Source: Betaproteobacteria bacterium
Lineage (GTDB): Bacteria > Pseudomonadota > Gammaproteobacteria > Burkholderiales > SG8-39
Length of the DNA stretch: 64,000 nucleotides
Direction: 5' to 3'
Assembly: GCA_016210745.1 (NCBI GenBank)
Contig: JACQTO010000207.1
Location: 1 to 64,000 of the forward strand
Part shown: positions 1 through 64,000 of the stretch, in pieces
Layout: each line of letters starts with the position of its first letter
Numbering within the stretch: the first letter of the stretch is position 1
Made by a program: the position numbers and the translations under genes
Notes under the pieces: generated by a model
The model's database searches: none
Seen by the model: only the letters and a program-made list of their open reading frames with translations
Told to the model about the DNA's origin: nothing

Positions 1-156
1 ACCGCAGCGCCAACGACGACCACTACCACGACGACGACAGCGCGGCCGACGACCACCACTGCTGCGCCGACGACGACGACCGCAGCGCCAACGACGACCA
101 CTACCACGACGACGACAGCGCGGCCGACGACCACCACTGCTGCGCCGACGACGACG
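1..156 (+). repeat. 78-bp in-frame tandem repeat coding a Thr/Ala/Pro linker
   Basis: Two identical 78-bp units (1-78 and 79-156; 26 codons each) are followed by a degenerate third copy from 157. The unit is built from ACG/ACC threonine codons with GCGCCG interruptions. The array probably continues upstream of the window. Perfect identity between units implies recent slippage or recombination, so copy number is likely to vary between strains. Confidence 0.9.
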
Positions 157-468
157 ACCGCAGCGCCGACGACGACTACCACCACAACGACCACCACGAC
201 GGCGACGACGACCACCACCACGCTTGCGGGACCCAATGGCTGGGCGACCTACGACGCCTACTGCAGTGCCTGTCACGGTGCGACTGGAAAGGTGGGGAGG
301 ACGGCAGTGCAGATATCGACCGCGATTAGTTCCGACAGGGGTAACATGGGCATGCTCGTTTCCACAGCTGGCTGCGGCAGCTGCCACGGCATCCCTCCAG
401 GCACAACGGGTCCCCTAACGGCCGCGCAAATAGCAGCCATCGCTGCTAGGACTCTCCCCAGGCCATAA
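1..468 (+). CDS. C-terminal part of a diheme c-type cytochrome with Thr-rich linker (5' end outside the window)
   Basis: The frame is open from the first base to a TAA at 466-468. The first ~70 codons encode almost only Thr, Ala, Pro and a few Arg, so this is a flexible linker. It is followed by a small cytochrome c domain with the haem-binding motif CSACH (262-276) and a second one, CGSCH (373-387), in the context CHGIPP. An LTAAQIAAIAARTL helix near the C-terminus is typical of class I-like small cytochromes. Haem c attachment places the protein outside the cytoplasm. The Thr/Pro-rich spacer suggests a domain tethered to another domain or to the envelope, but the N-terminal part is not visible. 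A strong terminator follows at 493. The electron partner is unknown. Confidence 0.85.
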   Translation, partial: TAAPTTTTTTTTTARPTTTTAAPTTTTAAPTTTTTTTTTARPTTTTAAPTTTTAAPTTTTTTTTTTTATTTTTTLAGPNGWATYDAYCSACHGATGKVGRTAVQISTAISSDRGNMGMLVSTAGCGSCHGIPPGTTGPLTAAQIAAIAARTLPRP

Positions 469-492
469 GCCTTGTAAGCGGTTCGCAAACTG

Positions 493-524
493 AAGGGCTC
501 CGCAAGGAGCCCTTCTTCTCTTTT
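493..524 (+). terminator. Rho-independent terminator of the cytochrome gene
   Basis: A perfect 9-bp stem AAGGGCTCC / GGAGCCCTT closes on a GCAA tetraloop (502-505) and is followed by a pyrimidine tract ending in TTTT. It lies 25 bp after the cytochrome stop codon. Confidence 0.9.
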
Positions 525-654
525 GTGCGAGGGGTGCAGGGGCGAGCAACCCCTAGATCCTCGATCCCGAATTCCTAGATCCTGCTTTACGCCCTGGATT
601 GTCAGGCAAGGACGGCACGCGCATAATGGCGCCCCAAGAGGGGGGTTCGTCGGC

Positions 655-1959
655 ATGCGAAAATCAAGCGGTCTGAAGGCGGCAGTCAGTCGGACTGAGC
701 CATCTGCCCCCCGCTTTTCCAACGGCACGGGCGACGATCGAAAGAATCTGATAAATCTTCCCGCGGCCAACGGGCTGACAAGGAAGAATGGTCTAAATCT
801 GACCGGCGAAGCCGCGTCAAGGCAGCCGATAGTGCTCCTGATCGACGATGAGCGGACCCAGCGCATCGTCTTGCGTGAAGCACTGGAGCGCGAAGGTTTC
901 GCCGTGGAGGAGGCCGATAGCGGCCTCACCGGTCTGGAGGTATTCGACCGCGCCAGGCCCGACATCGTGCTCCTCGACGTGCGTATGCCCGGTATGGATG
1001 GCTTCTCCACCTGCACGGAACTGCGCAGGCGACCCTTGGGGGATCGCATACCGATCGTGATGCTGACGGTGTTGAACGACGCCACCTCGATCGACCACGC
1101 CTACGAGGTCGGCGCTACCGACTTCATCACCCGGCCGGTGGCATGGTCGATACTCGGGCGGCGCTTACGCTACATGCTGCGCGCAAGCGAAGCGTTCAAG
1201 GAATTGGCGAAGAGCGAAGCGGACCTGGTGCGCCGGATCGCAGAAAGGACTGCCGCGCTCGACGAGTCGAACCGCAGGCTGGAGGCGGCCAACCGGGAAC
1301 TCGAGGCATTCACCTATTCGGTTTCACATGATCTTCGAGCGCCGCTTCGGGCCATCGATGGGTTCACCGAAATGCTCGCCAAGGGCCTTGGTGGCGGGCT
1401 CGATCCGGGCTCCGCGGATCGTCTGGAGCGGATCCGTGCCGCTTCCGGCCGGATGACACGCTTGATCGATGACCTGCTCAAGCTCGCTGGCGTGGCGCGC
1501 CATGAGATCTGCAAGGAGGACGTTGATCTGAGCGCCATGGCCTCCGAGGTCGCCGAAGCACTGGCCCTCGCGGATCCGAGCGGGAAAACCCAGGTTATCG
1601 TGGGGCCTGGAATGCGTGCACATGCCGATCCCAGCCTGTTGCGCATCGCGCTCGAAAACCTGCTTTGCAACGCGTGGAAATTCACCTCGAGAACGCCTCA
1701 GCCGCGAATCGAAATCGGCAAACTCCAGGCGAGCGGAAATCCGGTCTATTTTGTTCGCGACAATGGCGCTGGCTTCAATCAGCAGTTCGCCGAACGGCTA
1801 TTTGCGCCGTTTCAGCGGCTGCACACTCAGGCAGAATTCGAAGGAACCGGCATCGGGTTGAGCATCGTTTCGCGAATAATTGCGCGCCACGAGGGCAGGA
1901 TCTGGGCCGAATCCCAGGAAGGGCAGGGGGCGACGTTTTTCTTTTCTCTGGTCCCTTAG
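655..1959 (+). CDS. Hybrid receiver-histidine kinase (REC-HisKA-HATPase)
   Basis: A 434-residue two-component protein with an unusual order. An N-terminal receiver domain (about residues 55-170; acidic IDDE and phospho-acceptor Asp in LLDVRMPGMDG) is followed by a coiled linker, a HisKA dimerisation domain (FTYSVSHDLRAPL, conserved His) and a HATPase_c domain (N box LENLLCNAWKF, G1 RDNGAGF, G2 GTGIGLSI). There are no membrane segments, so it is probably cytoplasmic and takes its input by phosphotransfer onto the receiver. The ATG at 655 has a GAGGGGGG ribosome site 9 bases upstream; the longer open frame begins inside the terminator and is not credible. No cognate output regulator is adjacent. 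The class resembles phytochrome-type or chemotaxis-like response-regulator kinases; its signal is unknown. Confidence 0.85.
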   Translation: MRKSSGLKAAVSRTEPSAPRFSNGTGDDRKNLINLPAANGLTRKNGLNLTGEAASRQPIVLLIDDERTQRIVLREALEREGFAVEEADSGLTGLEVFDRARPDIVLLDVRMPGMDGFSTCTELRRRPLGDRIPIVMLTVLNDATSIDHAYEVGATDFITRPVAWSILGRRLRYMLRASEAFKELAKSEADLVRRIAERTAALDESNRRLEAANRELEAFTYSVSHDLRAPLRAIDGFTEMLAKGLGGGLDPGSADRLERIRAASGRMTRLIDDLLKLAGVARHEICKEDVDLSAMASEVAEALALADPSGKTQVIVGPGMRAHADPSLLRIALENLLCNAWKFTSRTPQPRIEIGKLQASGNPVYFVRDNGAGFNQQFAERLFAPFQRLHTQAEFEGTGIGLSIVSRIIARHEGRIWAESQEGQGATFFFSLVP

Positions 1960-1974
1960 GCTCTTACAACTCGA

Positions 1975-2113
1975 TTGCTGACAGGCGAAGATTCGGTCTC
2001 TAAATCCGTCTCCCCTTTTCGCGCAATTGCTCGCAATTGCACGAAAAGGGGAGATCGATAAACGGCAAAAACCAGCTCCTTTGGTTCCGGCTCGTCCGGC
2101 TTTAGGATTGAGG
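1975..2113 (+). repeat. Dispersed palindromic element, copy A
   Basis: First of three related ~140 bp intergenic elements (others at 21881-22020 and 60113-60265). The core is a hairpin at 2009-2054: arms beginning TCTCCCCTTTTCG and ending CGAAAAGGGGAGA, inner arms GCAATTGC, a 2-base loop and a single mismatch. Flanks shared with the other copies are GGCGAAGATT on the left, GATAAACGGCAAAA and GGCTCGTCCG on the right. It sits between two convergent genes. There is no T-run, so it is not a standard terminator. Confidence 0.85.
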
Positions 2114-2143
2114 CCATATCCTGGGTTCGCCCTGTCGCCTGAT

Positions 2144-3076
2144 TCAAGGCGACGCCAGCTGTGACTGGATCTCGGCGCGCAGATAGGCCGTAACGTCGTG
2201 CGATACCAATACGATCATCTGCGTGGTTGCGTTTTCGTCCTGCACCGGATTTCCCAGGCATTCGACGATATGCCAGTTCCCGTCGGAGGGAAACATTCGA
2301 AGCTGAACGCGTTCGCTCGATTTGGTCGACCGCAGGAGAGTGAGAAACTGCCGGGCGTTCAGGCGATCTTCCGCGTGGACCAGATTTATCCACTCGGTGC
2401 CCGGCGCCATCGCCCCCGGCTCGATATAGCTCAAATGCGAAGGACTGGCGTATTGCACCCGCCCGTTCGTATCCAATACGCAAACCAGATCCCCCTCGTG
2501 CTCGGCGATAAAGCGGAATTGTTCTTCGCTGCTCTTCAGGGCGCTGCGCGTGCGCACCAGGCGCCTGTTCTGTTCATAGACCAAGATGCCGATCCAGGAT
2601 ACGTAGCCAACGATCCCGGCCATGGCAAACCCGGTAACCATAGGCCCCGTATTGGGCTGGTAGCTAGCGCCGATCAGCACGGCCCAGATCAGCGCCCCTG
2701 CGGCGAACAGCAGAAGCCCCATACCCAGGCGCCGGATGCCGCCGTGCGCGGCGTTATTGAGGCTGGGTCCAAGAAGTAAGCCGCAGCTGAGCCACAAGGG
2801 GAAACTCAACTGCGCCGTCCATGCCCCGAGGAGCAGCGCATCGGCCAGAAGATTGTTCATCTCGGCGCGCTTGGAATCGTGTGCAATCCGGGCGTGGAGA
2901 TAGACGAGATGCGGATAGACGATGAACTGAAGAACACCAAATGCGATGACCCAGGCGCTTCCGCCGCGCTCCGCGATCAGCAAGACAACCACAATAAATA
3001 TATAGGCGAATGCCAGCGCTCGCGGCGCGTAATTGACTCGGGCAATGCGGTGCGCGGGGAAAAGCGGAAACAACAC
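2144..3076 (-). CDS. MASE2-PAS membrane sensor protein without an output domain
   Basis: About 310 residues. Residues 1-165 form a MASE2-like membrane domain with several hydrophobic helices and the MASE2 pattern of an FPAHRIAR start, VYPHLVYLHAR, a DSKRAEMNNLLADALLLG stretch and NNAAHGG. A short linker leads into a PAS domain (about 187-300: EEQFRFIAEHEGDLVCVLD, W...VHAEDR). MASE2 is normally fused to GGDEF or adenylate cyclase domains; here the frame stops directly after PAS. The GTG start at 3076 has a near-perfect GGAGAGGAGGG site 7 bases upstream; the ATG at 3130 has none. It may signal to a partner protein or be a truncated cyclase, and I cannot decide between these. Confidence 0.7.
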   Translation of the reverse strand: MLFPLFPAHRIARVNYAPRALAFAYIFIVVVLLIAERGGSAWVIAFGVLQFIVYPHLVYLHARIAHDSKRAEMNNLLADALLLGAWTAQLSFPLWLSCGLLLGPSLNNAAHGGIRRLGMGLLLFAAGALIWAVLIGASYQPNTGPMVTGFAMAGIVGYVSWIGILVYEQNRRLVRTRSALKSSEEQFRFIAEHEGDLVCVLDTNGRVQYASPSHLSYIEPGAMAPGTEWINLVHAEDRLNARQFLTLLRSTKSSERVQLRMFPSDGNWHIVECLGNPVQDENATTQMIVLVSHDVTAYLRAEIQSQLASP

Positions 3077-3270
3077 GGGCTGCCCTCCTCTCCTGCAGCG
3101 TGTACATTCTAACCGGGCCGAGGGCCGCATACTCGGGCCGTACCGATAATCGTCAACGGCAAGCAGGTGCCGATGGGGCTGTTCCGTCTTGCGGCGCCGC
3201 TACGGTCTTGCCTAGAACTCCGCTCCCCGCGTGCCTCGTCGGCTAAGAACTGAGTTGCCGGCACCGTTCC

Positions 3271-3298
3271 AAGAAAAAGGCCGGCGCAAGACCGGCCA
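3271..3298 (-). terminator. Rho-independent terminator of metK
   Basis: Read on the minus strand, the stem GGCCGG / CCGGCC (92-97 pairs with 79-84 of 3200s) with a 7-base loop is followed by TTTTTCTT (3278-3271). It lies 24 bp beyond the metK stop. Confidence 0.85.
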
Positions 3299-3321
3299 CT
3301 TCTTCCCCGGCGAGCGTTGTC

Positions 3322-4509
3322 TCACGCGGTAACCGCGGCCCCTTTCTTTATTCCCGCGTCTTCTGCGAGCGCAGCGGCCTTGTCCATATTCTCCCACGTG
3401 AATTCGGGCTCGTCGCGGCCAAAATGGCCGTAAGAAGCCGTCTTCTGGTAGATCGGGCGCAGCAGATCGAGCATCTGCACGATACCCTTCGGCCGCAAAT
3501 CGAAGTGCTTTTGCACTAATTCTGCGATTTTTTCGTCGGAAACTCTTCCGGTGCCGGATGTGGTGATCATGACCGAGGTCGGCCGCGCCACGCCGATGGC
3601 GTAGGACACCTGGATCAGGCACTTGGAGGCGAGGCCGGCGGCAACCACGTTCTTGGCGACGTATCGCGCGGCGTAGGCTGCAGAGCGATCGACCTTGGAG
3701 GGATCCTTGCCGGAGAAGGCGCCGCCACCGTGGGGCGCGGCACCGCCGTAGGTGTCGACGATGATCTTGCGCCCGGTCAGGCCACAGTCGCCCTGCGGGC
3801 CACCGACCACGAAGCGACCGGTCGGATTGACGAGGTACTTGATCTCGCCCTTGACCAGCTTCTTCGGCAGCACCGGCTTGATGATTTCCTCGATCACCGC
3901 CTCGGAGAGCTTGCTGTGCTCGATGTCCGGGGCGTGTTGCGTGGAGATCACCACGGTATCGATCGATTCGGGCCTGCCATCGACATAGCGAACGGTCACT
4001 TGGGACTTGGCGTCCGGACGCAGCCAAGACAGGCGCCCGTCGCGCCGCAGCTGTGACTGACGCTCCATCAGGCGGTGGGCAAGGTAAATCGGCAAAGGCA
4101 TCAGTTGCGGCGTCTCGTCGCAGGCGTAACCGAACATCAGCCCCTGGTCGCCGGCGCCCTGCTCCAGATCAAGGCCTTGACCCTCGGTGACGCCCTGTGA
4201 AATGTCGGGCGACTGCTTGTCGTAGGCAACCAGAACCGCGCAGCCTCTGTAGTCGATACCGTACTCGGTATTGTCGTAACCGATGCGACGGATGGTGTCG
4301 CGCGCGACTTGGTTGTAGTCGATGGTGGCGCGCGTGGTAATCTCGCCCGCCAGAACCACCAGGCCCGTGTTGACCAGGGTTTCCGCGGCGACCCGGGAGT
4401 ATTTATCCTGCGCTAGAATGGCGTCCAGAATTGCATCGGAAATCTGGTCCGCGACCTTATCCGGATGACCTTCGGATACCGATTCGGAAGTGAAAAGAAA
4501 GCTGCGCAT
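3322..4509 (-). CDS. metK: S-adenosylmethionine synthetase
   Basis: A 395-residue cytoplasmic enzyme that makes S-adenosylmethionine from methionine and ATP. It begins [19 protein letters not shown], the family's N-terminal signature with the catalytic His. Further signatures are [12 protein letters not shown] and [19 protein letters not shown]. The ATG at 4509 is chosen because homology starts exactly there; the open frame continues upstream only by chance. An AAGGA ribosome site precedes it. The gene is divergent from the lpxL-like gene and has its own terminator. I saw no obvious SAM riboswitch in the short leader. Confidence 0.98.
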
Positions 4510-4524
4510 GTTCGGGGCAAATCC

Positions 4525-5472
4525 TTGCTGGTAGATAAAAGGGCCCAAAGAATAACACACGATCCCGAACCCGTAACCCAACTTCTGCCCATTCTGCCGC
4601 GGCTGCTTGCGGCATTGCCGTTGTGGTTGCTCCATGCGCTTGGAGTCGTCGTCGGTTGGACCGTCTACCTCGGTTCGCGCCGCTATAGGGCATATTTGAA
4701 GCAGAATCTGGCGCAGGCTGGTTTTCTCGATTCGTCCTGCGCGCGCGCGGCCATTGCGGAGGCCGGCAAGGGCGTCATGGAATTGCCGGCGATCTGGCTG
4801 AAAAAGCGCTCGCGGATAGTCGCAGGCATGCGCGAGCCCGAGGGCTGGCACCTCGTCGAGACCGAACTGGGGCGCGGCAAAGGTCTCATCATGCTCGAGC
4901 CGCACCTGGGCTGCTGGGAGGTGGCGGCCCAGTGGTTCAGCCTGCGCCACCCGATAACCGTCCTCTACAGTCCGCCCAAGGTCGGCTGGCTCGAACCGCT
5001 CATGCGTGCGGGTCGCGACCGCGAAATGATGAAGAGTGTCCCGGCGGACCTCACCGGCGTGCGCGCGCTGCTGCGCGCCCTGAAGAAAGGCGAGGCGATC
5101 GGAATCCTTCCCGACCAGGTGCCCGGCGAAGGCGAGGGCGAGTGGGTGTCATTCTTCGGCCGCCCTGCCTATACCATGACGCTGGTAGCCCGTCTGGCCG
5201 AGAAAACCGGGGCATCGGTGCTGATCGGTTTCGCAGAGCGGCTGCCGCGCGGGCGCGGCTATCACATACATGTCGAGCGGCTGCCCGAGCCGTTTGCTGG
5301 CGAGTCAAGCGTGCGGCGTATGAACCGGGCTATCGAAGCGCTTGTCCGGCGCTGTCCGGCACAGTATCTATGGGCCTACAACCGCTACAAGGTGCCCGCG
5401 GGTGTCCAACCGCCCGAAACTCAGGATTCAGGAACCAGAAATCAGGATCCGGCAAGCAGAAATCAGGATTGA
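4525..5472 (+). CDS. LpxL/HtrB-family lipid A acyltransferase (first of two)
   Basis: About 315 residues. An inner-membrane enzyme of the lysophospholipid/late lipid A acyltransferase family, transferring acyl chains to lipid A precursors. A hydrophobic N-terminal segment ([18 protein letters not shown]) is followed by the catalytic H(X)4E motif in EPHLGCWEV and a DQVPGEGEG substrate-binding stretch. The start is uncertain: the first family-like residues are at about 4573, an ATG at 4465 would overlap metK, and I use the TTG at 4525. The last ~20 residues (from PPETQDSG) are encoded by TCAGGAT heptamer repeats and are not family sequence. It is followed 68 bp later by a second paralogue. Confidence 0.85.
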
Positions 5473-5507
5473 GGATCGGGGCTTTGGGAGTCAGGATTCA
5501 GGATCGA
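5421..5507 (+). repeat. TCAGGAT-type heptamer repeat tract
   Basis: A run of degenerate direct repeats (TCAGGATTCAGGA, ATCAGGATCC, ATCAGGATTGAGGATC, TCAGGATTCAGGATC). It starts inside the 3' end of the acyltransferase gene, passes its stop codon and continues into the intergenic space. Related tracts occur at 22066-22097, next to dispersed element C (60066-60136), and in short form at 21843-21852. Confidence 0.8.
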
Positions 5508-5540
5508 GGGGATAGGGGTGGGAAGTGAGGAGAACGTCGC

Positions 5541-6410
5541 TTGGTTGCGCGCATCGCCCTGGCATTGATGTGGTTGCTGCATTTCCTGCCGCTCGCGCTT
5601 CTGGCCCGGCTAGGCGAGGCCCTCGGCATGACGCTCTACGCGCTCGGGGCCGAGCGGCGCCGGGTCTGCTTTATCAATCTCGCGCGCTGCTTTCCTGCTC
5701 TCGCCCGGACGGAACGCGCGCGGCTTGCGCGGCGCCATTTTCGTGCGGTCGGCAGGAGCATCCTCGAGCGGGGCATCCTGTGGTGGTCGCCGCGCGATCG
5801 CCTCACGCGCCTCGTGCGCCTGGAGGGTTTCGAACACTTTACCGCGGCTAAAGGCGGTCCTGTGATCCTGCTCGCGCCGCACTTCGTCTCCTTGGATGTC
5901 GGATTTGCACGGATCGCTTGCGACGTGGACTGCACCGGCCTTTACGCGCACCAAAAAAGCAAAGTGATGAACAGGATGTTGCTCAAGGGGCGGACGCGCT
6001 TTGGCAACCAGCGCGTGTTCTCGCGCCAGGCGGGCATCAAGCCGGTGCTCAAGGCGCTCGAACAGGGGTTACCGCTTTACTACCTTCCGGACCAGGATTA
6101 CGGCCCTCGCGACGCGCTGTTCGTTCCTTTCTTCGGCGTTCCTGCGGCAACCATCACGGGCGTGGCGCGTCTGGCGCGGCTGACCAAGGCAAGGGTAGTG
6201 CCGTGCGTGACCCGCATGCTGAAGGGAGGCGCCGGCTACGAGCTGCGTTGCTATCCGGCCTGGGAGGATTTTCCCAGCGAGGACTTGCTCGCCGACACGA
6301 GGCGCATGAATGAGTTCATCGAGGAGCGTGTGCGCGAGATGCCCGAACAGTATCTCTGGACACACAAGCGATTCAAGACTCGTCCCCACGGGGAGTCGAA
6401 GTGGTACTGA
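5541..6410 (+). CDS. LpxL/LpxM-family lipid A acyltransferase (second of two)
   Basis: 289 residues, paralogous to the upstream gene. An N-terminal membrane anchor (ALALMWLLHFLPLALLARLG) is followed by the H(X)4D catalytic motif in APHFVSLDVG, then DQDYGP and a FFGVPAATITG stretch typical of LpxL-type proteins. The TTG start has an AGGAGA ribosome site 7 bases upstream. In related genomes this position leads into dapF, DUF484 and xerC; here only a dapF remnant follows. Two tandem enzymes suggest that two secondary acyl chains are added to lipid A. Which of them is LpxL-like or LpxM-like in specificity cannot be read from the sequence. Confidence 0.9.
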   Translation: MVARIALALMWLLHFLPLALLARLGEALGMTLYALGAERRRVCFINLARCFPALARTERARLARRHFRAVGRSILERGILWWSPRDRLTRLVRLEGFEHFTAAKGGPVILLAPHFVSLDVGFARIACDVDCTGLYAHQKSKVMNRMLLKGRTRFGNQRVFSRQAGIKPVLKALEQGLPLYYLPDQDYGPRDALFVPFFGVPAATITGVARLARLTKARVVPCVTRMLKGGAGYELRCYPAWEDFPSEDLLADTRRMNEFIEERVREMPEQYLWTHKRFKTRPHGESKWY

Positions 6411-6454
6411 CCTCCGCGGACTGATTGACACAGAAATGGCGAACAGTCACACAC

Positions 6455-6634
6455 GGCTGCATGTATGCTGTAGTTCGCACATGCGGTGGTCGCTGGGGAT
6501 CCGCCCCGGGGCTGCTTGGCGGGAATTTGACGGTGAGCTGGAATGGCGGCGAGAATGACCTGAACCACGCGGTCTGGCTAACCGGTCCCGCAGTTTCTGT
6601 ATTCGACGGAGAAATTGAAATTGATGAACGCTGA
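6455..6634 (+). pseudogene. dapF: 3' remnant of dapF (diaminopimelate epimerase)
   Basis: The 205 bp between the acyltransferase and the DUF484 gene carries a short frame whose C-terminal part, [10 protein letters not shown] then [18 protein letters not shown], matches the conserved end of DapF (GG-L-V-W, then TGPA-VFEGEI). Upstream, a decayed CMYAVV stretch corresponds to the Cys-containing GTGACAAVVAG region, with the catalytic context lost. The first ~200 codons of dapF are absent. The stop overlaps the DUF484 start, as expected for the ancestral gene order. The enzyme interconverts LL- and meso-diaminopimelate for peptidoglycan and lysine, so an intact copy is expected elsewhere. Confidence 0.75.
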
Positions 6635-7268
6635 CGACATCGCCAATTACCTCAGGGAAAACCCAACGTTCTTTGCCGACTATGCGGAACTTCTGTCACA
6701 GATTTGCATCCCGAATCCCCATGGCGGACAGGCGATCCCGATTTCGGATTGGCAGCTGCAAGCGTTGCGCGAGAAGAACAAGGCGCTCGAGGCGAAGCTC
6801 GCCGAGCTGATACAGTTCGGCGAGGAAAACGACGCCATCGGCGAAAGGATGCACCGGCTTTGCATCGCGTTGCTTGAGGCGCGCTCGATCGAAGGGCTTC
6901 TCGCGGTGCTTTACCACAATTTGCGCGAGGATTTCGCCGTGCCGCATTCGGCGTTGCGAATTTGGACGCACACCACTTCGGCTCCGGTGGCGGAGTATGG
7001 CCAGGTCAGCGACGCGTTGAAGGCGTACGCGGCCGGACTTACACAGCCGTTCTGCGGGCCGAACCAGAATGCCGAAGCGGCAGGCTGGTTCGGCGAGGTG
7101 GCCGATCACATCCGCTCGGTGGCGCTGATGCCGCTCACCGATGGCGCTTGCATCGGCATGCTCGCCCTTGGCAGCGAGGATCCGCGCCGCTTTTACCCCG
7201 AGATGGGCACGCTGTATCTGCGACGCCTGGGCGAGCTGGTAAGCGCGGCGCTCGCGCGCGACCTCTGA
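6624..7268 (+). CDS. DUF484 family protein
   Basis: 214 residues of the DUF484 family, usually encoded just upstream of xerC. It has an N-terminal helical segment ([17 protein letters not shown]), a coiled coil at about 45-75 ([22 protein letters not shown]) and a GAF-like C-terminal fold. The ATG at 6624 matches the usual MNA-D start of the family; a TTG at 6615 is the alternative. Biochemical function is unknown in this family. The stop codon is one base from the xerC start, so the two are translationally coupled. Confidence 0.85.
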
Positions 7269-7269
7269 G

Positions 7270-8187
7270 ATGGGCAAGGAGAGCGCCTCCGCCGTTGATC
7301 CCCGACCAGCGCTGCTCGCCGATTTCATTCGCAATCTGGAGCAGGAGCGGCGCCTGTCGCCGCATACCGCTAGCAACTACCGCCGCGACATCGAAGCGCT
7401 CTTCGAGCTCATGCCAGGTACGCCGATCGAAAGCGTGCTTCCACCGGCCATTCGACGCGCGGTCTCCCAACTGCACGCGCGGGGCCTATCCGGCAAGACG
7501 CTGGCGCGCATGCTTTCGGCTTGGCGCGGCTTCTACGGCTGGCTCGTGCGCCACAGGCGTTTCCCTCTCAATCCCTGTACCGGGGTGCGCGCGCCCAAGA
7601 GCCCGAAGCAATTGCCCTCGGCTCTCTCTCCGGAGGCGGCAATGCAGCTGCTCGAAATCGCCGCGGATGGCGCTCTGGAAACCCGCGACCGAGCGATCTT
7701 CGAGCTCTTCTACTCCTCGGGGCTGCGTTTGGCCGAGTTGGTCTCGCTCGATGTCAGCGCCGCCCGCCAAATGACTTCGGAGGAAGAGGTGACGGTTACC
7801 GGCAAGGGCGGCAAAACGCGCCGGGTGCCGGTCGGGGCCAAGGCGCTCGCGGCGCTCGCGGGGTGGCTTAAGCTGCGAGCGCTGGTGGCGAAGCCAGGCG
7901 AGCATGCGCTGTTCGTGAGTTCGCGCGGCACGCGCATTTCGCACCGCATGGTGCAATTGCGCCTCAAGCGCTGGGCGACCAAATCCGGTGTTGGCTCGGA
8001 AGTGCATCCGCACGTGCTGCGACACTCCTTTGCAACGCATCTGCTTCAGTCCGCGGGCGATCTGCGCGCGGTTCAGGAAATGCTTGGGCACGCGAGCATC
8101 GCCACCACGCAGATATATACCCATCTCGACTTTCAGCATTTGTCCAAGATTTACGACGCCGCGCACCCGCGGGCGAAGAGGAAGTGA
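7270..8187 (+). CDS. xerC: Tyrosine recombinase XerC
   Basis: 305 residues. It resolves chromosome dimers at dif together with XerD. An N-terminal SAM-like core-binding domain (LADFIRNLEQERRLSPHTASNYRRDI) is followed by the catalytic domain with Arg in SGLRLAEL, Lys in GKGGKTRRVPV, HVLRHSFATHLL, LGHASI and the nucleophile Tyr in TQIYTHLD. All five key residues are present. The start lies 1 base after the DUF484 stop. Length and neighbours identify XerC rather than a phage integrase. Confidence 0.95.
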   Translation: MGKESASAVDPRPALLADFIRNLEQERRLSPHTASNYRRDIEALFELMPGTPIESVLPPAIRRAVSQLHARGLSGKTLARMLSAWRGFYGWLVRHRRFPLNPCTGVRAPKSPKQLPSALSPEAAMQLLEIAADGALETRDRAIFELFYSSGLRLAELVSLDVSAARQMTSEEEVTVTGKGGKTRRVPVGAKALAALAGWLKLRALVAKPGEHALFVSSRGTRISHRMVQLRLKRWATKSGVGSEVHPHVLRHSFATHLLQSAGDLRAVQEMLGHASIATTQIYTHLDFQHLSKIYDAAHPRAKRK

Positions 8188-8231
8188 CCGGCGGGCGCCG
8201 GGGAGTGAGAAGTCGGGGCGATAAGGTATCG

Positions 8232-9452
8232 ATGCCCGCAGTCCAGCCGAGGGCGAGACACGCGCACCCGGCGGTAGTGCTGAAGCCCGGGCGCGAGAAG
8301 TCGCTTCTGCGCCGCCATCCTTGGATCTTCTCCGGTGCGATCGGCGCCGTCGCTGATGATCTGCAATCGGGCGATAGCGTGGAAGTGCGCTCCAGCCAAG
8401 GCCAATTCTTGGCTTGGGCGGCATACAGCCCGACGTCGCAGATTCGCTGCCGCGTATGGAGCTTCGAAAAGGCGGAAGTGCCCGGCCCGGAACTGTTTCG
8501 CCGCCGATTGCAGACGGCGTTCAGTCTGCGCCGTGCGCTGCTGCCGGCGGCAGCGGTCGATGCGCTGCGATTGGTACACGGGGAATCCGACGGTTTGCCC
8601 GGGCTCGTCGTCGATCGTTATGCGGACACGCTGGTGGTGCAAATTCTCGCTGCCGGCTGCGAACGTTGGCGCGCTGCGCTGGTTGAACTGCTTGGCGAAC
8701 TGAGCGGTTGCGCGCAGATCTACGAGCGCTCCGACACGGAAACACGCGAACTGGAAGGATTGCCCAGGCGCGCGGGACCCCTGTCGGGCGCGGCGCCGTC
8801 CGGCCCTGTGGAAATCACCGAGTATGGCCTGCATTTCTTGATCGATCCGGCGAGCGGCCAAAAGACGGGTTTTTTTCTCGACCAGCGTGCCAACCGCCAG
8901 CGCATCCGCGCGCTTTTCGCCGAGCGCGAGGTGCTCGACTGCTTTTGCTACAGCGGCGGCTTTTCGCTGGCAGCGCTCGCGGGAGGCGCGCGCAGTGTCG
9001 TATCGGTCGACAGTTCGGCCTCCGCACTGGCGCTCGCGCAGCGCAATCTGCTGGCGAGCGGACTCGAAGCCGCGCGAGTTTCCTGGATCGAGGCGGACGT
9101 GTTCCGTTTTCTGCGCGAGATGCACGCCAAGGGGCGCAACTTCGATGCGATCGTGCTCGATCCTCCCAAGTTCGCCCCGACGCAGCGGCACGCGCAGGCT
9201 GCCTCGCGTGCTTACAAGGACATAAACCTGTTTGCATTCAAGCTTCTTCGGCCCGGCGGGCTGCTGGCGACTTTCTCCTGCTCGGGGGGCGTCTCGGCCG
9301 ACCTGTTCCAGAAAATCGTTGCCGGGGCGGCTGCCGATGCGGCTGTCTCGGCCAGCATTCTCGAGCGCTTTCAAGCCGCATCGGATCACCCTTTGCTGCT
9401 CGAATTTCCCGAGGGCGAATACCTGAAGGGACTGCTCCTGAGGCGCAACTGA
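8232..9452 (+). CDS. rlmI: 23S rRNA (cytosine-5)-methyltransferase, RlmI type
   Basis: 406 residues. A PUA domain at the N-terminus (KPGREKSLLRRHPWIFSGAI) is followed by an RlmI/EEHFD-like middle part (VHGESDGLPGLVVDRY, SGQKTGFFLDQR) and a Rossmann methyltransferase (VLDCFCYSGGFSLAA; catalytic-region DPPKFAP). The family methylates 23S rRNA at C1962 (E. coli numbering). I use the ATG at 8232; a GTG at 8184 that overlaps the xerC stop is possible but gives no extra conserved sequence. Likely co-transcribed with xerC. Confidence 0.88.
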   Translation: MPAVQPRARHAHPAVVLKPGREKSLLRRHPWIFSGAIGAVADDLQSGDSVEVRSSQGQFLAWAAYSPTSQIRCRVWSFEKAEVPGPELFRRRLQTAFSLRRALLPAAAVDALRLVHGESDGLPGLVVDRYADTLVVQILAAGCERWRAALVELLGELSGCAQIYERSDTETRELEGLPRRAGPLSGAAPSGPVEITEYGLHFLIDPASGQKTGFFLDQRANRQRIRALFAEREVLDCFCYSGGFSLAALAGGARSVVSVDSSASALALAQRNLLASGLEAARVSWIEADVFRFLREMHAKGRNFDAIVLDPPKFAPTQRHAQAASRAYKDINLFAFKLLRPGGLLATFSCSGGVSADLFQKIVAGAAADAAVSASILERFQAASDHPLLLEFPEGEYLKGLLLRRN

Positions 9453-9513
9453 GCCAGGCGTTCAACGCAACTGTGTTGCAATTGCAGCTTGGGGACGCTA
9501 CCATAATCGCCCC

Positions 9514-9936
9514 ATGACCGCGAACGGCACGCTCGAGTCTGCGCGCGAACGCATTCGCGCAACGGGCGAACGATTGACCGCGCCTAGGGTGCGGGTATTG
9601 GAGGCTTTGCTCGCGGCGGGGGAGGCGCGCTCGCATCAGGAAATTGAAAAGGCGCTCGGCGCTGCCCGGATCGACCGAGTGACGCTGTACCGCGTCCTTG
9701 AGTGGCTGGTCAGCAAGGGGTTGGCGCATAGAATTGCCGGTTCGGACCGAATCTGGAGGTTCTCGATAGCCGGTGAGGCCCACCCCAGCCATGCGCATTT
9801 CCAGTGCAGGCGCTGCGGCAAAGTATTGTGCTTGGATGAGACGTCGGCGCGCAGGATAGCAATGCAACTGCCGCGCGGATGCCGTCCCGAACGCGTGGAG
9901 TTAACGGTGACCGGCCTTTGCGCCGAGTGCCCTTGA
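9514..9936 (+). CDS. Fur/Zur-family metal-responsive repressor
   Basis: 140 residues. A winged-helix N-terminal domain (ERLTAPRVRVLEALLAAG, SHQEIEKAL, RVTLYRVLEWLVSKGL) is followed by the Fur dimerisation domain with HPSHAHFQCRRCGKV and a C-terminal CAECP, which give the two CXXC pairs of the structural zinc site. It is the first gene of a block containing zinc transport genes, so Zur is more likely than Fur, but the sensing-site ligands do not settle it. A 5-bp inverted repeat GCAAC-TGT-GTTGC (9467-9479) lies upstream and could be autoregulatory; it does not match a Zur box I know. Confidence 0.85.
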   Translation: MTANGTLESARERIRATGERLTAPRVRVLEALLAAGEARSHQEIEKALGAARIDRVTLYRVLEWLVSKGLAHRIAGSDRIWRFSIAGEAHPSHAHFQCRRCGKVLCLDETSARRIAMQLPRGCRPERVELTVTGLCAECP

Positions 9937-9951
9937 ATTGGTGCGAACGTG

Positions 9952-10359
9952 ATGGAATATAGATCGAGGTGGGACCGGCTGGGCATCGCTCTATCGCTGA
10001 TTTGCCTGGCGCACTGCCTGCTGCTTCCGGTGGCTTTGGTGGCGCTGCCCTTGTTCGCGGTGCAATGGCTCCAGGAGGGCACCGTTCATGTGCTGATGGC
10101 CCTCATGTTGGCGCCGGTGGCTGCGCTTGCTCTGGTGCCGGGCCTCAAGCTGCATCGCAGCTGGGGAGTCGCCGGCGCAATGGCAGCGGGGCTCGGGCTG
10201 ATCTCCACAGCAGCTTTCGCCGGCGAGGGAACGGTGGCGCACGAGTGGACCATCGCCCTCACCGTCGCGGGGGGTGCGCTCCTGGTGGCGGCGCATTTCG
10301 TCAATTTGAGGCTCTGCCGCAGTTGTCCGGCCTGCGCCTCGCACCATGATTCGCGCTGA
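9952..10359 (+). CDS. MerC-domain membrane protein
   Basis: 135 residues with four predicted membrane helices. The first carries the MerC-type motif CLAHCLLLP, with two cysteines spaced for metal binding. The C-terminus has a Cys/His tail (CRSCPACASHH). MerC-like proteins transport or sense divalent metals, originally mercuric ion. In this locus, directly after a Fur/Zur regulator, a role in zinc or related metal handling is the natural inference. The ATG at 9952 is chosen; a GTG immediately upstream is the alternative. Confidence 0.8.
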   Translation: MEYRSRWDRLGIALSLICLAHCLLLPVALVALPLFAVQWLQEGTVHVLMALMLAPVAALALVPGLKLHRSWGVAGAMAAGLGLISTAAFAGEGTVAHEWTIALTVAGGALLVAAHFVNLRLCRSCPACASHHDSR

Positions 10360-10477
10360 GGTGCAGGACGAGAATTTGGTTTTGCCGGCCCCCGGTGCCA
10401 GGGAGCAGGAATCGAATACGCCTGAGCGGTGTTAATAGCAACTAGGCTGTGCGAGGAACTAGTTAGGATCTTGAGCG

Positions 10478-11212
10478 ATGCCCAGTGCAAGCGCATTGAA
10501 AACGAAAGCGGTTAGAGGCGGCGCTGGCGCGTCCAAACACCCGCGCTCGGCAAAGAACGCGAAACCGGCCCCGTCGCGCAAGACGGTGGCCGGGCGCAAG
10601 CCGGTGGCCGTACGCAAGCCGGGCAAGCCGGCCAGCGTCAAGAAGGCTGCGCGCGCTAACCCAGGAAAGAGGAACGCCGCCAGAAGCGTAGCCGTTGCAG
10701 CCACGCCAGTACCCCGGCCAGTCGAATCCGCGCGCAAGGCGGGGCAGATTGGCGGCAGCAATGCGGCTGCATCGGTGGCCGCGGCGCGAAACCAAGAGAG
10801 GTACGCCGGCCTGACAGAAGCCGATCTGTTGCGCGCACCCCCTGCGCAGTATATGAGCCCTGAACAGATCGCGTTTTTCCGCGAAAGGCTGCGCGCCATG
10901 CAGCGCGAGTTGCTGCAGAAAGCCGATATCACCTCGGAACATCTGCGCGAACACGATATCGAGCCCGATCCAACCGACCAGGCGACCATCGAGGAGGAGT
11001 ACGCGCTCGAGCTGCGCGCGCGCGATCGCGAACGCAAACTGCTGAAAAAAATCGAGCAGGCCTTGCGCCGCATCGAGGACGGCAGCTACGGCTACTGTGA
11101 AGAAACCGGCGATGCGATCGGCATTGCGCGGCTGCTGGCGCGGCCCACGGCTACGCTCACGATCGAGGCGCAATCGCGGCGGGAACTCAAGCAGAAGCTC
11201 TACGGGGATTGA
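10478..11212 (+). CDS. dksA: DksA-type RNA polymerase-binding regulator, Cys-poor form
   Basis: 244 residues. The C-terminal ~140 residues are DksA: coiled coil (MSPEQIAFFRERLRAMQRELLQ), acidic loop DPTDQATIEEEYALELRARDRE, and a C-terminal globular end with CEETGDAIGIARLLARP and ATLTIEAQ. Of the four zinc-finger cysteines only the first remains, giving the zinc-independent form known from Pseudomonas DksA2 and common in alpha- and betaproteobacteria. The first ~105 residues are an unusual Ala/Lys/Pro/Arg-rich, probably disordered extension, where standard DksA has about 150 residues in total. It binds in the RNA polymerase secondary channel with ppGpp. Location inside the metal locus suggests use when zinc is scarce. 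Confidence 0.9.
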   Translation: MPSASALKTKAVRGGAGASKHPRSAKNAKPAPSRKTVAGRKPVAVRKPGKPASVKKAARANPGKRNAARSVAVAATPVPRPVESARKAGQIGGSNAAASVAAARNQERYAGLTEADLLRAPPAQYMSPEQIAFFRERLRAMQRELLQKADITSEHLREHDIEPDPTDQATIEEEYALELRARDRERKLLKKIEQALRRIEDGSYGYCEETGDAIGIARLLARPTATLTIEAQSRRELKQKLYGD

Positions 11213-11560
11213 ATGACGATGCCAAGCAGCGTGCGCCGCAAGGGTAGGCAGCGCCGCGTTGCGTTGTTTGTCTTTCTGGTTTTTGCACTGCTGTTTTCGC
11301 AGGCCGCCGCGCAACTGGACGCGCTGTCGCACGTTGCCCTCGAACTGGCAAAGATCGAGCACGGCGACAAGAATATTCCACCGCTGCACCCGGCCGAGCA
11401 AGATATCCCGTTCCAAGCCGTCGCCAGCGCGCTGCCGATCCTGGCGCTTGCTTTCGAGCCGCCTCGGGTCGATGTGCAGGTGGCCGTTGAATTTCTCGTT
11501 TCGCATCCGCGACCGCCGCGAATTGCGTTCGATTCGCGCGCTCCCCCGTTACTGTCCTAG
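11213..11560 (+). CDS. Small membrane-anchored protein of unknown function
   Basis: 115 residues starting directly at the dksA stop, so coupled to it. A basic N-terminus (VRRKGRQRR) is followed by one hydrophobic segment (VALFVFLVFALLFSQAAA) that could be a signal peptide. The remainder is short, with His/Glu-containing stretches (LELAKIEHGDKNIPPLHP) and a terminal RAPPLLS. It vaguely recalls small DUF2946-type proteins of metal loci, but I do not recognise the family with confidence. Conservation of position with dksA and the downstream porin would support a metal-related role. Confidence 0.55.
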   Translation: MTMPSSVRRKGRQRRVALFVFLVFALLFSQAAAQLDALSHVALELAKIEHGDKNIPPLHPAEQDIPFQAVASALPILALAFEPPRVDVQVAVEFLVSHPRPPRIAFDSRAPPLLS

Positions 11561-11663
11561 CTCTCGAAGTTCAAGCTTCCACCTCGTCGTTTAAGCGAAG
11601 TGGAGGATTTGCGGGCCGCTTTGTCACCTGCCCGCAGCAAATCAAACTTATGGAGCAAGGATC

Positions 11664-13088
11664 ATGGGCAGAAGAACCGTCACGGCACTCGTGGTTTCGG
11701 CGGCGCTTAGCTGGTCGCACGCCGCAAATGCGGCCTCCGGGGATGACCTAAAGGAACTGCGAGAGCAGGTCAGGCAATTAAGGGAGCAGTACGAGAAGAG
11801 AATTGAAGCGCTGGAGAAGCGGTTGCAGCGGGCTGAAGCGGCCGCGGGAAAGACCGAAGCTGCCGCGAGCAAGGCGGAAAGCGCGGCAACCCAGGCTGCG
11901 GTGCAGGCGAGCGGCCGGCCGAGGGGGGAAAACGTGTTCAACCCGGGCATCTCGCTGATTCTGAACGGCACCTACGGCAATCTCTCGCAAGATCCGAACA
12001 ACTACCGCATCAACGGATTTGCACCGACGCTCGGGGAGGTCAACCCACCGTCCCGAGGCGCGAGCCTTGGCGAGTCGGAGCTGAATCTCTCGGCGAATAT
12101 CGACCATAACCTCCGCGGTACCGCAATCTTCGCGCTGGCGCCAGACGACACCGTGGCGGTGGAGGAGGCATTCATTCAGACGCTCTCGCTGCAGCAGGGC
12201 TTCACGCTCAAGGCGGGCCGGTTCTTTTCCGGCGTCGGCTATCTCAATGAAATTCACGCACACGCCTGGGATTTCACTGATGCGCCGCTCGCCAACAAGG
12301 TTTTTCTGGGCAACCGATTGGGCGAGGACGGGGTGCAGCTGCGCTGGGTGGCCCCCACCGAGACTTATATCGATTTTGGGCTGGAACTGGGTCGCGGGCG
12401 GCAGTTTCCCGCGGCGCCTGCGGGTGGGCGTAACAAAAACGGCTTCGGTTCGGCGAACTTCTTCACCCATGTCGGCGGGGATATCGGCGCCAGCACGGCC
12501 TGGCAGTTGGGCCTTTCCTACTTGCGCACTTCGCCGCAGGAGCGCACCTACGATGATCTCGATTCCGCCGGCGCCACGGTCACCAACAGCTTCAGCGGCA
12601 AGGCTCGCCTGTGGGCTCTGAGCGGCGTGCTCAAGTGGGCGCCCAACGGCAATTCGTCCTACAACAGCTTCAAGCTGCAGGGCGAGTATTTCCGCCGCAA
12701 CGAACGGGGCACGCTGACGTATGACACGCTTGCGGCTTCTTTCGGAACTCAGGGCAATGGGCTGAGCGCGCGCCAGTCGGGCTGGTATGTGCAAGGCGTA
12801 TATCAATTCATGCCGCAATGGCGGCTGGGTTACCGCTACGACCGTCTCGACGCGGGTACGACCCGCATTGGCCTGGTGGATTCCGGCGCGTTGACCGCCG
12901 CTGACTTTCCGATGCTGGCCGGCTATAACCCGACCCGCAACACGCTCATGACCGACTGGAGCCCGAGCGAGTTCAGCCGCATCCGGCTCCAGTTCGCACG
13001 CGACACCTCGCGCCGGGGCGCGACCGACAATCAGGTCTTCCTCCAATTCATCACAAGCATGGGCGCGCATGGCGCGCACAAGTTCTGA
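11664..13088 (+). CDS. Coiled-coil outer-membrane porin of the metal locus
   Basis: 474 residues. A signal peptide (cleavage after SHAANA) is followed by a coiled coil at about 27-80 (LREQVRQLREQYEKRIEALEKRLQ) and a long beta-rich region with alternating aromatic segments typical of a porin barrel (FTLKAGRFFSGVGYLNEIHAHAWDF, WYVQGVYQFMPQWRLGYRY). The last residues, after the strand NQVFLQFITSMG, carry His (HGAHKF). It is not a TonB receptor: no plug domain and no TonB box are seen. ZnuA follows 11 bp later, so passive zinc entry across the outer membrane is a reasonable inference. A ribosome site GAGCAAGG precedes the ATG. Confidence 0.75.
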   Translation: MGRRTVTALVVSAALSWSHAANAASGDDLKELREQVRQLREQYEKRIEALEKRLQRAEAAAGKTEAAASKAESAATQAAVQASGRPRGENVFNPGISLILNGTYGNLSQDPNNYRINGFAPTLGEVNPPSRGASLGESELNLSANIDHNLRGTAIFALAPDDTVAVEEAFIQTLSLQQGFTLKAGRFFSGVGYLNEIHAHAWDFTDAPLANKVFLGNRLGEDGVQLRWVAPTETYIDFGLELGRGRQFPAAPAGGRNKNGFGSANFFTHVGGDIGASTAWQLGLSYLRTSPQERTYDDLDSAGATVTNSFSGKARLWALSGVLKWAPNGNSSYNSFKLQGEYFRRNERGTLTYDTLAASFGTQGNGLSARQSGWYVQGVYQFMPQWRLGYRYDRLDAGTTRIGLVDSGALTAADFPMLAGYNPTRNTLMTDWSPSEFSRIRLQFARDTSRRGATDNQVFLQFITSMGAHGAHKF

Positions 13089-13099
13089 GGCGGCGAACA

Positions 13100-14005
13100 A
13101 TGAAACGGATCTCGACACTGCTTGTCACTGTCTGTTTGGTCGGGCTCGCTGCGCCGACCGCCGCCGCGCTCAATGTGTTCACCTGCCAGTCCGAATGGGC
13201 GTCGCTGGTACGCGAAATCGCCGGCGACAAGGCCGCAGTGAGTTCGGCGACCACCGCGGCGCAGGATTCGCATCGGGTGGAGGCGCGGCCCAGCCTGATC
13301 GCGCGCATGCGCAGCGCGGATCTGGTCGTGTGCACCGGTTCGGATTTGGAAATCGGCTGGCTGCCGGTGCTGCTGAGCCAGGCGGGCAATGCCAGAGTCC
13401 AGCCCGGCAACCCTGGCTACCTGGAAGCGTCGCAGTACGTTGCGCGAATCGAGATTCCGGCAACGATCGATCGCTCTCACGGCGACATTCATCCCGGCGG
13501 CAATCCTCACATCCATACCGATCCGCGAAATATCGCCAAGGTTGCCGAAGCCTTGATCGAGCGGCTGACACAACTGGATGCGGCGAATGCGCCGACCTAT
13601 CGCTCGCGCGGCAAGTCGTTCCTGGCGCGCTGGCGATCGGCCATTCAGCGATGGGAGCAGCAGGCAGCACCGCTCAGGGGCGTGCCGATCGTTGTCTATC
13701 ACAAGGACTGGTCGTACTTCATCAAATGGCTCGGTTTGCGCGAAGTCGGAAGCCTAGAGCCCAAGCCCGGGATCCCACCGACCTCTGCTTACCTCGCCGA
13801 GCTGGTTGGCCGCATGCAGCGCGAGCCGGCAAAAATCATCATCTACGCCGCATACAACAGCCCGAAACCCGCGCAATTCCTTGCCGAGCGCACCAGGATT
13901 CCGGAAGTCATGCTGCCCTTTACCGTCGGCGGCAGCGAAGCAGCCAAAGACCTGTTCGGACTGTTCGATGACACCATGGCACGCTTGCTCGCGGTGGTGA
14001 AATGA
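13100..14005 (+). CDS. znuA: Zinc ABC transporter substrate-binding protein
   Basis: 301 residues, cluster A-I metal-binding protein of the periplasm. A signal peptide (MKRISTLLVTVCLVGLAAPTA) precedes a mature start ALNVFTCQSEW. Probable metal ligands are His in DSHRVEARPSL, His in NPHIHTDPRN and a C-terminal acidic residue; the His-rich stretch HGDIHPGGNPHIH stands where ZnuA proteins have their metal-chelating loop. The stop overlaps the permease start (ATGA). Specificity for zinc over manganese is inferred from the Fur/Zur and DksA context. Confidence 0.88.
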   Translation: MKRISTLLVTVCLVGLAAPTAAALNVFTCQSEWASLVREIAGDKAAVSSATTAAQDSHRVEARPSLIARMRSADLVVCTGSDLEIGWLPVLLSQAGNARVQPGNPGYLEASQYVARIEIPATIDRSHGDIHPGGNPHIHTDPRNIAKVAEALIERLTQLDAANAPTYRSRGKSFLARWRSAIQRWEQQAAPLRGVPIVVYHKDWSYFIKWLGLREVGSLEPKPGIPPTSAYLAELVGRMQREPAKIIIYAAYNSPKPAQFLAERTRIPEVMLPFTVGGSEAAKDLFGLFDDTMARLLAVVK

Positions 14006-14784
14006 ATTTCGACACCGTGCAATTTGGAATTTTTCTGCCGGCCCTGGTCGCGGGGCTGCTGGTGACGGCTACACACGTGCCGCTCGGAATGCAGGTGCTC
14101 GCTCGTGGCATCGTGTTTATCGACCTTGCGGTGGCGCAAACCGCGGGTTTGGGGGTCATCATCGCCGATTCGATCGGATTCGAGCCTCAGGGAGCAGCGG
14201 TGCAGTTTGCCGCGCTCGCCTCGGCTTTGGTGTGCTCATTGGCCATGACTTGGACCGAGAAGCGCTGGCCGGAGGCTCAGGAGGCAATCATCGGTGTCGT
14301 GTTCGTGCTGGCGGCCTGCGCGGCGGTCCTGCTGCTTGCCGGCAATCCGCATGGGGGCGAGCACCTGAGGGAATTGCTGGTGGGACAGATACTTTGGGCG
14401 AGCATGGCTTGGCTTCCCTGGGTGGGGGCGGCCTACGCCGTGATTCTCGTGATTTGGTTCGGCGCTGGCGAAAGACTGGGCCGTGCCGGCTTTTATGCCC
14501 TGTTCGCGGTGGCCGTGACGATATCGGTGCAGCTGGTGGGACTGTACTTGGTATTCGCGACGCTGATCATTCCGGCGCTTGCGACCCGCGTGTTCGGCAG
14601 GGCGCGCCTTAGCGTCGCCTATGCGATCGGCGCGCTCGGATATATCGGCGGATTGCTCATTTCGGTCTGGGCGGACTTGCCGCCCGGGGCGCTGATTCCC
14701 TGGACCATGGCCGGGTTCGGGTTTGCGCTGGGAACGATCGCATCGTGTTTCGCGAGGAGCCAGGACCGTCTACCTGCAGGATGA
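14002..14784 (+). CDS. znuB: Zinc/manganese-type ABC transporter permease
   Basis: 260 residues with about seven membrane helices, ABC-3 family. Recognisable stretches are VPLGMQVLARGIVFIDLAVAQ at about 27-47, with the family's permease loop, and GLYLVFATLIIPALATR. It is coupled to znuA by a 4-base overlap. No ATPase gene lies within the locus, so this pair must borrow a ZnuC encoded elsewhere. The gene ends 193 bp before hslV. Confidence 0.88.
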   Translation: MNFDTVQFGIFLPALVAGLLVTATHVPLGMQVLARGIVFIDLAVAQTAGLGVIIADSIGFEPQGAAVQFAALASALVCSLAMTWTEKRWPEAQEAIIGVVFVLAACAAVLLLAGNPHGGEHLRELLVGQILWASMAWLPWVGAAYAVILVIWFGAGERLGRAGFYALFAVAVTISVQLVGLYLVFATLIIPALATRVFGRARLSVAYAIGALGYIGGLLISVWADLPPGALIPWTMAGFGFALGTIASCFARSQDRLPAG

Positions 14785-14922
14785 CGCAGCTGTTTGCATG
14801 GCTGGCGTTCGGCGTGTTACAAGAATGCCTGCCTGCGCATATTGCAGCCGGCCTTTGATGTCGATAGGCCGACGCCATGGCGCGGGGATGGGGTTCGTGC
14901 CCCGACATTCGGCGGCACCTGA

Positions 14923-14950
14923 CTTGAATTCGGGATTTGCACCCCCAGTT
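14923..14950 (+). promoter_or_regulatory. Sigma-32 heat-shock promoter of hslVU
   Basis: CTTGAAT (14923-14929), 13-base spacer, CCCCAGTT (14943-14950), against the sigma-32 consensus CTTGAAA-N13-15-CCCCATNT. It lies 28 bp before the hslV start codon. The early leader can form a CCCAG / CTGGG hairpin (14944-14960). The leader has no clear Shine-Dalgarno sequence. Confidence 0.75.
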
Positions 14951-14977
14951 TGAAGCTGGGCCCTTTACCACCGATCT

Positions 14978-15535
14978 ATGGAACAGTTCCACGGCACTAC
15001 TATCGTTTCCGTTCGCCGTCACGGGAAGGTTGCCCTTGGCGGGGATGGCCAGGTGACCCTGGGCCACATCGTGATCAAGGCGAGCGCGCGCAAAGTTCGG
15101 CGGCTCTATCACGACCAAATTCTTGCTGGATTCGCCGGCGGGACCGCGGATGCCTTCACGCTGTTCGAGCGTTTCGAGGCGAAGCTGGAGAAACACCAGG
15201 GCAACCTGGTTCGCTCGGCGGTGGAACTCGCCAAGGATTGGCGCACCGATCGCATTCTGCGCCGTCTGGAGGCCATGCTGGCGGTCGCCGACCGCGAATC
15301 CTCGCTCATCATCACCGGAATCGGCGACGTGCTCGAGCCCGAACAGGGCCTGATCGCAATCGGCAGCGGTGGACCGTATGCGCAGTCAGCGGCGCGCGCG
15401 CTGCTTGAAAACACGGAGCTAGACGCCGAGACCATGGTGCGCAAGTCCCTTGCCATCGCGGCGGACCTATGCATCTACACCAACCAGAATCTCGTGGTCG
15501 AAGTACTCGATCCGGCGCCGAAAGCGCAAGAGTGA
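14978..15535 (+). CDS. hslV: ATP-dependent protease HslVU, peptidase subunit
   Basis: 185 residues, the proteasome-like dodecameric peptidase that works with HslU in the cytoplasm. The N-terminal nucleophile Thr is in [19 protein letters not shown] (mature TTIVSV). Other signatures are [29 protein letters not shown] and [15 protein letters not shown]. The ATG at 14978 gives MEQFHGTT, the usual betaproteobacterial start. Sigma-32 promoter immediately upstream; hslU begins 69 bp downstream. Confidence 0.97.
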
Positions 15536-15604
15536 GAAGAAAGCTCTTCTCGCCAGACGGCAGCTCATTTCTGTTCTTTACAGCCCACTTTTGACCTGAC
15601 TCGC

Positions 15605-16966
15605 ATGATGTCTCCGATGACTCCGCAGGAAATCGTCCACGAATTGGACAAGCACATCATCGGGCAGGATCGCGCCAAGCGCTCGGTGGCAATCGCACTG
15701 CGAAACCGCTGGCGCCGGCAGCAGGTCGAGGAACCCCTGCGCCAGGAAATCACACCGAAAAACATTCTGATGATCGGACCGACGGGAGTGGGCAAGACCG
15801 AAATCGCGCGGCGGCTGGCCAAGCTTGCAGACGCGCCGTTCATCAAGGTCGAGGCAACCAAGTTCACCGAAGTGGGCTATGTCGGACGCGACGTCGATAC
15901 CATCGTACGCGACCTGGTTGAAACCAGCATCAAGGACACACGCGAAGCGGCAAAGAGAAAGGTGCGCACACGCGCCGAGGACGCGGCCGAGGAGCGGGTG
16001 CTCGACGTGCTGTTGCCGCCGGCACGCAGTGCGGGTGCGTTCGAGGCGCGTGAGATCGGATTCCACAGCAGCGGCGAAACCCCGGAGGAGTCCGCCGCGC
16101 GGCAGAAATTCAGGAAGAAGCTCCGCGAAGGCGAACTCGACGATAAGGAAATCGAGATCGAGGTCTCGGCGCCGCAGGCGCAAATGGAGATTTTGGCACC
16201 GCCGGGAATGGAAGAATTGACGCAGCAGATCCAGGGCATGTTCCAGAATCTCGGGGGTGCGCGCAAGAAGCTGCGCAAGATGAAGATCCGCGAGGCCATG
16301 AAACTTCTCACCGAAGAGGAGGCGGGGCGTCTGATCAACGAGGAAGACCTGCGCGCCAGGGCGCTTGCCAACGTCGAGCAGAACGGGATCGTGTTCCTCG
16401 ATGAGATCGACAAGATCGCATCGAGGAGCGAGACCGCGGGGGCGGACGTGTCGCGCCAAGGCGTGCAGCGCGATTTGCTGCCGCTGGTAGAGGGTACTTC
16501 GGTCTCGACCAAGTACGGCATTATCAAGACCGACCATATCCTGTTCATCGCCAGCGGCGCATTTCACTTCGCCAAGCCCTCTGACCTGATTCCGGAGTTG
16601 CAGGGGCGATTTCCGATTCGCGTCGAGCTCGATTCACTCTCGGTTTCGGATTTCGAGCGTATCCTCACCCAGACCGACGCTTGCCTGACGCTCCAGTACC
16701 AGGCGCTGCTGAGAACTGAGGACGTGCACATCTCCTTCACCCCCGAGGGCATTCGGCGTCTGGCCGAGATCGCTTTTCTGGTCAACGAAAAAACCGAGAA
16801 CATAGGCGCGCGCAGGCTGTACACGGTTATGGAGAAATTGCTCGAAGAGATCTCTTTTGAGGCCGGGCGGCGCACACAGCAGTCGGTCGAGATCGACGCG
16901 CTCTACGTCGATGCGAGGCTGAAGGACCTTGCCGGCAGCGAGGACCTGGCGCGCTACGTGTTGTAG
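15605..16966 (+). CDS. hslU: ATP-dependent protease HslVU, AAA+ unfoldase subunit
   Basis: 453 residues. Starts [20 protein letters not shown]; Walker [10 protein letters not shown], pore motif GYVGRD, inserted I domain (about 110-240), Walker [13 protein letters not shown] and the C-terminal [21 protein letters not shown] that docks into HslV. The first of three in-frame ATGs (15605, 15608, 15617) is used; none has a strong ribosome site. Forms a hexamer that unfolds substrates for HslV. Confidence 0.97.
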
Positions 16967-17039
16967 GCCGGCCTGGGCCGGCGCTACGCGCCGCTCCCCG
17001 CATGCCGTCTTGTTGCTGCAACAGCGAGAGGAAGCGAAC

Positions 17040-17483
17040 ATGAAAGTAATTTCCGTGGCGCTTGTCGTCGCGCTGCTTGGACTTGCGGCCTGCGCCGAGC
17101 GCCAGGCGCAGCTGGAGGTGGAGTCCGCATGGGCGCGAGCGACCGTACGGGGGCAGAAAACGTCGGCTGCGTATATGCACTTGAAGAGCGCCCAAGGAGC
17201 AACTCTGGTCGGTGCCGAGAGCCCCGTGGCACGAATTGTCGAGCTGCATGAAATGCGCATGGACGACAATGTCATGCGCATGCGCGCCGTGCCCAAGCTC
17301 GATTTGCCTGCGGGCAAAACGATCGAATTCAAGCCGGGTGGTTTTCACTTCATGCTGATTGACCTCAAGCAACCGCTCGGCAAGGGAGACAGCGTTCCGA
17401 TCACGCTCAAGATCGAAGGCAAGGACAATACGCTCAGGCAGTTGGAGGTCAAGGCGGAGGTTAGGGACCAACCGCCCCGGTGA
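17040..17483 (+). CDS. PCuAC-family copper chaperone, predicted lipoprotein
   Basis: 147 residues. A lipobox (LLGLAAC) predicts lipidation at Cys. The PCuAC copper motif is present: HEMRMDDNVMRM followed by HFM, providing His and Met ligands. Family members bring Cu(I) to the CuA centre of cytochrome c oxidase in the periplasm, which fits the aa3 oxidase operon at 31 kb. The ATG at 17040 follows a GAGAGGAAG ribosome site. Confidence 0.9.
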   Translation: MKVISVALVVALLGLAACAERQAQLEVESAWARATVRGQKTSAAYMHLKSAQGATLVGAESPVARIVELHEMRMDDNVMRMRAVPKLDLPAGKTIEFKPGGFHFMLIDLKQPLGKGDSVPITLKIEGKDNTLRQLEVKAEVRDQPPR

Positions 17484-17525
17484 AGCGCATCGGCATTGAT
17501 TAGAAGGGTTTGCACAGGAAGACCA

Positions 17526-17554
17526 CTTGAAATTCCGGACAACGTTCCCCATTT
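17526..17554 (+). promoter_or_regulatory. Sigma-32 heat-shock promoter of hsp20
   Basis: CTTGAAA (17526-17532), 14-base spacer, CCCCATTT (17547-17554): a full match to the sigma-32 consensus. It is 47 bp upstream of the hsp20 start codon. Confidence 0.9.
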
Positions 17555-17601
17555 TCGGTTTATACGGGCGAAAGTCCGGAAATATTCACAGGAGAACGTT
17601 C

Positions 17602-19033
<1,432 letters not shown>

Positions 19034-19126
19034 TTCGAGCGGCATTGACGGCGACGTGGTTCCGCGGTGAAGCGGCAAGCGAAGGAACGCCCGCCCCGCA
19101 ACGAGACATGGGCGAGGGTAGGCGCC

Positions 19127-19585
19127 CTACGCGAACTGATTGCCTCCTTGGTCCCACAGCCCGGCAAGGTAGCCTTGATCCGCCGTGTTGATCGTCAGCA
19201 GGCGATTGCGGGGTGCAGCATTGAAGGAGATATGCACCCAGCGCGCATACTCGAGGATGACTTGGTCATAGCGGATGCCGGACGCGGCAATCGCAAGCGC
19301 CACCTCGAGCGGGGTCCCGAATTCGGGGCAGTCGAAATCGGCCGCTTCTCCCAGGACGTGCTGCGATGCTTGAGCACCCCCGACTATCGCATTGAGTTCC
19401 GGGCAACGGTAAGCGCTGGAGATCGCAAGCGGGTGCCCGAGCAGCGCCTGGACTTGTTCGAGACCTTGCGCAAGTCGCGTGAGGTTGTCGATCAGCTCCG
19501 GGGGTGCGGCGTTGTCGATGCCGTGCGCATCCGCGGTTTCCGAGCGAACCAGTTGAATCAGCGTGAAATGTGGCGAGATCTGCAT
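19127..19585 (-). CDS. M15-family peptidase-like protein (D-Ala-D-Ala carboxypeptidase/endolysin type)
   Basis: 152 residues. Zinc-peptidase signatures of the M15A group: SSAYRCPELNAIVGGAQASQH (zinc His), EAADFDCP (Asp) and ARWVHISFN (His). No signal peptide is visible. Phage endolysins of this family are similar in size, but there are no phage genes nearby. The start at 19585 gives MQISPHFTLIQLVRSETADAHGID, the usual family N-terminus. It is divergent from the HAD gene. Likely acts on peptidoglycan cross-links. Confidence 0.8.
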   Translation of the reverse strand: MQISPHFTLIQLVRSETADAHGIDNAAPPELIDNLTRLAQGLEQVQALLGHPLAISSAYRCPELNAIVGGAQASQHVLGEAADFDCPEFGTPLEVALAIAASGIRYDQVILEYARWVHISFNAAPRNRLLTINTADQGYLAGLWDQGGNQFA

Positions 19586-19628
19586 CGGAGCGTTTGAATT
19601 GCGTGAATTGTATTGGTACCGATAGCAA

Positions 19629-20312
19629 ATGCAAAAGCCGCTAACCTGGGTATTCGACCTGGACAACACGCTGCACGACGCCAGGCCGCACATCTTTCCC
19701 CATCTCAGCCGCAGCATGACGGCGTACCTGAGGGAACACCTGGTTCTTGACGAGACTGAGGCCAGTGCCTTGCGCGTGCATTACTGGAGGACCTACGGGG
19801 CTACGTTGCTCGGATTGATGCGCCATCACGGCACGGATCCGCGACATTTTCTCCTGGAGACGCACCAGTTTCCGGATCTTGCACGCATGGTGATCGCCGA
19901 GGGCGGGTTGAAGCAGGCGCTGCGCCGGCTGCGCGGGCGCAAAATACTCTTCTCCAATGCGCCGCAGCACTATGTCAGGGCGGTACTGGACATTCTGCGC
20001 ATCGCCGAACTGTTCGATGCGCACTATTCGGTCGAGGACATGCGGTATCAGCCCAAACCTTTGCTCGGGGGCTTCCGCCTGATGCTCGCGCGTGAACGCA
20101 TTGCCCCCGAGCGCTCCGTGCTGGTGGAGGACTCGCTCGCGAACCTTCGCGCCGCGCGGCGCCTGGGCATGAAAACGGTCTGGGTAACCCGAGAGGCACG
20201 CTCGCCGGCGTGGCTGGACGCCAAGGTCGCCTCGGTTCTCGCCTTGCCTCGGATCGCCCCGTCGCTGGGACAGCCGCGCCCATCCAAGCCTGCTGTTGGC
20301 GGAAATCGCTAG
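19629..20312 (+). CDS. Pyrimidine 5'-nucleotidase-type HAD hydrolase
   Basis: 227 residues. HAD motif I FDLDNTLHD, motif II FSNA, motif III Lys in YQPKPLLGGF and motif IV VLVEDSLANL. The helical cap and YWRTYG stretch match the SDT1-like pyrimidine 5'-nucleotidase group, which commonly lies between argB and slmA in betaproteobacteria. It dephosphorylates nucleoside monophosphates or related metabolites; the exact substrate is not readable. The C-terminal 20 residues are a variable Pro-rich tail. Confidence 0.85.
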   Translation: MQKPLTWVFDLDNTLHDARPHIFPHLSRSMTAYLREHLVLDETEASALRVHYWRTYGATLLGLMRHHGTDPRHFLLETHQFPDLARMVIAEGGLKQALRRLRGRKILFSNAPQHYVRAVLDILRIAELFDAHYSVEDMRYQPKPLLGGFRLMLARERIAPERSVLVEDSLANLRAARRLGMKTVWVTREARSPAWLDAKVASVLALPRIAPSLGQPRPSKPAVGGNR

Positions 20313-20416
20313 CAAGCGCTTACCCATCCTACTAAAATTGGAAGACGCGATTGTCCGGCGCGCGCCGAGCCGGCCCCGCCGGTCGCGTTTCCATACATGC
20401 CGAGGAGGGGCAAGCC

Positions 20417-21010
20417 ATGCCTGCACGAAAAACAGGAGAGCGCAAGCACCGAATCCTTCAGGTGCTTGCAGAAATGCTGCAAGACCCGAAAGGCGAGCGA
20501 ATCACGACCGCTGCCCTTGCCAAAGAACTCGAGGTGTCCGAGGCGGCGCTATACCGCCACTTTGCCAGCAAGGCGCAGATGTTCGAAGGGTTGATCGATT
20601 TCATCGAACAAACCCAATTCGGCCTGATCAACAAGATCGAGGGTGAGGAGGAGAGCGGATTGAAACAATTGCACGCAATCGTTGCCATGTTGCTGGGTTT
20701 CGCCGAGAAGAACCCCGGCATGACGCGCGTGCTGATCGGGGATGCGCTGGTAAATGAGGATGCGCGCCTGCAGGCGCGCATCAGCCAATTGCATGACCGG
20801 CTCGAGGCGACGTTGAAACAATGTCTGCGGGTGGCAGCGACCCAGGCGAACGAGGGCGGCCCTGACGGGGCGGCGGAGGCGCCGGACCCCACAGCTCGGG
20901 CCAACTTGGTACTGTGCTACGTCATCGGCCGGTGGCACCAATTTGCGAAGAGCGGTTTCAAGCGACAGCCGACGGCGATGTTTGAGCAGCAGTTGCCGAT
21001 GTTGCTGTAG
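20417..21010 (+). CDS. slmA: Nucleoid occlusion factor SlmA (TetR family)
   Basis: 197 residues. A TetR-type helix-turn-helix (RITTAALAKELEVSEAALYRHFASKAQMFEGLIDFIE) is followed by the SlmA C-terminal domain (NPGMTRVLIGDALVNEDARLQARI, KSGFKRQPT). SlmA binds DNA over the nucleoid and disrupts FtsZ assembly there. The ATG at 20417 follows a GAGGAGGGG site. Upstream frame is not conserved. Confidence 0.93.
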   Translation: MPARKTGERKHRILQVLAEMLQDPKGERITTAALAKELEVSEAALYRHFASKAQMFEGLIDFIEQTQFGLINKIEGEEESGLKQLHAIVAMLLGFAEKNPGMTRVLIGDALVNEDARLQARISQLHDRLEATLKQCLRVAATQANEGGPDGAAEAPDPTARANLVLCYVIGRWHQFAKSGFKRQPTAMFEQQLPMLL

Positions 21011-21045
21011 CTCCACGGCCCGCCGGGGTATTCGGGGCGGGCGCA

Positions 21046-21069
21046 GTGACGCGGCGTTGGGCGCGTCAC
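21046..21069. other. Strong hairpin between convergent slmA and moeB-like genes
   Basis: GTGACGCG / CGCGTCAC, a perfect 8-bp stem with an 8-base loop. It has no T-run on either strand. The position between two convergent 3' ends suggests a bidirectional termination or mRNA-end role. Confidence 0.5.
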
Positions 21070-21074
21070 TCGAG

Positions 21075-21857
21075 CTACGAAGGCAGCGCCACGGGCTTGC
21101 CGCACACCTCACAGCCGTGGTTCTTTGAGATTCGGATCTCGTGCCAGCGCATTGCCAGGGCGTCCAGGATCAGCAGCCGCCCGCTCAGGGTTTCGCCCAT
21201 GTCGATGAGGATTTTCAGTGCCTCGGCCGCCTGAATGGTGCCCACGATTCCAGTGACCGGGGCGAAGACGCCCATCACGGCGCAGCGTTCCTCGCTCTGT
21301 TCGGCATTCTCGGGAAACAGGCACTCGTAGCAGGGGCTGGCACGATCGCGAAAATCGAACACCGCCACTTGACCGTCAAAGCGTATGCCCGCGCCCGAGA
21401 CCAGCGGTTTACCGAACCGGTGGCAGGCGCGATTTATGGCGTGGCGGGTGGGAAAGTTGTCGGAGCAGTCGAGAACCACGTCGGCTTGCGCAACCCGTGC
21501 GTCGAGCAAGTCGCCCTCGAGACGGTGATCGACGCACACGACCTCGACTTCGGCATTGAACCGTGCCAGGGTTTCCCGTCCGGATTCGACCTTGGGCATT
21601 CCCAGAGTCGCCGGCGTGTGCAGTATCTGCCGCTGCAGATTAGTCAGGTCGACCCGGTCGCCGTCGGCCAAAGTGATCCTCCCGACGCCGGCCGCAGCGA
21701 GGTAGAGCGCCGCCGGCGAGCCCAGCCCGCCGGCACCGACGATGAGGACACGTGAGTTCAGCAACCGTTCCTGGCCCTCGATTCCGAAGGCAGGCAGGAG
21801 GATATGGCGGGAATAGCGCAGTAACTGGTCGTCGGTCATGTAGTCAGGATTCAACAT
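21075..21857 (-). CDS. MoeB/ThiF-family adenylyltransferase
   Basis: 260 residues of the E1-like superfamily that adenylates the C-terminus of a ubiquitin-like sulfur carrier (MoaD or ThiS). Signatures: DQLLRYSRHILLPAFGIEGQ, VLIVGAGGLGSPAALYLAAAGVG (nucleotide site), NLQRQILH and DCSDNFPTRHAINRAC. Zinc-site cysteines are CYEC and CEVC. Whether it serves molybdopterin (needed for the XDH in this window) or thiamine cannot be told. ATG at 21857 is used; an ATG at 21839 is equally possible, and a heptamer repeat lies between them. Confidence 0.9.
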   Translation of the reverse strand: MLNPDYMTDDQLLRYSRHILLPAFGIEGQERLLNSRVLIVGAGGLGSPAALYLAAAGVGRITLADGDRVDLTNLQRQILHTPATLGMPKVESGRETLARFNAEVEVVCVDHRLEGDLLDARVAQADVVLDCSDNFPTRHAINRACHRFGKPLVSGAGIRFDGQVAVFDFRDRASPCYECLFPENAEQSEERCAVMGVFAPVTGIVGTIQAAEALKILIDMGETLSGRLLILDALAMRWHEIRISKNHGCEVCGKPVALPS

Positions 21858-21880
21858 CCAAGATTTAGTCGCTTACAGGT

Positions 21881-22020
21881 CTACTGCCGACAAATTTGGC
21901 GAAGATTTGGTTTCTAAACTCGTCTCCCCTGTGCAGTTGCTTGCAACTGCACAGGGGAGATCGATAAAACGGCAAAACCAGCTTCCTTGGTTCAGGCTCG
22001 TCCGACTTGGAATCGAGGAT
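21881..22020 (+). repeat. Dispersed palindromic element, copy B
   Basis: Second copy. The core 21923-21960 is a perfect 18-bp hairpin, TCTCCCCTGTGCAGTTGC / GCAACTGCACAGGGGAGA, with a TT loop. Its inner arm sequence differs from copies A and C, yet both arms remain complementary. Conserved flanks: GACAAATTTGGCGAAGATTT before and GATAAAACGGCAAAACCAGC after, then GGCTCGTCCG. It lies between ctpA and the moeB-like gene, both on the minus strand. Confidence 0.9.
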
Positions 22021-22065
22021 CTGGGATTCGGGGAAACCTCCGATGTCCCTTCGCTTCGGTGTTCT

Positions 22066-22097
22066 AAATCCTGAATCCTGAATCCTGGATCCTGAAT
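22066..22097 (+). repeat. Heptamer repeat tract (ATCCTGA units)
   Basis: Four consecutive units AATCCTGA / ATCCTGG directly after dispersed element B and 2 bp before the ctpA stop codon on the opposite strand. They are the reverse complement of the TCAGGAT units at 5421-5507. Confidence 0.8.
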
Positions 22098-22098
22098 T

Positions 22099-23523
22099 TC
22101 AGTTCTTCTTCTGCGGCGTCTGCGTCTCGGCGCTTTGCTGAACTTGTGCGACCGGCAGTCCTTTGAGGAAATTCATCGCCTGCAGGAACTGGAAATCCTT
22201 GTCGGAAGCAAACTCGAGCGGAGGCGCCTGTGGATCGTCAGGGACCGCCGGCTTAGGTGACGCTTGTCTTGCCTTTTCGGTAGCCGCTGCTTTTTCCTTG
22301 GCCGCCTTTTCGTCGCCGTTGCTGAGATGCTTCTCCAGATCGGCCTCGCGCACCCGCGCCAGATTATTTCCGCTTGGATCGTCGACCACAACGTCTGGGA
22401 CGATACCCTTGGCCTGGATAGACCGACCGTTTGGCGTGTAATAGCGGGCCGTCGTAAGCTTGATCGCGGTGCCGTTGCCAAGGGGCAGGATTGTTTGCAC
22501 CGATCCCTTGCCAAAGGTCTGCGTGCCGATCACGGTGGCGCGTTTGTAGTCCTGCAACGCGCCGGCGACTATCTCTGATGCCGAGGCGGAACCGCCATTG
22601 ACGAGCACCACCATGGGCACGGTTTTGACCGCTGCCGGCAACCTCTTGAGGTAGTCGTCCCGGCTGCCGCGCAGATAGTCCTCAGGGCTGGCGACGAACT
22701 TGCGCTTGGCGTCCTCGGTTCGCCCGTCGGTCGAGACCACCAGCGCCTTGGCTGGCAGGAAAGCAGCGGCGATTCCCACCGCGCCGTTCAGCAAGCCGCC
22801 GGGGTCATTGCGAAGGTCGAGCACAAGCCCCTTGAGCGGCCCCTGCTTGTACAGGGCATCGAGGTGCTTCACCAGGTTCTCGCCGGTGTGCTCCTGGAAC
22901 TGCGACACGCGGACCCAGCCGTAACCCGGTTCGACCATCTTGGACTTTACGCTTTGAACGCGGATGACGTCGCGCGTGAGCGAAACCTCGAACGGCTTCG
23001 CGACGCCCTTTCTTACGATCGTAAGGCGGATGCTCGTTTTGGGTTTTCCGCGCATTCTCTTGACCGCGTCGTTCAGGTTCAATCCCTTCACCGGCGTGTC
23101 GTCGAGCTTGATGATCAGGTCACCGGGTTTAAGGCCGGCGCGGTGCGCAGGGGTGTCCTCGATCGGCGACACCACTTTGACGAAGCCGTCCTCCATGCCA
23201 ACTTCGATCCCGAGGCCGCCGAACTCACCCTGGGTGCCAACCTGCAATTCGCGGAAAGAGTCCTGATCAAGATAGGCCGAGTGCGGGTCCAATCCCGTCA
23301 GCATGCCGTTGATGGCCTCGGTGATGAGCTTCTTGTCCTCGACCGGCTCGACATAGCCGCTCTTGATCGCTCCGAATACCTCGGCAAAGGAGCGCAATTC
23401 ATCGACGGGCAAGGGGAAGCGTGCGGCCTCGCGTTGCGCCACGGCCGAAAAATTCAGGCTGAGCAGAACACCCGCCAGCACGCCGATCAGCACTAGGCTG
23501 ACCTGCTTTATCTTATATGTCAT
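22099..23523 (-). CDS. ctpA: C-terminal processing serine protease (S41A)
   Basis: 474 residues. A signal anchor (VSLVLIGVLAGVLLSLNFSAVA) directs it to the periplasm. N-terminal helical region, then a PDZ domain at about 95-175 (GGLGIEVGMEDG, AGLKPGDLIIKLDD) and the S41 core with nucleophile Ser in NGGSASASEIVAGAL and Lys in GTQTFGKGSVQ. A Lys/Ala-rich C-terminal region follows. Such proteases trim cell-wall hydrolases and lipoproteins. The gene is 13 bp downstream of envC, so murein regulation is a plausible shared theme. Confidence 0.95.
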   Translation of the reverse strand: MTYKIKQVSLVLIGVLAGVLLSLNFSAVAQREAARFPLPVDELRSFAEVFGAIKSGYVEPVEDKKLITEAINGMLTGLDPHSAYLDQDSFRELQVGTQGEFGGLGIEVGMEDGFVKVVSPIEDTPAHRAGLKPGDLIIKLDDTPVKGLNLNDAVKRMRGKPKTSIRLTIVRKGVAKPFEVSLTRDVIRVQSVKSKMVEPGYGWVRVSQFQEHTGENLVKHLDALYKQGPLKGLVLDLRNDPGGLLNGAVGIAAAFLPAKALVVSTDGRTEDAKRKFVASPEDYLRGSRDDYLKRLPAAVKTVPMVVLVNGGSASASEIVAGALQDYKRATVIGTQTFGKGSVQTILPLGNGTAIKLTTARYYTPNGRSIQAKGIVPDVVVDDPSGNNLARVREADLEKHLSNGDEKAAKEKAAATEKARQASPKPAVPDDPQAPPLEFASDKDFQFLQAMNFLKGLPVAQVQQSAETQTPQKKN

Positions 23524-23536
23524 ACACGCTCTCCGA

Positions 23537-24709
23537 CTACTTTAGCGACACCCATTTGAGCGGGTCGAATGCCTGCCCTTGGTGCCGAATCTCAAAGTAT
23601 AAACCCGATTCCGCGCCTCCGCCGCTCGCGCCGACGGTGGCCACGGAATCACCCGTGCGGACCGTCTCGCCTACGGTTTTCAGCACCGCCTCGTTGTTGC
23701 CGTAGATGGTCAGATACCCCTGGCCATGGTCCAAAATGAGCAGATTGCCGAACCCGCGCATCCACTCGGCGTATACGACGCGCCCCGCCGCTACCGCGCG
23801 TACATCCTGGCCGGCTGGGGCGCGGATGAAAAGCCCCTTCCATTTTGGCCCACCACCGGAACGTGGAGTGCCAAAACGGTTGCTTAGTTCCCCTCGGATC
23901 GGCAAACGCAGGCTACCCTTCAGGCGCGCGAATGCGCGTTCGACGATTCCGCCCTCGGGAATCCGCTCGTTGCGACGCGCGCTCCTGACGGGCGTGGCCG
24001 CGATCAGTCGCGTCAGTTCCTCCACCAGGCGCGTCATGCGCGTCTCGTCGCGCTCGAGATTTCTTACCTGCCGGCGCTGCTCGCGAATTCGGTCCGAGAC
24101 GCGCAAGAGCACGCCGCGCCGCTCGGCTTGCTGCAGGAGCAGATGCTTGTGTTCGACGCGCTGCTTGGACTCGATCGCGGCCAACTCGGCTGCAGCCCCC
24201 CGCGTACGTGATTCGACCTCGCGCAGCTGCTCCAATCCAGAGCGCAGCGACTGGATCAACTCGGCCTGCGCCCGGGAGACATGACTGGTGTAGTAGAGCT
24301 CGCGCGCCGCCCGATTCGGATCTTCGCCCGAGAGCAGCACTCGCAGCGGGTTCGGCTCGCCGTGCATATACCGCGCGAGGAGCAGCCGACCGAGAGGTTC
24401 CCGACGCGAGGCGATTTGGGCTTCGATAGCCCGCTTTTGCCCGCTCAGGCGCTCAAGTTCGCCGCGCACGCCATCGCGCTGTGCCGAGAGCTCGCGCAGG
24501 GACCGGTTCGCATCGGAGATGGCGCGTTCGGATTCGCGCAGCTGATCGCGCGCTTCTGCCTTGGTTTCCTCGGCGCCGGCGATCTCCGAGCGCAGGCGTT
24601 CAATGCGTGTGCGCAGCGACTCGAGCTGTTCCTTTTCCGACGCGAAAAGCGGAGCGGAGACCAGCCAGGCGATCAGGCCAAGTGCAAGGCAACGCCGGGA
24701 GTGCGTCAA
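23537..24709 (-). CDS. envC: EnvC-like murein hydrolase activator (degenerate LytM)
   Basis: 390 residues. A signal peptide ([16 protein letters not shown]) is followed by a long coiled coil at about 25-245 rich in Glu/Arg/Leu heptads and a C-terminal LytM-type domain ([14 protein letters not shown] to [16 protein letters not shown]). The zinc ligands of active LytM are missing: WHxGxD is WKGLFI and the HxH motif is absent, as in EnvC and NlpD, which activate amidases instead of cutting murein. The TTG start at 24709 overlaps the gpmA stop (TTGA). A longer frame upstream is out-of-frame gpmA and spurious. Confidence 0.92.
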
Positions 24710-25455
24710 GCGCGGGCTTTCCCCTGGTCGGCCACAGCCGCCGCAGCCCGTGCGACCGCTTCGGGGTCTCCCAGGTAGTAGTGCCTGAGCGGCCTCAGGC
24801 TGGCGTCGAGTTCGTAGACCAGCGGAACTGCGGTGGGGATATTCAGGTCGACGATGTCCTGGTCGCCGACATCGTCGAGGTATTTGACCAGTGCGCGCAG
24901 CGAATTGCCGTGGGCGGCAATAAGCACGCGCTTGCCCGAACTGACCTTCGGCACGATAGACTCCCGCCAATAGGGGATGAAGCGCAATACCGTGTCCCGG
25001 AGGCATTCGGTGAGCGGAAGCTCCTCGGGCGCGAGCGTGGCATAACGCGGATCGCGCCCCGGGTGGCGCGGATCCTCGGGCGCGAGCGCAGGGGGCGGAA
25101 CAGCGTAGCTGCGCCGCCACGCGTGCACCTGCTCGTCGCCGAATCTTGCCGCCGTTTCTGCCTTATTTAATCCTTGCAGCGCGCCGTAATGGCGCTCGTT
25201 CAGCCGCCAGGAATTGTGGATTGGGATCCACATCTGGTCCATTTCCTCGAGAGCGATCCACAGCGTCTTGATGGCGCGTCTAAGAACCGAGGTGAATGCG
25301 ACGTCGAACATAAAGCCGGATTCTTTCAACAGCCGTCCGGCACGCAGGGCCTCGGCGCTGCCGGCCTCGCTCAAGTCGACGTCCGTCCAACCGGTGAAGC
25401 GATTTTCGCGGTTCCAGACGGATTCTCCGTGGCGCAGCAATACGATCTTGTACAT
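24706..25455 (-). CDS. gpmA: 2,3-bisphosphoglycerate-dependent phosphoglycerate mutase
   Basis: 249 residues; glycolysis and gluconeogenesis in the cytoplasm. Catalytic His in [18 protein letters not shown], Glu in [10 protein letters not shown], second His in [13 protein letters not shown]. The ATG at 25455 gives [10 protein letters not shown], the family start. Translationally coupled to envC, with ctpA behind, an arrangement common in betaproteobacteria. Confidence 0.97.
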
Positions 25456-25476
25456 GACAGGTCTCGCAGCGGTTTC

Positions 25477-25506
25477 TTTGCGGGGGAGCGAACCGGCAAC
25501 TATAAT
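25477..25506 (+). promoter_or_regulatory. Sigma-70 promoter of the arsR-rhodanese-grxC-secB operon
   Basis: A perfect -10 TATAAT (25501-25506) preceded at 18 bases by TTTGCG (25477-25482). It lies 28 bp before the proposed TTG start of the ArsR gene and reads away from gpmA. Confidence 0.6.
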
Positions 25507-25534
25507 AGCCGATTCACTCACAGGCCAAAACGCC

Positions 25535-25867
25535 TTGAACCGCGATATTCAGGACATATTTGCGCTGATCGAACGCAAGGACCATATCGACCAGGCGGCG
25601 CATGCAATGAAAGCGATTGCGCACCCGCTGCGCCTGCAGATTCTCTGTGTATTGGGGGATCAGCAGGTGAGCGTGCAGGAAATCGTCGAGGCGGTGGGCA
25701 CCTCCCAGAGCAATGTTTCTCAACACCTGGCGATTCTGCGGGAGAAGGGAATTCTGCGTTCGCGCAAGGATGCCAATCGCGTGTTCTACCGTGTCAGCGA
25801 CCGGCGCACGCTGCAGCTCATCCTGATGATGCGTGAAGTGTTCTGCGGCATACCGGTACGCACATGA
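25535..25867 (+). CDS. ArsR-family transcriptional regulator
   Basis: 110 residues. A winged helix with [54 protein letters not shown]. There is no CVC metal motif in helix 3; only single Cys residues (ILCVLG, VFCGIP) occur, so a redox or sulfide role, as for SqrR/BigR-like members beside rhodaneses, is possible. The TTG at 25535 is chosen because it gives a family-like [20 protein letters not shown]-terminus. The stop overlaps the rhodanese start (ATGA), arguing for joint function. Confidence 0.85.
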
Positions 25868-26286
25868 AAGTCGATTTGGTGAAATTCATCACCGACAACG
25901 TTTTCCTGATCGCCGTCGCGCTGGTGAGCGGGGCGATGCTATTGTGGCCGCTGGCGCGCCGCGGCACTGGCGGGCCCTCCGTGTCCACTCTCGAGGCGAC
26001 GCAGCTGATCAATCGCCAGGGCGGGCTGGTGCTCGACGTTCGCAACGCCGAGGAATTCCAGAAAAGCCATATTTTGAATGCGCGCAACCTACCCTTGCCG
26101 GAGCTCGATTCGCGCTTGGCGGACATCGAGAAGTTCAAGGACAAGCCGATCATAGTGAGCTGCGAATCGGGCAACCGCTCTGGCTCGGCCGTTGCCGTGC
26201 TCCGCAAGCACGGTTTTAACCAGGTATTCAGTCTGAGGGGCGGCATCGGGGCGTGGCAACAGGCGGGCCTGCCGGTGGAGAGATAG
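25864..26286 (+). CDS. Membrane-anchored rhodanese-like sulfurtransferase
   Basis: 140 residues. One N-terminal membrane helix (VFLIAVALVSGAMLLWPLA) is followed by a rhodanese domain (VLDVRNAEEFQKSHILNARNLPL) with active-site Cys in SCESGNRSG. It is the usual first gene of the rhodanese-grxC-secB-gpsA cluster. Likely role: persulfide handling at the inner membrane. Coupled to the ArsR gene upstream. Confidence 0.9.
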   Translation: MKVDLVKFITDNVFLIAVALVSGAMLLWPLARRGTGGPSVSTLEATQLINRQGGLVLDVRNAEEFQKSHILNARNLPLPELDSRLADIEKFKDKPIIVSCESGNRSGSAVAVLRKHGFNQVFSLRGGIGAWQQAGLPVER

Positions 26287-26544
26287 ATGCAGAGGATAAC
26301 GATGTTCTGCACCGCGGTATGCCCGTATTGCTTGCGTGCCGAAATGCTGCTCACGTCGAAGGGTGTGACGAGGGTCGAGAAGATACGCGTCGATCTGGAT
26401 CCGCAGCAGCGTGAGCTCATGATGCAGAAGACCGGCCGGCGGACCGTCCCGCAGATCTACATTGGCGATCTGCATGTCGGTGGCTTTGACGAGTTGGCGG
26501 CGCTCGAGCGTGCCGGCAAGCTCGATTCCCTGCTCGCCGCCTAG
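26287..26544 (+). CDS. grxC: Glutaredoxin 3
   Basis: 85 residues, full length for GrxC. Dithiol active site CPYC in TAVCPYCLRAEMLL, TVPQIYIG with cis-Pro and GGFDEL glutathione-binding turn. Directly abuts the rhodanese stop. Reduces disulfides with glutathione. Confidence 0.96.
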   Translation: MQRITMFCTAVCPYCLRAEMLLTSKGVTRVEKIRVDLDPQQRELMMQKTGRRTVPQIYIGDLHVGGFDELAALERAGKLDSLLAA

Positions 26545-26575
26545 GGAACCGTTCAATCTATTTTCCGGAGTTGCC

Positions 26576-27028
26576 ATGAGCGACGAGCAAGCCGTCTTCA
26601 GCATCGAGAAAATCTACGTCAAGGACTTGTCACTCGAGGTCCCCAACGCCCCGCAGGTGTTCCTCGCCCCCGAGGAGCCGCGGCTGGATGTTCAGCTCAC
26701 GCACACGGCGCAGGCGCTCGAAGCCCCGCTCTATGAGGTAACGATCACGGTGACCGTAACGGCCAAGGCCGGTGAGCGTACGGTGTTTCTGGCCGAGGCA
26801 GCGCAGGCCGGAATTTTCCAGATACGGAACGTTCCGGAGTCGGACCTCGACCCCGTTCTAGCCATCGTGTGTCCCAGCGTGTTGTTTCCCTACGCGCGCG
26901 AAACGATATCCGATATCGTCAACCGCGCCGGCTTTCCACCCGTACTGCTTGCACCGGTGAATTTCGAAGTCCTTTACCAGCAGCGGCTTGCCGAGCAAAA
27001 GGCATCGCAGATTGAGATCGCCCACTGA
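26576..27028 (+). CDS. secB: Protein-export chaperone SecB
   Basis: 150 residues, tetrameric cytosolic chaperone that delivers preproteins to SecA. Signatures: FSIEKIYVKDLSLEVPNAPQVF, EAAQAGIFQI, ICPS-like AIVCPSVLFPYARETISDIV and FPPVLLAPVNFEVLYQQRL. The ATG at 26576 follows a CGGAG site. Confidence 0.97.
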   Translation: MSDEQAVFSIEKIYVKDLSLEVPNAPQVFLAPEEPRLDVQLTHTAQALEAPLYEVTITVTVTAKAGERTVFLAEAAQAGIFQIRNVPESDLDPVLAIVCPSVLFPYARETISDIVNRAGFPPVLLAPVNFEVLYQQRLAEQKASQIEIAH

Positions 27029-27035
27029 GTCTTCG

Positions 27036-27494
27036 TTGAGGTTTTCGACCCGGCTGTTGCCGAGGGTCGCGACCGCCCTACTTGCCCTGGGAATCGCGGT
27101 GCCCGGGGCAAGCGCCGATTTCCGCTCGATCGCCGAAAACGGAACGGTCCTCTACGACGCACCTTCGGCACGGGCCGCTCGGTTGTTTGTCGCCAGCCGC
27201 TACACCCCTGTGGAAATCGTAGTGTCGATCGAAGGCTGGGCGAAGGTGCGCGACCCGGCGGGAGATCTCACCTGGGTGGAGAAAAAAGCCTTGTCGGACC
27301 TTCGCACGGTGGTGGTGACCGCCGCGGTTGCCGATGCTAGGCTCTCGCCCAGCGAACAGGCCGAACTGGCCTTCCAGGTACGCCAGGGCGTCGCGCTGGA
27401 ACTGCTCGAGATGGCTTCGGGCGGGTGGGTCAGGGTCCGCCACCGCGATGGCCAAACCGGTTTCATGCGCATGAGTCAGTTGTGGGGGCTCTAG
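27036..27494 (+). CDS. Secreted bacterial SH3-domain protein
   Basis: 152 residues. Using the TTG at 27036 the product starts with a classical signal peptide (RFSTRLLPRVATALLALGIAVPGASA). Two SH3b-like repeats follow: residues ~28-80 (VLYDAPSARAARLFVASRYTPVEIVVSIEGWAKVRD) and ~95-150 (ELLEMASGGWVRVRHRDGQTGFMRMSQLWGL). This is the SH3 family often found between secB and gpsA. Probably binds cell wall; no catalytic domain. The track's longer form overlaps secB and lacks a signal peptide. Confidence 0.8.
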   Translation: MRFSTRLLPRVATALLALGIAVPGASADFRSIAENGTVLYDAPSARAARLFVASRYTPVEIVVSIEGWAKVRDPAGDLTWVEKKALSDLRTVVVTAAVADARLSPSEQAELAFQVRQGVALELLEMASGGWVRVRHRDGQTGFMRMSQLWGL

Positions 27495-27533
27495 TTTCAA
27501 CGAAATAGCGACTCAGGACACCGGCCGCGGTCC

Positions 27534-28523
27534 ATGAACATAACGATTTTGGGTGCGGGTGCCTGGGGTACAGCCCTTGCCATTGCGCTTTCTGAACGCC
27601 ATCGCGTGGCGCTTTGGGAGCGCACCCCGCGTCAAGCCGCAGAATTGTCCTCCGAGCGCATCAACAGCCGGTATCTTCCGCAGGTTCGTCTGCCCGAGGC
27701 TGTGTCGGTCACAGCCGATGCTGCTGAAGCGCTTCGCAGCGCCGAGTTGGTGCTCATTGCCACGCCCACCGGCGCATTGCGCGAAACGCTGGCACTGTTG
27801 CGCGGCGTTACGCCCTTGCCGCTGATCATTTGGGCCTGCAAGGGCTTCGAGCATCGCAGCGCGCGGCTTCCGCATCAGATCGTCATCGAAGAGATGGGCG
27901 CATCGGTGCGCTGCGGCGCGCTTTCTGGGCCCAGCTTTGCTCTTGAGGTCGCGCAGGGCCGGCCCACTGCCGTCACTCTGGCCGCCGGCGACGAGGGCTT
28001 GGCGCGCGAGGCCGCGCGCCAACTGCACCAGAGCACGTTGCGGGTCTACTTCACCACCGACGTAATTGGCGTCGAGATCGGCGGCGCGGTAAAGAACGTG
28101 ATGGCGATCGCCGCCGGCATCAGCGACGGACTGAATCTCGGACTGAATGCACGCGCGGCGCTGATTACCCGGGGACTGGCTGAAATCGCGCGCCTTGGCG
28201 TCAAGCTCGGTGGGCGTCCGGAGACTTTCATGGGGCTCGCAGGGGCGGGCGACCTGATCCTCACCTGCACGGGCGATCTGTCTCGCAATCGCCGCGTCGG
28301 GCTGCTTCTCGCCTCCGGAATGCCGCTGCAGGAAATTCTGCCGCAAATCGGCCACGTCGCCGAAGGAGTCTATTCGGCCCGGGAGGTGCGCCGCATCGCT
28401 GCCGAGCAGGGCGTCGAGATGCCGATTACCGAAGCGGTCTGCGAGGTGCTGTATCACGGCATGCCGGCGAGCGCTGCCGTGCAGCAGCTTCTCTCGCGCG
28501 ACCCCCGAGAAGAAAAAAGTTAA
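27534..28523 (+). CDS. gpsA: NAD(P)-dependent glycerol-3-phosphate dehydrogenase
   Basis: 329 residues. Supplies sn-glycerol 3-phosphate for phospholipids. Dinucleotide fold ITILGAGAWGTALA, substrate loop LSGPSFALEVAQG, catalytic Lys in GGAVKNVMAIAAG, and GLAGAGDLILTCTGDLSRNRRVG. Its stop overlaps by 4 bases the trmL stop on the opposite strand. Confidence 0.97.
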   Translation: MNITILGAGAWGTALAIALSERHRVALWERTPRQAAELSSERINSRYLPQVRLPEAVSVTADAAEALRSAELVLIATPTGALRETLALLRGVTPLPLIIWACKGFEHRSARLPHQIVIEEMGASVRCGALSGPSFALEVAQGRPTAVTLAAGDEGLAREAARQLHQSTLRVYFTTDVIGVEIGGAVKNVMAIAAGISDGLNLGLNARAALITRGLAEIARLGVKLGGRPETFMGLAGAGDLILTCTGDLSRNRRVGLLLASGMPLQEILPQIGHVAEGVYSAREVRRIAAEQGVEMPITEAVCEVLYHGMPASAAVQQLLSRDPREEKS

Positions 28524-28984
28524 CTCCCCCCGGCAAACCCGTGCTGCCGCCAGGCCTCGTAGACGACCACGGCGACCGCGTTGGCTAGGTTGGCGCTGCG
28601 GCTGCCCGGTCTCATCGGCAAACGCAGCCGCCGATCTTCACCTAAGGGCTGCAGGACGTCTTGCGGCAGGCCACGAGTTTCGGGCCCGAACACCAGAACG
28701 TCGCCAGCCCGATATTCGGGCTCGGTGTAGAGGCGCGTCGAGCGCGTCGTGTAGGCGAACAAACGTCTTCCGGCAAAATCTTCGAGGCAGGATTTCCAAT
28801 CGCGATGCTCTTTGACGCCGGCCAGCATCACGTAGTCAAGCCCTGCGCGCCTCAGCGCGCGGTCTGAGAGTTTGAATCCCAGCGGTTTGACCAGATGCAG
28901 ACGGCATCCGGTAATCGCACACAGCCGAATCAGGTTGCCGGTGTTGGGGGGAATCTCCGGCTGGTACAACACCACGTCAAACAT
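28520..28984 (-). CDS. trmL: tRNA (cytidine(34)-2'-O)-methyltransferase
   Basis: 154 residues, SPOUT/TrmH family with trefoil knot. PEIPPNTGNLIRLCAITG, HLVKPLGF, VLVFGPETRGLP and LPMRPGSRSANLANAVAVVVYEAWRQ. Methylates the wobble base of tRNA-Leu. Starts inside the last codons of comF (8-base overlap), so coupled to it. Confidence 0.95.
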   Translation of the reverse strand: MFDVVLYQPEIPPNTGNLIRLCAITGCRLHLVKPLGFKLSDRALRRAGLDYVMLAGVKEHRDWKSCLEDFAGRRLFAYTTRSTRLYTEPEYRAGDVLVFGPETRGLPQDVLQPLGEDRRLRLPMRPGSRSANLANAVAVVVYEAWRQHGFAGGS

Positions 28985-29666
28985 GGGGCAAAGTCCTCGT
29001 AGCTACCCAATTCTCCACGCGAATGGCGCCGGCACCTTTGAGGCTCAGGGCGAGCTCGGCGAGCGTGGCGCCGCTGGTCATCACATCGTCGACCACCGCG
29101 ACGCGCATGCCGCTAAGGTCCATGCCGCAGCGAAAAGCGTTGCGCACGTTGCGCGAGCGCTCCTCGTAGGAGAGATCCGATTGGGGCGCAGTCGCCCTGA
29201 TTCGAACGGCGGCTGTTGGCACGAAAGGCGTTCGCGTCTCGCGTGCCATGTGGCGGGCAATTTCGGCCGCCTGGTTGAATCCACGCTCGGCCAGCCGCGC
29301 GCGATGCAGCGGCATGGGCACGATGATGTCAGCCGCCCCCGGCATGAAGCGCTGTGCCAGCGCGCTGCCGAAAAACGCCGCCAGTGCGAGCCGCGCCCGG
29401 AACTTGAGCGCCTGCACCAGGCGGTCGGCTGGGAAATCGTAGCGCCACAAGGCCTGCGTGGCATCGAAAGCCGGAGCGGTCTTGAGACAGTTGCCGCAGA
29501 GCGAACCATTCGGACTCGGAATGGCACAGCGCGGGCATTGCTCCGACAGTGTCGGCAGGTCGGCACGGCAGCGCAAGCACAGCGGCAAATCGCCGCTTCC
29601 CGCACCACAGAGCAGGCAATCCTGCTGCAGCAACGCTCGTCCGATCCGGGAACGGATGCTATTCAT
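28977..29666 (-). CDS. comF: ComF-family phosphoribosyltransferase-like protein
   Basis: 229 residues. An N-terminal zinc-ribbon region with four Cys pairs (CLLCG, CLRC, CPRC, CGNC) is followed by a PRTase fold with the PRPP motif VAVVDDVMTSGATLAE. ComF proteins take part in DNA uptake in competent bacteria, at the ssDNA entry step; in non-competent hosts their role is unclear. Upstream divergent gene is bioC, an arrangement usual in betaproteobacteria. Confidence 0.92.
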   Translation of the reverse strand: MNSIRSRIGRALLQQDCLLCGAGSGDLPLCLRCRADLPTLSEQCPRCAIPSPNGSLCGNCLKTAPAFDATQALWRYDFPADRLVQALKFRARLALAAFFGSALAQRFMPGAADIIVPMPLHRARLAERGFNQAAEIARHMARETRTPFVPTAAVRIRATAPQSDLSYEERSRNVRNAFRCGMDLSGMRVAVVDDVMTSGATLAELALSLKGAGAIRVENWVATRTLPHV

Positions 29667-29931
29667 GTTGAGCGGGCCACGCTCCCATTGGCATGCGATG
29701 GCTATCCATCATACGGGCAGTTCTTCGGTCGCATTCTAGAGGTCATTGGGACATCAACGCACGGGGCTTCGTCCGGCGTACCATCTAGATAGGTTCTGGA
29801 GCCTTGCACCGAGGCGCATATCGAACCAGGGGAGGTCGTACCGGCGTCGCGGGTCACTGCAGCGTTCCGGTCCCCGGGTAAAATTGCGCCGGTAGCCACC
29901 ATTGCGCCTGCCGCGAGGCGGTCGCACCCCG

Positions 29932-30822
29932 ATGACCCGAATCGACATTCATGCCGCGCGCCGCCGGTTTGAGCGCGCCGCTTCCACCTGTTCCGAGGCG
30001 TCGGTGCTTGCGCGCGAGGTGGAACGGCGCATGGCCGAACGGCTCGACTACATAAAGCATGAGCCGCAGCGCGTGCTCGACGCGGGTCAGGGTGTCGGCG
30101 ACGGGCTGCGAGTGCTGCGCCGCCGCTATCCCAAAGCGATGCTTCTCGGCGTGGATTCAGCGCTCGCCCTGGCGCGCCGGGCAGAATCACGCCAGACGGT
30201 GCTCGCACGGGCGATGGCGTTCGCCTTTGCCCCCAGGCCTCATCACCTGTGCGCCGATATGGTCCAGCTGCCGCTTGCGAACACGAGTGTCGGCATGGTG
30301 TGGTCCAATCTGGCACTCGCGTGGGTGGAGGAACCGCTGGCGGTTTTGCGTGAAATCCACCGCGTGCTCGAAATGGGTGGATTGATCATGTTTTCAACCT
30401 ATGGTCCGGACACCCTGAAGGAACTGAAGCGGGCATTCGCCGAGGCCGACGCCAAGCCCCATATACACCCCTTCATCGATATGCATGACCTGGGCGACAT
30501 GCTTCTTGCAGCAGGTTTTGCCGATCCGGTGATGGACATGGAGTACATAACGCTCACCTATGCCGGGGTCGATGCCCTGGCTCGAGACCTGCGGAACTCG
30601 GGCCAGACCAACGTCGCGCTCGAGCGCAGCCGTGGGCTGATGGGACGCCGCACCTGGCAGGCCATGGAGCGCGCCTACGAGCGCTTTCGCCGTGACGGCA
30701 GGCTTCCGGCTACATTCGAGATAGTCTACGGCCACGCTTGGAAAGTGCAGTCGCATCGCCAAACTGATCCTGGCGGCCGCGATGTGGCGAGAATTGATTT
30801 CATGCCCAGGAGACCGCGTTAG
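29932..30822 (+). CDS. bioC: Malonyl-ACP O-methyltransferase (BioC)
   Basis: 296 residues. Class I methyltransferase. Motif I is VLDAGQGVGDGLRVL, with Gln where most members have DxGxGTG. LVWSNLALAW-like MVWSNLALAWVEEP, and FSTYGPDTLKEL with a downstream IHPFIDMHDLGDML stretch match BioC, which starts biotin synthesis by masking malonyl-ACP. The ATG at 29932 gives the usual start; GAGG lies a little far upstream. Divergent from comF with a 265 bp spacer in which I see no other gene. Confidence 0.85.
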   Translation: MTRIDIHAARRRFERAASTCSEASVLAREVERRMAERLDYIKHEPQRVLDAGQGVGDGLRVLRRRYPKAMLLGVDSALALARRAESRQTVLARAMAFAFAPRPHHLCADMVQLPLANTSVGMVWSNLALAWVEEPLAVLREIHRVLEMGGLIMFSTYGPDTLKELKRAFAEADAKPHIHPFIDMHDLGDMLLAAGFADPVMDMEYITLTYAGVDALARDLRNSGQTNVALERSRGLMGRRTWQAMERAYERFRRDGRLPATFEIVYGHAWKVQSHRQTDPGGRDVARIDFMPRRPR

Positions 30823-31051
30823 TCCGCGGGTGCGCATTCGCCTTTTCGTAGCAAGCAGGCTTGCGCAAAACCGGATCTTGTGGTAGTTTGCGCGGCTTTC
30901 GCGCCACCCCCTTCGGGCTGGCCGCGCGTAGTGCGACGAGAAGAATCGCGCCATTTCGCAAAGAGTCACCGGCAGGAGCGTTCCCGCAGCGGCACGCCGG
31001 GAATGGTTCTGCCCATCATGGAATTGTGAGCCCACGAGGAACGAGGACGCA

Positions 31052-32188
31052 ATGACGAGAACTGTCGCCAGGGGGATAGGTTGCGGCATCGGCGGCGCCG
31101 CCTTGAGTGTCTTTGCCGGTTCGGCCGCCGCGGACTACCAGTGGAATCTGGCGCCGGGGGCGACCCGGGTTTCGCAAAGCGTCTACGACCTGCATAACAT
31201 CATGATGTGGATCATCCTGGCGATCTTCGCCGGGGTGTTCGCAGTCGTGTCCTATTCGGTCTATGCCCACCGCAAGTCGAAGGGCCATCGGGCAGCGCAG
31301 TTCCATGAGAACACCACGGTCGAGATGATCTGGACCGTCATTCCCTTTTTCATTCTGATGCTGATGGCCTGGCCGGCCACCACGACCCTGCTTTCAATGC
31401 GCGACAGCTCCAATCCGGACATCACCGTGAAAGTGACGGGCTACCAGTGGAAATGGGGCTACGACTATCTGAAGGGCGAGGGCGAAGGTATCAGCTTCAT
31501 ATCCGCGCTGTCCACGCCGCACGACCAGATCTACGGCAAAGCGCCCAAGGGCGAGAACTACCTGGTCGAGGTCGACAACCGATTGGTGGTTCCGGTGGGC
31601 AAGAAGATCAGAATTCTCACCACGGCAAACGATGTCATTCATTCTTGGTATGTGCCGGAGCTTGGGGTCAAGCAGGACGCCAATCCGGGGTTCGTCCGCG
31701 ACGCTTCATTCAGGGCGGACAGGGAGGGCGTCTACCGCGGCCAATGCGCCGAGCTTTGCGGCAAGGATCACGGTTTCATGCCGGTCGTTGTGGAAGTGGT
31801 GTCGGCGGAGAAATACGCCGCCTGGGTCGCTGTTCAAAGGGCGAGGATGGCCGCTGCAGCCGATGACCCGAACAAGAAATGGGAACTTGCCGAGTTGAAG
31901 GCGCGCGGCGAGAAGGTCTATGCCCAGAATTGCCTTGCCTGCCATCAGGCAAACGGGCAGGGGGTCAAGGGCGTGTTTGCGGCCCTGGACGGCTCGAAAA
32001 TCGTCAACGGCCCCAAGGAAGCCCAGATTGCGCTGGTGTTGGGCGGCAAAGCGGGCACGGCGATGGCGTCGTTCAAACAGCTTTCGGACACTGAGATCGC
32101 GGCCGTAATCACCTATACGCGCAACAGCTGGGGTAACAAGACCGGCGAGGCGGTGCAGCCCGCCGAGATCAAGGCACAACGCAAATGA
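31052..32188 (+). CDS. coxB: Cytochrome c oxidase subunit II with fused cytochrome c domain
   Basis: 378 residues. Signal peptide, two membrane helices (31-60 and 85-110), then the CuA domain with HSWYVPELGVKQD and YRGQCAELCGKDHGFMPV (His, two Cys, Glu, His, Met ligands). A C-terminal cytochrome c domain holds CLACHQ at about 297-302, making this a caa3-like subunit. First gene of the oxidase operon; GAGGACGCA precedes the ATG. The 229 bp leader upstream carries no other gene that I can support. Confidence 0.97.
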   Translation: MTRTVARGIGCGIGGAALSVFAGSAAADYQWNLAPGATRVSQSVYDLHNIMMWIILAIFAGVFAVVSYSVYAHRKSKGHRAAQFHENTTVEMIWTVIPFFILMLMAWPATTTLLSMRDSSNPDITVKVTGYQWKWGYDYLKGEGEGISFISALSTPHDQIYGKAPKGENYLVEVDNRLVVPVGKKIRILTTANDVIHSWYVPELGVKQDANPGFVRDASFRADREGVYRGQCAELCGKDHGFMPVVVEVVSAEKYAAWVAVQRARMAAAADDPNKKWELAELKARGEKVYAQNCLACHQANGQGVKGVFAALDGSKIVNGPKEAQIALVLGGKAGTAMASFKQLSDTEIAAVITYTRNSWGNKTGEAVQPAEIKAQRK

Positions 32189-32283
32189 GCGCAGCGACAA
32201 TTACACCGACACGGGCTCAGGCGGCGCAATCGCCAGGCGACGCCGGACCTGACAATCCGGAATTCGGAAACGAGGAGCAACGC

Positions 32284-33876
32284 ATGGGCGCCACCAAAAG
32301 CGACGCAGCGCACGCCCACCATGACGACCACGCGCATCACCCCAAGGGGGTCATGCGTTGGGTGACAACCACTAACCACAAGGACATCGGTACCCTGTAC
32401 CTGTGGTTCAGCTTCGCGATGTTCATGGTCGGCGGGATCATGGCCCTTGTCATCCGCGCGGAACTGTTCCAGCCGGGCTTGCAGATTGTGGAGCCTAATT
32501 TCTTCAATCAGATGACGACGCTGCATGGCCTGATCATGGTGTTCGGCGCGATCATGCCGGCCTTCGTTGGCTTTGCCAACTGGCAGATCCCGATGATGAT
32601 CGGCGCTGCCGACATGGCGTTTCCACGGATGAACAATTGGAGTTTCTGGCTGCTGCCTCCGGCGGCCGCCCTGCTGGTTTCGTCGCTGTTCGTCCCGGGC
32701 GGGGCCGCCGGAACCGGTTGGACGCTCTACGCGCCGCTCACGATCCAGATGGGCCCGGGCATGGACCTGACCATCTTTGCCGTGCACATTCTCGGCATGT
32801 CCTCGATATTGGGCTCGATCAACATCATCACCACGATACTGAACCGGCGCGCCCCGGGCATGAGCCTGATGAAGATGCCGATGTTCTGCTGGACCTGGCT
32901 GATCACGGCATACCTGCTGATCGCCGTCATGCCGGTGCTTGCAGGCGCGGTGACGATGACGCTCACCGACCGGCACTTCGGCACTTCGTTTTTCAGCGCC
33001 GCCGGCGGCGGCGATCCGGTCTTGTATCAGCACGTGTTCTGGTTTTTCGGACACCCCGAGGTCTACATCATCGCCATCCCGGCCTTCGGTGTGATTTCGC
33101 AGGTGATTCCTGCTTTCTCCAGGAAACGCTTGTTCGGCTACAGCTCGATGGTCTATGCCACCGCGTCGATTGCGATCCTCTCGTTCATCGTCTGGGCGCA
33201 CCACATGTACACCGTGGGCATGCCGGTGACCGGGCAGCTTTATTTCATGTACGCGACCATGCTGATTGCGGTTCCGACCGGTGTGAAGGTGTTCAATTGG
33301 GTGGCGACGATGTGGAAAGGGTCGTTGAGTTTCGAGACGCCGATGTTGTTCGCCTTGGGATTCCTGTTCTTGTTCACGCTGGGCGGATTCTCCGGCCTGA
33401 TCCTGTCGCTGACCGCCGTCGATGTACAGGTGCACGACACCTATTACGTGGTCGCGCACTTTCACTACGTTATGGTGGCCGGAGCGTTGTTTGCAGCCTT
33501 TGCCGGCGTCTATTTCTGGCTGCCGAAGTGGACCGGCCGCATGTACGACGAGCGGCTCGGCCAAGCGCACTTTTGGCTGTCGCTCATTTTCTTCAACCTG
33601 ACTTTCTTCGTGCAGCACTTCCTCGGGCTGGCCGGCATGCCGCGCCGCATCCCCGACTACGCGCTGCAGTTCGCCGAATTCAATCAGATCTCCTCCGTCG
33701 GCGCTTTCGGCTTCGGCTTGTCGCAATTGCTGTTCCTCTACGTCGTGGTGAAGACGATCAGGAAAGGCAAGAAAGCGCCGCAGAACCCTTGGGAAGGGGC
33801 AGACACTTTGGAATGGACGCACCTGCCTTCGCCGGCGCCCTACCACAGCTTCGAAACCCCGCCCCTGGTGAAATGA
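32284..33876 (+). CDS. ctaD: Cytochrome c oxidase subunit I
   Basis: About 530 residues, 12 membrane helices. Haem and CuB ligands are visible: His in TTLHGLIMVF (low-spin haem a), HPEVY (with the D-channel-end Glu), AHHMYTVG (CuB) and AHFHYVM (both haems). K-channel residues lie in YATMLIAVPTGVK. All mark an A-type haem-copper oxidase. The ATG at 32284 has a strong GAGGAGCAA site and begins just before the conserved WVTTTNHKDIGTLYL; an alternative ATG at 32185 overlaps the coxB stop (ATGA) and would add a low-complexity 33-residue tail. Confidence 0.95.
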   Translation: MGATKSDAAHAHHDDHAHHPKGVMRWVTTTNHKDIGTLYLWFSFAMFMVGGIMALVIRAELFQPGLQIVEPNFFNQMTTLHGLIMVFGAIMPAFVGFANWQIPMMIGAADMAFPRMNNWSFWLLPPAAALLVSSLFVPGGAAGTGWTLYAPLTIQMGPGMDLTIFAVHILGMSSILGSINIITTILNRRAPGMSLMKMPMFCWTWLITAYLLIAVMPVLAGAVTMTLTDRHFGTSFFSAAGGGDPVLYQHVFWFFGHPEVYIIAIPAFGVISQVIPAFSRKRLFGYSSMVYATASIAILSFIVWAHHMYTVGMPVTGQLYFMYATMLIAVPTGVKVFNWVATMWKGSLSFETPMLFALGFLFLFTLGGFSGLILSLTAVDVQVHDTYYVVAHFHYVMVAGALFAAFAGVYFWLPKWTGRMYDERLGQAHFWLSLIFFNLTFFVQHFLGLAGMPRRIPDYALQFAEFNQISSVGAFGFGLSQLLFLYVVVKTIRKGKKAPQNPWEGADTLEWTHLPSPAPYHSFETPPLVK

Positions 33877-33888
33877 GGACAGGCTGCG

Positions 33889-33996
33889 ATGAACGAGATG
33901 CAGAAGACCAATTCCCGTCATTCGGGACTGCTCCTGGCGGCGATCGCGCTGGGGTTCTTCCTGCTCGTATTGCTTAAGTACGGGGTGCTGGTGTGA
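33889..33996 (+). CDS. Cytochrome oxidase small assembly protein (35 aa)
   Basis: A 35-residue single-helix protein: a short polar start (MNEMQKTNSRHSG) followed by LLLAAIALGFFLLVLLKYGVLV. It lies between ctaD and ctaG and its stop overlaps the ctaG GTG start (GTGA). This position and shape match the small assembly proteins in betaproteobacterial aa3 operons. Too short for routine gene calling, but coupling and hydrophobicity support it. Confidence 0.75.
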   Translation: MNEMQKTNSRHSGLLLAAIALGFFLLVLLKYGVLV

Positions 33997-34547
33997 GCCG
34001 GTCCGCAGACAGCGTTGCCCGCGCCAATCGGCAGTTGCTGAGAAAGCTGCTCGTGGTGGCGGTGCTCATGTTCGGCTTCGGCTTCGCCCTGGTGCCGTTC
34101 TACGACAAGATCTGCGAGGTCTCCGGCATCCGCAACGTATTCAAGCCGGACAACGCCCTCGTTGCCAATACCCAGGTGGACGCCTCGCGCCTGGTCACCG
34201 TGGAATTCGACGCCAATACCCAGCGGCTGCCGTGGACCTTCAGGCCGCTGGAGTCTCATGTCGCCATTCACCCCGGGGCGCTCACCGAGGTCGTCTACGA
34301 GATTCGCAATTCGCTCGACCGTCCCGTGACGGGGCAGGCCGTGCCGAGCTACGGCCCGCAGAACGCGGTGCAATATTTTCGCAAACTCGAGTGTTTCTGT
34401 TTCCGGCAGCAGACGCTTGCAGCGGGGGAGGTGCGACGGATGCCCGTGGTATTCGTGATCGACCCCGCGCTGCCGATGGACATCAACACGATTACGTTGT
34501 CGTACACATTTTTCGAGGTGGCCGGCACCCGGGACAAATCGGGCTGA
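33993..34547 (+). CDS. ctaG: Cytochrome c oxidase assembly protein CtaG/Cox11
   Basis: 184 residues. One N-terminal membrane helix (LLVVAVLMFGFGFALVPFYDKICEVSG) and a periplasmic immunoglobulin-like domain with the copper-binding CFCF motif (KLECFCFRQQTL). It delivers copper to the CuB site of subunit I. Starts at a GTG overlapping the small protein's stop; its own stop overlaps the DUF2970 start (TGATG). Confidence 0.96.
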   Translation: MSRSADSVARANRQLLRKLLVVAVLMFGFGFALVPFYDKICEVSGIRNVFKPDNALVANTQVDASRLVTVEFDANTQRLPWTFRPLESHVAIHPGALTEVVYEIRNSLDRPVTGQAVPSYGPQNAVQYFRKLECFCFRQQTLAAGEVRRMPVVFVIDPALPMDINTITLSYTFFEVAGTRDKSG

Positions 34548-34762
34548 TGCAAGCAGGACAACGGGGAAAAGCGGCATCGCCGCTCGCGGTCGTTAAGGCG
34601 GTTCTGGCCGCGTTCTTCGGTGTACGCCGGCGCGCGGCCCATGAAGCGGTTCCGCTCAATCCGGTGCACGTGATTGCGGTCGGAATCATCGCGGCGGCCA
34701 TGTTGGTGGTCGGTTTGATATTGCTGGTGAAGTTCATTATCGGCGTTACCGGGGCTGGATAG
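34547..34762 (+). CDS. DUF2970 small membrane protein
   Basis: 71 residues. Polar N-terminus, an amphipathic AVVKAVLAAFFGVRRRAAHE stretch and one membrane helix (VIAVGIIAAAMLVVGLILLVKFII). DUF2970 proteins always sit between ctaG and ctaE in betaproteobacterial oxidase operons; function unknown, presumably assembly. Coupled to ctaG by TGATG. Confidence 0.85.
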   Translation: MQAGQRGKAASPLAVVKAVLAAFFGVRRRAAHEAVPLNPVHVIAVGIIAAAMLVVGLILLVKFIIGVTGAG

Positions 34763-34783
34763 CCGGATGGAAGGAATAACCAA

Positions 34784-35632
34784 ATGACTCAGACTGCACC
34801 GAACTATTATCTACCGGAGCCTACGCGCTGGCCGATTCTTGGTTCCCTGTCGCTGTTTCTCATGGCCGCGGGCGCGGTCATGTGGATGAACGGCGCGGCA
34901 CTGGGGCCATGGACGGTGCTGCTTGGCATGGTGGCGCTCGTCTACATGATGTTCCGCTGGTTCGGCCAGGTCATCGCAGAGTCCGAGAAAGGCCTCTACA
35001 GCGAGCAGGTCGATCGTTCGTTCCGATGGGCAATGAGCTGGTTCATCTTCTCCGAAGTGATGTTCTTTGCGGCATTCTTCGGCGCGCTCTTCTACGCACG
35101 CGTCCTGTCGGTGCCCGACCTCGGCAGCATCGAAAGCAAACTGCTCTGGCCCGACTTCAATTCGGCCTGGCCGAGCGCCGGTCCGAGTTTCGCGGGGCGC
35201 TTTACGCCGATGGCCGCCTGGGGAATTCCGGCGGTCAATACGCTGCTGCTGCTGAGCTCCGGTGCGACGCTGACCGTTGCCCATTGGCGCTTGAAAGAAA
35301 ACAAGCGAAGCGAGCTCGCATTATGGTTGTTCCTGACCGTCGTCCTCGGCTTTACTTTCCTCGGGCTGCAGGCCTGGGAATACGGGCACGCTTATTCCGA
35401 ACTCAACCTCAAGCTCACCACCGGCGTCTACGGCACGACATTTTTCATGCTGACCGGCTTTCACGGGTTTCATGTCACCCTGGGCGCGATCATGCTCACG
35501 GTGATCCTGTTCCGCTGTATGGCCGGACACTTCAGTCCGGATCGTCATTTCGCATTCGAAGCGGTGTCCTGGTACTGGCATTTCGTCGACGTCGTTTGGC
35601 TGGCGCTGTTCATTTTCGTCTACTGGATCTGA
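34784..35632 (+). CDS. ctaE: Cytochrome c oxidase subunit III
   Basis: 282 residues, seven membrane helices. Signatures: MSWFIFSEVMFFAAFFGALFYAR with the proton-pathway-adjacent Glu, LQAWEYGHA, TGFHGFHV and EAVSWYWHFVDVVWLALFIFVYW. AAGGA site 8 bases before the ATG. Stabilises subunit I and proton uptake. Confidence 0.97.
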   Translation: MTQTAPNYYLPEPTRWPILGSLSLFLMAAGAVMWMNGAALGPWTVLLGMVALVYMMFRWFGQVIAESEKGLYSEQVDRSFRWAMSWFIFSEVMFFAAFFGALFYARVLSVPDLGSIESKLLWPDFNSAWPSAGPSFAGRFTPMAAWGIPAVNTLLLLSSGATLTVAHWRLKENKRSELALWLFLTVVLGFTFLGLQAWEYGHAYSELNLKLTTGVYGTTFFMLTGFHGFHVTLGAIMLTVILFRCMAGHFSPDRHFAFEAVSWYWHFVDVVWLALFIFVYWI

Positions 35633-35664
35633 TCCGCTCGAAGCAGATTGCCACACGGAATGGG

Positions 35665-35686
35665 GCGGCGCCTGTTTCGGCGCCGC
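35665..35686 (+). other. Strong hairpin at the end of the cox structural genes
   Basis: GCGGCGCC / GGCGCCGC, a perfect 8-bp stem with loop TGTTTC, 33 bp after ctaE. It has no T-run, so it may be a transcript 3' end or a weak terminator between convergent ctaE and the DUF2909 gene. Confidence 0.5.
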
Positions 35687-35765
35687 TGTCAATCGGCGGA
35701 TGTACACCGGGGACGCTTACGCTGCATCACAGAACCTTGCTGCGCTGTCGAAGACAGCGGCGACG

Positions 35766-35960
35766 TTACATCTTGTCCGCGATAAATCCGAAGTAGTGGC
35801 CGGCCATGAGCAGCAGAAACAGGGTGATCGACAATCCGACGCGCAGCGCCAGGGCCTTCACCATGCGCTTTGACTGGCCGCGGTCGGTGACCAGATAGAA
35901 CAGCGCCGAACCGAGACTGGCGACGATGAGCAACAGGAAAACGATGACGACGATTTTCAT
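35766..35960 (-). CDS. DUF2909 twin-transmembrane protein
   Basis: 64 residues starting MKIVVIVFLLLIVASLGSALF, a polar turn (DRGQSKRMVKAL) and a second membrane helix (LRVGLSITLFLLLMAGHYFGF). DUF2909 family, typically encoded on the opposite strand between ctaE and SURF1. Function unknown, likely linked to oxidase biogenesis. Start chosen at the ATG matching the family; an in-frame ATG 15 bp upstream is less typical. Confidence 0.85.
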   Translation of the reverse strand: MKIVVIVFLLLIVASLGSALFYLVTDRGQSKRMVKALALRVGLSITLFLLLMAGHYFGFIADKM

Positions 35961-36172
35961 GGGCGCCGGTGGCAAGACCGCTGCGTTCGTGAGAGTCTAG
36001 CGGTCTGATTCGCAAGTGCCGGAATATGAATACGCGCCTTGCGCCCCGTGGCGGTGTTGCTCATCCTCGCAATAGCTATGGCTATTGCTGCGGTTCGCGC
36101 CTTGCCACAGGCCGGAATTCATCGTTTTCATTTTGTTCCTTGACTTACGAAGCATACCGCTAGGGCACTCGC

Positions 36173-36904
36173 ATGGGCACCGCCATGAATGGATTTCGTT
36201 TCCGCAGCTACGCGTTTCGGCCGGGGCTATGGCCCAGCGTCGCGACGCTTGTCATGGTAGCCGTGACGGTCTCGCTCGGCAATTGGCAGACTCGCCGCGC
36301 CGAGCAGAAGCTCCAGATGCAGGAACATCGTGAGCAGCGCGCGAGGGGCCCGGCGCTGGATCTGCCTGCGTTTCCCGTCAGGGCCGAAGATTTTGCCGAT
36401 AGTCCGGTCAGAGTGCGCGGTGAATTTACGCCCGGGCACACACTGTTCCTCGACAACAAGGTGTTGCGCGGGGTGGTCGGCTATCACGTACTCACGCCGT
36501 TGAGGATCGCCGGAGGGAATCTGTACGTGATCGTCAATCGAGGTTGGGTTGCCGCGGGTGCTCGGCGCGAGGATCTGCCCCAAGTCCACACGCCGCCAGG
36601 GGGAGTGAGCCTCGAGGGAGTCGCGCTGGTGCCCGCCAGGTTCTATTACGAGCTTGGATCGGGCACTGGCGCGGGCCCGCTGGTGCAGAACCTGGCGCTG
36701 GATCGTATCGGAGAGCGCACCGGGCTGAGCCTGCAGCCGATCGTTATTTATCAGACGAGCGACAACCGCGACGGACTCGTGCGCGCTTGGGAGCGGGCGG
36801 ACTCGGGCGCCGACACGCACCGCGGCTATGCGCTGCAATGGTACCTGCTTGCCGCGCTTACAATGGTTCTTTATGTCACCTACAGCCTCAGACGCATCGA
36901 CTAA
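36173..36904 (+). CDS. SURF1-family oxidase assembly protein
   Basis: 243 residues. Two membrane helices, at the N- and C-terminal ends (WPSVATLVMVAVTVSLGNWQTRRA and ALQWYLLAALTMVLYVTYSLRR), flank a periplasmic domain with VRGEFTPGHTLFLDNKVLRGVVGYHVLTPL and VNRGWV. SURF1/Shy1 proteins help insert haem a into subunit I. An 8-bp perfect hairpin GCAATAGC-TATG-GCTATTGC (36069-36088) lies in the upstream spacer. Confidence 0.95.
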   Translation: MGTAMNGFRFRSYAFRPGLWPSVATLVMVAVTVSLGNWQTRRAEQKLQMQEHREQRARGPALDLPAFPVRAEDFADSPVRVRGEFTPGHTLFLDNKVLRGVVGYHVLTPLRIAGGNLYVIVNRGWVAAGARREDLPQVHTPPGGVSLEGVALVPARFYYELGSGTGAGPLVQNLALDRIGERTGLSLQPIVIYQTSDNRDGLVRAWERADSGADTHRGYALQWYLLAALTMVLYVTYSLRRID

Positions 36905-36911
36905 AGGGGGA

Positions 36912-37475
36912 ATGCACGGGCGCGGTCGCTGGGTGCCGGCGGCGATATTGCTCGCCTGCGTGGCTCCGCTTGTCGCCGCTTATCTGGTGTACGGCCTATG
37001 GCCCCCGGAGCGGCAAATGAATTACGGGGAGCTGATCAACCCCCTGCCCCTGCCCCGGGAAAAACTCCCGCGCGTGGACGGCCGGGCCTTCGAGCTGGGC
37101 GAACTCAAGGGCCGTTGGGTCATGGTGCAGGTCGATGAGGCGCGATGTGCCGAGGCGTGCCGCACGAAGCTCTACCACATGCGCCAGGTTCGGCTCACGC
37201 AGGGCCGCGATTTGCACAGGATCGAACGCCTCTGGCTGGTTGCCGACGACGCACCGGTCGCGCCACCGCTGATCGAGAGCTATGCCGGCACCCATATCGT
37301 GCGCGCGCGCGACAGCATGCTGCTGGCGCAGTTTTCCGCGAGGCACGATGCGCGCGACCATATCTACCTCATCGACCCGCTGGGGAACCTCATGCTGCGT
37401 TTCCCGCGGAATGCGGACCCCAGCCGAATGAAAAAGGATCTCGAGCGGCTGCTCAAGGTCTCGTGGGTAGGATAG
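36912..37475 (+). CDS. Membrane-anchored thioredoxin-like/Sco-like protein of the cox locus
   Basis: 187 residues. N-terminal membrane helix (VPAAILLACVAPLVAAYLVYGL), then a thioredoxin-like periplasmic domain with a CXXXC pair in EARCAEACRTKLYH, spaced like the copper site of SCO1. The downstream SCO His is not obvious: IYLIDPLGNLMLRFPRNADPSRMKKDLERLLK resembles the C-terminus of SCO proteins. It follows SURF1 by 7 bp and precedes true SCO1 by 9 bp. Probably a thiol reductase or divergent copper chaperone for CuA; the role is inferred. Confidence 0.75.
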   Translation: MHGRGRWVPAAILLACVAPLVAAYLVYGLWPPERQMNYGELINPLPLPREKLPRVDGRAFELGELKGRWVMVQVDEARCAEACRTKLYHMRQVRLTQGRDLHRIERLWLVADDAPVAPPLIESYAGTHIVRARDSMLLAQFSARHDARDHIYLIDPLGNLMLRFPRNADPSRMKKDLERLLKVSWVG

Positions 37476-37484
37476 GGAGGTATT

Positions 37485-38084
37485 GTGCAGATAAGCTCTA
37501 GAGTCCTACGCACTGCTTTCGCGCTGCTCTTGGCGGCTTTGTTTCTGGCGGCTTGCGGGCCTTCGGCTCCCAAGTTCAGGAATGCCGACATCACCGGCGC
37601 GGAGTACGGACGCGACTTGGCGCTTACCGACCATACGGGAAAAGCGCGCACGCTTGCTGATTTTCGCGGCAAGGTGGTCGTCATGTTTTTCGGCTTCATG
37701 CGCTGCCCCGACGTGTGTCCGACGACGCTTGCGGAACTGAAGGTGGTGTTGGAGGGGCTCGGCGCCGACGCCTCGCGCGTGCAGGTTCTGTTCATAACCC
37801 TGGACCCCGAGCGCGACACCCCAGACCTGCTTGCCCAGTACGTGACCGCGTTCAGTCCGAACTTCCTCGGCCTCTACGGCGATATGCAAGCCACGGCGCG
37901 GGTCGCCAAGGAATTCAAGATTTTCTACCAGAAGGCGCCCGGGCCGGGCCCCGGAGACTACAGCATCGACCATTCCGCCGGCAGCTATGTAATCGATCCT
38001 CAGGGTCGGCTCCGGCTCTACGTCCGCCACGGGCAAGCCGCCGGTCTAGCCGCCGATTTGCGCTTGCTCCTGAAAGGAGCCTGA
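37485..38084 (+). CDS. SCO1/SenC copper chaperone lipoprotein
   Basis: 199 residues. Lipobox LFLAAC, then the SCO thioredoxin fold with CPDVCP copper-binding cysteines (GFMRCPDVCPTTL) and the conserved His in YSIDHSAGSYVIDP. Delivers copper or reduces thiols at CuA of subunit II. GTG start with a GGGAGG site. In many relatives ctaA and ctaB precede this gene; here they are missing. Confidence 0.95.
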   Translation: MQISSRVLRTAFALLLAALFLAACGPSAPKFRNADITGAEYGRDLALTDHTGKARTLADFRGKVVVMFFGFMRCPDVCPTTLAELKVVLEGLGADASRVQVLFITLDPERDTPDLLAQYVTAFSPNFLGLYGDMQATARVAKEFKIFYQKAPGPGPGDYSIDHSAGSYVIDPQGRLRLYVRHGQAAGLAADLRLLLKGA

Positions 38085-38102
38085 ACAAAATGCGCGGGAC
38101 GG

Positions 38103-38960
38103 TCAGGCTGCCGTCATCGCTCCCTTCATTTTGGCCAGCGCTTTGGCCTCGATCTGGCGGATGCGTTCGGCCGAAACCTTGAACTCCTCGGCCAGATCAT
38201 GCAGTGTCGCACCGTCCTTTTCACGCAACCAGCGCGCCTCGATAATGCGGCGACTGCGCGCATCGAGGGTCGCTAGCGCCGTTTTCAGCCCTTGGGCCCG
38301 CAAGTTCTCGGACTCGGCCGCCTCAAGGCGCTGCAGCGGTTCGCCACCGGGGTCGGCCAAGTAGGCGATCGGGGCGTAGTGATCCTCGTCATCGTCTCCA
38401 TGGGCTTCAAGGGCCACGTCCTGGCCGCCCAGACGAGTCTCCATCTCGACCACTTCCTCGGGTTTCACCCGCAGTAGCCCGGCAATGGACCTGACCTGAT
38501 CGCCGGTGAGGGTGTCAAGTCCGGGTTTCATGCTGCGCAAATTGAAGAACAGCTTCCTCTGCGCTTTGGTGGTGGCGATTTTTACCAACCGCCAGTTGCG
38601 CAGGATGAATTCGTGGATCTCGGCTTTGATCCAGTGAATGGCGAAGGACACAAGACGCACGCCGCGGTCGGGGTCAAAGCGCTTGACTGCCTTCATCAAG
38701 CCGATGTTGCCCTCCTGGATCAGGTCCGCATGGGGCAGGCCATATCCCAAATAGCCACGGGCGATCGCCACCACCACGCGCAAATGCGACAGCACGAGCT
38801 GGCGTGCGGCCTCCAGGTCCTCTTCATCCCGGAGCCGGCGCGCAAGCCGTACCTCGTCCTCGGCCGAGAGAATCGGGAACCGATTGACTTCCTGGATGTA
38901 ACTCGCAAGGCTTCCTCCCGAGGAAGGAATCGGCAACGCCAATGCGTTCGTCATCTGCAT
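38103..38960 (-). CDS. rpoH: RNA polymerase sigma-32 (heat-shock sigma factor)
   Basis: 285 residues. Region 1.2/2 (YIQEVNRFPILSAEDEVRLARRLRD, LIQEGNIGLMKAVKRFDPDRGVRLVSFAIHWIKAEI), the RpoH box (KAQRKLFFNLRS) at about 129-140, and region 4.2 (TLHDLAEEFKVSAERIRQIEAKAL). Two candidate ATGs 6 bp apart (38960, 38954); AGGAG spacing favours the second. CIRCE operator and sigma-70 promoter lie at 39036-39065. It should drive the hslVU and hsp20 promoters in this same window. Confidence 0.97.
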   Translation of the reverse strand: MQMTNALALPIPSSGGSLASYIQEVNRFPILSAEDEVRLARRLRDEEDLEAARQLVLSHLRVVVAIARGYLGYGLPHADLIQEGNIGLMKAVKRFDPDRGVRLVSFAIHWIKAEIHEFILRNWRLVKIATTKAQRKLFFNLRSMKPGLDTLTGDQVRSIAGLLRVKPEEVVEMETRLGGQDVALEAHGDDDEDHYAPIAYLADPGGEPLQRLEAAESENLRAQGLKTALATLDARSRRIIEARWLREKDGATLHDLAEEFKVSAERIRQIEAKALAKMKGAMTAA

Positions 38961-39035
38961 GTTCTCCTGACTATTTGCGGGAACCCTGAACCCGGGCGTT
39001 CCCGCCTCTCAGTTAGTTGACTCTTGACCATACAA

Positions 39036-39065
39036 ATTTTAGCACTCGCGACCATAGAGTGCCAA
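39036..39065 (-). promoter_or_regulatory. CIRCE operator overlapping a sigma-70 promoter of rpoH
   Basis: Minus strand: TTGGCACTC-N9-GAGTGCTAA (39065-39039), one base from the CIRCE consensus TTAGCACTC-N9-GAGTGCTAA, the HrcA binding site. The same bases form a promoter: -35 TTGGCA (39065-39060), 18-base spacer, -10 TAAAAT (39041-39036). Bound HrcA would cover both hexamers. Start of transcription would fall about 65-70 bp before the rpoH ATG. Confidence 0.85.
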
Positions 39066-39137
39066 TCGGTCTGGAAGTTCCCCGCCGAATCCGATCTCCG
39101 GCACTTCAATCAGACTTGCTCAAGAACGGCCGTTCTC

Positions 39138-40046
39138 CTATTGGAGACGGTTTCTCGCTAAGTGTCTGCTTACTGACAAATATGACCCAACCCAGCCGAG
39201 CGCGGCGGCGAAGACCACCACGGCAAACCCGTCGGCGGCCCCGAGGGACTGCAAAGTGAAGTCAGCGCCGAACGCGCCTGAGAGCCCTGAGAGGTCGCGA
39301 TTGAGAAGGTAGATACTGCCCCCGACGATCCCCAGGGCGGCGACGCCCCCAAGGGCGCCTTGCAGGGTGCCAAGGTAGTAAAAGGGACGCCGAACGTAAG
39401 CGTCGGTGGCGCCAATCAACTTGGAAACCTCGATTTCCGCTGCCTGCGTCAGGATTTGCAGACGGATGGTGTTGAAGGTTACCGCGACCAGGCCAAAACC
39501 CAGCAGCGCGGCAAGTAGCGCGACCGCGGTACGGCCAAATCGGAGCGCGCTGTCAACGCGGCGTACCCATGCCCAATCCGCCTGAACATGCGCGACCTTC
39601 GGATTCCGTTTGAGTTCGCGCTCCAGGTTCTGCGCGATTGCCGCGTCGCTTCGCGCGAGGGTCACCACCAGCGCATCGGGCAGCGGATTTTCCTGCAAGG
39701 TCACCGCGAGTTCGGCAACGCCAGGCCGGCTTTTCAGGCTTGCCAGGGCTTCGTCCCTGCCGACGAATTGGACGCTGCGTACGCTCGGGGAGCGGCGCAG
39801 CCGCTCTTGAATTTCCGCTGCATCCTGTCTGCCTGCCGCGGACGCAAGAAATACGCTGATCTGAGGTTCGGTCGCGATGTCCCGCGAAAAAACCTGCAGA
39901 TTAGCGAATAACAGGTAGCCCCCGAGCGGCAGCGCGAGCGCCACCCCGATGACCAGCACATTGAGCAGCGAGGCGAGAGGGTTCTCGGCCAGCCGCGCGG
40001 CCGTCCGGGTAAAGCTCAGCCAATGCTGGCGCAGCCATGTGTTCAT
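39138..40046 (-). CDS. ftsX: Cell division protein FtsX
   Basis: 302 residues. Four membrane helices: one near residue 25-45, three in the last 130 residues, with a periplasmic domain (about 55-165) between (ISVFLASAAGRQDAAEIQERL, VQFVGRDEALASL). Transmits FtsE ATPase activity to the EnvC-type amidase activator, which is also encoded in this window. ATGA overlap with ftsE. Confidence 0.96.
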   Translation of the reverse strand: MNTWLRQHWLSFTRTAARLAENPLASLLNVLVIGVALALPLGGYLLFANLQVFSRDIATEPQISVFLASAAGRQDAAEIQERLRRSPSVRSVQFVGRDEALASLKSRPGVAELAVTLQENPLPDALVVTLARSDAAIAQNLERELKRNPKVAHVQADWAWVRRVDSALRFGRTAVALLAALLGFGLVAVTFNTIRLQILTQAAEIEVSKLIGATDAYVRRPFYYLGTLQGALGGVAALGIVGGSIYLLNRDLSGLSGAFGADFTLQSLGAADGFAVVVFAAALGWVGSYLSVSRHLARNRLQ

Positions 40047-40735
40047 GTCAGCAGCTCATGCATCGCCGGGCTGGCGGCCATGCGGCCGTGATCGAGAGCG
40101 ATCACACGCGGTTTCAACTTCGCGATCGGCCTGTCGTCATGAGTGGCAATCAGAACGGTTACGCCAACCTGGTTAAACGATTGGACCATGTCGATGATTG
40201 CCTCGGCGTATACCAGGTCCAGGCTTGCGGTCGGTTCGTCCGCAAGCAGTATGTTCGGGCGGTTGACGATCGCCCGTGCTATGCAAAGGCGCTGCTGCTC
40301 GCCGCCGGAAAGCGCGATGGGGTTAGCGCGCTCGCGCCCGAGTAACCCCACTTTGTCCAGCGCAGCGCGCACACGCCGGGCCGCCTCCCGATACGGATGC
40401 CCGGTAACCAGCAACGGCAACATCACATTGTCGAATACCGAGCGGTCGTAGAGCAGTTTATGGTCCTGGAATACCAGACCGAGATTGCGCCGCAGAAAGG
40501 GGATCGCGCGATTGCGCATCGCCGACGCGTTCTGTCCCCCGACCAACACGGTGCCCGAATTCGGCCGCTCGATGGCAGCGATCAGCTTGAGGAGGGTGCT
40601 CTTGCCGGCGCCGGAAGCGCCGGTGACGAACACCATTTCGCCCTGCTCGATCGAAAAGCTTATATCGCTCAGAGCAGCATATCCGCCCGGATAGTGTTTG
40701 GATACCTGGCTAAAGCTGATAATTGCCGCGGCCAA
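40043..40735 (-). CDS. ftsE: Cell division ATP-binding protein FtsE
   Basis: 230 residues. ABC ATPase: Walker [18 protein letters not shown]-loop LVFQDHKLL, signature [14 protein letters not shown], Walker [13 protein letters not shown], switch His [16 protein letters not shown] start is FtsE-like. TTG start with a GGTGGAG site, 9 bp after ftsY. Forms the FtsEX complex at the septum. Confidence 0.96.
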
Positions 40736-40744
40736 AGCTCCACC

Positions 40745-41779
40745 CTAGTCCAGAAGCGCCGTCACGAAATCGCTGGCGTTGAACGGCCTCAGATCGTCTA
40801 TGGCTTCTCCCACGCCGACGAAAATGAGCGGGATAGAGGGGGCTAGGCCGGATTGGTTCGATTGGACCGCGCCGGGGCGCGACTGCGGCCCGTTGGACTG
40901 CGCCCGCGCTGTGTTGGATCGCGCATGCGCCGTATTGGATCGCGCATGCGCGATGGCCGCGACGACGCCTCCCTTGGCGGTGCCATCGAGTTTGGTAAGG
41001 ATGAGGCCGGTGAGCCCGAGCGCGCTATCGAAGGAGCGCACCTGGTTGAACGTATTCTGGCCGGTATTTGCATCGAGCACGAGCCAGGTCTCGTGCGGTG
41101 CGGACTCGTCGGTCTTGGCGATCACGCGCTTGATCTTCTTCACCTCCTCCATCAGGTGAAGTTGTGTCGGCAGCCGCCCGGCGGTATCGGCGATGACGAT
41201 GTCGATCGAGCGGGCGCGCGCTGCCTGGATAGCGTCGAAAATAATCGCCGCCGGATCGCCTCCCTGCTGCGATATCACGGTGACGTCATTCCTCTCGCCC
41301 CAGGCAACGAGTTGCTCGCGTGCGGCGGCGCGAAAGGTGTCCCCGGCGGCAAGCAGGACGGAGTGTCCCTGGGTCTGAAAAAAGTGCGCAAGCTTGCCAA
41401 TCGAGGTGGTTTTGCCGGCACCGTTGACTCCGGCGATCATGATAACGAAGGGCTTGTGAGACCTCGTGTCGACGGTCTTCTCCAGCGGCTGGAGCAGCTC
41501 GACCAGGATGGCGTGCAATTGCGCCTTGAGATCCGCGGCGGTTTGCACCCCGGCTCGTCGGGCGCGCTTGCGCAGCTCGGCGATCAGATACGCGCTTGCC
41601 TCGACCCCGGCATCGGCAGCCAACAGCGCCGTCTCGAGATCCTCGAACAGCGCCTCGTCGATGCGCCTGCCGGAGAACAGGCCGCCGAGCTGGGAACGCG
41701 TCTTCTGCAGACCCGACTTGAGCCGGTCGAACCATGACGGGGTCGATGCCGGATCGCTTTTCCTGAACAGGCGGAGCAT
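40745..41779 (-). CDS. ftsY: Signal recognition particle receptor FtsY with a 38-residue insertion
   Basis: 344 residues. NG domain of the SRP GTPase family: N domain ([36 protein letters not shown]), P-loop [45 protein letters not shown], and [12 protein letters not shown]. Between [10 protein letters not shown] and [10 protein letters not shown], where other FtsY proteins have only about 5-6 residues, lies a repeat-derived stretch (two HARSNTA units, then Gln/Ser/Pro-rich). The acidic A domain is absent or very short. Co-directional with ftsEX. All GTP-binding motifs remain intact, so it is probably functional. Confidence 0.95.
40835..40948 (-). repeat. 114-bp in-frame repeat insertion inside ftsY
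   Basis: The plus strand contains two consecutive 21-bp units starting TTGGATCGCGCATGCGC at 40914 and 40935, followed by decayed related sequence to about 40835. The palindromic GCGCATGCGC core occurs in both. The coding product is [19 protein letters not shown] plus about 19 further residues, with no equivalent in the family. Confidence 0.8.
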
Positions 41780-41994
41780 GGGGACAGTGGGTTGGAGCCG
41801 GAAGGGCTGCTAATGGGAGCGCCGATTTTATCAGCTTCGCATGCCTCTCCGTCTGCCTGTCCGTGGCGATCGCATCGCTCGCGCGACACCGCCGGCAATG
41901 CCGCTGTCATGCCAGCATGCCTGCACCGAATCGTTTTCGGGATCTTATTTGATCTACATCAACGTAGAAGCCCACCCGAGAATCGACAATGTAT

Positions 41995-42040
41995 GTGCAA
42001 TATATTGCAGTTCCGCTTCCATAGTGTGCAATATAATGCA
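41995..42040 (+). promoter_or_regulatory. Paired palindromic operators over a promoter upstream of the M16 protease genes
   Basis: GTGCAATATATTGCA (41995-42009) contains the perfect palindrome TGCAATATATTGCA. A second copy, GTGCAATATAATGCA (42026-42040), lies exactly 31 bp downstream, about three helical turns, with one mismatch. The second copy overlaps a perfect -10 hexamer TATAAT (42032-42037) that reads toward the gene at 42115; no good -35 is seen. The arrangement suggests a repressor binding cooperatively. The 334-bp gap from ftsY (41780-42114) holds nothing else that I can support. Confidence 0.65.
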
Positions 42041-42114
42041 TACACGAAGTTTCTTGACCCTTTGCGTTGCCTCGCCAGGGGCCGAACGCAGTTTGAGAGA
42101 CAAAGAACGCGATA

Positions 42115-43572
42115 ATGCAGAATGTAGCCAATCAGCTTAGTACTTGGCGCGAAAAGCGAAACGATCGCGCTGCCCCGCGGACCGCGAGGAGCAGACTACC
42201 GGTCGCTGCGATGATGTGCACCTACGTTCTTGTCGGCGCCGTCCTGGCGATTGCATGGACGAAGGCCGCCGCACATTGCACCGAACGGCGTTTAAGCAAC
42301 GGGCTGCGCATAATCGTGAAGGAAGATCATCGCTCACCGACCATCGTGCAGCAGGTCTGGTATCGCGTCGGCAGCATGGACGAATCGAGCGGGACCACCG
42401 GAGTGGCCCACGTGCTCGAACACATGATGTTCAAGGGCACGCGCGCAATTGCGTCAGGGGAACTGTCGCGCCAAATCGCCGAAGCCGGTGGGCGCGAGAA
42501 CGCCTTCACAGGAACCGACCACACGGTTTATTTTCAACAGATGCATCGCGACCGGCTGGCGCTGGCGATGGAACTCGAGGCAGATCGCATGGCGAACTTG
42601 GTCCTCGACGAGAAGGAATTTTCGCCGGAGATCAAAGTGGTGATGGAGGAGCGGCGCCTGCGCACCGACGACCGCCCGCGCTCGCGCGTTTACGAAAGCC
42701 TGATGGCAACCGCATTTACCGCGCACCCTTATCAATGGCCGGTGGTCGGTTGGATGGGTGACTTGGAAAAGATGACCTACCGCGATGCCGCCGACTGGTA
42801 CCGGCGCTGGTACGCGCCCAACAACGCTATCGTAATCATTGTCGGCGATGTCGACACGGAGGAAGTATTCCGGCTGGCCGAGCGCACCTACGGGCGGATT
42901 CAGGCAAAGCAGCTGCCATTGCGCGAGGCGGTGCGCGAGCCGCCGCAGAACGGCCTGCGGCGCGTAACCGTGGAGGCTCCAGCCGCGCAGGCGTACGTGA
43001 TGCTGGGCTACAAGGTGCCGGTACTGCGCGATATCGAGCGCGACTGGGAGCCGCATGCGCTCGCGGTTCTGACCGCGCTCCTTGGCGGCACCGAATCGGC
43101 GCGGCTCAATCAGGCATTGGTACGCGAGCGACGCGTCGCGAACCATGCCGCCGCCGCCTACAACCCGCTGGCGCGGGGCCCGGGGATGTTGTACGTCGAG
43201 GGGGCCGTTACGCCGGGGAAGAGCGCAGCCGAGCTCGAATCGGCTCTGCGCGAGCAGGTGGAGCGCATTGCCGCCAAAGGACCGAGCGAAGGGGAACTTG
43301 CCCGGGCCAAAGCCCAGTTGGTGGCGAAGAGCATCTACCGCGGCGACTCGATTTATTCGCAGTCCATGGAAATCGGTCTGCTGAACTCGGCAGGTTTCAC
43401 CCCGCACGACTGCGAGCGTATCATCGCGGGGCTGCGTGCGGTCAGCCCCGCCCAGGTGCGGGAGGTCGCGCGGAAATATCTCACCGAGGAAAACCTCACT
43501 GTCGCAGTTCTTGAACCGCAACCGATGCATGCGCGCCAGCTGCGCGCGGCTGCGCCGGATCGCCGCCATTGA
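42115..43572 (+). CDS. M16 zinc metallopeptidase, catalytic subunit
   Basis: 485 residues in the long form. Inverted zinc motif HXXEH in VAHVLEHMMFKGT, with the downstream Glu in MELEADRMANLVL, and two M16 half-domains. A hydrophobic segment (CTYVLVGAVLAIAWTKAAA) is a signal peptide or anchor. ATGs at 42211/42214 directly before it would give a normal export signal; the ATG at 42115 adds a basic 32-residue leader. Neither has a strong ribosome site. Pairs with the following non-catalytic M16 gene as in bacterial PqqF/mitochondrial-processing-like dimers. Probable periplasmic peptidase. Confidence 0.88.
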   Translation: MQNVANQLSTWREKRNDRAAPRTARSRLPVAAMMCTYVLVGAVLAIAWTKAAAHCTERRLSNGLRIIVKEDHRSPTIVQQVWYRVGSMDESSGTTGVAHVLEHMMFKGTRAIASGELSRQIAEAGGRENAFTGTDHTVYFQQMHRDRLALAMELEADRMANLVLDEKEFSPEIKVVMEERRLRTDDRPRSRVYESLMATAFTAHPYQWPVVGWMGDLEKMTYRDAADWYRRWYAPNNAIVIIVGDVDTEEVFRLAERTYGRIQAKQLPLREAVREPPQNGLRRVTVEAPAAQAYVMLGYKVPVLRDIERDWEPHALAVLTALLGGTESARLNQALVRERRVANHAAAAYNPLARGPGMLYVEGAVTPGKSAAELESALREQVERIAAKGPSEGELARAKAQLVAKSIYRGDSIYSQSMEIGLLNSAGFTPHDCERIIAGLRAVSPAQVREVARKYLTEENLTVAVLEPQPMHARQLRAAAPDRRH

Positions 43573-43594
43573 CCTAGTGCATGCAATCGCCGCG

Positions 43595-44926
43595 ATGATG
43601 AATCCGCGTCGCGGTAGCATCCTGATCGCCGCACTCGCGTGTTTCGCCGGTACCGCACAGGCGAAGCTCGATATACACCATTGGCAGGCCGAATCCGGTG
43701 CTCGCGTTTACTTCGTCGAGAGCCGTTCGATTCCCGTCATCGACATTTGCGTGGAATTTCGCGCCGGCAGCGCCTACGATCCGGCCGGAAAATCCGGGCT
43801 TGCTCGGCTTACGCACACGCTTCTCAGAGCGGGAAGCGCGCGCATCGGCGAGGCCGAGCTCGGCAGGCGATTTGCCGACGTCGGTGCCGAGATAGGGCAA
43901 AACTTCGACCGCGACCGCGCTGCTGCGACGCTGCGCACGCTCTCGTCCAGTCGTGAGCGCAACGGCGCCGTGGAAGCGTTCGTGGAATTGCTGTCGGCCC
44001 CGATATTCCCGGAGACTGCGTTTGCGCGGGAGAAGGCGAGGCTTTCGGCGCATGTCAAGGAAGCGGAAACCCGGCCCGATCAGCTTGCCGAACGCCACTT
44101 GTGGGCCTTGATGTATCCCGGCCACGCGTACGGAGCCTCGCCCACCGGTGAATCGGTCTCAGCCATAGCGTACGCCGACGTGCAGCGATTCTATCGCTCG
44201 CATTACCGCGCGAGTCGCGCCGTGGTGACTATCGTCGGCGATCTGTCGCGCGAGGACGCAGCGGCATTGGCGGTGCGGCTTACCGCGCGGCTTGCTGCGC
44301 CCACGGACCTAGCGTTTTCCGGCACCGAGGCCGCCGAGCCTCCGGAACCGGTGAGCGCAGCAAGCGGCGGGGTTCTGAAGCTCGCACATCCGGCCGGACA
44401 GAGTCATGTGCTCCTCGGACTTCCTGTCCTGGTGCGCGGTGACCCCGATTTCTTCCCGCTCTATGTCGGAAACTATGTGCTCGGCGGGGGCGGGTTCGTC
44501 TCCAGGCTTTATCGCGAAGTGAGGGAAAAGCGCGGCTTTGCCTATAGCGTCCACAGTTATTTCCGGCCGCTGCAACAACGCGGGCCGTTTCTCCTCGGTC
44601 TGCAGACAAAGAAAGACCAGGCAGGCAAGGCGCTGGCGATCGCGAAGCAGGTATTCGAGGAGTTCGTCGCGAACGGACCCACCGAAGCCGAACTCAATGC
44701 AGCGAAGAACGGGTTGGCAAGCGGGTTTCCGCTGCGAATGGACTCGAACCGCAAAATCCTTCAGGAGGTCGCGCTGGTCGGTTTTTACGGGCTGCCCTTG
44801 AACTGGCTGGAAGAGTTTGCCGCCAACGTGCGTCGGGTTACGCTGCCTGAAGTCAAGAGCGCCTATGCGCGCCGCATCGAGCTTTCGCGAGTTGCGACGG
44901 TGATCGTCGGTGCCCCGGAAGAATAG
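43595..44926 (+). CDS. M16 peptidase family, non-catalytic partner subunit
   Basis: 443 residues. Signal peptide (GSILIAALACFAGTAQA). M16 fold, but HXXEH is replaced (LTHTLLRAG in place of the zinc helix). It keeps the substrate-binding Arg/Tyr of the partner subunits (LYREVREKRGFAYSVHSYF). Begins 22 bp after the catalytic gene. Together they form a heterodimeric peptidase of the bacterial M16B type. Its 3' end overlaps the rsmD start by 17 bp. Confidence 0.9.
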   Translation: MMNPRRGSILIAALACFAGTAQAKLDIHHWQAESGARVYFVESRSIPVIDICVEFRAGSAYDPAGKSGLARLTHTLLRAGSARIGEAELGRRFADVGAEIGQNFDRDRAAATLRTLSSSRERNGAVEAFVELLSAPIFPETAFAREKARLSAHVKEAETRPDQLAERHLWALMYPGHAYGASPTGESVSAIAYADVQRFYRSHYRASRAVVTIVGDLSREDAAALAVRLTARLAAPTDLAFSGTEAAEPPEPVSAASGGVLKLAHPAGQSHVLLGLPVLVRGDPDFFPLYVGNYVLGGGGFVSRLYREVREKRGFAYSVHSYFRPLQQRGPFLLGLQTKKDQAGKALAIAKQVFEEFVANGPTEAELNAAKNGLASGFPLRMDSNRKILQEVALVGFYGLPLNWLEEFAANVRRVTLPEVKSAYARRIELSRVATVIVGAPEE

Positions 44927-45460
44927 TAACGCGGTGAGGATCATCGGGGGCGTTTGGCGCAGTCGCGTGATTCGATTCGCCGATGCGCCGGACCTGCGCC
45001 CCACGCCTGACCGCGTCCGCGAGACACTGTTCAACTGGCTCGGCCAGGACCTCACGGGCTGGGCCTGCCTCGACCTGTATGCCGGTTCCGGCGCGCTCGG
45101 GTTCGAAGCGCTGTCGCGAGGCGCCGAGCGGGTCGTGATGGTCGAGACCGACCGCGATGCCTGCCGTGCCCTGCGGGAGAACGCTGCGCTGCTCGGTGCG
45201 AAGGGACTCACGGTCGAATGTGCTGATGCGCTAGAATTCGTCGCCCGCGCCCCGGAGCGCTTCGATGTCATCTTTCTCGACCCACCGTTTCGCCGCGGCG
45301 TGGCCGGAGAGATTTGGACGCGTCTTCCCGCGTGCCTGGCAGACAACGGTCTGGTGTATCTGGAGAGTGACGCGCGGTTTGCGGCCTGCCATCCGTTTGC
45401 AGAGATCAAGCACGGCCGGGCAGGCAACGTTCACTATCATCTGATCGGAAGGAGCGAGCA

Positions 45461-45464
<4 letters not shown>
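44910..45464 (+). CDS. rsmD: 16S rRNA (guanine(966)-N(2))-methyltransferase RsmD
   Basis: 184 residues. [17 protein letters not shown] start, [34 protein letters not shown] (SAM site) and catalytic [12 protein letters not shown] at 44910 gives [14 protein letters not shown], typical for the family; a GTG at 44934 is the alternative. The stop overlaps coaD (ATGA). Confidence 0.95.
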
Positions 45465-47934
<2,470 letters not shown>

Positions 47935-47938
<4 letters not shown>

Positions 47939-48747
47939 TTCTGGCAGACGGGACAGTAGAAAGATGAACGCTGTCCCAGCCGCAGCATTCGAATTGGCGT
48001 GCCGCACACGCGGCACGCCTCTCCGGCCCGATCGTAGACGAAATAGTGTTGCTGAAACCAGCCCGAGCTGCCGTCGCTGTGAACAAAATCGCGCAGCGAC
48101 GAGCCGCCGGCGGCGAGCGCTGCTTCGAGGGTCGCGCGCAGCGAGCACGCCAGTTTGTCGCATTGCCGGCGGGAGAGGCGTCCCGCGCGCGTGCGCGGCG
48201 AGATTCCGGCATGGAACAGCGATTCATTGGCGTAGATGTTGCCGATGCCAGCGACGGTGGCGCTATTCATCAGCACCGGTTTGATCTGCGCGCGCCGATT
48301 GCGCGTGGTGTGGAACAGGTATTCGGCGGTGAACTCGGGCGACAGCGGCTCGACCCCGAGGCCGGCGAGCAGGGGGTGTTCTTGCGGGTCGCCGCAGGTC
48401 CACAGCACCGCGCCGAACCGGCGCGGATCGCGCAGCCGCAGCGTGGCGCTGCCGATTTCGATATCAACGTGCTCATGCAGTCCCGCTTGGAGGCTGCGCT
48501 GAACGAGGCGCAGGCTCCCGCTCATGCCGAGGTGCACGATCAGCCACCCCTCGCCGCAATCGAACAGCAGGTACTTTCCGCGCCGCAGAAGACGGCGTAC
48601 GCGCAATCCTTTGAGCCGGCGCCCTAGGTCGCGCGGCACCGGCCAGCGCAGTCTGCTCTCGCGTACCACAACGCCGGTGATGGTCTGGTTCTCGACGAAC
48701 GGTGCAATGCCACGGCGGGTGATCTCGACTTCAGGAAGTTCCGGCAT
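47935..48747 (-). CDS. mutM: Formamidopyrimidine-DNA glycosylase
   Basis: 270 residues. Mature N-terminus [13 protein letters not shown] with the catalytic Pro and Glu, Lys in [11 protein letters not shown]-contact [15 protein letters not shown], and the C-terminal zinc finger [26 protein letters not shown]. Excises 8-oxoguanine. Divergent from the TPR gene with a 268 bp spacer holding no supported gene. Confidence 0.97.
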
Positions 48748-49015
48748 TTCAGAAACCCACGAATGATGCGCGCTGCGAGCCTAGGCGCGCAGGGACGTGC
48801 CCCCGAAACAGACTGCGCACCATGCGGCACCGTGCCGGATCACAGTTTCCCGAGAAAATTTAGGGGCTTATTGCTCTTGTCGGGTATCGGAAATATACCT
48901 AAACTTCACGATTCGTCAAAGGAAAGTCCTGCTGAAGTGCGCCGCCGAGCAACTGATCGAGAATATACAGGGGCGGGCGGCATTACCAGCCAAATATTCA
49001 CTGACCAAGGCCGCC

Positions 49016-50803
49016 ATGATTAGCTCTTTTTCCCCGTCCCGGGCCGGGCTGTCCATCGCGTACTGCCTGGTCCTGGCGTTGCTCGCCAGTTGCGCGGGCC
49101 AGCCGACGATGCCCGAGGCCCCGGTGAAGGAGAAGGTCGCCCCGGTTATGGTTCCGGTATTGCCGCCTGCTCATGCAATCAAGGGGCCCGCGCCCGAGGC
49201 CGAGGCGGAACTTCCCAAGCAGGATCTTACCGAAACGGTTCTTTACGAATTTCTGCTGGCCGAGGTGGCAGGGCAGCGAGGCAACATCGGGCTCTCGGCA
49301 CAGGCCTACGCCGATCTTGCCCGGCGCACGCGCGATCCACGCATCGCCAGGCGCGCCACCGAGATCGCCGTCTATGCGAGGATGAGCAACGCTGCGATCG
49401 AATCGGCGCGCATCTGGCACGAAACCGACCCGAAGTCGACGCGTGCATTGCAGTCACTCGCGGGCCTGCTGGCAAACGCCGGCCGTTTCGACGAAGCGCA
49501 TCCTTATCTGCAGAAGCTGATTGCCACTGGCGGCGATCCGGCGGCGGCATTTCTTCAACTCAACCGCACCCTCGGCGCTGCAACAGACAAATCGGCGGCG
49601 CTGGCCTTGGTGCAGCGGCTGGCGGAAGAATATCCTCAGCTGCCGCAGGCGCACTTCGCCGTGGCGCAGGCGGCCGCTAACGCCGATAAGCATGAGCCCG
49701 CGCTCGCGGAGATTCGGCGCGCCCAGGATCTCAAACCGGATTGGGAGGCGGCGGTTCTGCTCGAGGCGCAACTTTTGCAGCGCGGCTCCAACGCTAAAGC
49801 GTTGGAGCGTCTGGCGGCGTTTCTCAAGCGCTATCCAAAATCGCGCGAGGTCCGACTCAATTATGCGCGCACGCTGGTGGCCGAGAAGCGCTTTGCCGAT
49901 GCGCGGGCTGAGTTTCAGAAGTTGGTCGCAGATAATCCCACCAATACCGAGGTGATTTTTGCCGTGGCGCTCTTGTCGATGCAGCTGAACGAATTCGCCA
50001 TGGCGGAGGAGAACCTGAAGCGTCTGTTGGAACTGAATCACCGCGACAAGGCAAGCGTGCGCATGTATCTTGGCCAGATTGCCGAAGATCAGAAGCATTT
50101 CCCGGAGGCGCTGCGCTGGTACAGCGAGGTCGACCAGGGCGAGCAGTTCCTCCCCGCGCAGATCCGCTATGCCCAGGTCCTCGCCAAGCAGGGCAAGCTC
50201 AACGATGCGAGGAAGCATCTGCGGCAGGTCAGCGCTTCGAGCGAGCAGCAGCGCGCACAACTTGTCCTTGCAGAAGCGCAGATCCTGCGCGAGGCGAGTC
50301 AGCCCAAAGAGGCATTCGACTTGGTGGCGAAAGCGCTTGGCGAGCTACCGGACAATCCCGATCTGCTCTACGACTATGCGATGTTGGCGGACAAGATCGA
50401 CCGGGTCGACCTTCTCGAGACCAGTCTGAAGAAGCTGATCAAGCTCCGGCCGGATAATGCGCATGCATACAACGCCCTTGGGTACTCGCTCGCCGACAGG
50501 AACATGCGCCTCGAGGAGGCCCGCGATCTGATCGACAAAGCGCTCAAGCTCGCGCCCGATGATGCCTTCATCATCGACAGCATGGGTTGGGTTTACTACC
50601 GTATGGGCAAGCCGCAGGAAGCGCTCAAGTTTCTGCGCCGTGCTTTCGCCAGCCGTCCTGACCCCGAGATCGCAGCGCACTTGAGCGAAGTGCTGTGGAT
50701 GGCGGGCGAACGCCTGGAGGCCGAAAAGCTGCTTCAGGACGCGATACTGAAGAACCCCGGCAACGAGATCCTCAACGGCACGCTCAAGCGGCTAAAACCA
50801 TAG
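49016..50803 (+). CDS. TPR-repeat lipoprotein
   Basis: 595 residues. Lipoprotein signal (LVLALLASC) and about ten tetratricopeptide repeats spanning residues 80-590 (for instance NPDLLYDYAMLADKIDR, PDNAHAYNALGYSLADRNM, APDDAFIIDSMGWVYYRMG). In betaproteobacteria this TPR gene regularly precedes lolB and ispE. Probably an outer-membrane-tethered scaffold. The ATG at 49016 is chosen because the signal peptide starts there. Confidence 0.88.
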   Translation: MISSFSPSRAGLSIAYCLVLALLASCAGQPTMPEAPVKEKVAPVMVPVLPPAHAIKGPAPEAEAELPKQDLTETVLYEFLLAEVAGQRGNIGLSAQAYADLARRTRDPRIARRATEIAVYARMSNAAIESARIWHETDPKSTRALQSLAGLLANAGRFDEAHPYLQKLIATGGDPAAAFLQLNRTLGAATDKSAALALVQRLAEEYPQLPQAHFAVAQAAANADKHEPALAEIRRAQDLKPDWEAAVLLEAQLLQRGSNAKALERLAAFLKRYPKSREVRLNYARTLVAEKRFADARAEFQKLVADNPTNTEVIFAVALLSMQLNEFAMAEENLKRLLELNHRDKASVRMYLGQIAEDQKHFPEALRWYSEVDQGEQFLPAQIRYAQVLAKQGKLNDARKHLRQVSASSEQQRAQLVLAEAQILREASQPKEAFDLVAKALGELPDNPDLLYDYAMLADKIDRVDLLETSLKKLIKLRPDNAHAYNALGYSLADRNMRLEEARDLIDKALKLAPDDAFIIDSMGWVYYRMGKPQEALKFLRRAFASRPDPEIAAHLSEVLWMAGERLEAEKLLQDAILKNPGNEILNGTLKRLKP

Positions 50804-50818
50804 GGGCCGATCCCGTCC

Positions 50819-51373
50819 TTGTTCGCGCTTCGCATTGCGCCGGTCCTTCTCTTCACCGCCTTCGCGGCGGCTTGTACCGCGCTACCGGCGGGCCGCGATG
50901 CGGACTTCCCCCATGCGGCTTTCGGGCTTTCCGGGCGGGTCGCCGTGCGCTACGGTTCAGAGGGTGCAAGCGGACGCTTCGTGTGGCGCCATAGCGCGGC
51001 GGCCGATGATCTGCTTATCAGTTCCCCGCTTGGGCAGGGAATCGCGAAGCTCACGCGGCGCCACCGCGAGTTTGAGCTCGTTACCAGCGACGATAAGACC
51101 CACCGCGCCGCGGACGCGGAGTCGCTGACCCAGGAAGTGCTTGGCTGGAGCCTGCCGCTTTCGGGGCTACCCGATTGGGTGCAGGGAAGGGCCGATCCGG
51201 CGCGTCCTGCCGAACTCCTGCGTGATGCGATCGGGCGGACAGCCGAACTCAGGCAGGACCACTGGCGGATCGAGTACCAGGAATACGAGGGCAACAGACC
51301 CTCGAAACTGCGTTTGTCGCGAGACGATCTCGAGATCCGGTTGGTGGTGGATGAATGGGTGGTGGCGCAATGA
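50819..51373 (+). CDS. lolB: Outer-membrane lipoprotein receptor LolB
   Basis: 184 residues. Lipobox AFAAAC, then the LolB half-barrel: FGLSGRVAVRYGSEGASGRFVWRH, LLISSPLGQGIAKL, LPLSGLPDWVQGR. Accepts lipoproteins from LolA and inserts them in the outer membrane. TTG start. The stop overlaps the ispE ATG (ATGA). Confidence 0.93.
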   Translation: MFALRIAPVLLFTAFAAACTALPAGRDADFPHAAFGLSGRVAVRYGSEGASGRFVWRHSAAADDLLISSPLGQGIAKLTRRHREFELVTSDDKTHRAADAESLTQEVLGWSLPLSGLPDWVQGRADPARPAELLRDAIGRTAELRQDHWRIEYQEYEGNRPSKLRLSRDDLEIRLVVDEWVVAQ

Positions 51374-52224
51374 GCGCCGACGGTTGGCATCGCTCGTGGC
51401 CGGCGCCGGCCAAGCTGAACCTTTTCTTGCATGTGGTCGGGCGGCGTGAGGACGGCTATCACCTGCTGCAGAGCGCGATGCGCCTCATCGATTGCTGCGA
51501 CCAGGTGCGCTTCTCGCCGCTGCGAACTTCGAGGATTGCACTCGCGAAACCACTGCAGGATGTCGAGGAAAGCCGCGAACTGTGCGTGCGTGCCGCGCGG
51601 CTGCTGCAGGCTCAAACCGGTTGCCAAAACGGGGTCGAGATCCGCATCGACAAGAATATCCCGATGGGCGGAGGGCTTGGCGGAGGCAGCTCCGACGCGG
51701 CCACCACGCTCATGGTGCTGAACAGGCTCTGGAATCTGGGCCTGGATCGCTCGCGCCTCATGGGGCTGGGACTGCAGCTCGGCGCGGACGTCCCGTTCTT
51801 TATTTTTGGCCAGAGCGCCTTCGCCGAAGGGATTGGCGAGCGGCTGGCGCCGATAACGCTTCCGGCGGCGTGGTACCTGGTACTGGTGCCCCCGGTTTCG
51901 GTGTCGACCCAAGAGGTTTTCGCCACACTCAATTTGACACAAAATACGAAAAGCATCAAAATATCAAGCTTTTCCGTGGGGTTTGGGCGCAACGATCTGG
52001 AGTCGGCCGTGTGCCGGCGCTACCCGGTAGTAGCGAGGTACCTGGGGTGGCTGAAGGCTTATGGGGACGCACGCATGAGCGGATCGGGCGCCTGTGTATT
52101 TACCGAATTCTCCACCGAGGCGCAGGCGCGCGCGGTGGCTTCCAGGCTGCCCCCGGAGATGCGCGGCTTTGTCGCGCGTGGATTAGAGCGCCATCCCGTG
52201 GAGGAAGGCCTGGACGCAGGTTAG
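51370..52224 (+). CDS. ispE: 4-diphosphocytidyl-2-C-methyl-D-erythritol kinase
   Basis: 284 residues, GHMP kinase of the MEP isoprenoid pathway. PAPAKLNLFLHVVGRREDGYHLL substrate site, ATP motif IPMGGGLGGGSSDAATTL, and MSGSGACVF. Coupled to lolB. tRNA-Gln follows 4 bp after the stop codon. Confidence 0.96.
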   Translation: MSADGWHRSWPAPAKLNLFLHVVGRREDGYHLLQSAMRLIDCCDQVRFSPLRTSRIALAKPLQDVEESRELCVRAARLLQAQTGCQNGVEIRIDKNIPMGGGLGGGSSDAATTLMVLNRLWNLGLDRSRLMGLGLQLGADVPFFIFGQSAFAEGIGERLAPITLPAAWYLVLVPPVSVSTQEVFATLNLTQNTKSIKISSFSVGFGRNDLESAVCRRYPVVARYLGWLKAYGDARMSGSGACVFTEFSTEAQARAVASRLPPEMRGFVARGLERHPVEEGLDAG

Positions 52225-52228
52225 CGCT

Positions 52229-52305
52229 TGGGGAATCGCCAAGCTGGTTAAGGCATCGGATTTTGATTCCGACATGCGTAGGTTCGAATCCTACTTCCCC
52301 AGCCA
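52229..52305 (+). tRNA. tRNA-Gln (anticodon TTG)
   Basis: Acceptor TGGGGAA (52229-52235) pairs with TTCCCCA (52295-52301), discriminator G and encoded CCA (52303-52305). Anticodon stem TCGGA / TCCGA with loop TTTTGAT; anticodon TTG at 52263-52265. T-arm GTAGG-TTCGAAT-CCTAC. Sits in the conserved ispE-tRNA-Gln-prs slot. Confidence 0.97.
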
Positions 52306-52312
52306 GGAATCG

Positions 52313-52343
52313 GCCGCAATTGCAGGTTGCGGCTGTTTTATTT
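52313..52343 (+). terminator. Rho-independent terminator after tRNA-Gln
   Basis: Stem GCCGCAA / TTGCGGC, 7-base loop, then TGTTTTATTT. Ends the TPR-lolB-ispE-tRNA transcript before prs. Confidence 0.85.
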
Positions 52344-52381
52344 GGAGTGACGTGGGGCGCGATGGCCCGGCGGGAATCAGA

Positions 52382-52470
52382 CAGAAGTGCGCGATGGCGC
52401 GATGGGTGTAGGCGGAATCAGGGGGGCATCCCCATGGAGATTCCGCGGAAGTGCGCAAAGGCGCAAGGGG
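52382..52470 (+). repeat. Imperfect direct duplication upstream of prs
   Basis: GAAGTGCGCGATGGCGCGATG (52384 on) and GAAGTGCGCAAAGGCGCAAGG (52448 on) agree at most positions and are preceded by GGAATCAG-type words related to the heptamer repeats. They lie in the 172 bp between terminator and prs. Function unknown; may be part of the prs leader. Confidence 0.45.
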
Positions 52471-52515
52471 TCGTTTATGAATAGAGCAGCGGGATCCTGA
52501 CGCGGGGTTGAGGCG

Positions 52516-53466
52516 ATGGCCTACGAAAGCCTGATGGTCTTCACCGGCAACGCCAATCCGCTGCTTGCGCATGCGGTGGCGCGGCGGTTGAACATTCCGG
52601 TCGGGCATTCGACGGTGTCCAAGTTCTCCGACGGCGAGATTATGGTCGAGCTGCTGGAGAACGTGCGCGGAAAGGACTGCTTCGTGCTGCAGTCGACCTG
52701 CGTGCCGGCAAACGACAACCTGATGGAAGTGTTGCTTATGATCGACGCGCTGAAGCGCGCCTCGGCCGGGCGCGTGACAGCGGCGATTCCGTATTTCGGC
52801 TACGCGCGCCAGGACCGCCGGCCGCGTTCGGCGCGGGTCGCAATATCGGCCAAAGTGGTAGCGAACATGCTGCAGGCGGTCGGAGTCGACCGAGTACTGA
52901 CGATGGACCTTCACGCCGACCAGATCCAGGGTTTCTTCGACGTGCCGGTGGACAACATCTACGCCACGCCGATTTTGCTCGGGGAAGTATGGAAGCGCCA
53001 GTATGAGAATCTGATAGTGGTTTCTCCTGACGTCGGCGGCGTGGTGCGCGCGCGGGCGATGGCAAAGCGTCTGGAGTCCGATCTGGCCATCATCGACAAG
53101 CGGCGGCCGAAGGCAAACGTTTCCGAGGTGATGAATGTCATCGGTGATGTCACCGGGCGCACGTGCGTGATCATGGACGACATCGTCGATACGGCAGGCA
53201 CGCTCGACAAGGCGGCGCAGGTGCTCAAGGAGCAGGGCGCCGTGCGGGTGGTCGCGTACTGCACGCATCCGGTGCTCTCGGGCACCGCGGTGCAGCGCAT
53301 CGAGGAGTCCGAACTCGACGAGGTTGTAGTGACCGACAGCATCGCGCTGCGCAAAGACGCGCAAGCATGCAAGAAATTCCGCGTGCTGTCGGTCGCGGGG
53401 TTGCTCGCCGAGACGATCCTCAGAATCAGCAACGAGGACTCGGTCAGCTCGCTGTTTATAGAATGA
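52516..53466 (+). CDS. prs: Ribose-phosphate pyrophosphokinase
   Basis: 316 residues. Makes PRPP for nucleotides, histidine and the PRTases in this window. Signatures: [43 protein letters not shown]-like [32 protein letters not shown] and PRPP loop [17 protein letters not shown]. Ends 52 bp before rplY. Confidence 0.97.
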
Positions 53467-53518
53467 TTTTTTTGTGGCGCCTGGAAGCGGGCGTCCATTC
53501 CAGGAGTCAGGAGGCAAA

Positions 53519-54253
53519 ATGCCAATCGAAATCGTTGCACAATCACGCAAGACGCAGGGAACCGGCGCAAGCCGCCGGCTGCGGCACGCAGGCAAGGTCC
53601 CCGGCATCATCTATGGGGGCAAGAAATCCGCTGCCACAATCGAGCTCGATCACAATGCGCTGTTTCACGCGCTGCGCGACGAAAAGTTTCACGCGTCGAT
53701 CCTGACGCTGAAGCTCGACGACGCGGTCGAACAGGTGCTGCTGCGGGCGGTGAACATGCACCCGTGGAAGGCCCAGGTTCAACACATCGACTTTCAGCGG
53801 GTGTCGGCCGACGAGAAGATCCACATGAAGGTCCCGCTGCACTTCGTCAATGCCGAGGTGTCGCCCGCGGTGAAGGTTTCCGGTGGAATCGTCAGCCACG
53901 TCATGAATGAAATCAATATCCGCTGTCTGCCGGCGGATCTGCCCGAGTTCATCGAAGTCGACCTGGCCGAGATCACCATCGGTCACTCGATCCACGTGGG
54001 CGACCTCAAATTGCCCAAGGGCGTCGAGGTGCCGCTGCGAGCCGGCGAGAACCCGTCGGTCGCGACTGCGCAGATCCCGCGGGCTGCGATTGCCGAGGAA
54101 GAGGAAGCTGCAGCCGCCGCCGCGGGCGAGGCTGCCGCAGTGGCCGGAGCCGAAGCCACTCCAGCAGCATCGGAGGTACCGGCCGTCAAACAGCAGGCCA
54201 AACCCGAGGCTGCCGCCGAGGAGAAGAAGGGCGGCAAAGGCGAGAAGAAGTAA
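53519..54253 (+). CDS. rplY: 50S ribosomal protein L25/general stress protein Ctc
   Basis: 244 residues: L25 N-terminal domain (RKTQGTGASRRLRHAGKVPGIIYGG), TL5-type C-terminal domain (VKVSGGIVSHVMNEINIRCLPADLPEFIEVDL) and an Ala/Glu/Lys-rich tail. Binds 5S rRNA. The ATG at 53519 follows a perfect AGGAGG-type site. Terminator downstream. Confidence 0.96.
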   Translation: MPIEIVAQSRKTQGTGASRRLRHAGKVPGIIYGGKKSAATIELDHNALFHALRDEKFHASILTLKLDDAVEQVLLRAVNMHPWKAQVQHIDFQRVSADEKIHMKVPLHFVNAEVSPAVKVSGGIVSHVMNEINIRCLPADLPEFIEVDLAEITIGHSIHVGDLKLPKGVEVPLRAGENPSVATAQIPRAAIAEEEEAAAAAAGEAAAVAGAEATPAASEVPAVKQQAKPEAAAEEKKGGKGEKK

Positions 54254-54275
54254 AGGACTCGCTACTCTCGTACGA

Positions 54276-54303
54276 GGGCGCGGCAGGGTCCGCGCCCTTT
54301 TTT
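54276..54303 (+). terminator. Rho-independent terminator of rplY
   Basis: Perfect 8-bp stem GGGCGCGG / CCGCGCCC with a 6-base loop followed by six T residues. Confidence 0.93.
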
Positions 54304-54391
54304 CATCGAACGTTGCTTAGAGGGGGTGAGCGCAGGGCCAGGGGAGGGGATCCTTCTCTTGCGCCCAAGACTCCCGGGTAGACTCGGCTAA

Positions 54392-54967
54392 ATGGCGATC
54401 AGGCTCATCGCGGGGCTCGGCAATCCGGGCAAGAGACACGAAAGGGACCGGCACAATGTCGGCTTCCGGTTCGTGTCGAGCCTGGCCGAGCGCCATCGTC
54501 TCGTCCTCAAGGCGGAGGCGAAATACCGCGGCCTGATCGGCAGGCTTTCGGCAGCTTCGGGCGATGTTTGGCTCGCCATGCCCCAGACGTGCATGAACGC
54601 CTCGGGCGAATGCGTCGGAACGTTGGCGCGTTTCTATAAGATTGCCCCTGAGGAGTGCCTGGTCGTGCACGACGAACTTGATTTTGCACCGGGTGTCGCA
54701 AAGCTCAAGGAGGGCGGCGGCGTGGCCGGGCACAACGGCCTGAAGGACATCGCGGCGCATCTCGGTACGCAGCATTTTTGGCGGCTGAGGATCGGCATCG
54801 GACATCCCGGGGACAAGGACGTGGTCGCCGATTATGTTCTGTCGCAGCCTGCACCCGAGGAGCGCGACCTGATCGAGCAGGCGCTCGCAAAGTCCCTCGA
54901 AGTGTCGCCGCTACTGCTCGAAGGCGACATGCACGCAGCGATGCTCAAATTGCATACCAAGGGGTGA
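54392..54967 (+). CDS. pth: Peptidyl-tRNA hydrolase
   Basis: 191 residues. [18 protein letters not shown] with the catalytic His, [20 protein letters not shown] (Asp) and [13 protein letters not shown]. Recycles peptidyl-tRNA. Usual rplY-pth-ychF order; ychF begins 7 bp later. Confidence 0.97.
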
Positions 54968-54974
54968 GGCAGAG

Positions 54975-56069
54975 ATGGCGCTGAAATGTGGGATCGTTGG
55001 ACTGCCCAACGTGGGCAAGTCCACCCTGTTCAATGCGCTCACCAAAGCGAGCATCGCCGCGGAGAACTACCCTTTCTGCACCATCGAGCCCAATGTGGGC
55101 ATCGTCGAGGTGCCGGACCCGCGCCTGGCCGCGCTCGCCGCTATCGCCAAGCCACAGAAGGTCATCGCCGCTGCGGTCGAATTCGTCGATATCGCGGGCT
55201 TGGTAGCCGGCGCATCCAAGGGCGAGGGTCTGGGCAACCAGTTCCTCGCCAACATCCGCGAGACCGACGCCATTGCCCATGTCGTGCGCTGTTTCGAGGA
55301 TGAGAACGTGGTGCACGTCTCCGGCCGCATCGATCCGCTCTCCGATATCGAGACCATCAACACGGAGCTTGCGCTGGCGGATCTGGCTACGGTGGAGAAG
55401 ACCTATGCGCGCTACGCCAAGGTGGCACAATCGGGCGGCGACAAGGAAGCGCGCAAAATCATCGCCGTGCTCGAGCAGGTGCAGCCGGTGCTCGATCAAG
55501 CGCGCCCGGCGCGCAGCCTCGCGCTTTCCCGCGAGGAGCAGCTGGTGCTCAAGCCCCTGTGTCTCATGACCGCCAAGCCTGCGATGTATGTCGCCAACGT
55601 GGCGGAGAACGGATTCCATGACAACCCACTGCTGGCGAAGATCGAGGCGTACGCGGCAGCAGAGCACGCACCGGTGGTGGCGATCTGCGCTTCGCTCGAG
55701 GCGCAGATGGCCGACTTATCCGACGAGGACAAGAAGGTGTTCCTTGCCGACATGGGGCTGGAGGAGCCCGGTTTGGATCGCCTGATCCGCGCCGGCTATG
55801 CGCTGTTGAACCTGCAGACCTTTTTCACCGCCGGCCCCAAGGAAGTGCGCGCCTGGACGGTGCCCGTCGGCGCCTCCGCGCCTCAGGCCGCAGGGGTCAT
55901 CCACACCGACTTCGAGCGCGGTTTCATCCGTGCGGAGGTGATTTCCTACGCCGATTACATCGCCTGCAAGGGCGAGCAAGGCGCGAAAGAGGCGGGCAAG
56001 ATGCGCCTGGAGGGCAAGGATTACGTCGTGCGCGACGGCGACGTGATGCATTTCCGCTTCAACGTCTAG
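54975..56069 (+). CDS. ychF: Redox-regulated ATPase YchF
   Basis: 364 residues. OBG-type GTPase fold with ATP-preferring changes: [35 protein letters not shown], coiled coil, and a TGS domain at the end ([37 protein letters not shown]). Binds the ribosome. Followed by a 186 bp spacer before xdhA. Confidence 0.97.
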
Positions 56070-56255
56070 CGCAGGCGCGAGCGGTGTATGTCCATGCCGC
56101 TTTGAGGGCCGTAGCTCGCCTTGCCCAATGCGACGCGATCGCCGAAAACAAGCCCGCCAAGGGAACGGCTTCCTGTCCCGGGACGCCTGAAAATGACTAC
56201 AATCGCAGCACCGGGTCGCCGGATTTCCGGCTCCGATACCGCCACGGATGTCCAC

Positions 56256-57731
56256 ATGACTGTGTCTGCCGAGCAACGCCCCATCCGATTCCTCCACCGG
56301 GGAAAGGTCGTGTCCGAAACACGCGCCCCCGCCGATCGCACCCTGCTCGAGTATCTGCGGCAAGACCTCGGGAAAACCGGCACTAAGGAGGGCTGTGCCG
56401 AAGGCGACTGCGGCGCCTGCACGGTGGTCCTGGCAGAACTCAACGAACGCAAGGACGGCCTGCGCTGGCGCGCCGTCAACAGTTGTCTGCGGTTTGTGTC
56501 ATCGATCGATGGCCTTGCGCTCTACACGGTGGAAGACCTTCGCGATCAAAGCGGTGCCCTGCACCCGGTTCAGCAGGCGATTGCCGACGGCCATGGCACC
56601 CAATGCGGTTTCTGCACCCCCGGGTTCGTCATGTCGCTGTTCGCGCTATACCAGGAAGTGGTCGCGCCGGGACGAGGGAATGCGGCAGTTACGTGGGAGC
56701 AGGCGCAGGGATCGCTTTCGGGGAACCTGTGCCGTTGCACCGGGTACCGCCCGCTGATCGAAGCGGCGCAAAAGCTTACCGCCTACCCGGTGCGCCGGAT
56801 CGATGAAGCGAGGCTCCTGGAGCAGTTGCGATCAATTCAGCCTGCCCGGGCCGCAGATCTCCAGGGGGCGCTGCGCCCGAGCACGCTGCCGGAACTGCTC
56901 GCGCTGCGCAAGATGCACCCGGAGGCGACCGTGATTGCCGGCTGCACCGATATCGGCATTCGCGTCACCAAGAAACACGAACAGCACGCGATGACGCTGG
57001 ATGTGACGGCCGTGCCCGAACTATCGCTGTTGAACGAGACCACGGACCATCTGAAAATCGGCGCTGCCGCACGGCTGCAAGACGCATTCGCGCTGCTGGA
57101 ACGACACTGGCCGCAATTGCACCAGTGGTGCGCACGCTTTGCCTCGGTTCCGATCCGCAACTCGGCCACTCTGGGCGGCAACATCGTGAACGCGTCGCCC
57201 CTGGGAGATTCGATGGCGCTGCTGATCGCGCTGGGGGCCAGCGTCACGCTGCGGTGCGCGGGTGGTTCGCGATCGATGCCGCTGGAAGACTTCTACACGG
57301 GCATGAAGCAGGTGGCGCTGCGCGGCGACGAGGTGCTGACGCTGATCCGCATTCCGAAGCCCCAATCCGGCGAACGCGTTGCAGCCTATAAGATCTCCAA
57401 GCGATTCGACCAGGACATCTCGGCGGTGTGCCTGGCGCTTCGCATTGGATTCGCCGGCGGAATCGTGCGCAGCGCGCGCATCGGCGCGAGCAGCATTACC
57501 AGCCGGCCCTCACGGGCGCGCAGGACCGAGGCGGCACTCATCGGTCAGCCCTGGAACGAGGACACGGTCGGCAAGGCGGTCGACGCAATCCGCCAGGAAT
57601 TCGAACCTACCACCGGCGTGCGCGCCAGCGCCGGTTACCGCCGCCAGGTCAGCGGGAATCTGCTGCAGCGATTCTGGCTGGAGAGTCAGGCGCAGCCGGT
57701 GCTGGCCAATCTGGAAGGAGGCTGGCAGTGA
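56256..57731 (+). CDS. xdhA: Xanthine dehydrogenase small subunit (2Fe-2S and FAD)
   Basis: 491 residues from the ATG at 56256. Plant-type 2Fe-2S domain (LEYLRQDLGKTGTKEGCAEGDCGACTVV), second 2Fe-2S cluster (TQCGFCTPGFVMSLFALYQ, NLCRCTGYRPLIEA), then the FAD domain (VIAGCTDIGIRVTK, IRNSATLGGNIVNASPLGDSMALLIAL). Upstream in-frame ATG at 56193 is possible but the conserved part begins after 56256. Coupled to xdhB (GTGA). Passes electrons from the molybdenum centre to NAD. Confidence 0.95.
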   Translation: MTVSAEQRPIRFLHRGKVVSETRAPADRTLLEYLRQDLGKTGTKEGCAEGDCGACTVVLAELNERKDGLRWRAVNSCLRFVSSIDGLALYTVEDLRDQSGALHPVQQAIADGHGTQCGFCTPGFVMSLFALYQEVVAPGRGNAAVTWEQAQGSLSGNLCRCTGYRPLIEAAQKLTAYPVRRIDEARLLEQLRSIQPARAADLQGALRPSTLPELLALRKMHPEATVIAGCTDIGIRVTKKHEQHAMTLDVTAVPELSLLNETTDHLKIGAAARLQDAFALLERHWPQLHQWCARFASVPIRNSATLGGNIVNASPLGDSMALLIALGASVTLRCAGGSRSMPLEDFYTGMKQVALRGDEVLTLIRIPKPQSGERVAAYKISKRFDQDISAVCLALRIGFAGGIVRSARIGASSITSRPSRARRTEAALIGQPWNEDTVGKAVDAIRQEFEPTTGVRASAGYRRQVSGNLLQRFWLESQAQPVLANLEGGWQ

Positions 57732-60058
57732 ACCGGGAGCTTTCGGCACTGGCTTCGCAACCGGTGCTGGGAACGCCGGTTCTCCATGAAAGCGCCGAAG
57801 CCCAGGTCAGCGGGTTGGCGCAGTATGTAGACGACATTCCCGAGGTCAAGGGCACGCTGCACGCCGCGCCGATCCTGAGCCCCGTGCCGCACGGCAAGCT
57901 CCTCGGATTCGATGCCTCGGCGGCGCTCGCCGTGCCCGGCGTGGTCGCCATCGTGACCGCCGCGGACATTCCCGGAGAAACGATTCTTGCCGCGCAGGTG
58001 CGCGACGAGCCGATCTTCGCTCTGGACGAAGTGCTGTTCGCAGGACAGGTGATCGGGCTCGTGGTCGCCGAGTCGCTGCGTGCGGCCCGCGCCAGCGCGG
58101 CGATGGTCCGGCTCGACATCGAGGAATTGCCGGCCATTCTCAGCATCGACGATGCGCTGCGAGCCGAAAGCTACGTGCTCCCGCCGGTATTCAAGGTGCG
58201 CGGCGACCCCGACAAGGCCATTGCGAAGGCGGCGCACAGACTCAGCGGTGAATTGAGGACAGGCAGCCAGGAACACCTCTACCTGGAAGGGCAGGTCGCT
58301 TATGCGCTGCCCGGTGAGCAACGCACGTGGCGTGTGCTCACCAGCAACCAGCACCCGGGCGGCGCGCAGGAATGGGTGGCGCATGCGCTGGGCATCGACA
58401 GCGCGAAAGTCACGATAGAAACACGGCGAATTGGCGGCGGGTTCGGCGGCAAGGAAACACAGGCCAACCACTTGTGCGTGTGGAGCGCCTTGGCGGCGAA
58501 CAAGACTGGGCGGCCGGTAAAACTGCGCCTGGACCGCGACGACGACATGATGCTCACCGGCAAGCGCCATCCGTTCCAGTTCCGCTATTCGGTCGGATTC
58601 GATTCACGTGGAATGATTCAGGGCATCAAGATCCACATGGCGAGCGATTGCGGCTTCTCGGCAGACCTTTCAGGCGCCGTCAACAGCCGTGCCATCTGCC
58701 ACATCGATAATGCCTATTTCCTCGAGCACGTGGAGATCGCCTCCTACCGTTGCCGCACGCACACCCAGTCGAGCACGGCGTTCCGCGGCTTCGGCGGCCC
58801 GCAAGGCATGTTGTGCATCGAGGCGGTGGTGGAGGATATCGCGCGGGTGCTGGGAAAGGATCCCCTGGATATCCGCAAGCTCAATTTCTACGGCGTGAGC
58901 GAGCGCAACGTTACGCCCTACGACCAGAGAGTCGAGGACAATATTCTCGAACCGCTGGTATCTCGCCTGGAGAAAAGCAGCGATTACCGCAAGCGGCGTT
59001 CGGCGATCGAACAGTGGAACCTGACCAGCCCGGTGATCAAGCGCGGCATTGCGCTCACGCCGCTGAAATTCGGCATCTCCTTCAACGCCACTTTTCTCAA
59101 TCAGGCCGGGGCGCTGGTAAGCGTCTACACCGACGGCTCGGTCCAGGTGAACCATGGCGGCACCGAAATGGGCCAGGGCCTGAATACCAAGGTCTGCATG
59201 GTGGTGGCCGATGAGCTGGGCGTGCCCCTGACATCGGTCCAGATCACCGCGGCCAATACCGACAAAGTGCCCAATGCATCGGCCACGGCCGCCTCCAGCG
59301 GCAGCGACTTGAACAGCCGCGCGGCGCAGATCGCCGCTCGCCGCATCAAGGATCGGCTGGTGGGATTCCTCGCTGCGCGCGATGGATGTCCGCCCGAAGC
59401 GGTCGCCCTGGCAGGGGGCATCGCCACGACGTCTAAGGGCAGTCAGACTTTTGCCGAACTCGCGATGGCGGCATGGATGGCGCGCATTCAGCTCTGGTCG
59501 GACGGGTTCTACCAGACGCCCAAGATCGAATGGGACGACGAAAAGCTCACCGGGCGGCCCTTCTATTATTTTGCCTACGGCGCCGCCTGCAGCGAAGTGG
59601 CCATCGATACCCTGACCGGGGAGAGCCGCGTCATCGCCGTGGACATCCTGCATGACATCGGACGCTCAATCAATCCGGGCATCGACATCGGGCAGGTGGA
59701 AGGCGGGTTCATACAGGGGATGGGCTGGCTGACCTGCGAAGAAGTGGTATGGAATGCCAAAGGCCTGCTGCTTTCGCACGCACCTTCGACCTACAAGATC
59801 CCGGCCACAGGAGATGTGCCGAAACACTTCAAGATCGAATTCTGGCCCGAGCCCAATCGCGAGCAAAACGTGTACGGCTCCAAGGCCACCGGAGAGACGC
59901 CGCTGATGCTGGCGATCTCGGTGTTCGAGGCAATCCGCCACGCCATCGGTTGTGTCGCGGCCCCCGGGATAGAACGAATTCCGCTGCCGGTACCGGCGAC
60001 ACCGGAAACGATCCTCAAGGTGCTTACGGCAGTGCAGGCCGACGCACTGCGCCTCTAG
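57728..60058 (+). CDS. xdhB: Xanthine dehydrogenase large subunit (molybdopterin)
   Basis: 776 residues. XDH active-site elements are all visible: GSQEHLYLEGQ (Glu), RRIGGGFGGKETQ, STAFRGFGGPQGM (Arg), GTEMGQGLNTK and GSKATGETPLML with the catalytic Glu. Oxidises hypoxanthine and xanthine to urate. GTG start overlaps the xdhA stop. XdhC, the sulfurating chaperone, is not adjacent. Convergent with gpt, separated by dispersed element C. Confidence 0.96.
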   Translation: MNRELSALASQPVLGTPVLHESAEAQVSGLAQYVDDIPEVKGTLHAAPILSPVPHGKLLGFDASAALAVPGVVAIVTAADIPGETILAAQVRDEPIFALDEVLFAGQVIGLVVAESLRAARASAAMVRLDIEELPAILSIDDALRAESYVLPPVFKVRGDPDKAIAKAAHRLSGELRTGSQEHLYLEGQVAYALPGEQRTWRVLTSNQHPGGAQEWVAHALGIDSAKVTIETRRIGGGFGGKETQANHLCVWSALAANKTGRPVKLRLDRDDDMMLTGKRHPFQFRYSVGFDSRGMIQGIKIHMASDCGFSADLSGAVNSRAICHIDNAYFLEHVEIASYRCRTHTQSSTAFRGFGGPQGMLCIEAVVEDIARVLGKDPLDIRKLNFYGVSERNVTPYDQRVEDNILEPLVSRLEKSSDYRKRRSAIEQWNLTSPVIKRGIALTPLKFGISFNATFLNQAGALVSVYTDGSVQVNHGGTEMGQGLNTKVCMVVADELGVPLTSVQITAANTDKVPNASATAASSGSDLNSRAAQIAARRIKDRLVGFLAARDGCPPEAVALAGGIATTSKGSQTFAELAMAAWMARIQLWSDGFYQTPKIEWDDEKLTGRPFYYFAYGAACSEVAIDTLTGESRVIAVDILHDIGRSINPGIDIGQVEGGFIQGMGWLTCEEVVWNAKGLLLSHAPSTYKIPATGDVPKHFKIEFWPEPNREQNVYGSKATGETPLMLAISVFEAIRHAIGCVAAPGIERIPLPVPATPETILKVLTAVQADALRL

Positions 60059-60112
60059 ATCGCAAAGTCAGGAGTCAGGAGGCAGGGGCCGCGCTTCGCG
60101 CGGCTAACTTCG

Positions 60113-60265
60113 CTGGATCCTGAATCCTAAGCGGGACGAGCCGGAACCAGTGAAGTTGGTTTTGCCGTTTATCAATCTCCCCTTTTCATGCAGTTGCGTG
60201 CAACTGCATGAAAAGGGGAGACGAATTTGGAAACCAAATCTTCGCCAAATTTGTCAACAGTACAC
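60113..60265 (-). repeat. Dispersed palindromic element, copy C (inverted orientation)
   Basis: Third copy, in opposite orientation to A and B. Core 60176-60221: a perfect 22-bp hairpin with a GT loop, outer arms TCTCCCCTTTTCATGC / GCATGAAAAGGGGAGA, inner CAGTTGC. Flanks match B closely: GACAAATTTGGCGAAGATTT, GATAAACGGCAAAACCA and GGCTCGTCCCG on the minus strand. A heptamer tract (GGATCCTGAATCC) adjoins one end. Located between the convergent xdhB and gpt genes. Confidence 0.9.
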
Positions 60266-60275
60266 TTGTAAGAGA

Positions 60276-60794
60276 CTAATCCGGTCCGCCCACCGCCCGG
60301 CCGCCGTCCTTGATCGGGGTGGCGAAGCGATACTCGATATCCCAAGGAAAGTGGATCCACTTGTTCTGCTTGAATTCCTTGACGCAGGTGTCGACGAACT
60401 CCTTGCCCGCCGGCTTGGCGTAGAGCGTCGCGAAGTAGGCTTTCGGAATCAGCTTGCGGACCACCCGTGCCGTGCCTCCCGTGTCCACCAGATCGTCGAT
60501 GAGCAGGAACCCTTCGCCATCGCCGGGCACGCCTTTCAGCACCTGCACATCGCCCTGCACCTGAGCCGCCTGCCCCGCCGTGCCGGCGTCATAGCTGGTG
60601 ACGCACACGGTGTCCACAAGCCGGATGTCGAGCTCGCGCGCAACCAGCGCCGCCGGGATCAGGCCGCCCCGGGTGACCGCGATGATTCCCTTCCATGGTC
60701 CCTTGCTGAGCAGTTCGTGGGATAGAAAGCGGGAATCGCGGTGCAACTCCGGCCAGGAAATGACGATCTCGTTTTCGTAGGGGTTGCGTGTCAT
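60276..60794 (-). CDS. gpt: Xanthine phosphoribosyltransferase
   Basis: 172 residues of the Gpt type. VISWPELHRDSRFLSHELL start, GIIAVTRGGLIPAALVARELDIRLVDTVCVTSYD and PRPP loop FLLIDDLVDTGGTARVV, ending with FPWDIEYRFATP. Converts xanthine and guanine to XMP/GMP using PRPP. Starts 19 bp after the ABC permease on the same strand, so it is probably the last gene of the transporter operon. Confidence 0.93.
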   Translation of the reverse strand: MTRNPYENEIVISWPELHRDSRFLSHELLSKGPWKGIIAVTRGGLIPAALVARELDIRLVDTVCVTSYDAGTAGQAAQVQGDVQVLKGVPGDGEGFLLIDDLVDTGGTARVVRKLIPKAYFATLYAKPAGKEFVDTCVKEFKQNKWIHFPWDIEYRFATPIKDGGRAVGGPD

Positions 60795-60813
60795 ACGGTC
60801 TCTTGCAACAGCA

Positions 60814-61590
60814 CTAGTGGTTGGCCTGACCTCGGAAGGCCCATCCCGTGAAGCGCTGCTCGATGATTACGGTCATGGCATAGAGCACGATACCGAGTAT
60901 CGCCAGTACGAGCAAGCCGGCAAAGACGATCGGCACCTGGAAGGCGGACTGGGCGTCGAGCATGAGCTTGCCGATGCCCTTGTTCGCACCGACTGTCTCC
61001 GAAACCACCGTACCCACGAAGGCGAGGGTGATCGCAACCTTGAGTGAGCCGAAGAAATAGGGAAGCGACCTCGGGATGCCGACTTTGCGCATGATGTCGA
61101 ACTTGGAAGCGCCCAGCGCGCGCAGCACGTCTTCGAGTTCCGGCTCGGTGGTGGCGAGACCGGTGGCGACATTCACCACGATCGGGAAAAACGAAATCAG
61201 AAAGGCGGTCATGACCGCGGGCACTTCGCCCACGCCGAACCAGAGGATCAGCACCGGCACCACGGCTACCTTGGGGATGGAGTTGAAGCCCACCAGCACG
61301 GGGTAGATTCCGGCATACAACGCCCGATGCCAGCCCACCGCGATCCCCAGCGCCAGTCCGAACACCGTCGCGATCGCGAAACCCGCCAGGGTGGTCCAGA
61401 GCGTCACCAGCGCGTTGTCCATGATCGGCGCGCGATAGCGCCAGAGAGCGCTGAATACGTCCGAGGCGGAGGGCAGGATAGTGAGCGGCAGCTGGAAGAT
61501 CCGGCACACGGCTTCCCACAACAGGAACAGGCCGATCGTAAACAAGGTCGGCGAGACCACGCGAATTGCGAATTCGCGCCGATCCATCAT
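60814..61590 (-). CDS. ABC transporter permease (nitrate/sulfonate/NMT1 type)
   Basis: 258 residues, six membrane helices, binding-protein-dependent transport domain (SsuC/TauC/ThiX family). EAA loop: ALGASKFDIMRKVGIPRSLPYFFGSLKVAITLAF. Couples to the ATPase by a 4-base overlap. Substrate is not determined by this subunit. Confidence 0.92.
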   Translation of the reverse strand: MMDRREFAIRVVSPTLFTIGLFLLWEAVCRIFQLPLTILPSASDVFSALWRYRAPIMDNALVTLWTTLAGFAIATVFGLALGIAVGWHRALYAGIYPVLVGFNSIPKVAVVPVLILWFGVGEVPAVMTAFLISFFPIVVNVATGLATTEPELEDVLRALGASKFDIMRKVGIPRSLPYFFGSLKVAITLAFVGTVVSETVGANKGIGKLMLDAQSAFQVPIVFAGLLVLAILGIVLYAMTVIIEQRFTGWAFRGQANH

Positions 61591-62396
61591 GCCGCCGCCT
61601 CGGTGGTGTCTCCTCTTCGTCCGATCAGCGAGCGAAGCTCGTGTACGATCTCCTGAAACTCGGTGCTGTAGGTCACCTCGAGATCGCGCGGGCGCCGGAT
61701 CGGTACTTTGAAGCCCTTGACAATCCGCCCCGGGCGGCTCGACATGACGTAGACGGTATCGGCGAGGAACACGGCTTCGCGCAGGTCATGGGTTACCAGC
61801 ATCACGGTCACGCTGCGTGCCGCCTGCAGGTCGCGCAGCAGGCACCATAGGTCTTCACGCGTGAAGGTGTCCAGCGCGCCGAAAGGTTCATCGAGCATCA
61901 GGATGTCGGGCGCGTGGATCAACGCGCGGCAGATCGAGGCGCGCTGCTGCATGCCGCCGGAAAGCTGCCAGGGAAACTTTTGCGTGAAACCGCCCAGGCC
62001 GACGGACTCCAGCAGCTCCACCGACCGGTCGCGATACCAGCGCCACTCGCGGCGGATGCGGCTGCGGTGCGGCTCGACGATTTCCAGCGGAAGCAGCACG
62101 TTGTCCACCGTATTGCGCCACGGCAGGAGATTGGAATTCTGGAATACCATGCCCACCGATTTGAGCGGCCCTTTCACCGGGTTGCCCTCGACCGTGAACA
62201 GGCCCGAGGCCGGCGGATGCAATCCGGCAATCAGCTTCATCAGCGAGCTCTTGCCGCAGCCCGATGGTCCGACCACGGCGATGAATTCGCCCTTGTAGAT
62301 CTCCAGACTGACCTCTTCGACCGCGCTGATCTTTGCCTCGCCGCGTCCATAGGCCATGGACACGCGATCGAGGCACACGAGCGCGGGTGTCGTCAT
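61587..62396 (-). CDS. ABC transporter ATP-binding protein (nitrate/sulfonate/NMT1 type)
   Basis: 269 residues. Walker A VVGPSGCGKSSLMKLI, Q-loop MVFQNSNLLPW, signature LSGGMQQRASICRA, Walker B ILMLDEPFGALD and switch His VTHDLREA. SsuB/TauB-like. Separated from the upstream binding-protein gene by 103 bp that hold a 13-bp stem-loop. Confidence 0.94.
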   Translation of the reverse strand: MTTPALVCLDRVSMAYGRGEAKISAVEEVSLEIYKGEFIAVVGPSGCGKSSLMKLIAGLHPPASGLFTVEGNPVKGPLKSVGMVFQNSNLLPWRNTVDNVLLPLEIVEPHRSRIRREWRWYRDRSVELLESVGLGGFTQKFPWQLSGGMQQRASICRALIHAPDILMLDEPFGALDTFTREDLWCLLRDLQAARSVTVMLVTHDLREAVFLADTVYVMSSRPGRIVKGFKVPIRRPRDLEVTYSTEFQEIVHELRSLIGRRGDTTEAAA

Positions 62397-62432
62397 TGGG
62401 GATTCCAGGGGCTCTCGGTTGTCAGCGGACGC

Positions 62433-62468
62433 CGCGGGTCTCCGGGGCGATGCCTCCGGAGACCCGCG
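62433..62468 (-). other. Intercistronic 13-bp hairpin between binding-protein and ATPase genes
   Basis: CGCGGGTCTCCGG / CCGGAGACCCGCG, a perfect stem with a 10-base loop and no T-run. Such structures behind a binding-protein gene usually stabilise the upstream message and raise its level relative to the membrane subunits. Confidence 0.6.
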
Positions 62469-62499
62469 ATGTTGAATGCGTTCCGCGGTCCTTCTGATG

Positions 62500-63504
62500 C
62501 TATTTTATCAGCCGCTCGGCTCGCGGCGGCAGAAACTGGGCTGTGAAAATGTCGGAAGCCTTCGGCTTGTTGGTAAATTGGATCGTAAGCCCGATCTGAT
62601 CGATCGAGCGGTCCAGACGCTTCGCGTCGACCGCGCCCAGACCGTTCTTCTTCACATCGGGCGTGATGATGTTCTTTTCCAGCGCCATCTTCAGGCGTTG
62701 CAGTTCCACATCGCGATTGGCGATGGGGTTGCGCTTTATCAGAGAATCGATGGCAGACTCCGGATTGCGAATGGTTTCCTGGATGCCGCGGATGGTCGCG
62801 CGCACGAATCCACTCACCGCCTTCGGGTTGAACTTCATGAATTCGGGATTGGCGATGATGGCGTTGCCGTACAGGTCCACGCCAAAATCGCGCATCATCA
62901 GCACCACGATGTCCTGCTGAGGCACGCCGCTCGCCTTCAGGTTCATGAAGGAGGAAAACCAGAATCCGGTGATGGCATCGACCTTGCCTTGCGCCAGCAT
63001 CGGCTCGCGCACCGGAAAGCCTATGTTTTCCACTCTTACTCTTGCGGCGTCGATCTTGTTCGCCTTGACGAAAATCGGCCATTGCGCCCAGGCCCCGTCG
63101 GCGGCCGGCGCGCCTAGGATCCGGCCCTCGAGATCCTTGGGAGCGCGAATGCCGGTCTTTTTCAGCGTTACGATCGAAAAGGCCGGCGTGTCGTAGACCA
63201 TCATGACCGCCTTTACCGGGAGATTGCGCTGGTTTTCGCGGAACTTGATCAGCGAATTGATATCCGCGAATCCGACCTCATAGGCGCCCGAGGCGACGCG
63301 GTTGATCCCTTCCACCGAGCTCGAGCCGGTGTCGATGGTCACGTTGAGCCCTTCGGCCTTGTAATAGCCCTTGTCGATCGCGACGACATAAGGCGCAGCC
63401 GGACCTTCGTAACGCCAGTCGAGCGCAAATCGTACCGGCGTCTCCTTCTGGGCCATGGCCGGCGCGGTGAGCACGGCCGCGGCGAGCAAAACGATAAATC
63501 TCAT
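62500..63504 (-). CDS. NMT1/THI5-like ABC transporter substrate-binding protein
   Basis: 334 residues. Signal peptide (FIVLLAAAVLTAPAMA), then the NMT1-type fold: VRFALDWRYEGPAAPYVVAIDKGYYKAEGLNVTID, GAYEVGFADINSLIKF, GFWFSSFMNLKASG. Lacks the CCCFC-type thiamine-precursor Fe/Cys motif of true THI5. In an operon with gpt and facing xdhAB, a purine-related ligand such as xanthine is inferred. The ATG follows a GGGAGG site. Confidence 0.88.
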   Translation of the reverse strand: MRFIVLLAAAVLTAPAMAQKETPVRFALDWRYEGPAAPYVVAIDKGYYKAEGLNVTIDTGSSSVEGINRVASGAYEVGFADINSLIKFRENQRNLPVKAVMMVYDTPAFSIVTLKKTGIRAPKDLEGRILGAPAADGAWAQWPIFVKANKIDAARVRVENIGFPVREPMLAQGKVDAITGFWFSSFMNLKASGVPQQDIVVLMMRDFGVDLYGNAIIANPEFMKFNPKAVSGFVRATIRGIQETIRNPESAIDSLIKRNPIANRDVELQRLKMALEKNIITPDVKKNGLGAVDAKRLDRSIDQIGLTIQFTNKPKASDIFTAQFLPPRAERLIK

Positions 63505-64000
63505 TACAACCTCCCTTGTCGGAAAGAAATCGGTCCCCGCACGAAGGTTCCCCGGCCCGCATGAATCCTCCCCCCAATGCCTAGGCCGTCGCTGCCGGCT
63601 TCAGCATTTACCGCTTGACCTCTGGGACTGCGTGCCCGGTTCGACCTGCCATTCATCCGGGGCTGGCGCCGCGATGATACCAGCCGCAGGCCGGAAAGGC
63701 GGGATGTTTTCCGACGCGCTTGTCTAACCGATTGATCTTATTGATTGCGCTGGATCGGCGACTCGGCCTGCGACGGGAGCCCGTGCATCGCGCGAGCTCC
63801 CGGCAACGAACACAGCTCGGAGTCGGTGCTTCGATACTGCTGTCGTCAAGGTCGCGCCGGTAGTCGCGCAGCAGAACCGGTGGTGGGATGTATCGCGGAC
63901 CGGCTACACTACGCGACGCACCGCCCTCCCGAGGCGCGCCGATATCGCCTGCGCAGCGAGACAGCTGCCCGGGGGCGCGGGACAAGGGCACGCGCCTGTT
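63505..64000. other. Upstream region of the NMT1 operon; no supported gene
   Basis: The last 496 bp contain the operon leader. The GGGAGG ribosome site lies at about 63509-63516. A GC-rich, imperfectly folding leader extends to roughly 63600. The open frames here have no recognisable motif and poor composition. A riboswitch in the leader is possible but I could not demonstrate one. Confidence 0.5.

Follow-up and report, generated by a model that had tools for sequence, protein, structure and literature searches.

A mobile hairpin element of about 150 bp dispersed through a betaproteobacterial genome, and template switching as a possible keeper of its palindrome

A mobile, high-copy, non-autonomous hairpin element is present in the 64,000-nucleotide stretch of DNA analyzed here (the window). 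We propose that its copies belong to a MITE-like mobile element of about 150 bp, whose palindrome would be kept at the DNA level mainly by template switching and which would depend on an IS200/IS605-type enzyme acting in trans; the chances that this proposal as a whole is right appear to be about even. The original prediction described three copies in the window. All three are real, and their true limits lie 7–19 bases away from those first reported. The copies and their hairpins were mapped as follows.

1956..2106, + strand, copy A: TTAG (1956-1959) and the element up to CTTTAGG; search match at 1963-2106, 145.5 bits.
2009..2054, + strand, copy A hairpin: 22-bp stem with one C-A mismatch, loop TC.
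21865..22010, + strand, copy B: TTAG and the element up to CTTGG; search match, 147.9 bits.
21923..21960, + strand, copy B hairpin: 18-bp perfect stem, loop TT.
60126..60279, − strand, copy C: TTAG (60276-60279) and the element up to CTTAGG at 60126; search match, 179.1 bits.
60176..60221, − strand, copy C hairpin: 22-bp perfect stem, loop AC on the minus strand.

The element is thus 146–154 bp long in copies A, B, and C. Re-reading and folding of the sequences confirmed that the hairpins of copies B and C are perfect and that copy A has one mismatch, and an alignment of the three copies bore out that their outer sequence is common and that the arm changes are paired. The folding z-scores of copies A, B, and C were −5.2, −7.6, and −7.5, respectively, and none of 200 shuffles of each folded as well. 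Copies A and C lie between convergent genes and copy B between co-directional genes, and the orientation varies (A and B on the plus strand, C on the minus strand), as had been described. Copy A is flanked by a response-regulator/histidine-kinase gene and a MASE2/PAS gene, copy B by a ThiF gene and an S41-peptidase gene, and copy C by a molybdopterin-binding oxidoreductase gene and a phosphoribosyltransferase gene. A domain scan of the six neighbor proteins detected ordinary domains in all and a transposase in none (0/6), in agreement with the earlier statement that no transposase adjoins the copies. A histidine-kinase-like gene (832-1959) ends with the TAG contained in the TTAG of copy A, and the phosphoribosyltransferase gene (60276-60794, − strand) with that of copy C.

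The window's own genome (G000; 5.2 Mb, 270 contigs) was searched with a 28-base pattern lying outside the hairpin apart from its first 5 bases. With up to 3 mismatches, the pattern matched 211 places and its reversed control none, so the predicted dispersed repeat is no product of chance and occurs genome-wide, not in three copies. At 150 bp each, these places amount to about 0.6% of G000. In a DNA search of the same genome, the full-length copies among the best 40 of 342 candidates (all 40) were 81–100% identical. An older subfamily with a GGTCTCGTG stem and loops that are often 6 bases long (AACTTC, GAAGTT) coexists with the main subfamily, and is common to G000 (L006:186-328, L194:1604-1744, L211:3120-3266, and others) and the relative G003 (L100, L103).

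Among 149 genomes (G000 included), the 28-base pattern matched only G000 and G003, the latter at 7 places, one of which falls on a suspect contig (G003:C145, JACPRN010000209.1, L034/L035). Across 2756 bp this contig shares 99.7% identity with G000, compared with about 75–83% in the other compared regions of G003; because of the 99.7% identity, it is likely misbinned or derived from a near strain. A covariance model built from 27 G000 copies matched 15 of the 149 genomes (best 21 candidates or fewer per genome). Of 98 family genomes searched with a model built from 48 diverse copies (G000 included), 22 contained diverged relatives, spread over 9 of 26 genera (best 31 candidates or fewer per genome); among these best candidates, G000 to G003, G015, G038, G053, and G028 each gave at least 29–31 matches. 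In G028, a family genome with 29 matches, nearly all matches of the 27-copy model covered the hairpin part only, and these may represent a different hairpin repeat. The right end alone was found in G000 (164), G001 (28), G015 (15), G085 (13), G053 (11), G003 (4, one on the suspect contig), G002 (1), and G038 (1), and in none of three further family genomes, with controls at 0 throughout. The 48-copy model matched none of 368 other genomes of the class besides G000 (best 8 candidates per genome, a depth at which weak or few copies would escape). No match was obtained in plasmids and phages by distant blastn with copy B as the query, nor in viral contigs with two end patterns. As far as sampled, the range of the element is one family of Betaproteobacteria. 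The repeat is named in no title found in literature searches of open-licence papers, which did not cover sequences.

The earlier suggestion that the element moves is supported by empty orthologous sites. In none of the three genus relatives (G001, G002, and G003) does the orthologous interval contain a match to copy B, and that of G003, the sole readable relative for copy A, contains none to copy A, although this absence could reflect a loss in G003. A G001 copy (L137:508-655, 87.9 bits) lies on the opposite (3') flank of the ThiF gene; the counterpart in the window (about 20975-21102) is empty, and G002 has a weak and partial match (E 0.02) on this flank. Since copy B is absent from the relatives and the G001 copy beside ThiF is absent from the window, placement differs in both directions between relatives. 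The proposed empty-site check therefore yielded absences, and placement is not identical in the relatives. For copy C, the left neighbor is not syntenic. The stop codon of its phosphoribosyltransferase gene occupies one and the same position in G000 (TAG), G003 (TAG), and G001 (TGA), with the element directly 3' in G000 only; the stop position at copy C therefore belonged to the host gene. The host gene of copy A stops 4 codons ahead of its G003 counterpart, and hence not every insertion followed a stop shared with relatives. Two orthologous places, L009/L039 and L043/L051, hold a copy in G000 as well as in G003, indicating that some insertions predate the split of the two and that not all copies are young.

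The covariation test suggested with the original prediction gave very strong support. In a sequence-only alignment of 116 G000 copies, the near-full members of a set of 183 that a sequence profile had detected in stretches around earlier matches, the named stem was paired in 98.3% of cells. Double-changed cells numbered 184 compared with 24.0 (sd 4.2) after shuffling (0/500) and 11–35 with slid partners, and 15 of the 22 stem pairs showed a double change. An alignment of 48 copies from 8 genomes was likewise 98.3% paired, with 202 double-changed cells against 60.1 (sd 5.2) shuffled (0/500) and 18–31 slid, and with a double change in 17 of 23 stem pairs; its 43 foreign copies are the best matches of a model that includes the hairpin, a selection that favors paired copies. 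The stem structure for both tests was taken from one row per alignment. One-side (G-U) cells were rare, 11 in the 116 G000 copies and 5 in the 48 copies. The original prediction would have failed with only three copies, no covariation, and identical placement; instead, 211 places, strong covariation, and differing placement were found.

When the best hairpin was searched for in 163 G000 copies, a procedure that favors pairing, 108 stems had no mismatch and 43 had one. Among 43 foreign copies from seven genomes, 28 stems had no mismatch and 11 had one, with lengths of 17–25 bp, and the stem is mostly 22–23 bp in all 8 genomes. An outer box (TCTCC or TCCCG) and an inner box (GTTGC..GCAAC) are conserved, whereas the middle varies yet pairs. 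Mismatches of the G-T and A-C types numbered 17 and 29, respectively, in the 163 G000 stems, and 5 and 6 in the 43 foreign stems. Because G-T mismatches do not exceed A-C mismatches, there is no special tolerance of G-U on the top strand. Changes that compensate each other are commonly taken to prove selection on an RNA structure, and here a mobile DNA palindrome shows the same signal in many copies, with hardly any G-U pairs. The very strong covariation was probably produced at the DNA level. An explanation by triplex formation (PMC4666352) was considered and does not fit the element.

The loops of the hairpins carry a further regularity. Two-base loops occur in 126 of the 163 G000 copies, and they fall into reverse-complement partners, namely TT (40) and AA (27), GT (15) and AC (11), TC (6) and GA (2), and AG (5) and CT (3), together with the self-complementary AT (14), GC (2), and CG (1). 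The loops TG, CA, CC, GG, and TA are absent from the 126, TG and CA being the plain reverse and complement of GT. Among 62 pairs of copies whose flanks differ by at most 8 edits, 20 had reverse-complement loops compared with 10.5 after shuffling (P 0.02); at 6 edits or fewer, 16 pairs comprised 6 with the same loop, 6 with the reverse complement (2.7 shuffled, P 0.048), and 4 others. The excess is modest in both comparisons, whose pairs are not independent. A less careful comparison with other flanks (6 edits or fewer) gave 4 same, 4 reverse complement, and 0 other.

Template switching between the arms of a palindrome has been described as homogenizing the arms and inverting spacers (PMC8604942), and is a proposed means by which hairpins are maintained (PMC8794818). 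The element would share with these cases the homogenization of arms and the inversion of loops or spacers; the cases in both papers concern rRNA genes and a yeast coding sequence and loop inversions are rare there, whereas a dispersed element is involved here. In the proposed mechanism, template switching during replication would copy one arm from the other, keeping the stem paired, and would sometimes invert the loop. Since one arm is rewritten from the other in this process, compensation would need no RNA-level selection on each copy. The paired changes, the scarcity of G-U, and the loop partners fit template switching as its marks, but do not prove it. The original prediction had offered selection for the fold or templated copying of it; templated copying agrees with the loops and the scarce G-U pairs, albeit unproven, and selection at the RNA level is unsupported. 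Inheritance from active copies that require the hairpin to move would add to stem pairing, and part of the pairing must be owed to it. The constant stem of 22–23 bp is unexplained by arm copying alone, and a stem length held so steady points to a further requirement for the hairpin, of which mobility would be the simplest.

Mobility might even account for the pairing by itself, if active copies need a hairpin of fixed size, compensation arose in active lineages, and dead copies inherit the hairpin and then decay. This reading is unlikely. It is consistent with a stem that is mostly 22–23 bp long and with the conserved outer and inner boxes across 8 genomes. Changes seen once in their class (79 or 35 stems) were mostly unpaired, 29 being uncompensated and 16 compensated, as decay predicts. 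The arms are also somewhat less diverged than the flanks, the all-pair divergence per site being 0.227 and 0.225 for the arms, 0.295 for the left flank, and 0.234 for the right flank; selection would give this difference too. In pairs chosen by one flank, the arms differed by 0.09–0.155 per site compared with 0.156–0.238 for the other flank. A faster evolution of the arms than of the flanks was rejected, since its appearance is a bias from choosing pairs by flank closeness and the arms are otherwise less diverged. On the other hand, copies of this age carry few mismatches, 0.415 per stem in 118 copies with flanks that differ by 0.23–0.30 per site between copies, and the loop partners are left unexplained.

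Ectopic gene conversion, in which palindromes are copied among the 200 or more copies, could leave marks similar to those of template switching, because a donor fits in either orientation, so that the loop is flipped and both arms change. We consider it doubtful as the main cause. In 114 of the 163 stems (the two main lengths), changed pairs were compensated in 177 instances and uncompensated in 45, and 161 of the 177 compensated states are common to several copies; such states may therefore have been inherited or spread by conversion. The stems at L009/L039, a place occupied in both species, differ from each other, and this as well as the reverse-complement loop partners would be expected from conversion. 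However, the 16 compensated pair states found once are unique in their class, and 97 of 163 left arms occur once, in both cases in the part of all copies that was covered. Conversion tracts must moreover end near the hairpin borders. The GGTCTCGTG subfamily also speaks against conversion; because it is shared by two species, the stems have not been fully homogenized within a genome.

It is improbable that the hairpin is a structured RNA or 3'-end element, selected in transcripts as an mRNA stabilizer, RNase III site, or terminator, even though the strong covariation and the somewhat lower divergence of the arms would suit it. Gene contexts were determined with a codon-usage gene caller for 128 of 137 copies, the other 9 lying at stretch ends. 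None of the 137 copies is within a called gene, and convergent sites are slightly enriched (29/128 compared with 20.0 expected, P 0.023). This excess is what an RNA or terminator role would add, but such a role is not supported for most copies. Between co-directional genes the two orientations were represented by 47 and 38 copies (P 0.39), showing no preference, and 14 copies lie between divergent genes. Mismatch counts gave no top-strand G-U tolerance, as described above, and no Rfam family matched the element above the gathering score in the window and 20 loci. RNA-level selection is thus unsupported, since gene orientation is unbiased and G-U pairs are rare. An intrinsic terminator was rejected on the lack of a U-run 3' of the stem in copies A, B, and C together with the lack of orientation bias. 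The earlier idea of an RNA element acting as a transcript end is not supported by these observations.

The ends of the element are sharp, with TCACTTAC directly behind TTAG at the left and CCGGCTCGTCCGGCTTAGG at the right limit. Among 183 copies read from stretches around earlier matches, conservation begins abruptly at TTAGTCACTTAC on the left (43 anchored copies) and ends abruptly past CTTAGG on the right (149 copies). TTAG is present at both borders, and the left TTAG is conserved. The TTAG at both borders could suggest a target duplication and hence a classical DDE-type MITE, which would also have terminal inverted repeats. This is very improbable, since the ends match at 6 of 20 bases (4.3 in shuffles, P 0.24) and so form no terminal inverted repeat, the left and right TTAG variants are independent (22/56 equal, 22.05 expected), and a check of 36 copies brought out no duplicated k-mer. 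A dispersed, mobile, structured repeat of about 155 bp with compensating changes, bcr1, is present in Bacillus cereus and has a target duplication. The present element belongs to another lineage and has another sequence, and no target duplication was found in it. Its size and the absence of a gene support the earlier description as MITE-like.

We propose that the element inserts 3' of a target resembling TTAG, in many cases a stop codon. Co-oriented upstream genes ended exactly at the TTAG border in 18 of 76 cases (16 with TAG), any other distance being represented at most 3 times (72 of the 76 shown). Genes running in from the right had their stop within the right end of the element in 10 of 67 cases. 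The strand of the element agreed with the local GC skew in 76 of 126 copies (P 0.026) and at 20 of 33 places with strong skew, so that the preference is weak.

In the mechanism favored here, a single-strand, hairpin-recognizing enzyme of the IS200/IS605 kind, acting in trans, would move the element. Elements of the IS200/IS605 group are mobilized in single-stranded form, carry palindromic ends, and rely on short guide sequences to select their cleavage sites (PMC8266576). The element is like them in having no terminal inverted repeat, no target duplication, a right end with a short hairpin sequence (CCGG..CCGG in the consensus), a tetranucleotide, TTAG, conserved at the left border, and the weak strand preference relative to GC skew. 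It is unlike them in its central palindrome of 22–23 bp, and no TnpA with matching ends was found beside three Y1 genes or in 722 kb. The element may be an IS200-type passenger, as proposed earlier. It is conceivable, though rather unlikely, that the element represents a new kind of single-strand element inserting behind TTAG stops, with a palindrome rewritten in place by template switching, hundreds of copies recording arm copying and loop inversion, and a 22–23 bp stem serving as the recognition feature of the enzyme. If template switching is the cause, the family documents in a natural setting how arms are copied and loops inverted, and RNA covariation tests in repeats need a DNA-level control.

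G000 contains three Y1 transposase genes. None has the element directly beside it (0/3), and their flanks differ from the element; a RAYT/TnpA-Y1 gene with matching flanks was thus not found among the three. Each of the three has one copy of the element about 3–5.5 kb away (12–13 kb stretches L224, L225, and L226), a proximity that may be due to chance at the density of the element in G000. End profiles run over 722,052 bases, equal to 14% of G000, detected no gene-bearing version. The right end followed within 300 bases for 102 of 106 left ends; 4 of the 106 left ends and 21 of 120 right ends were unpaired, and none of these pairs farther off within 6 kb. Copies without a hairpin were considered and rejected, as the shortest end-to-end spans, under 45 bases, proved to be one copy with a shortened hairpin.

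The REP family, which had been suggested as a source, resembles the element in its hundreds of intergenic palindromic copies and in termini that supply a TAG stop codon (PMC3733652, also for the other statements on REPs here). The short stem of GTAG REPs (5–13 bp) has an unpaired GTAG tag at its foot, whereas the element of about 150 bp has no GTAG tag and a stem mostly of 22–23 bp, and the three Y1 genes have different flanks; assignment to the REP/RAYT system was rejected for these reasons. CGTC REPs have an unpaired CGTC tag, a stem of 8–9 bp, and a loop of 4–5. Many copies of the element carry CGTC at the foot of the stem, but its TC pairs, the stem is mostly 22–23 bp, and the loop is 2 bases in most G000 copies, and this group was rejected as well.

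Other small repeats were seen alongside the element. One Y1 gene (L031) has GGGGTCAGAG repeats on both sides, which are like the GGGGWSAS motif (PMC3733652). In a copy of the element at about 1500-1640 of L051, a small inverted repeat (GGGGTCAGAGTAAC...) resembling the sequences on either side of the L031 Y1 gene breaks up the hairpin; this repeat is a separate miniature element nested in the hairpin element. Short tandem repeats resembling GGATTCA (window positions 22065-22092, 60114-60127, and 5494-5507) and a CCGCGC..GCGCGG hairpin (60089) share, for many copies of the element, the intergenic places of these copies.
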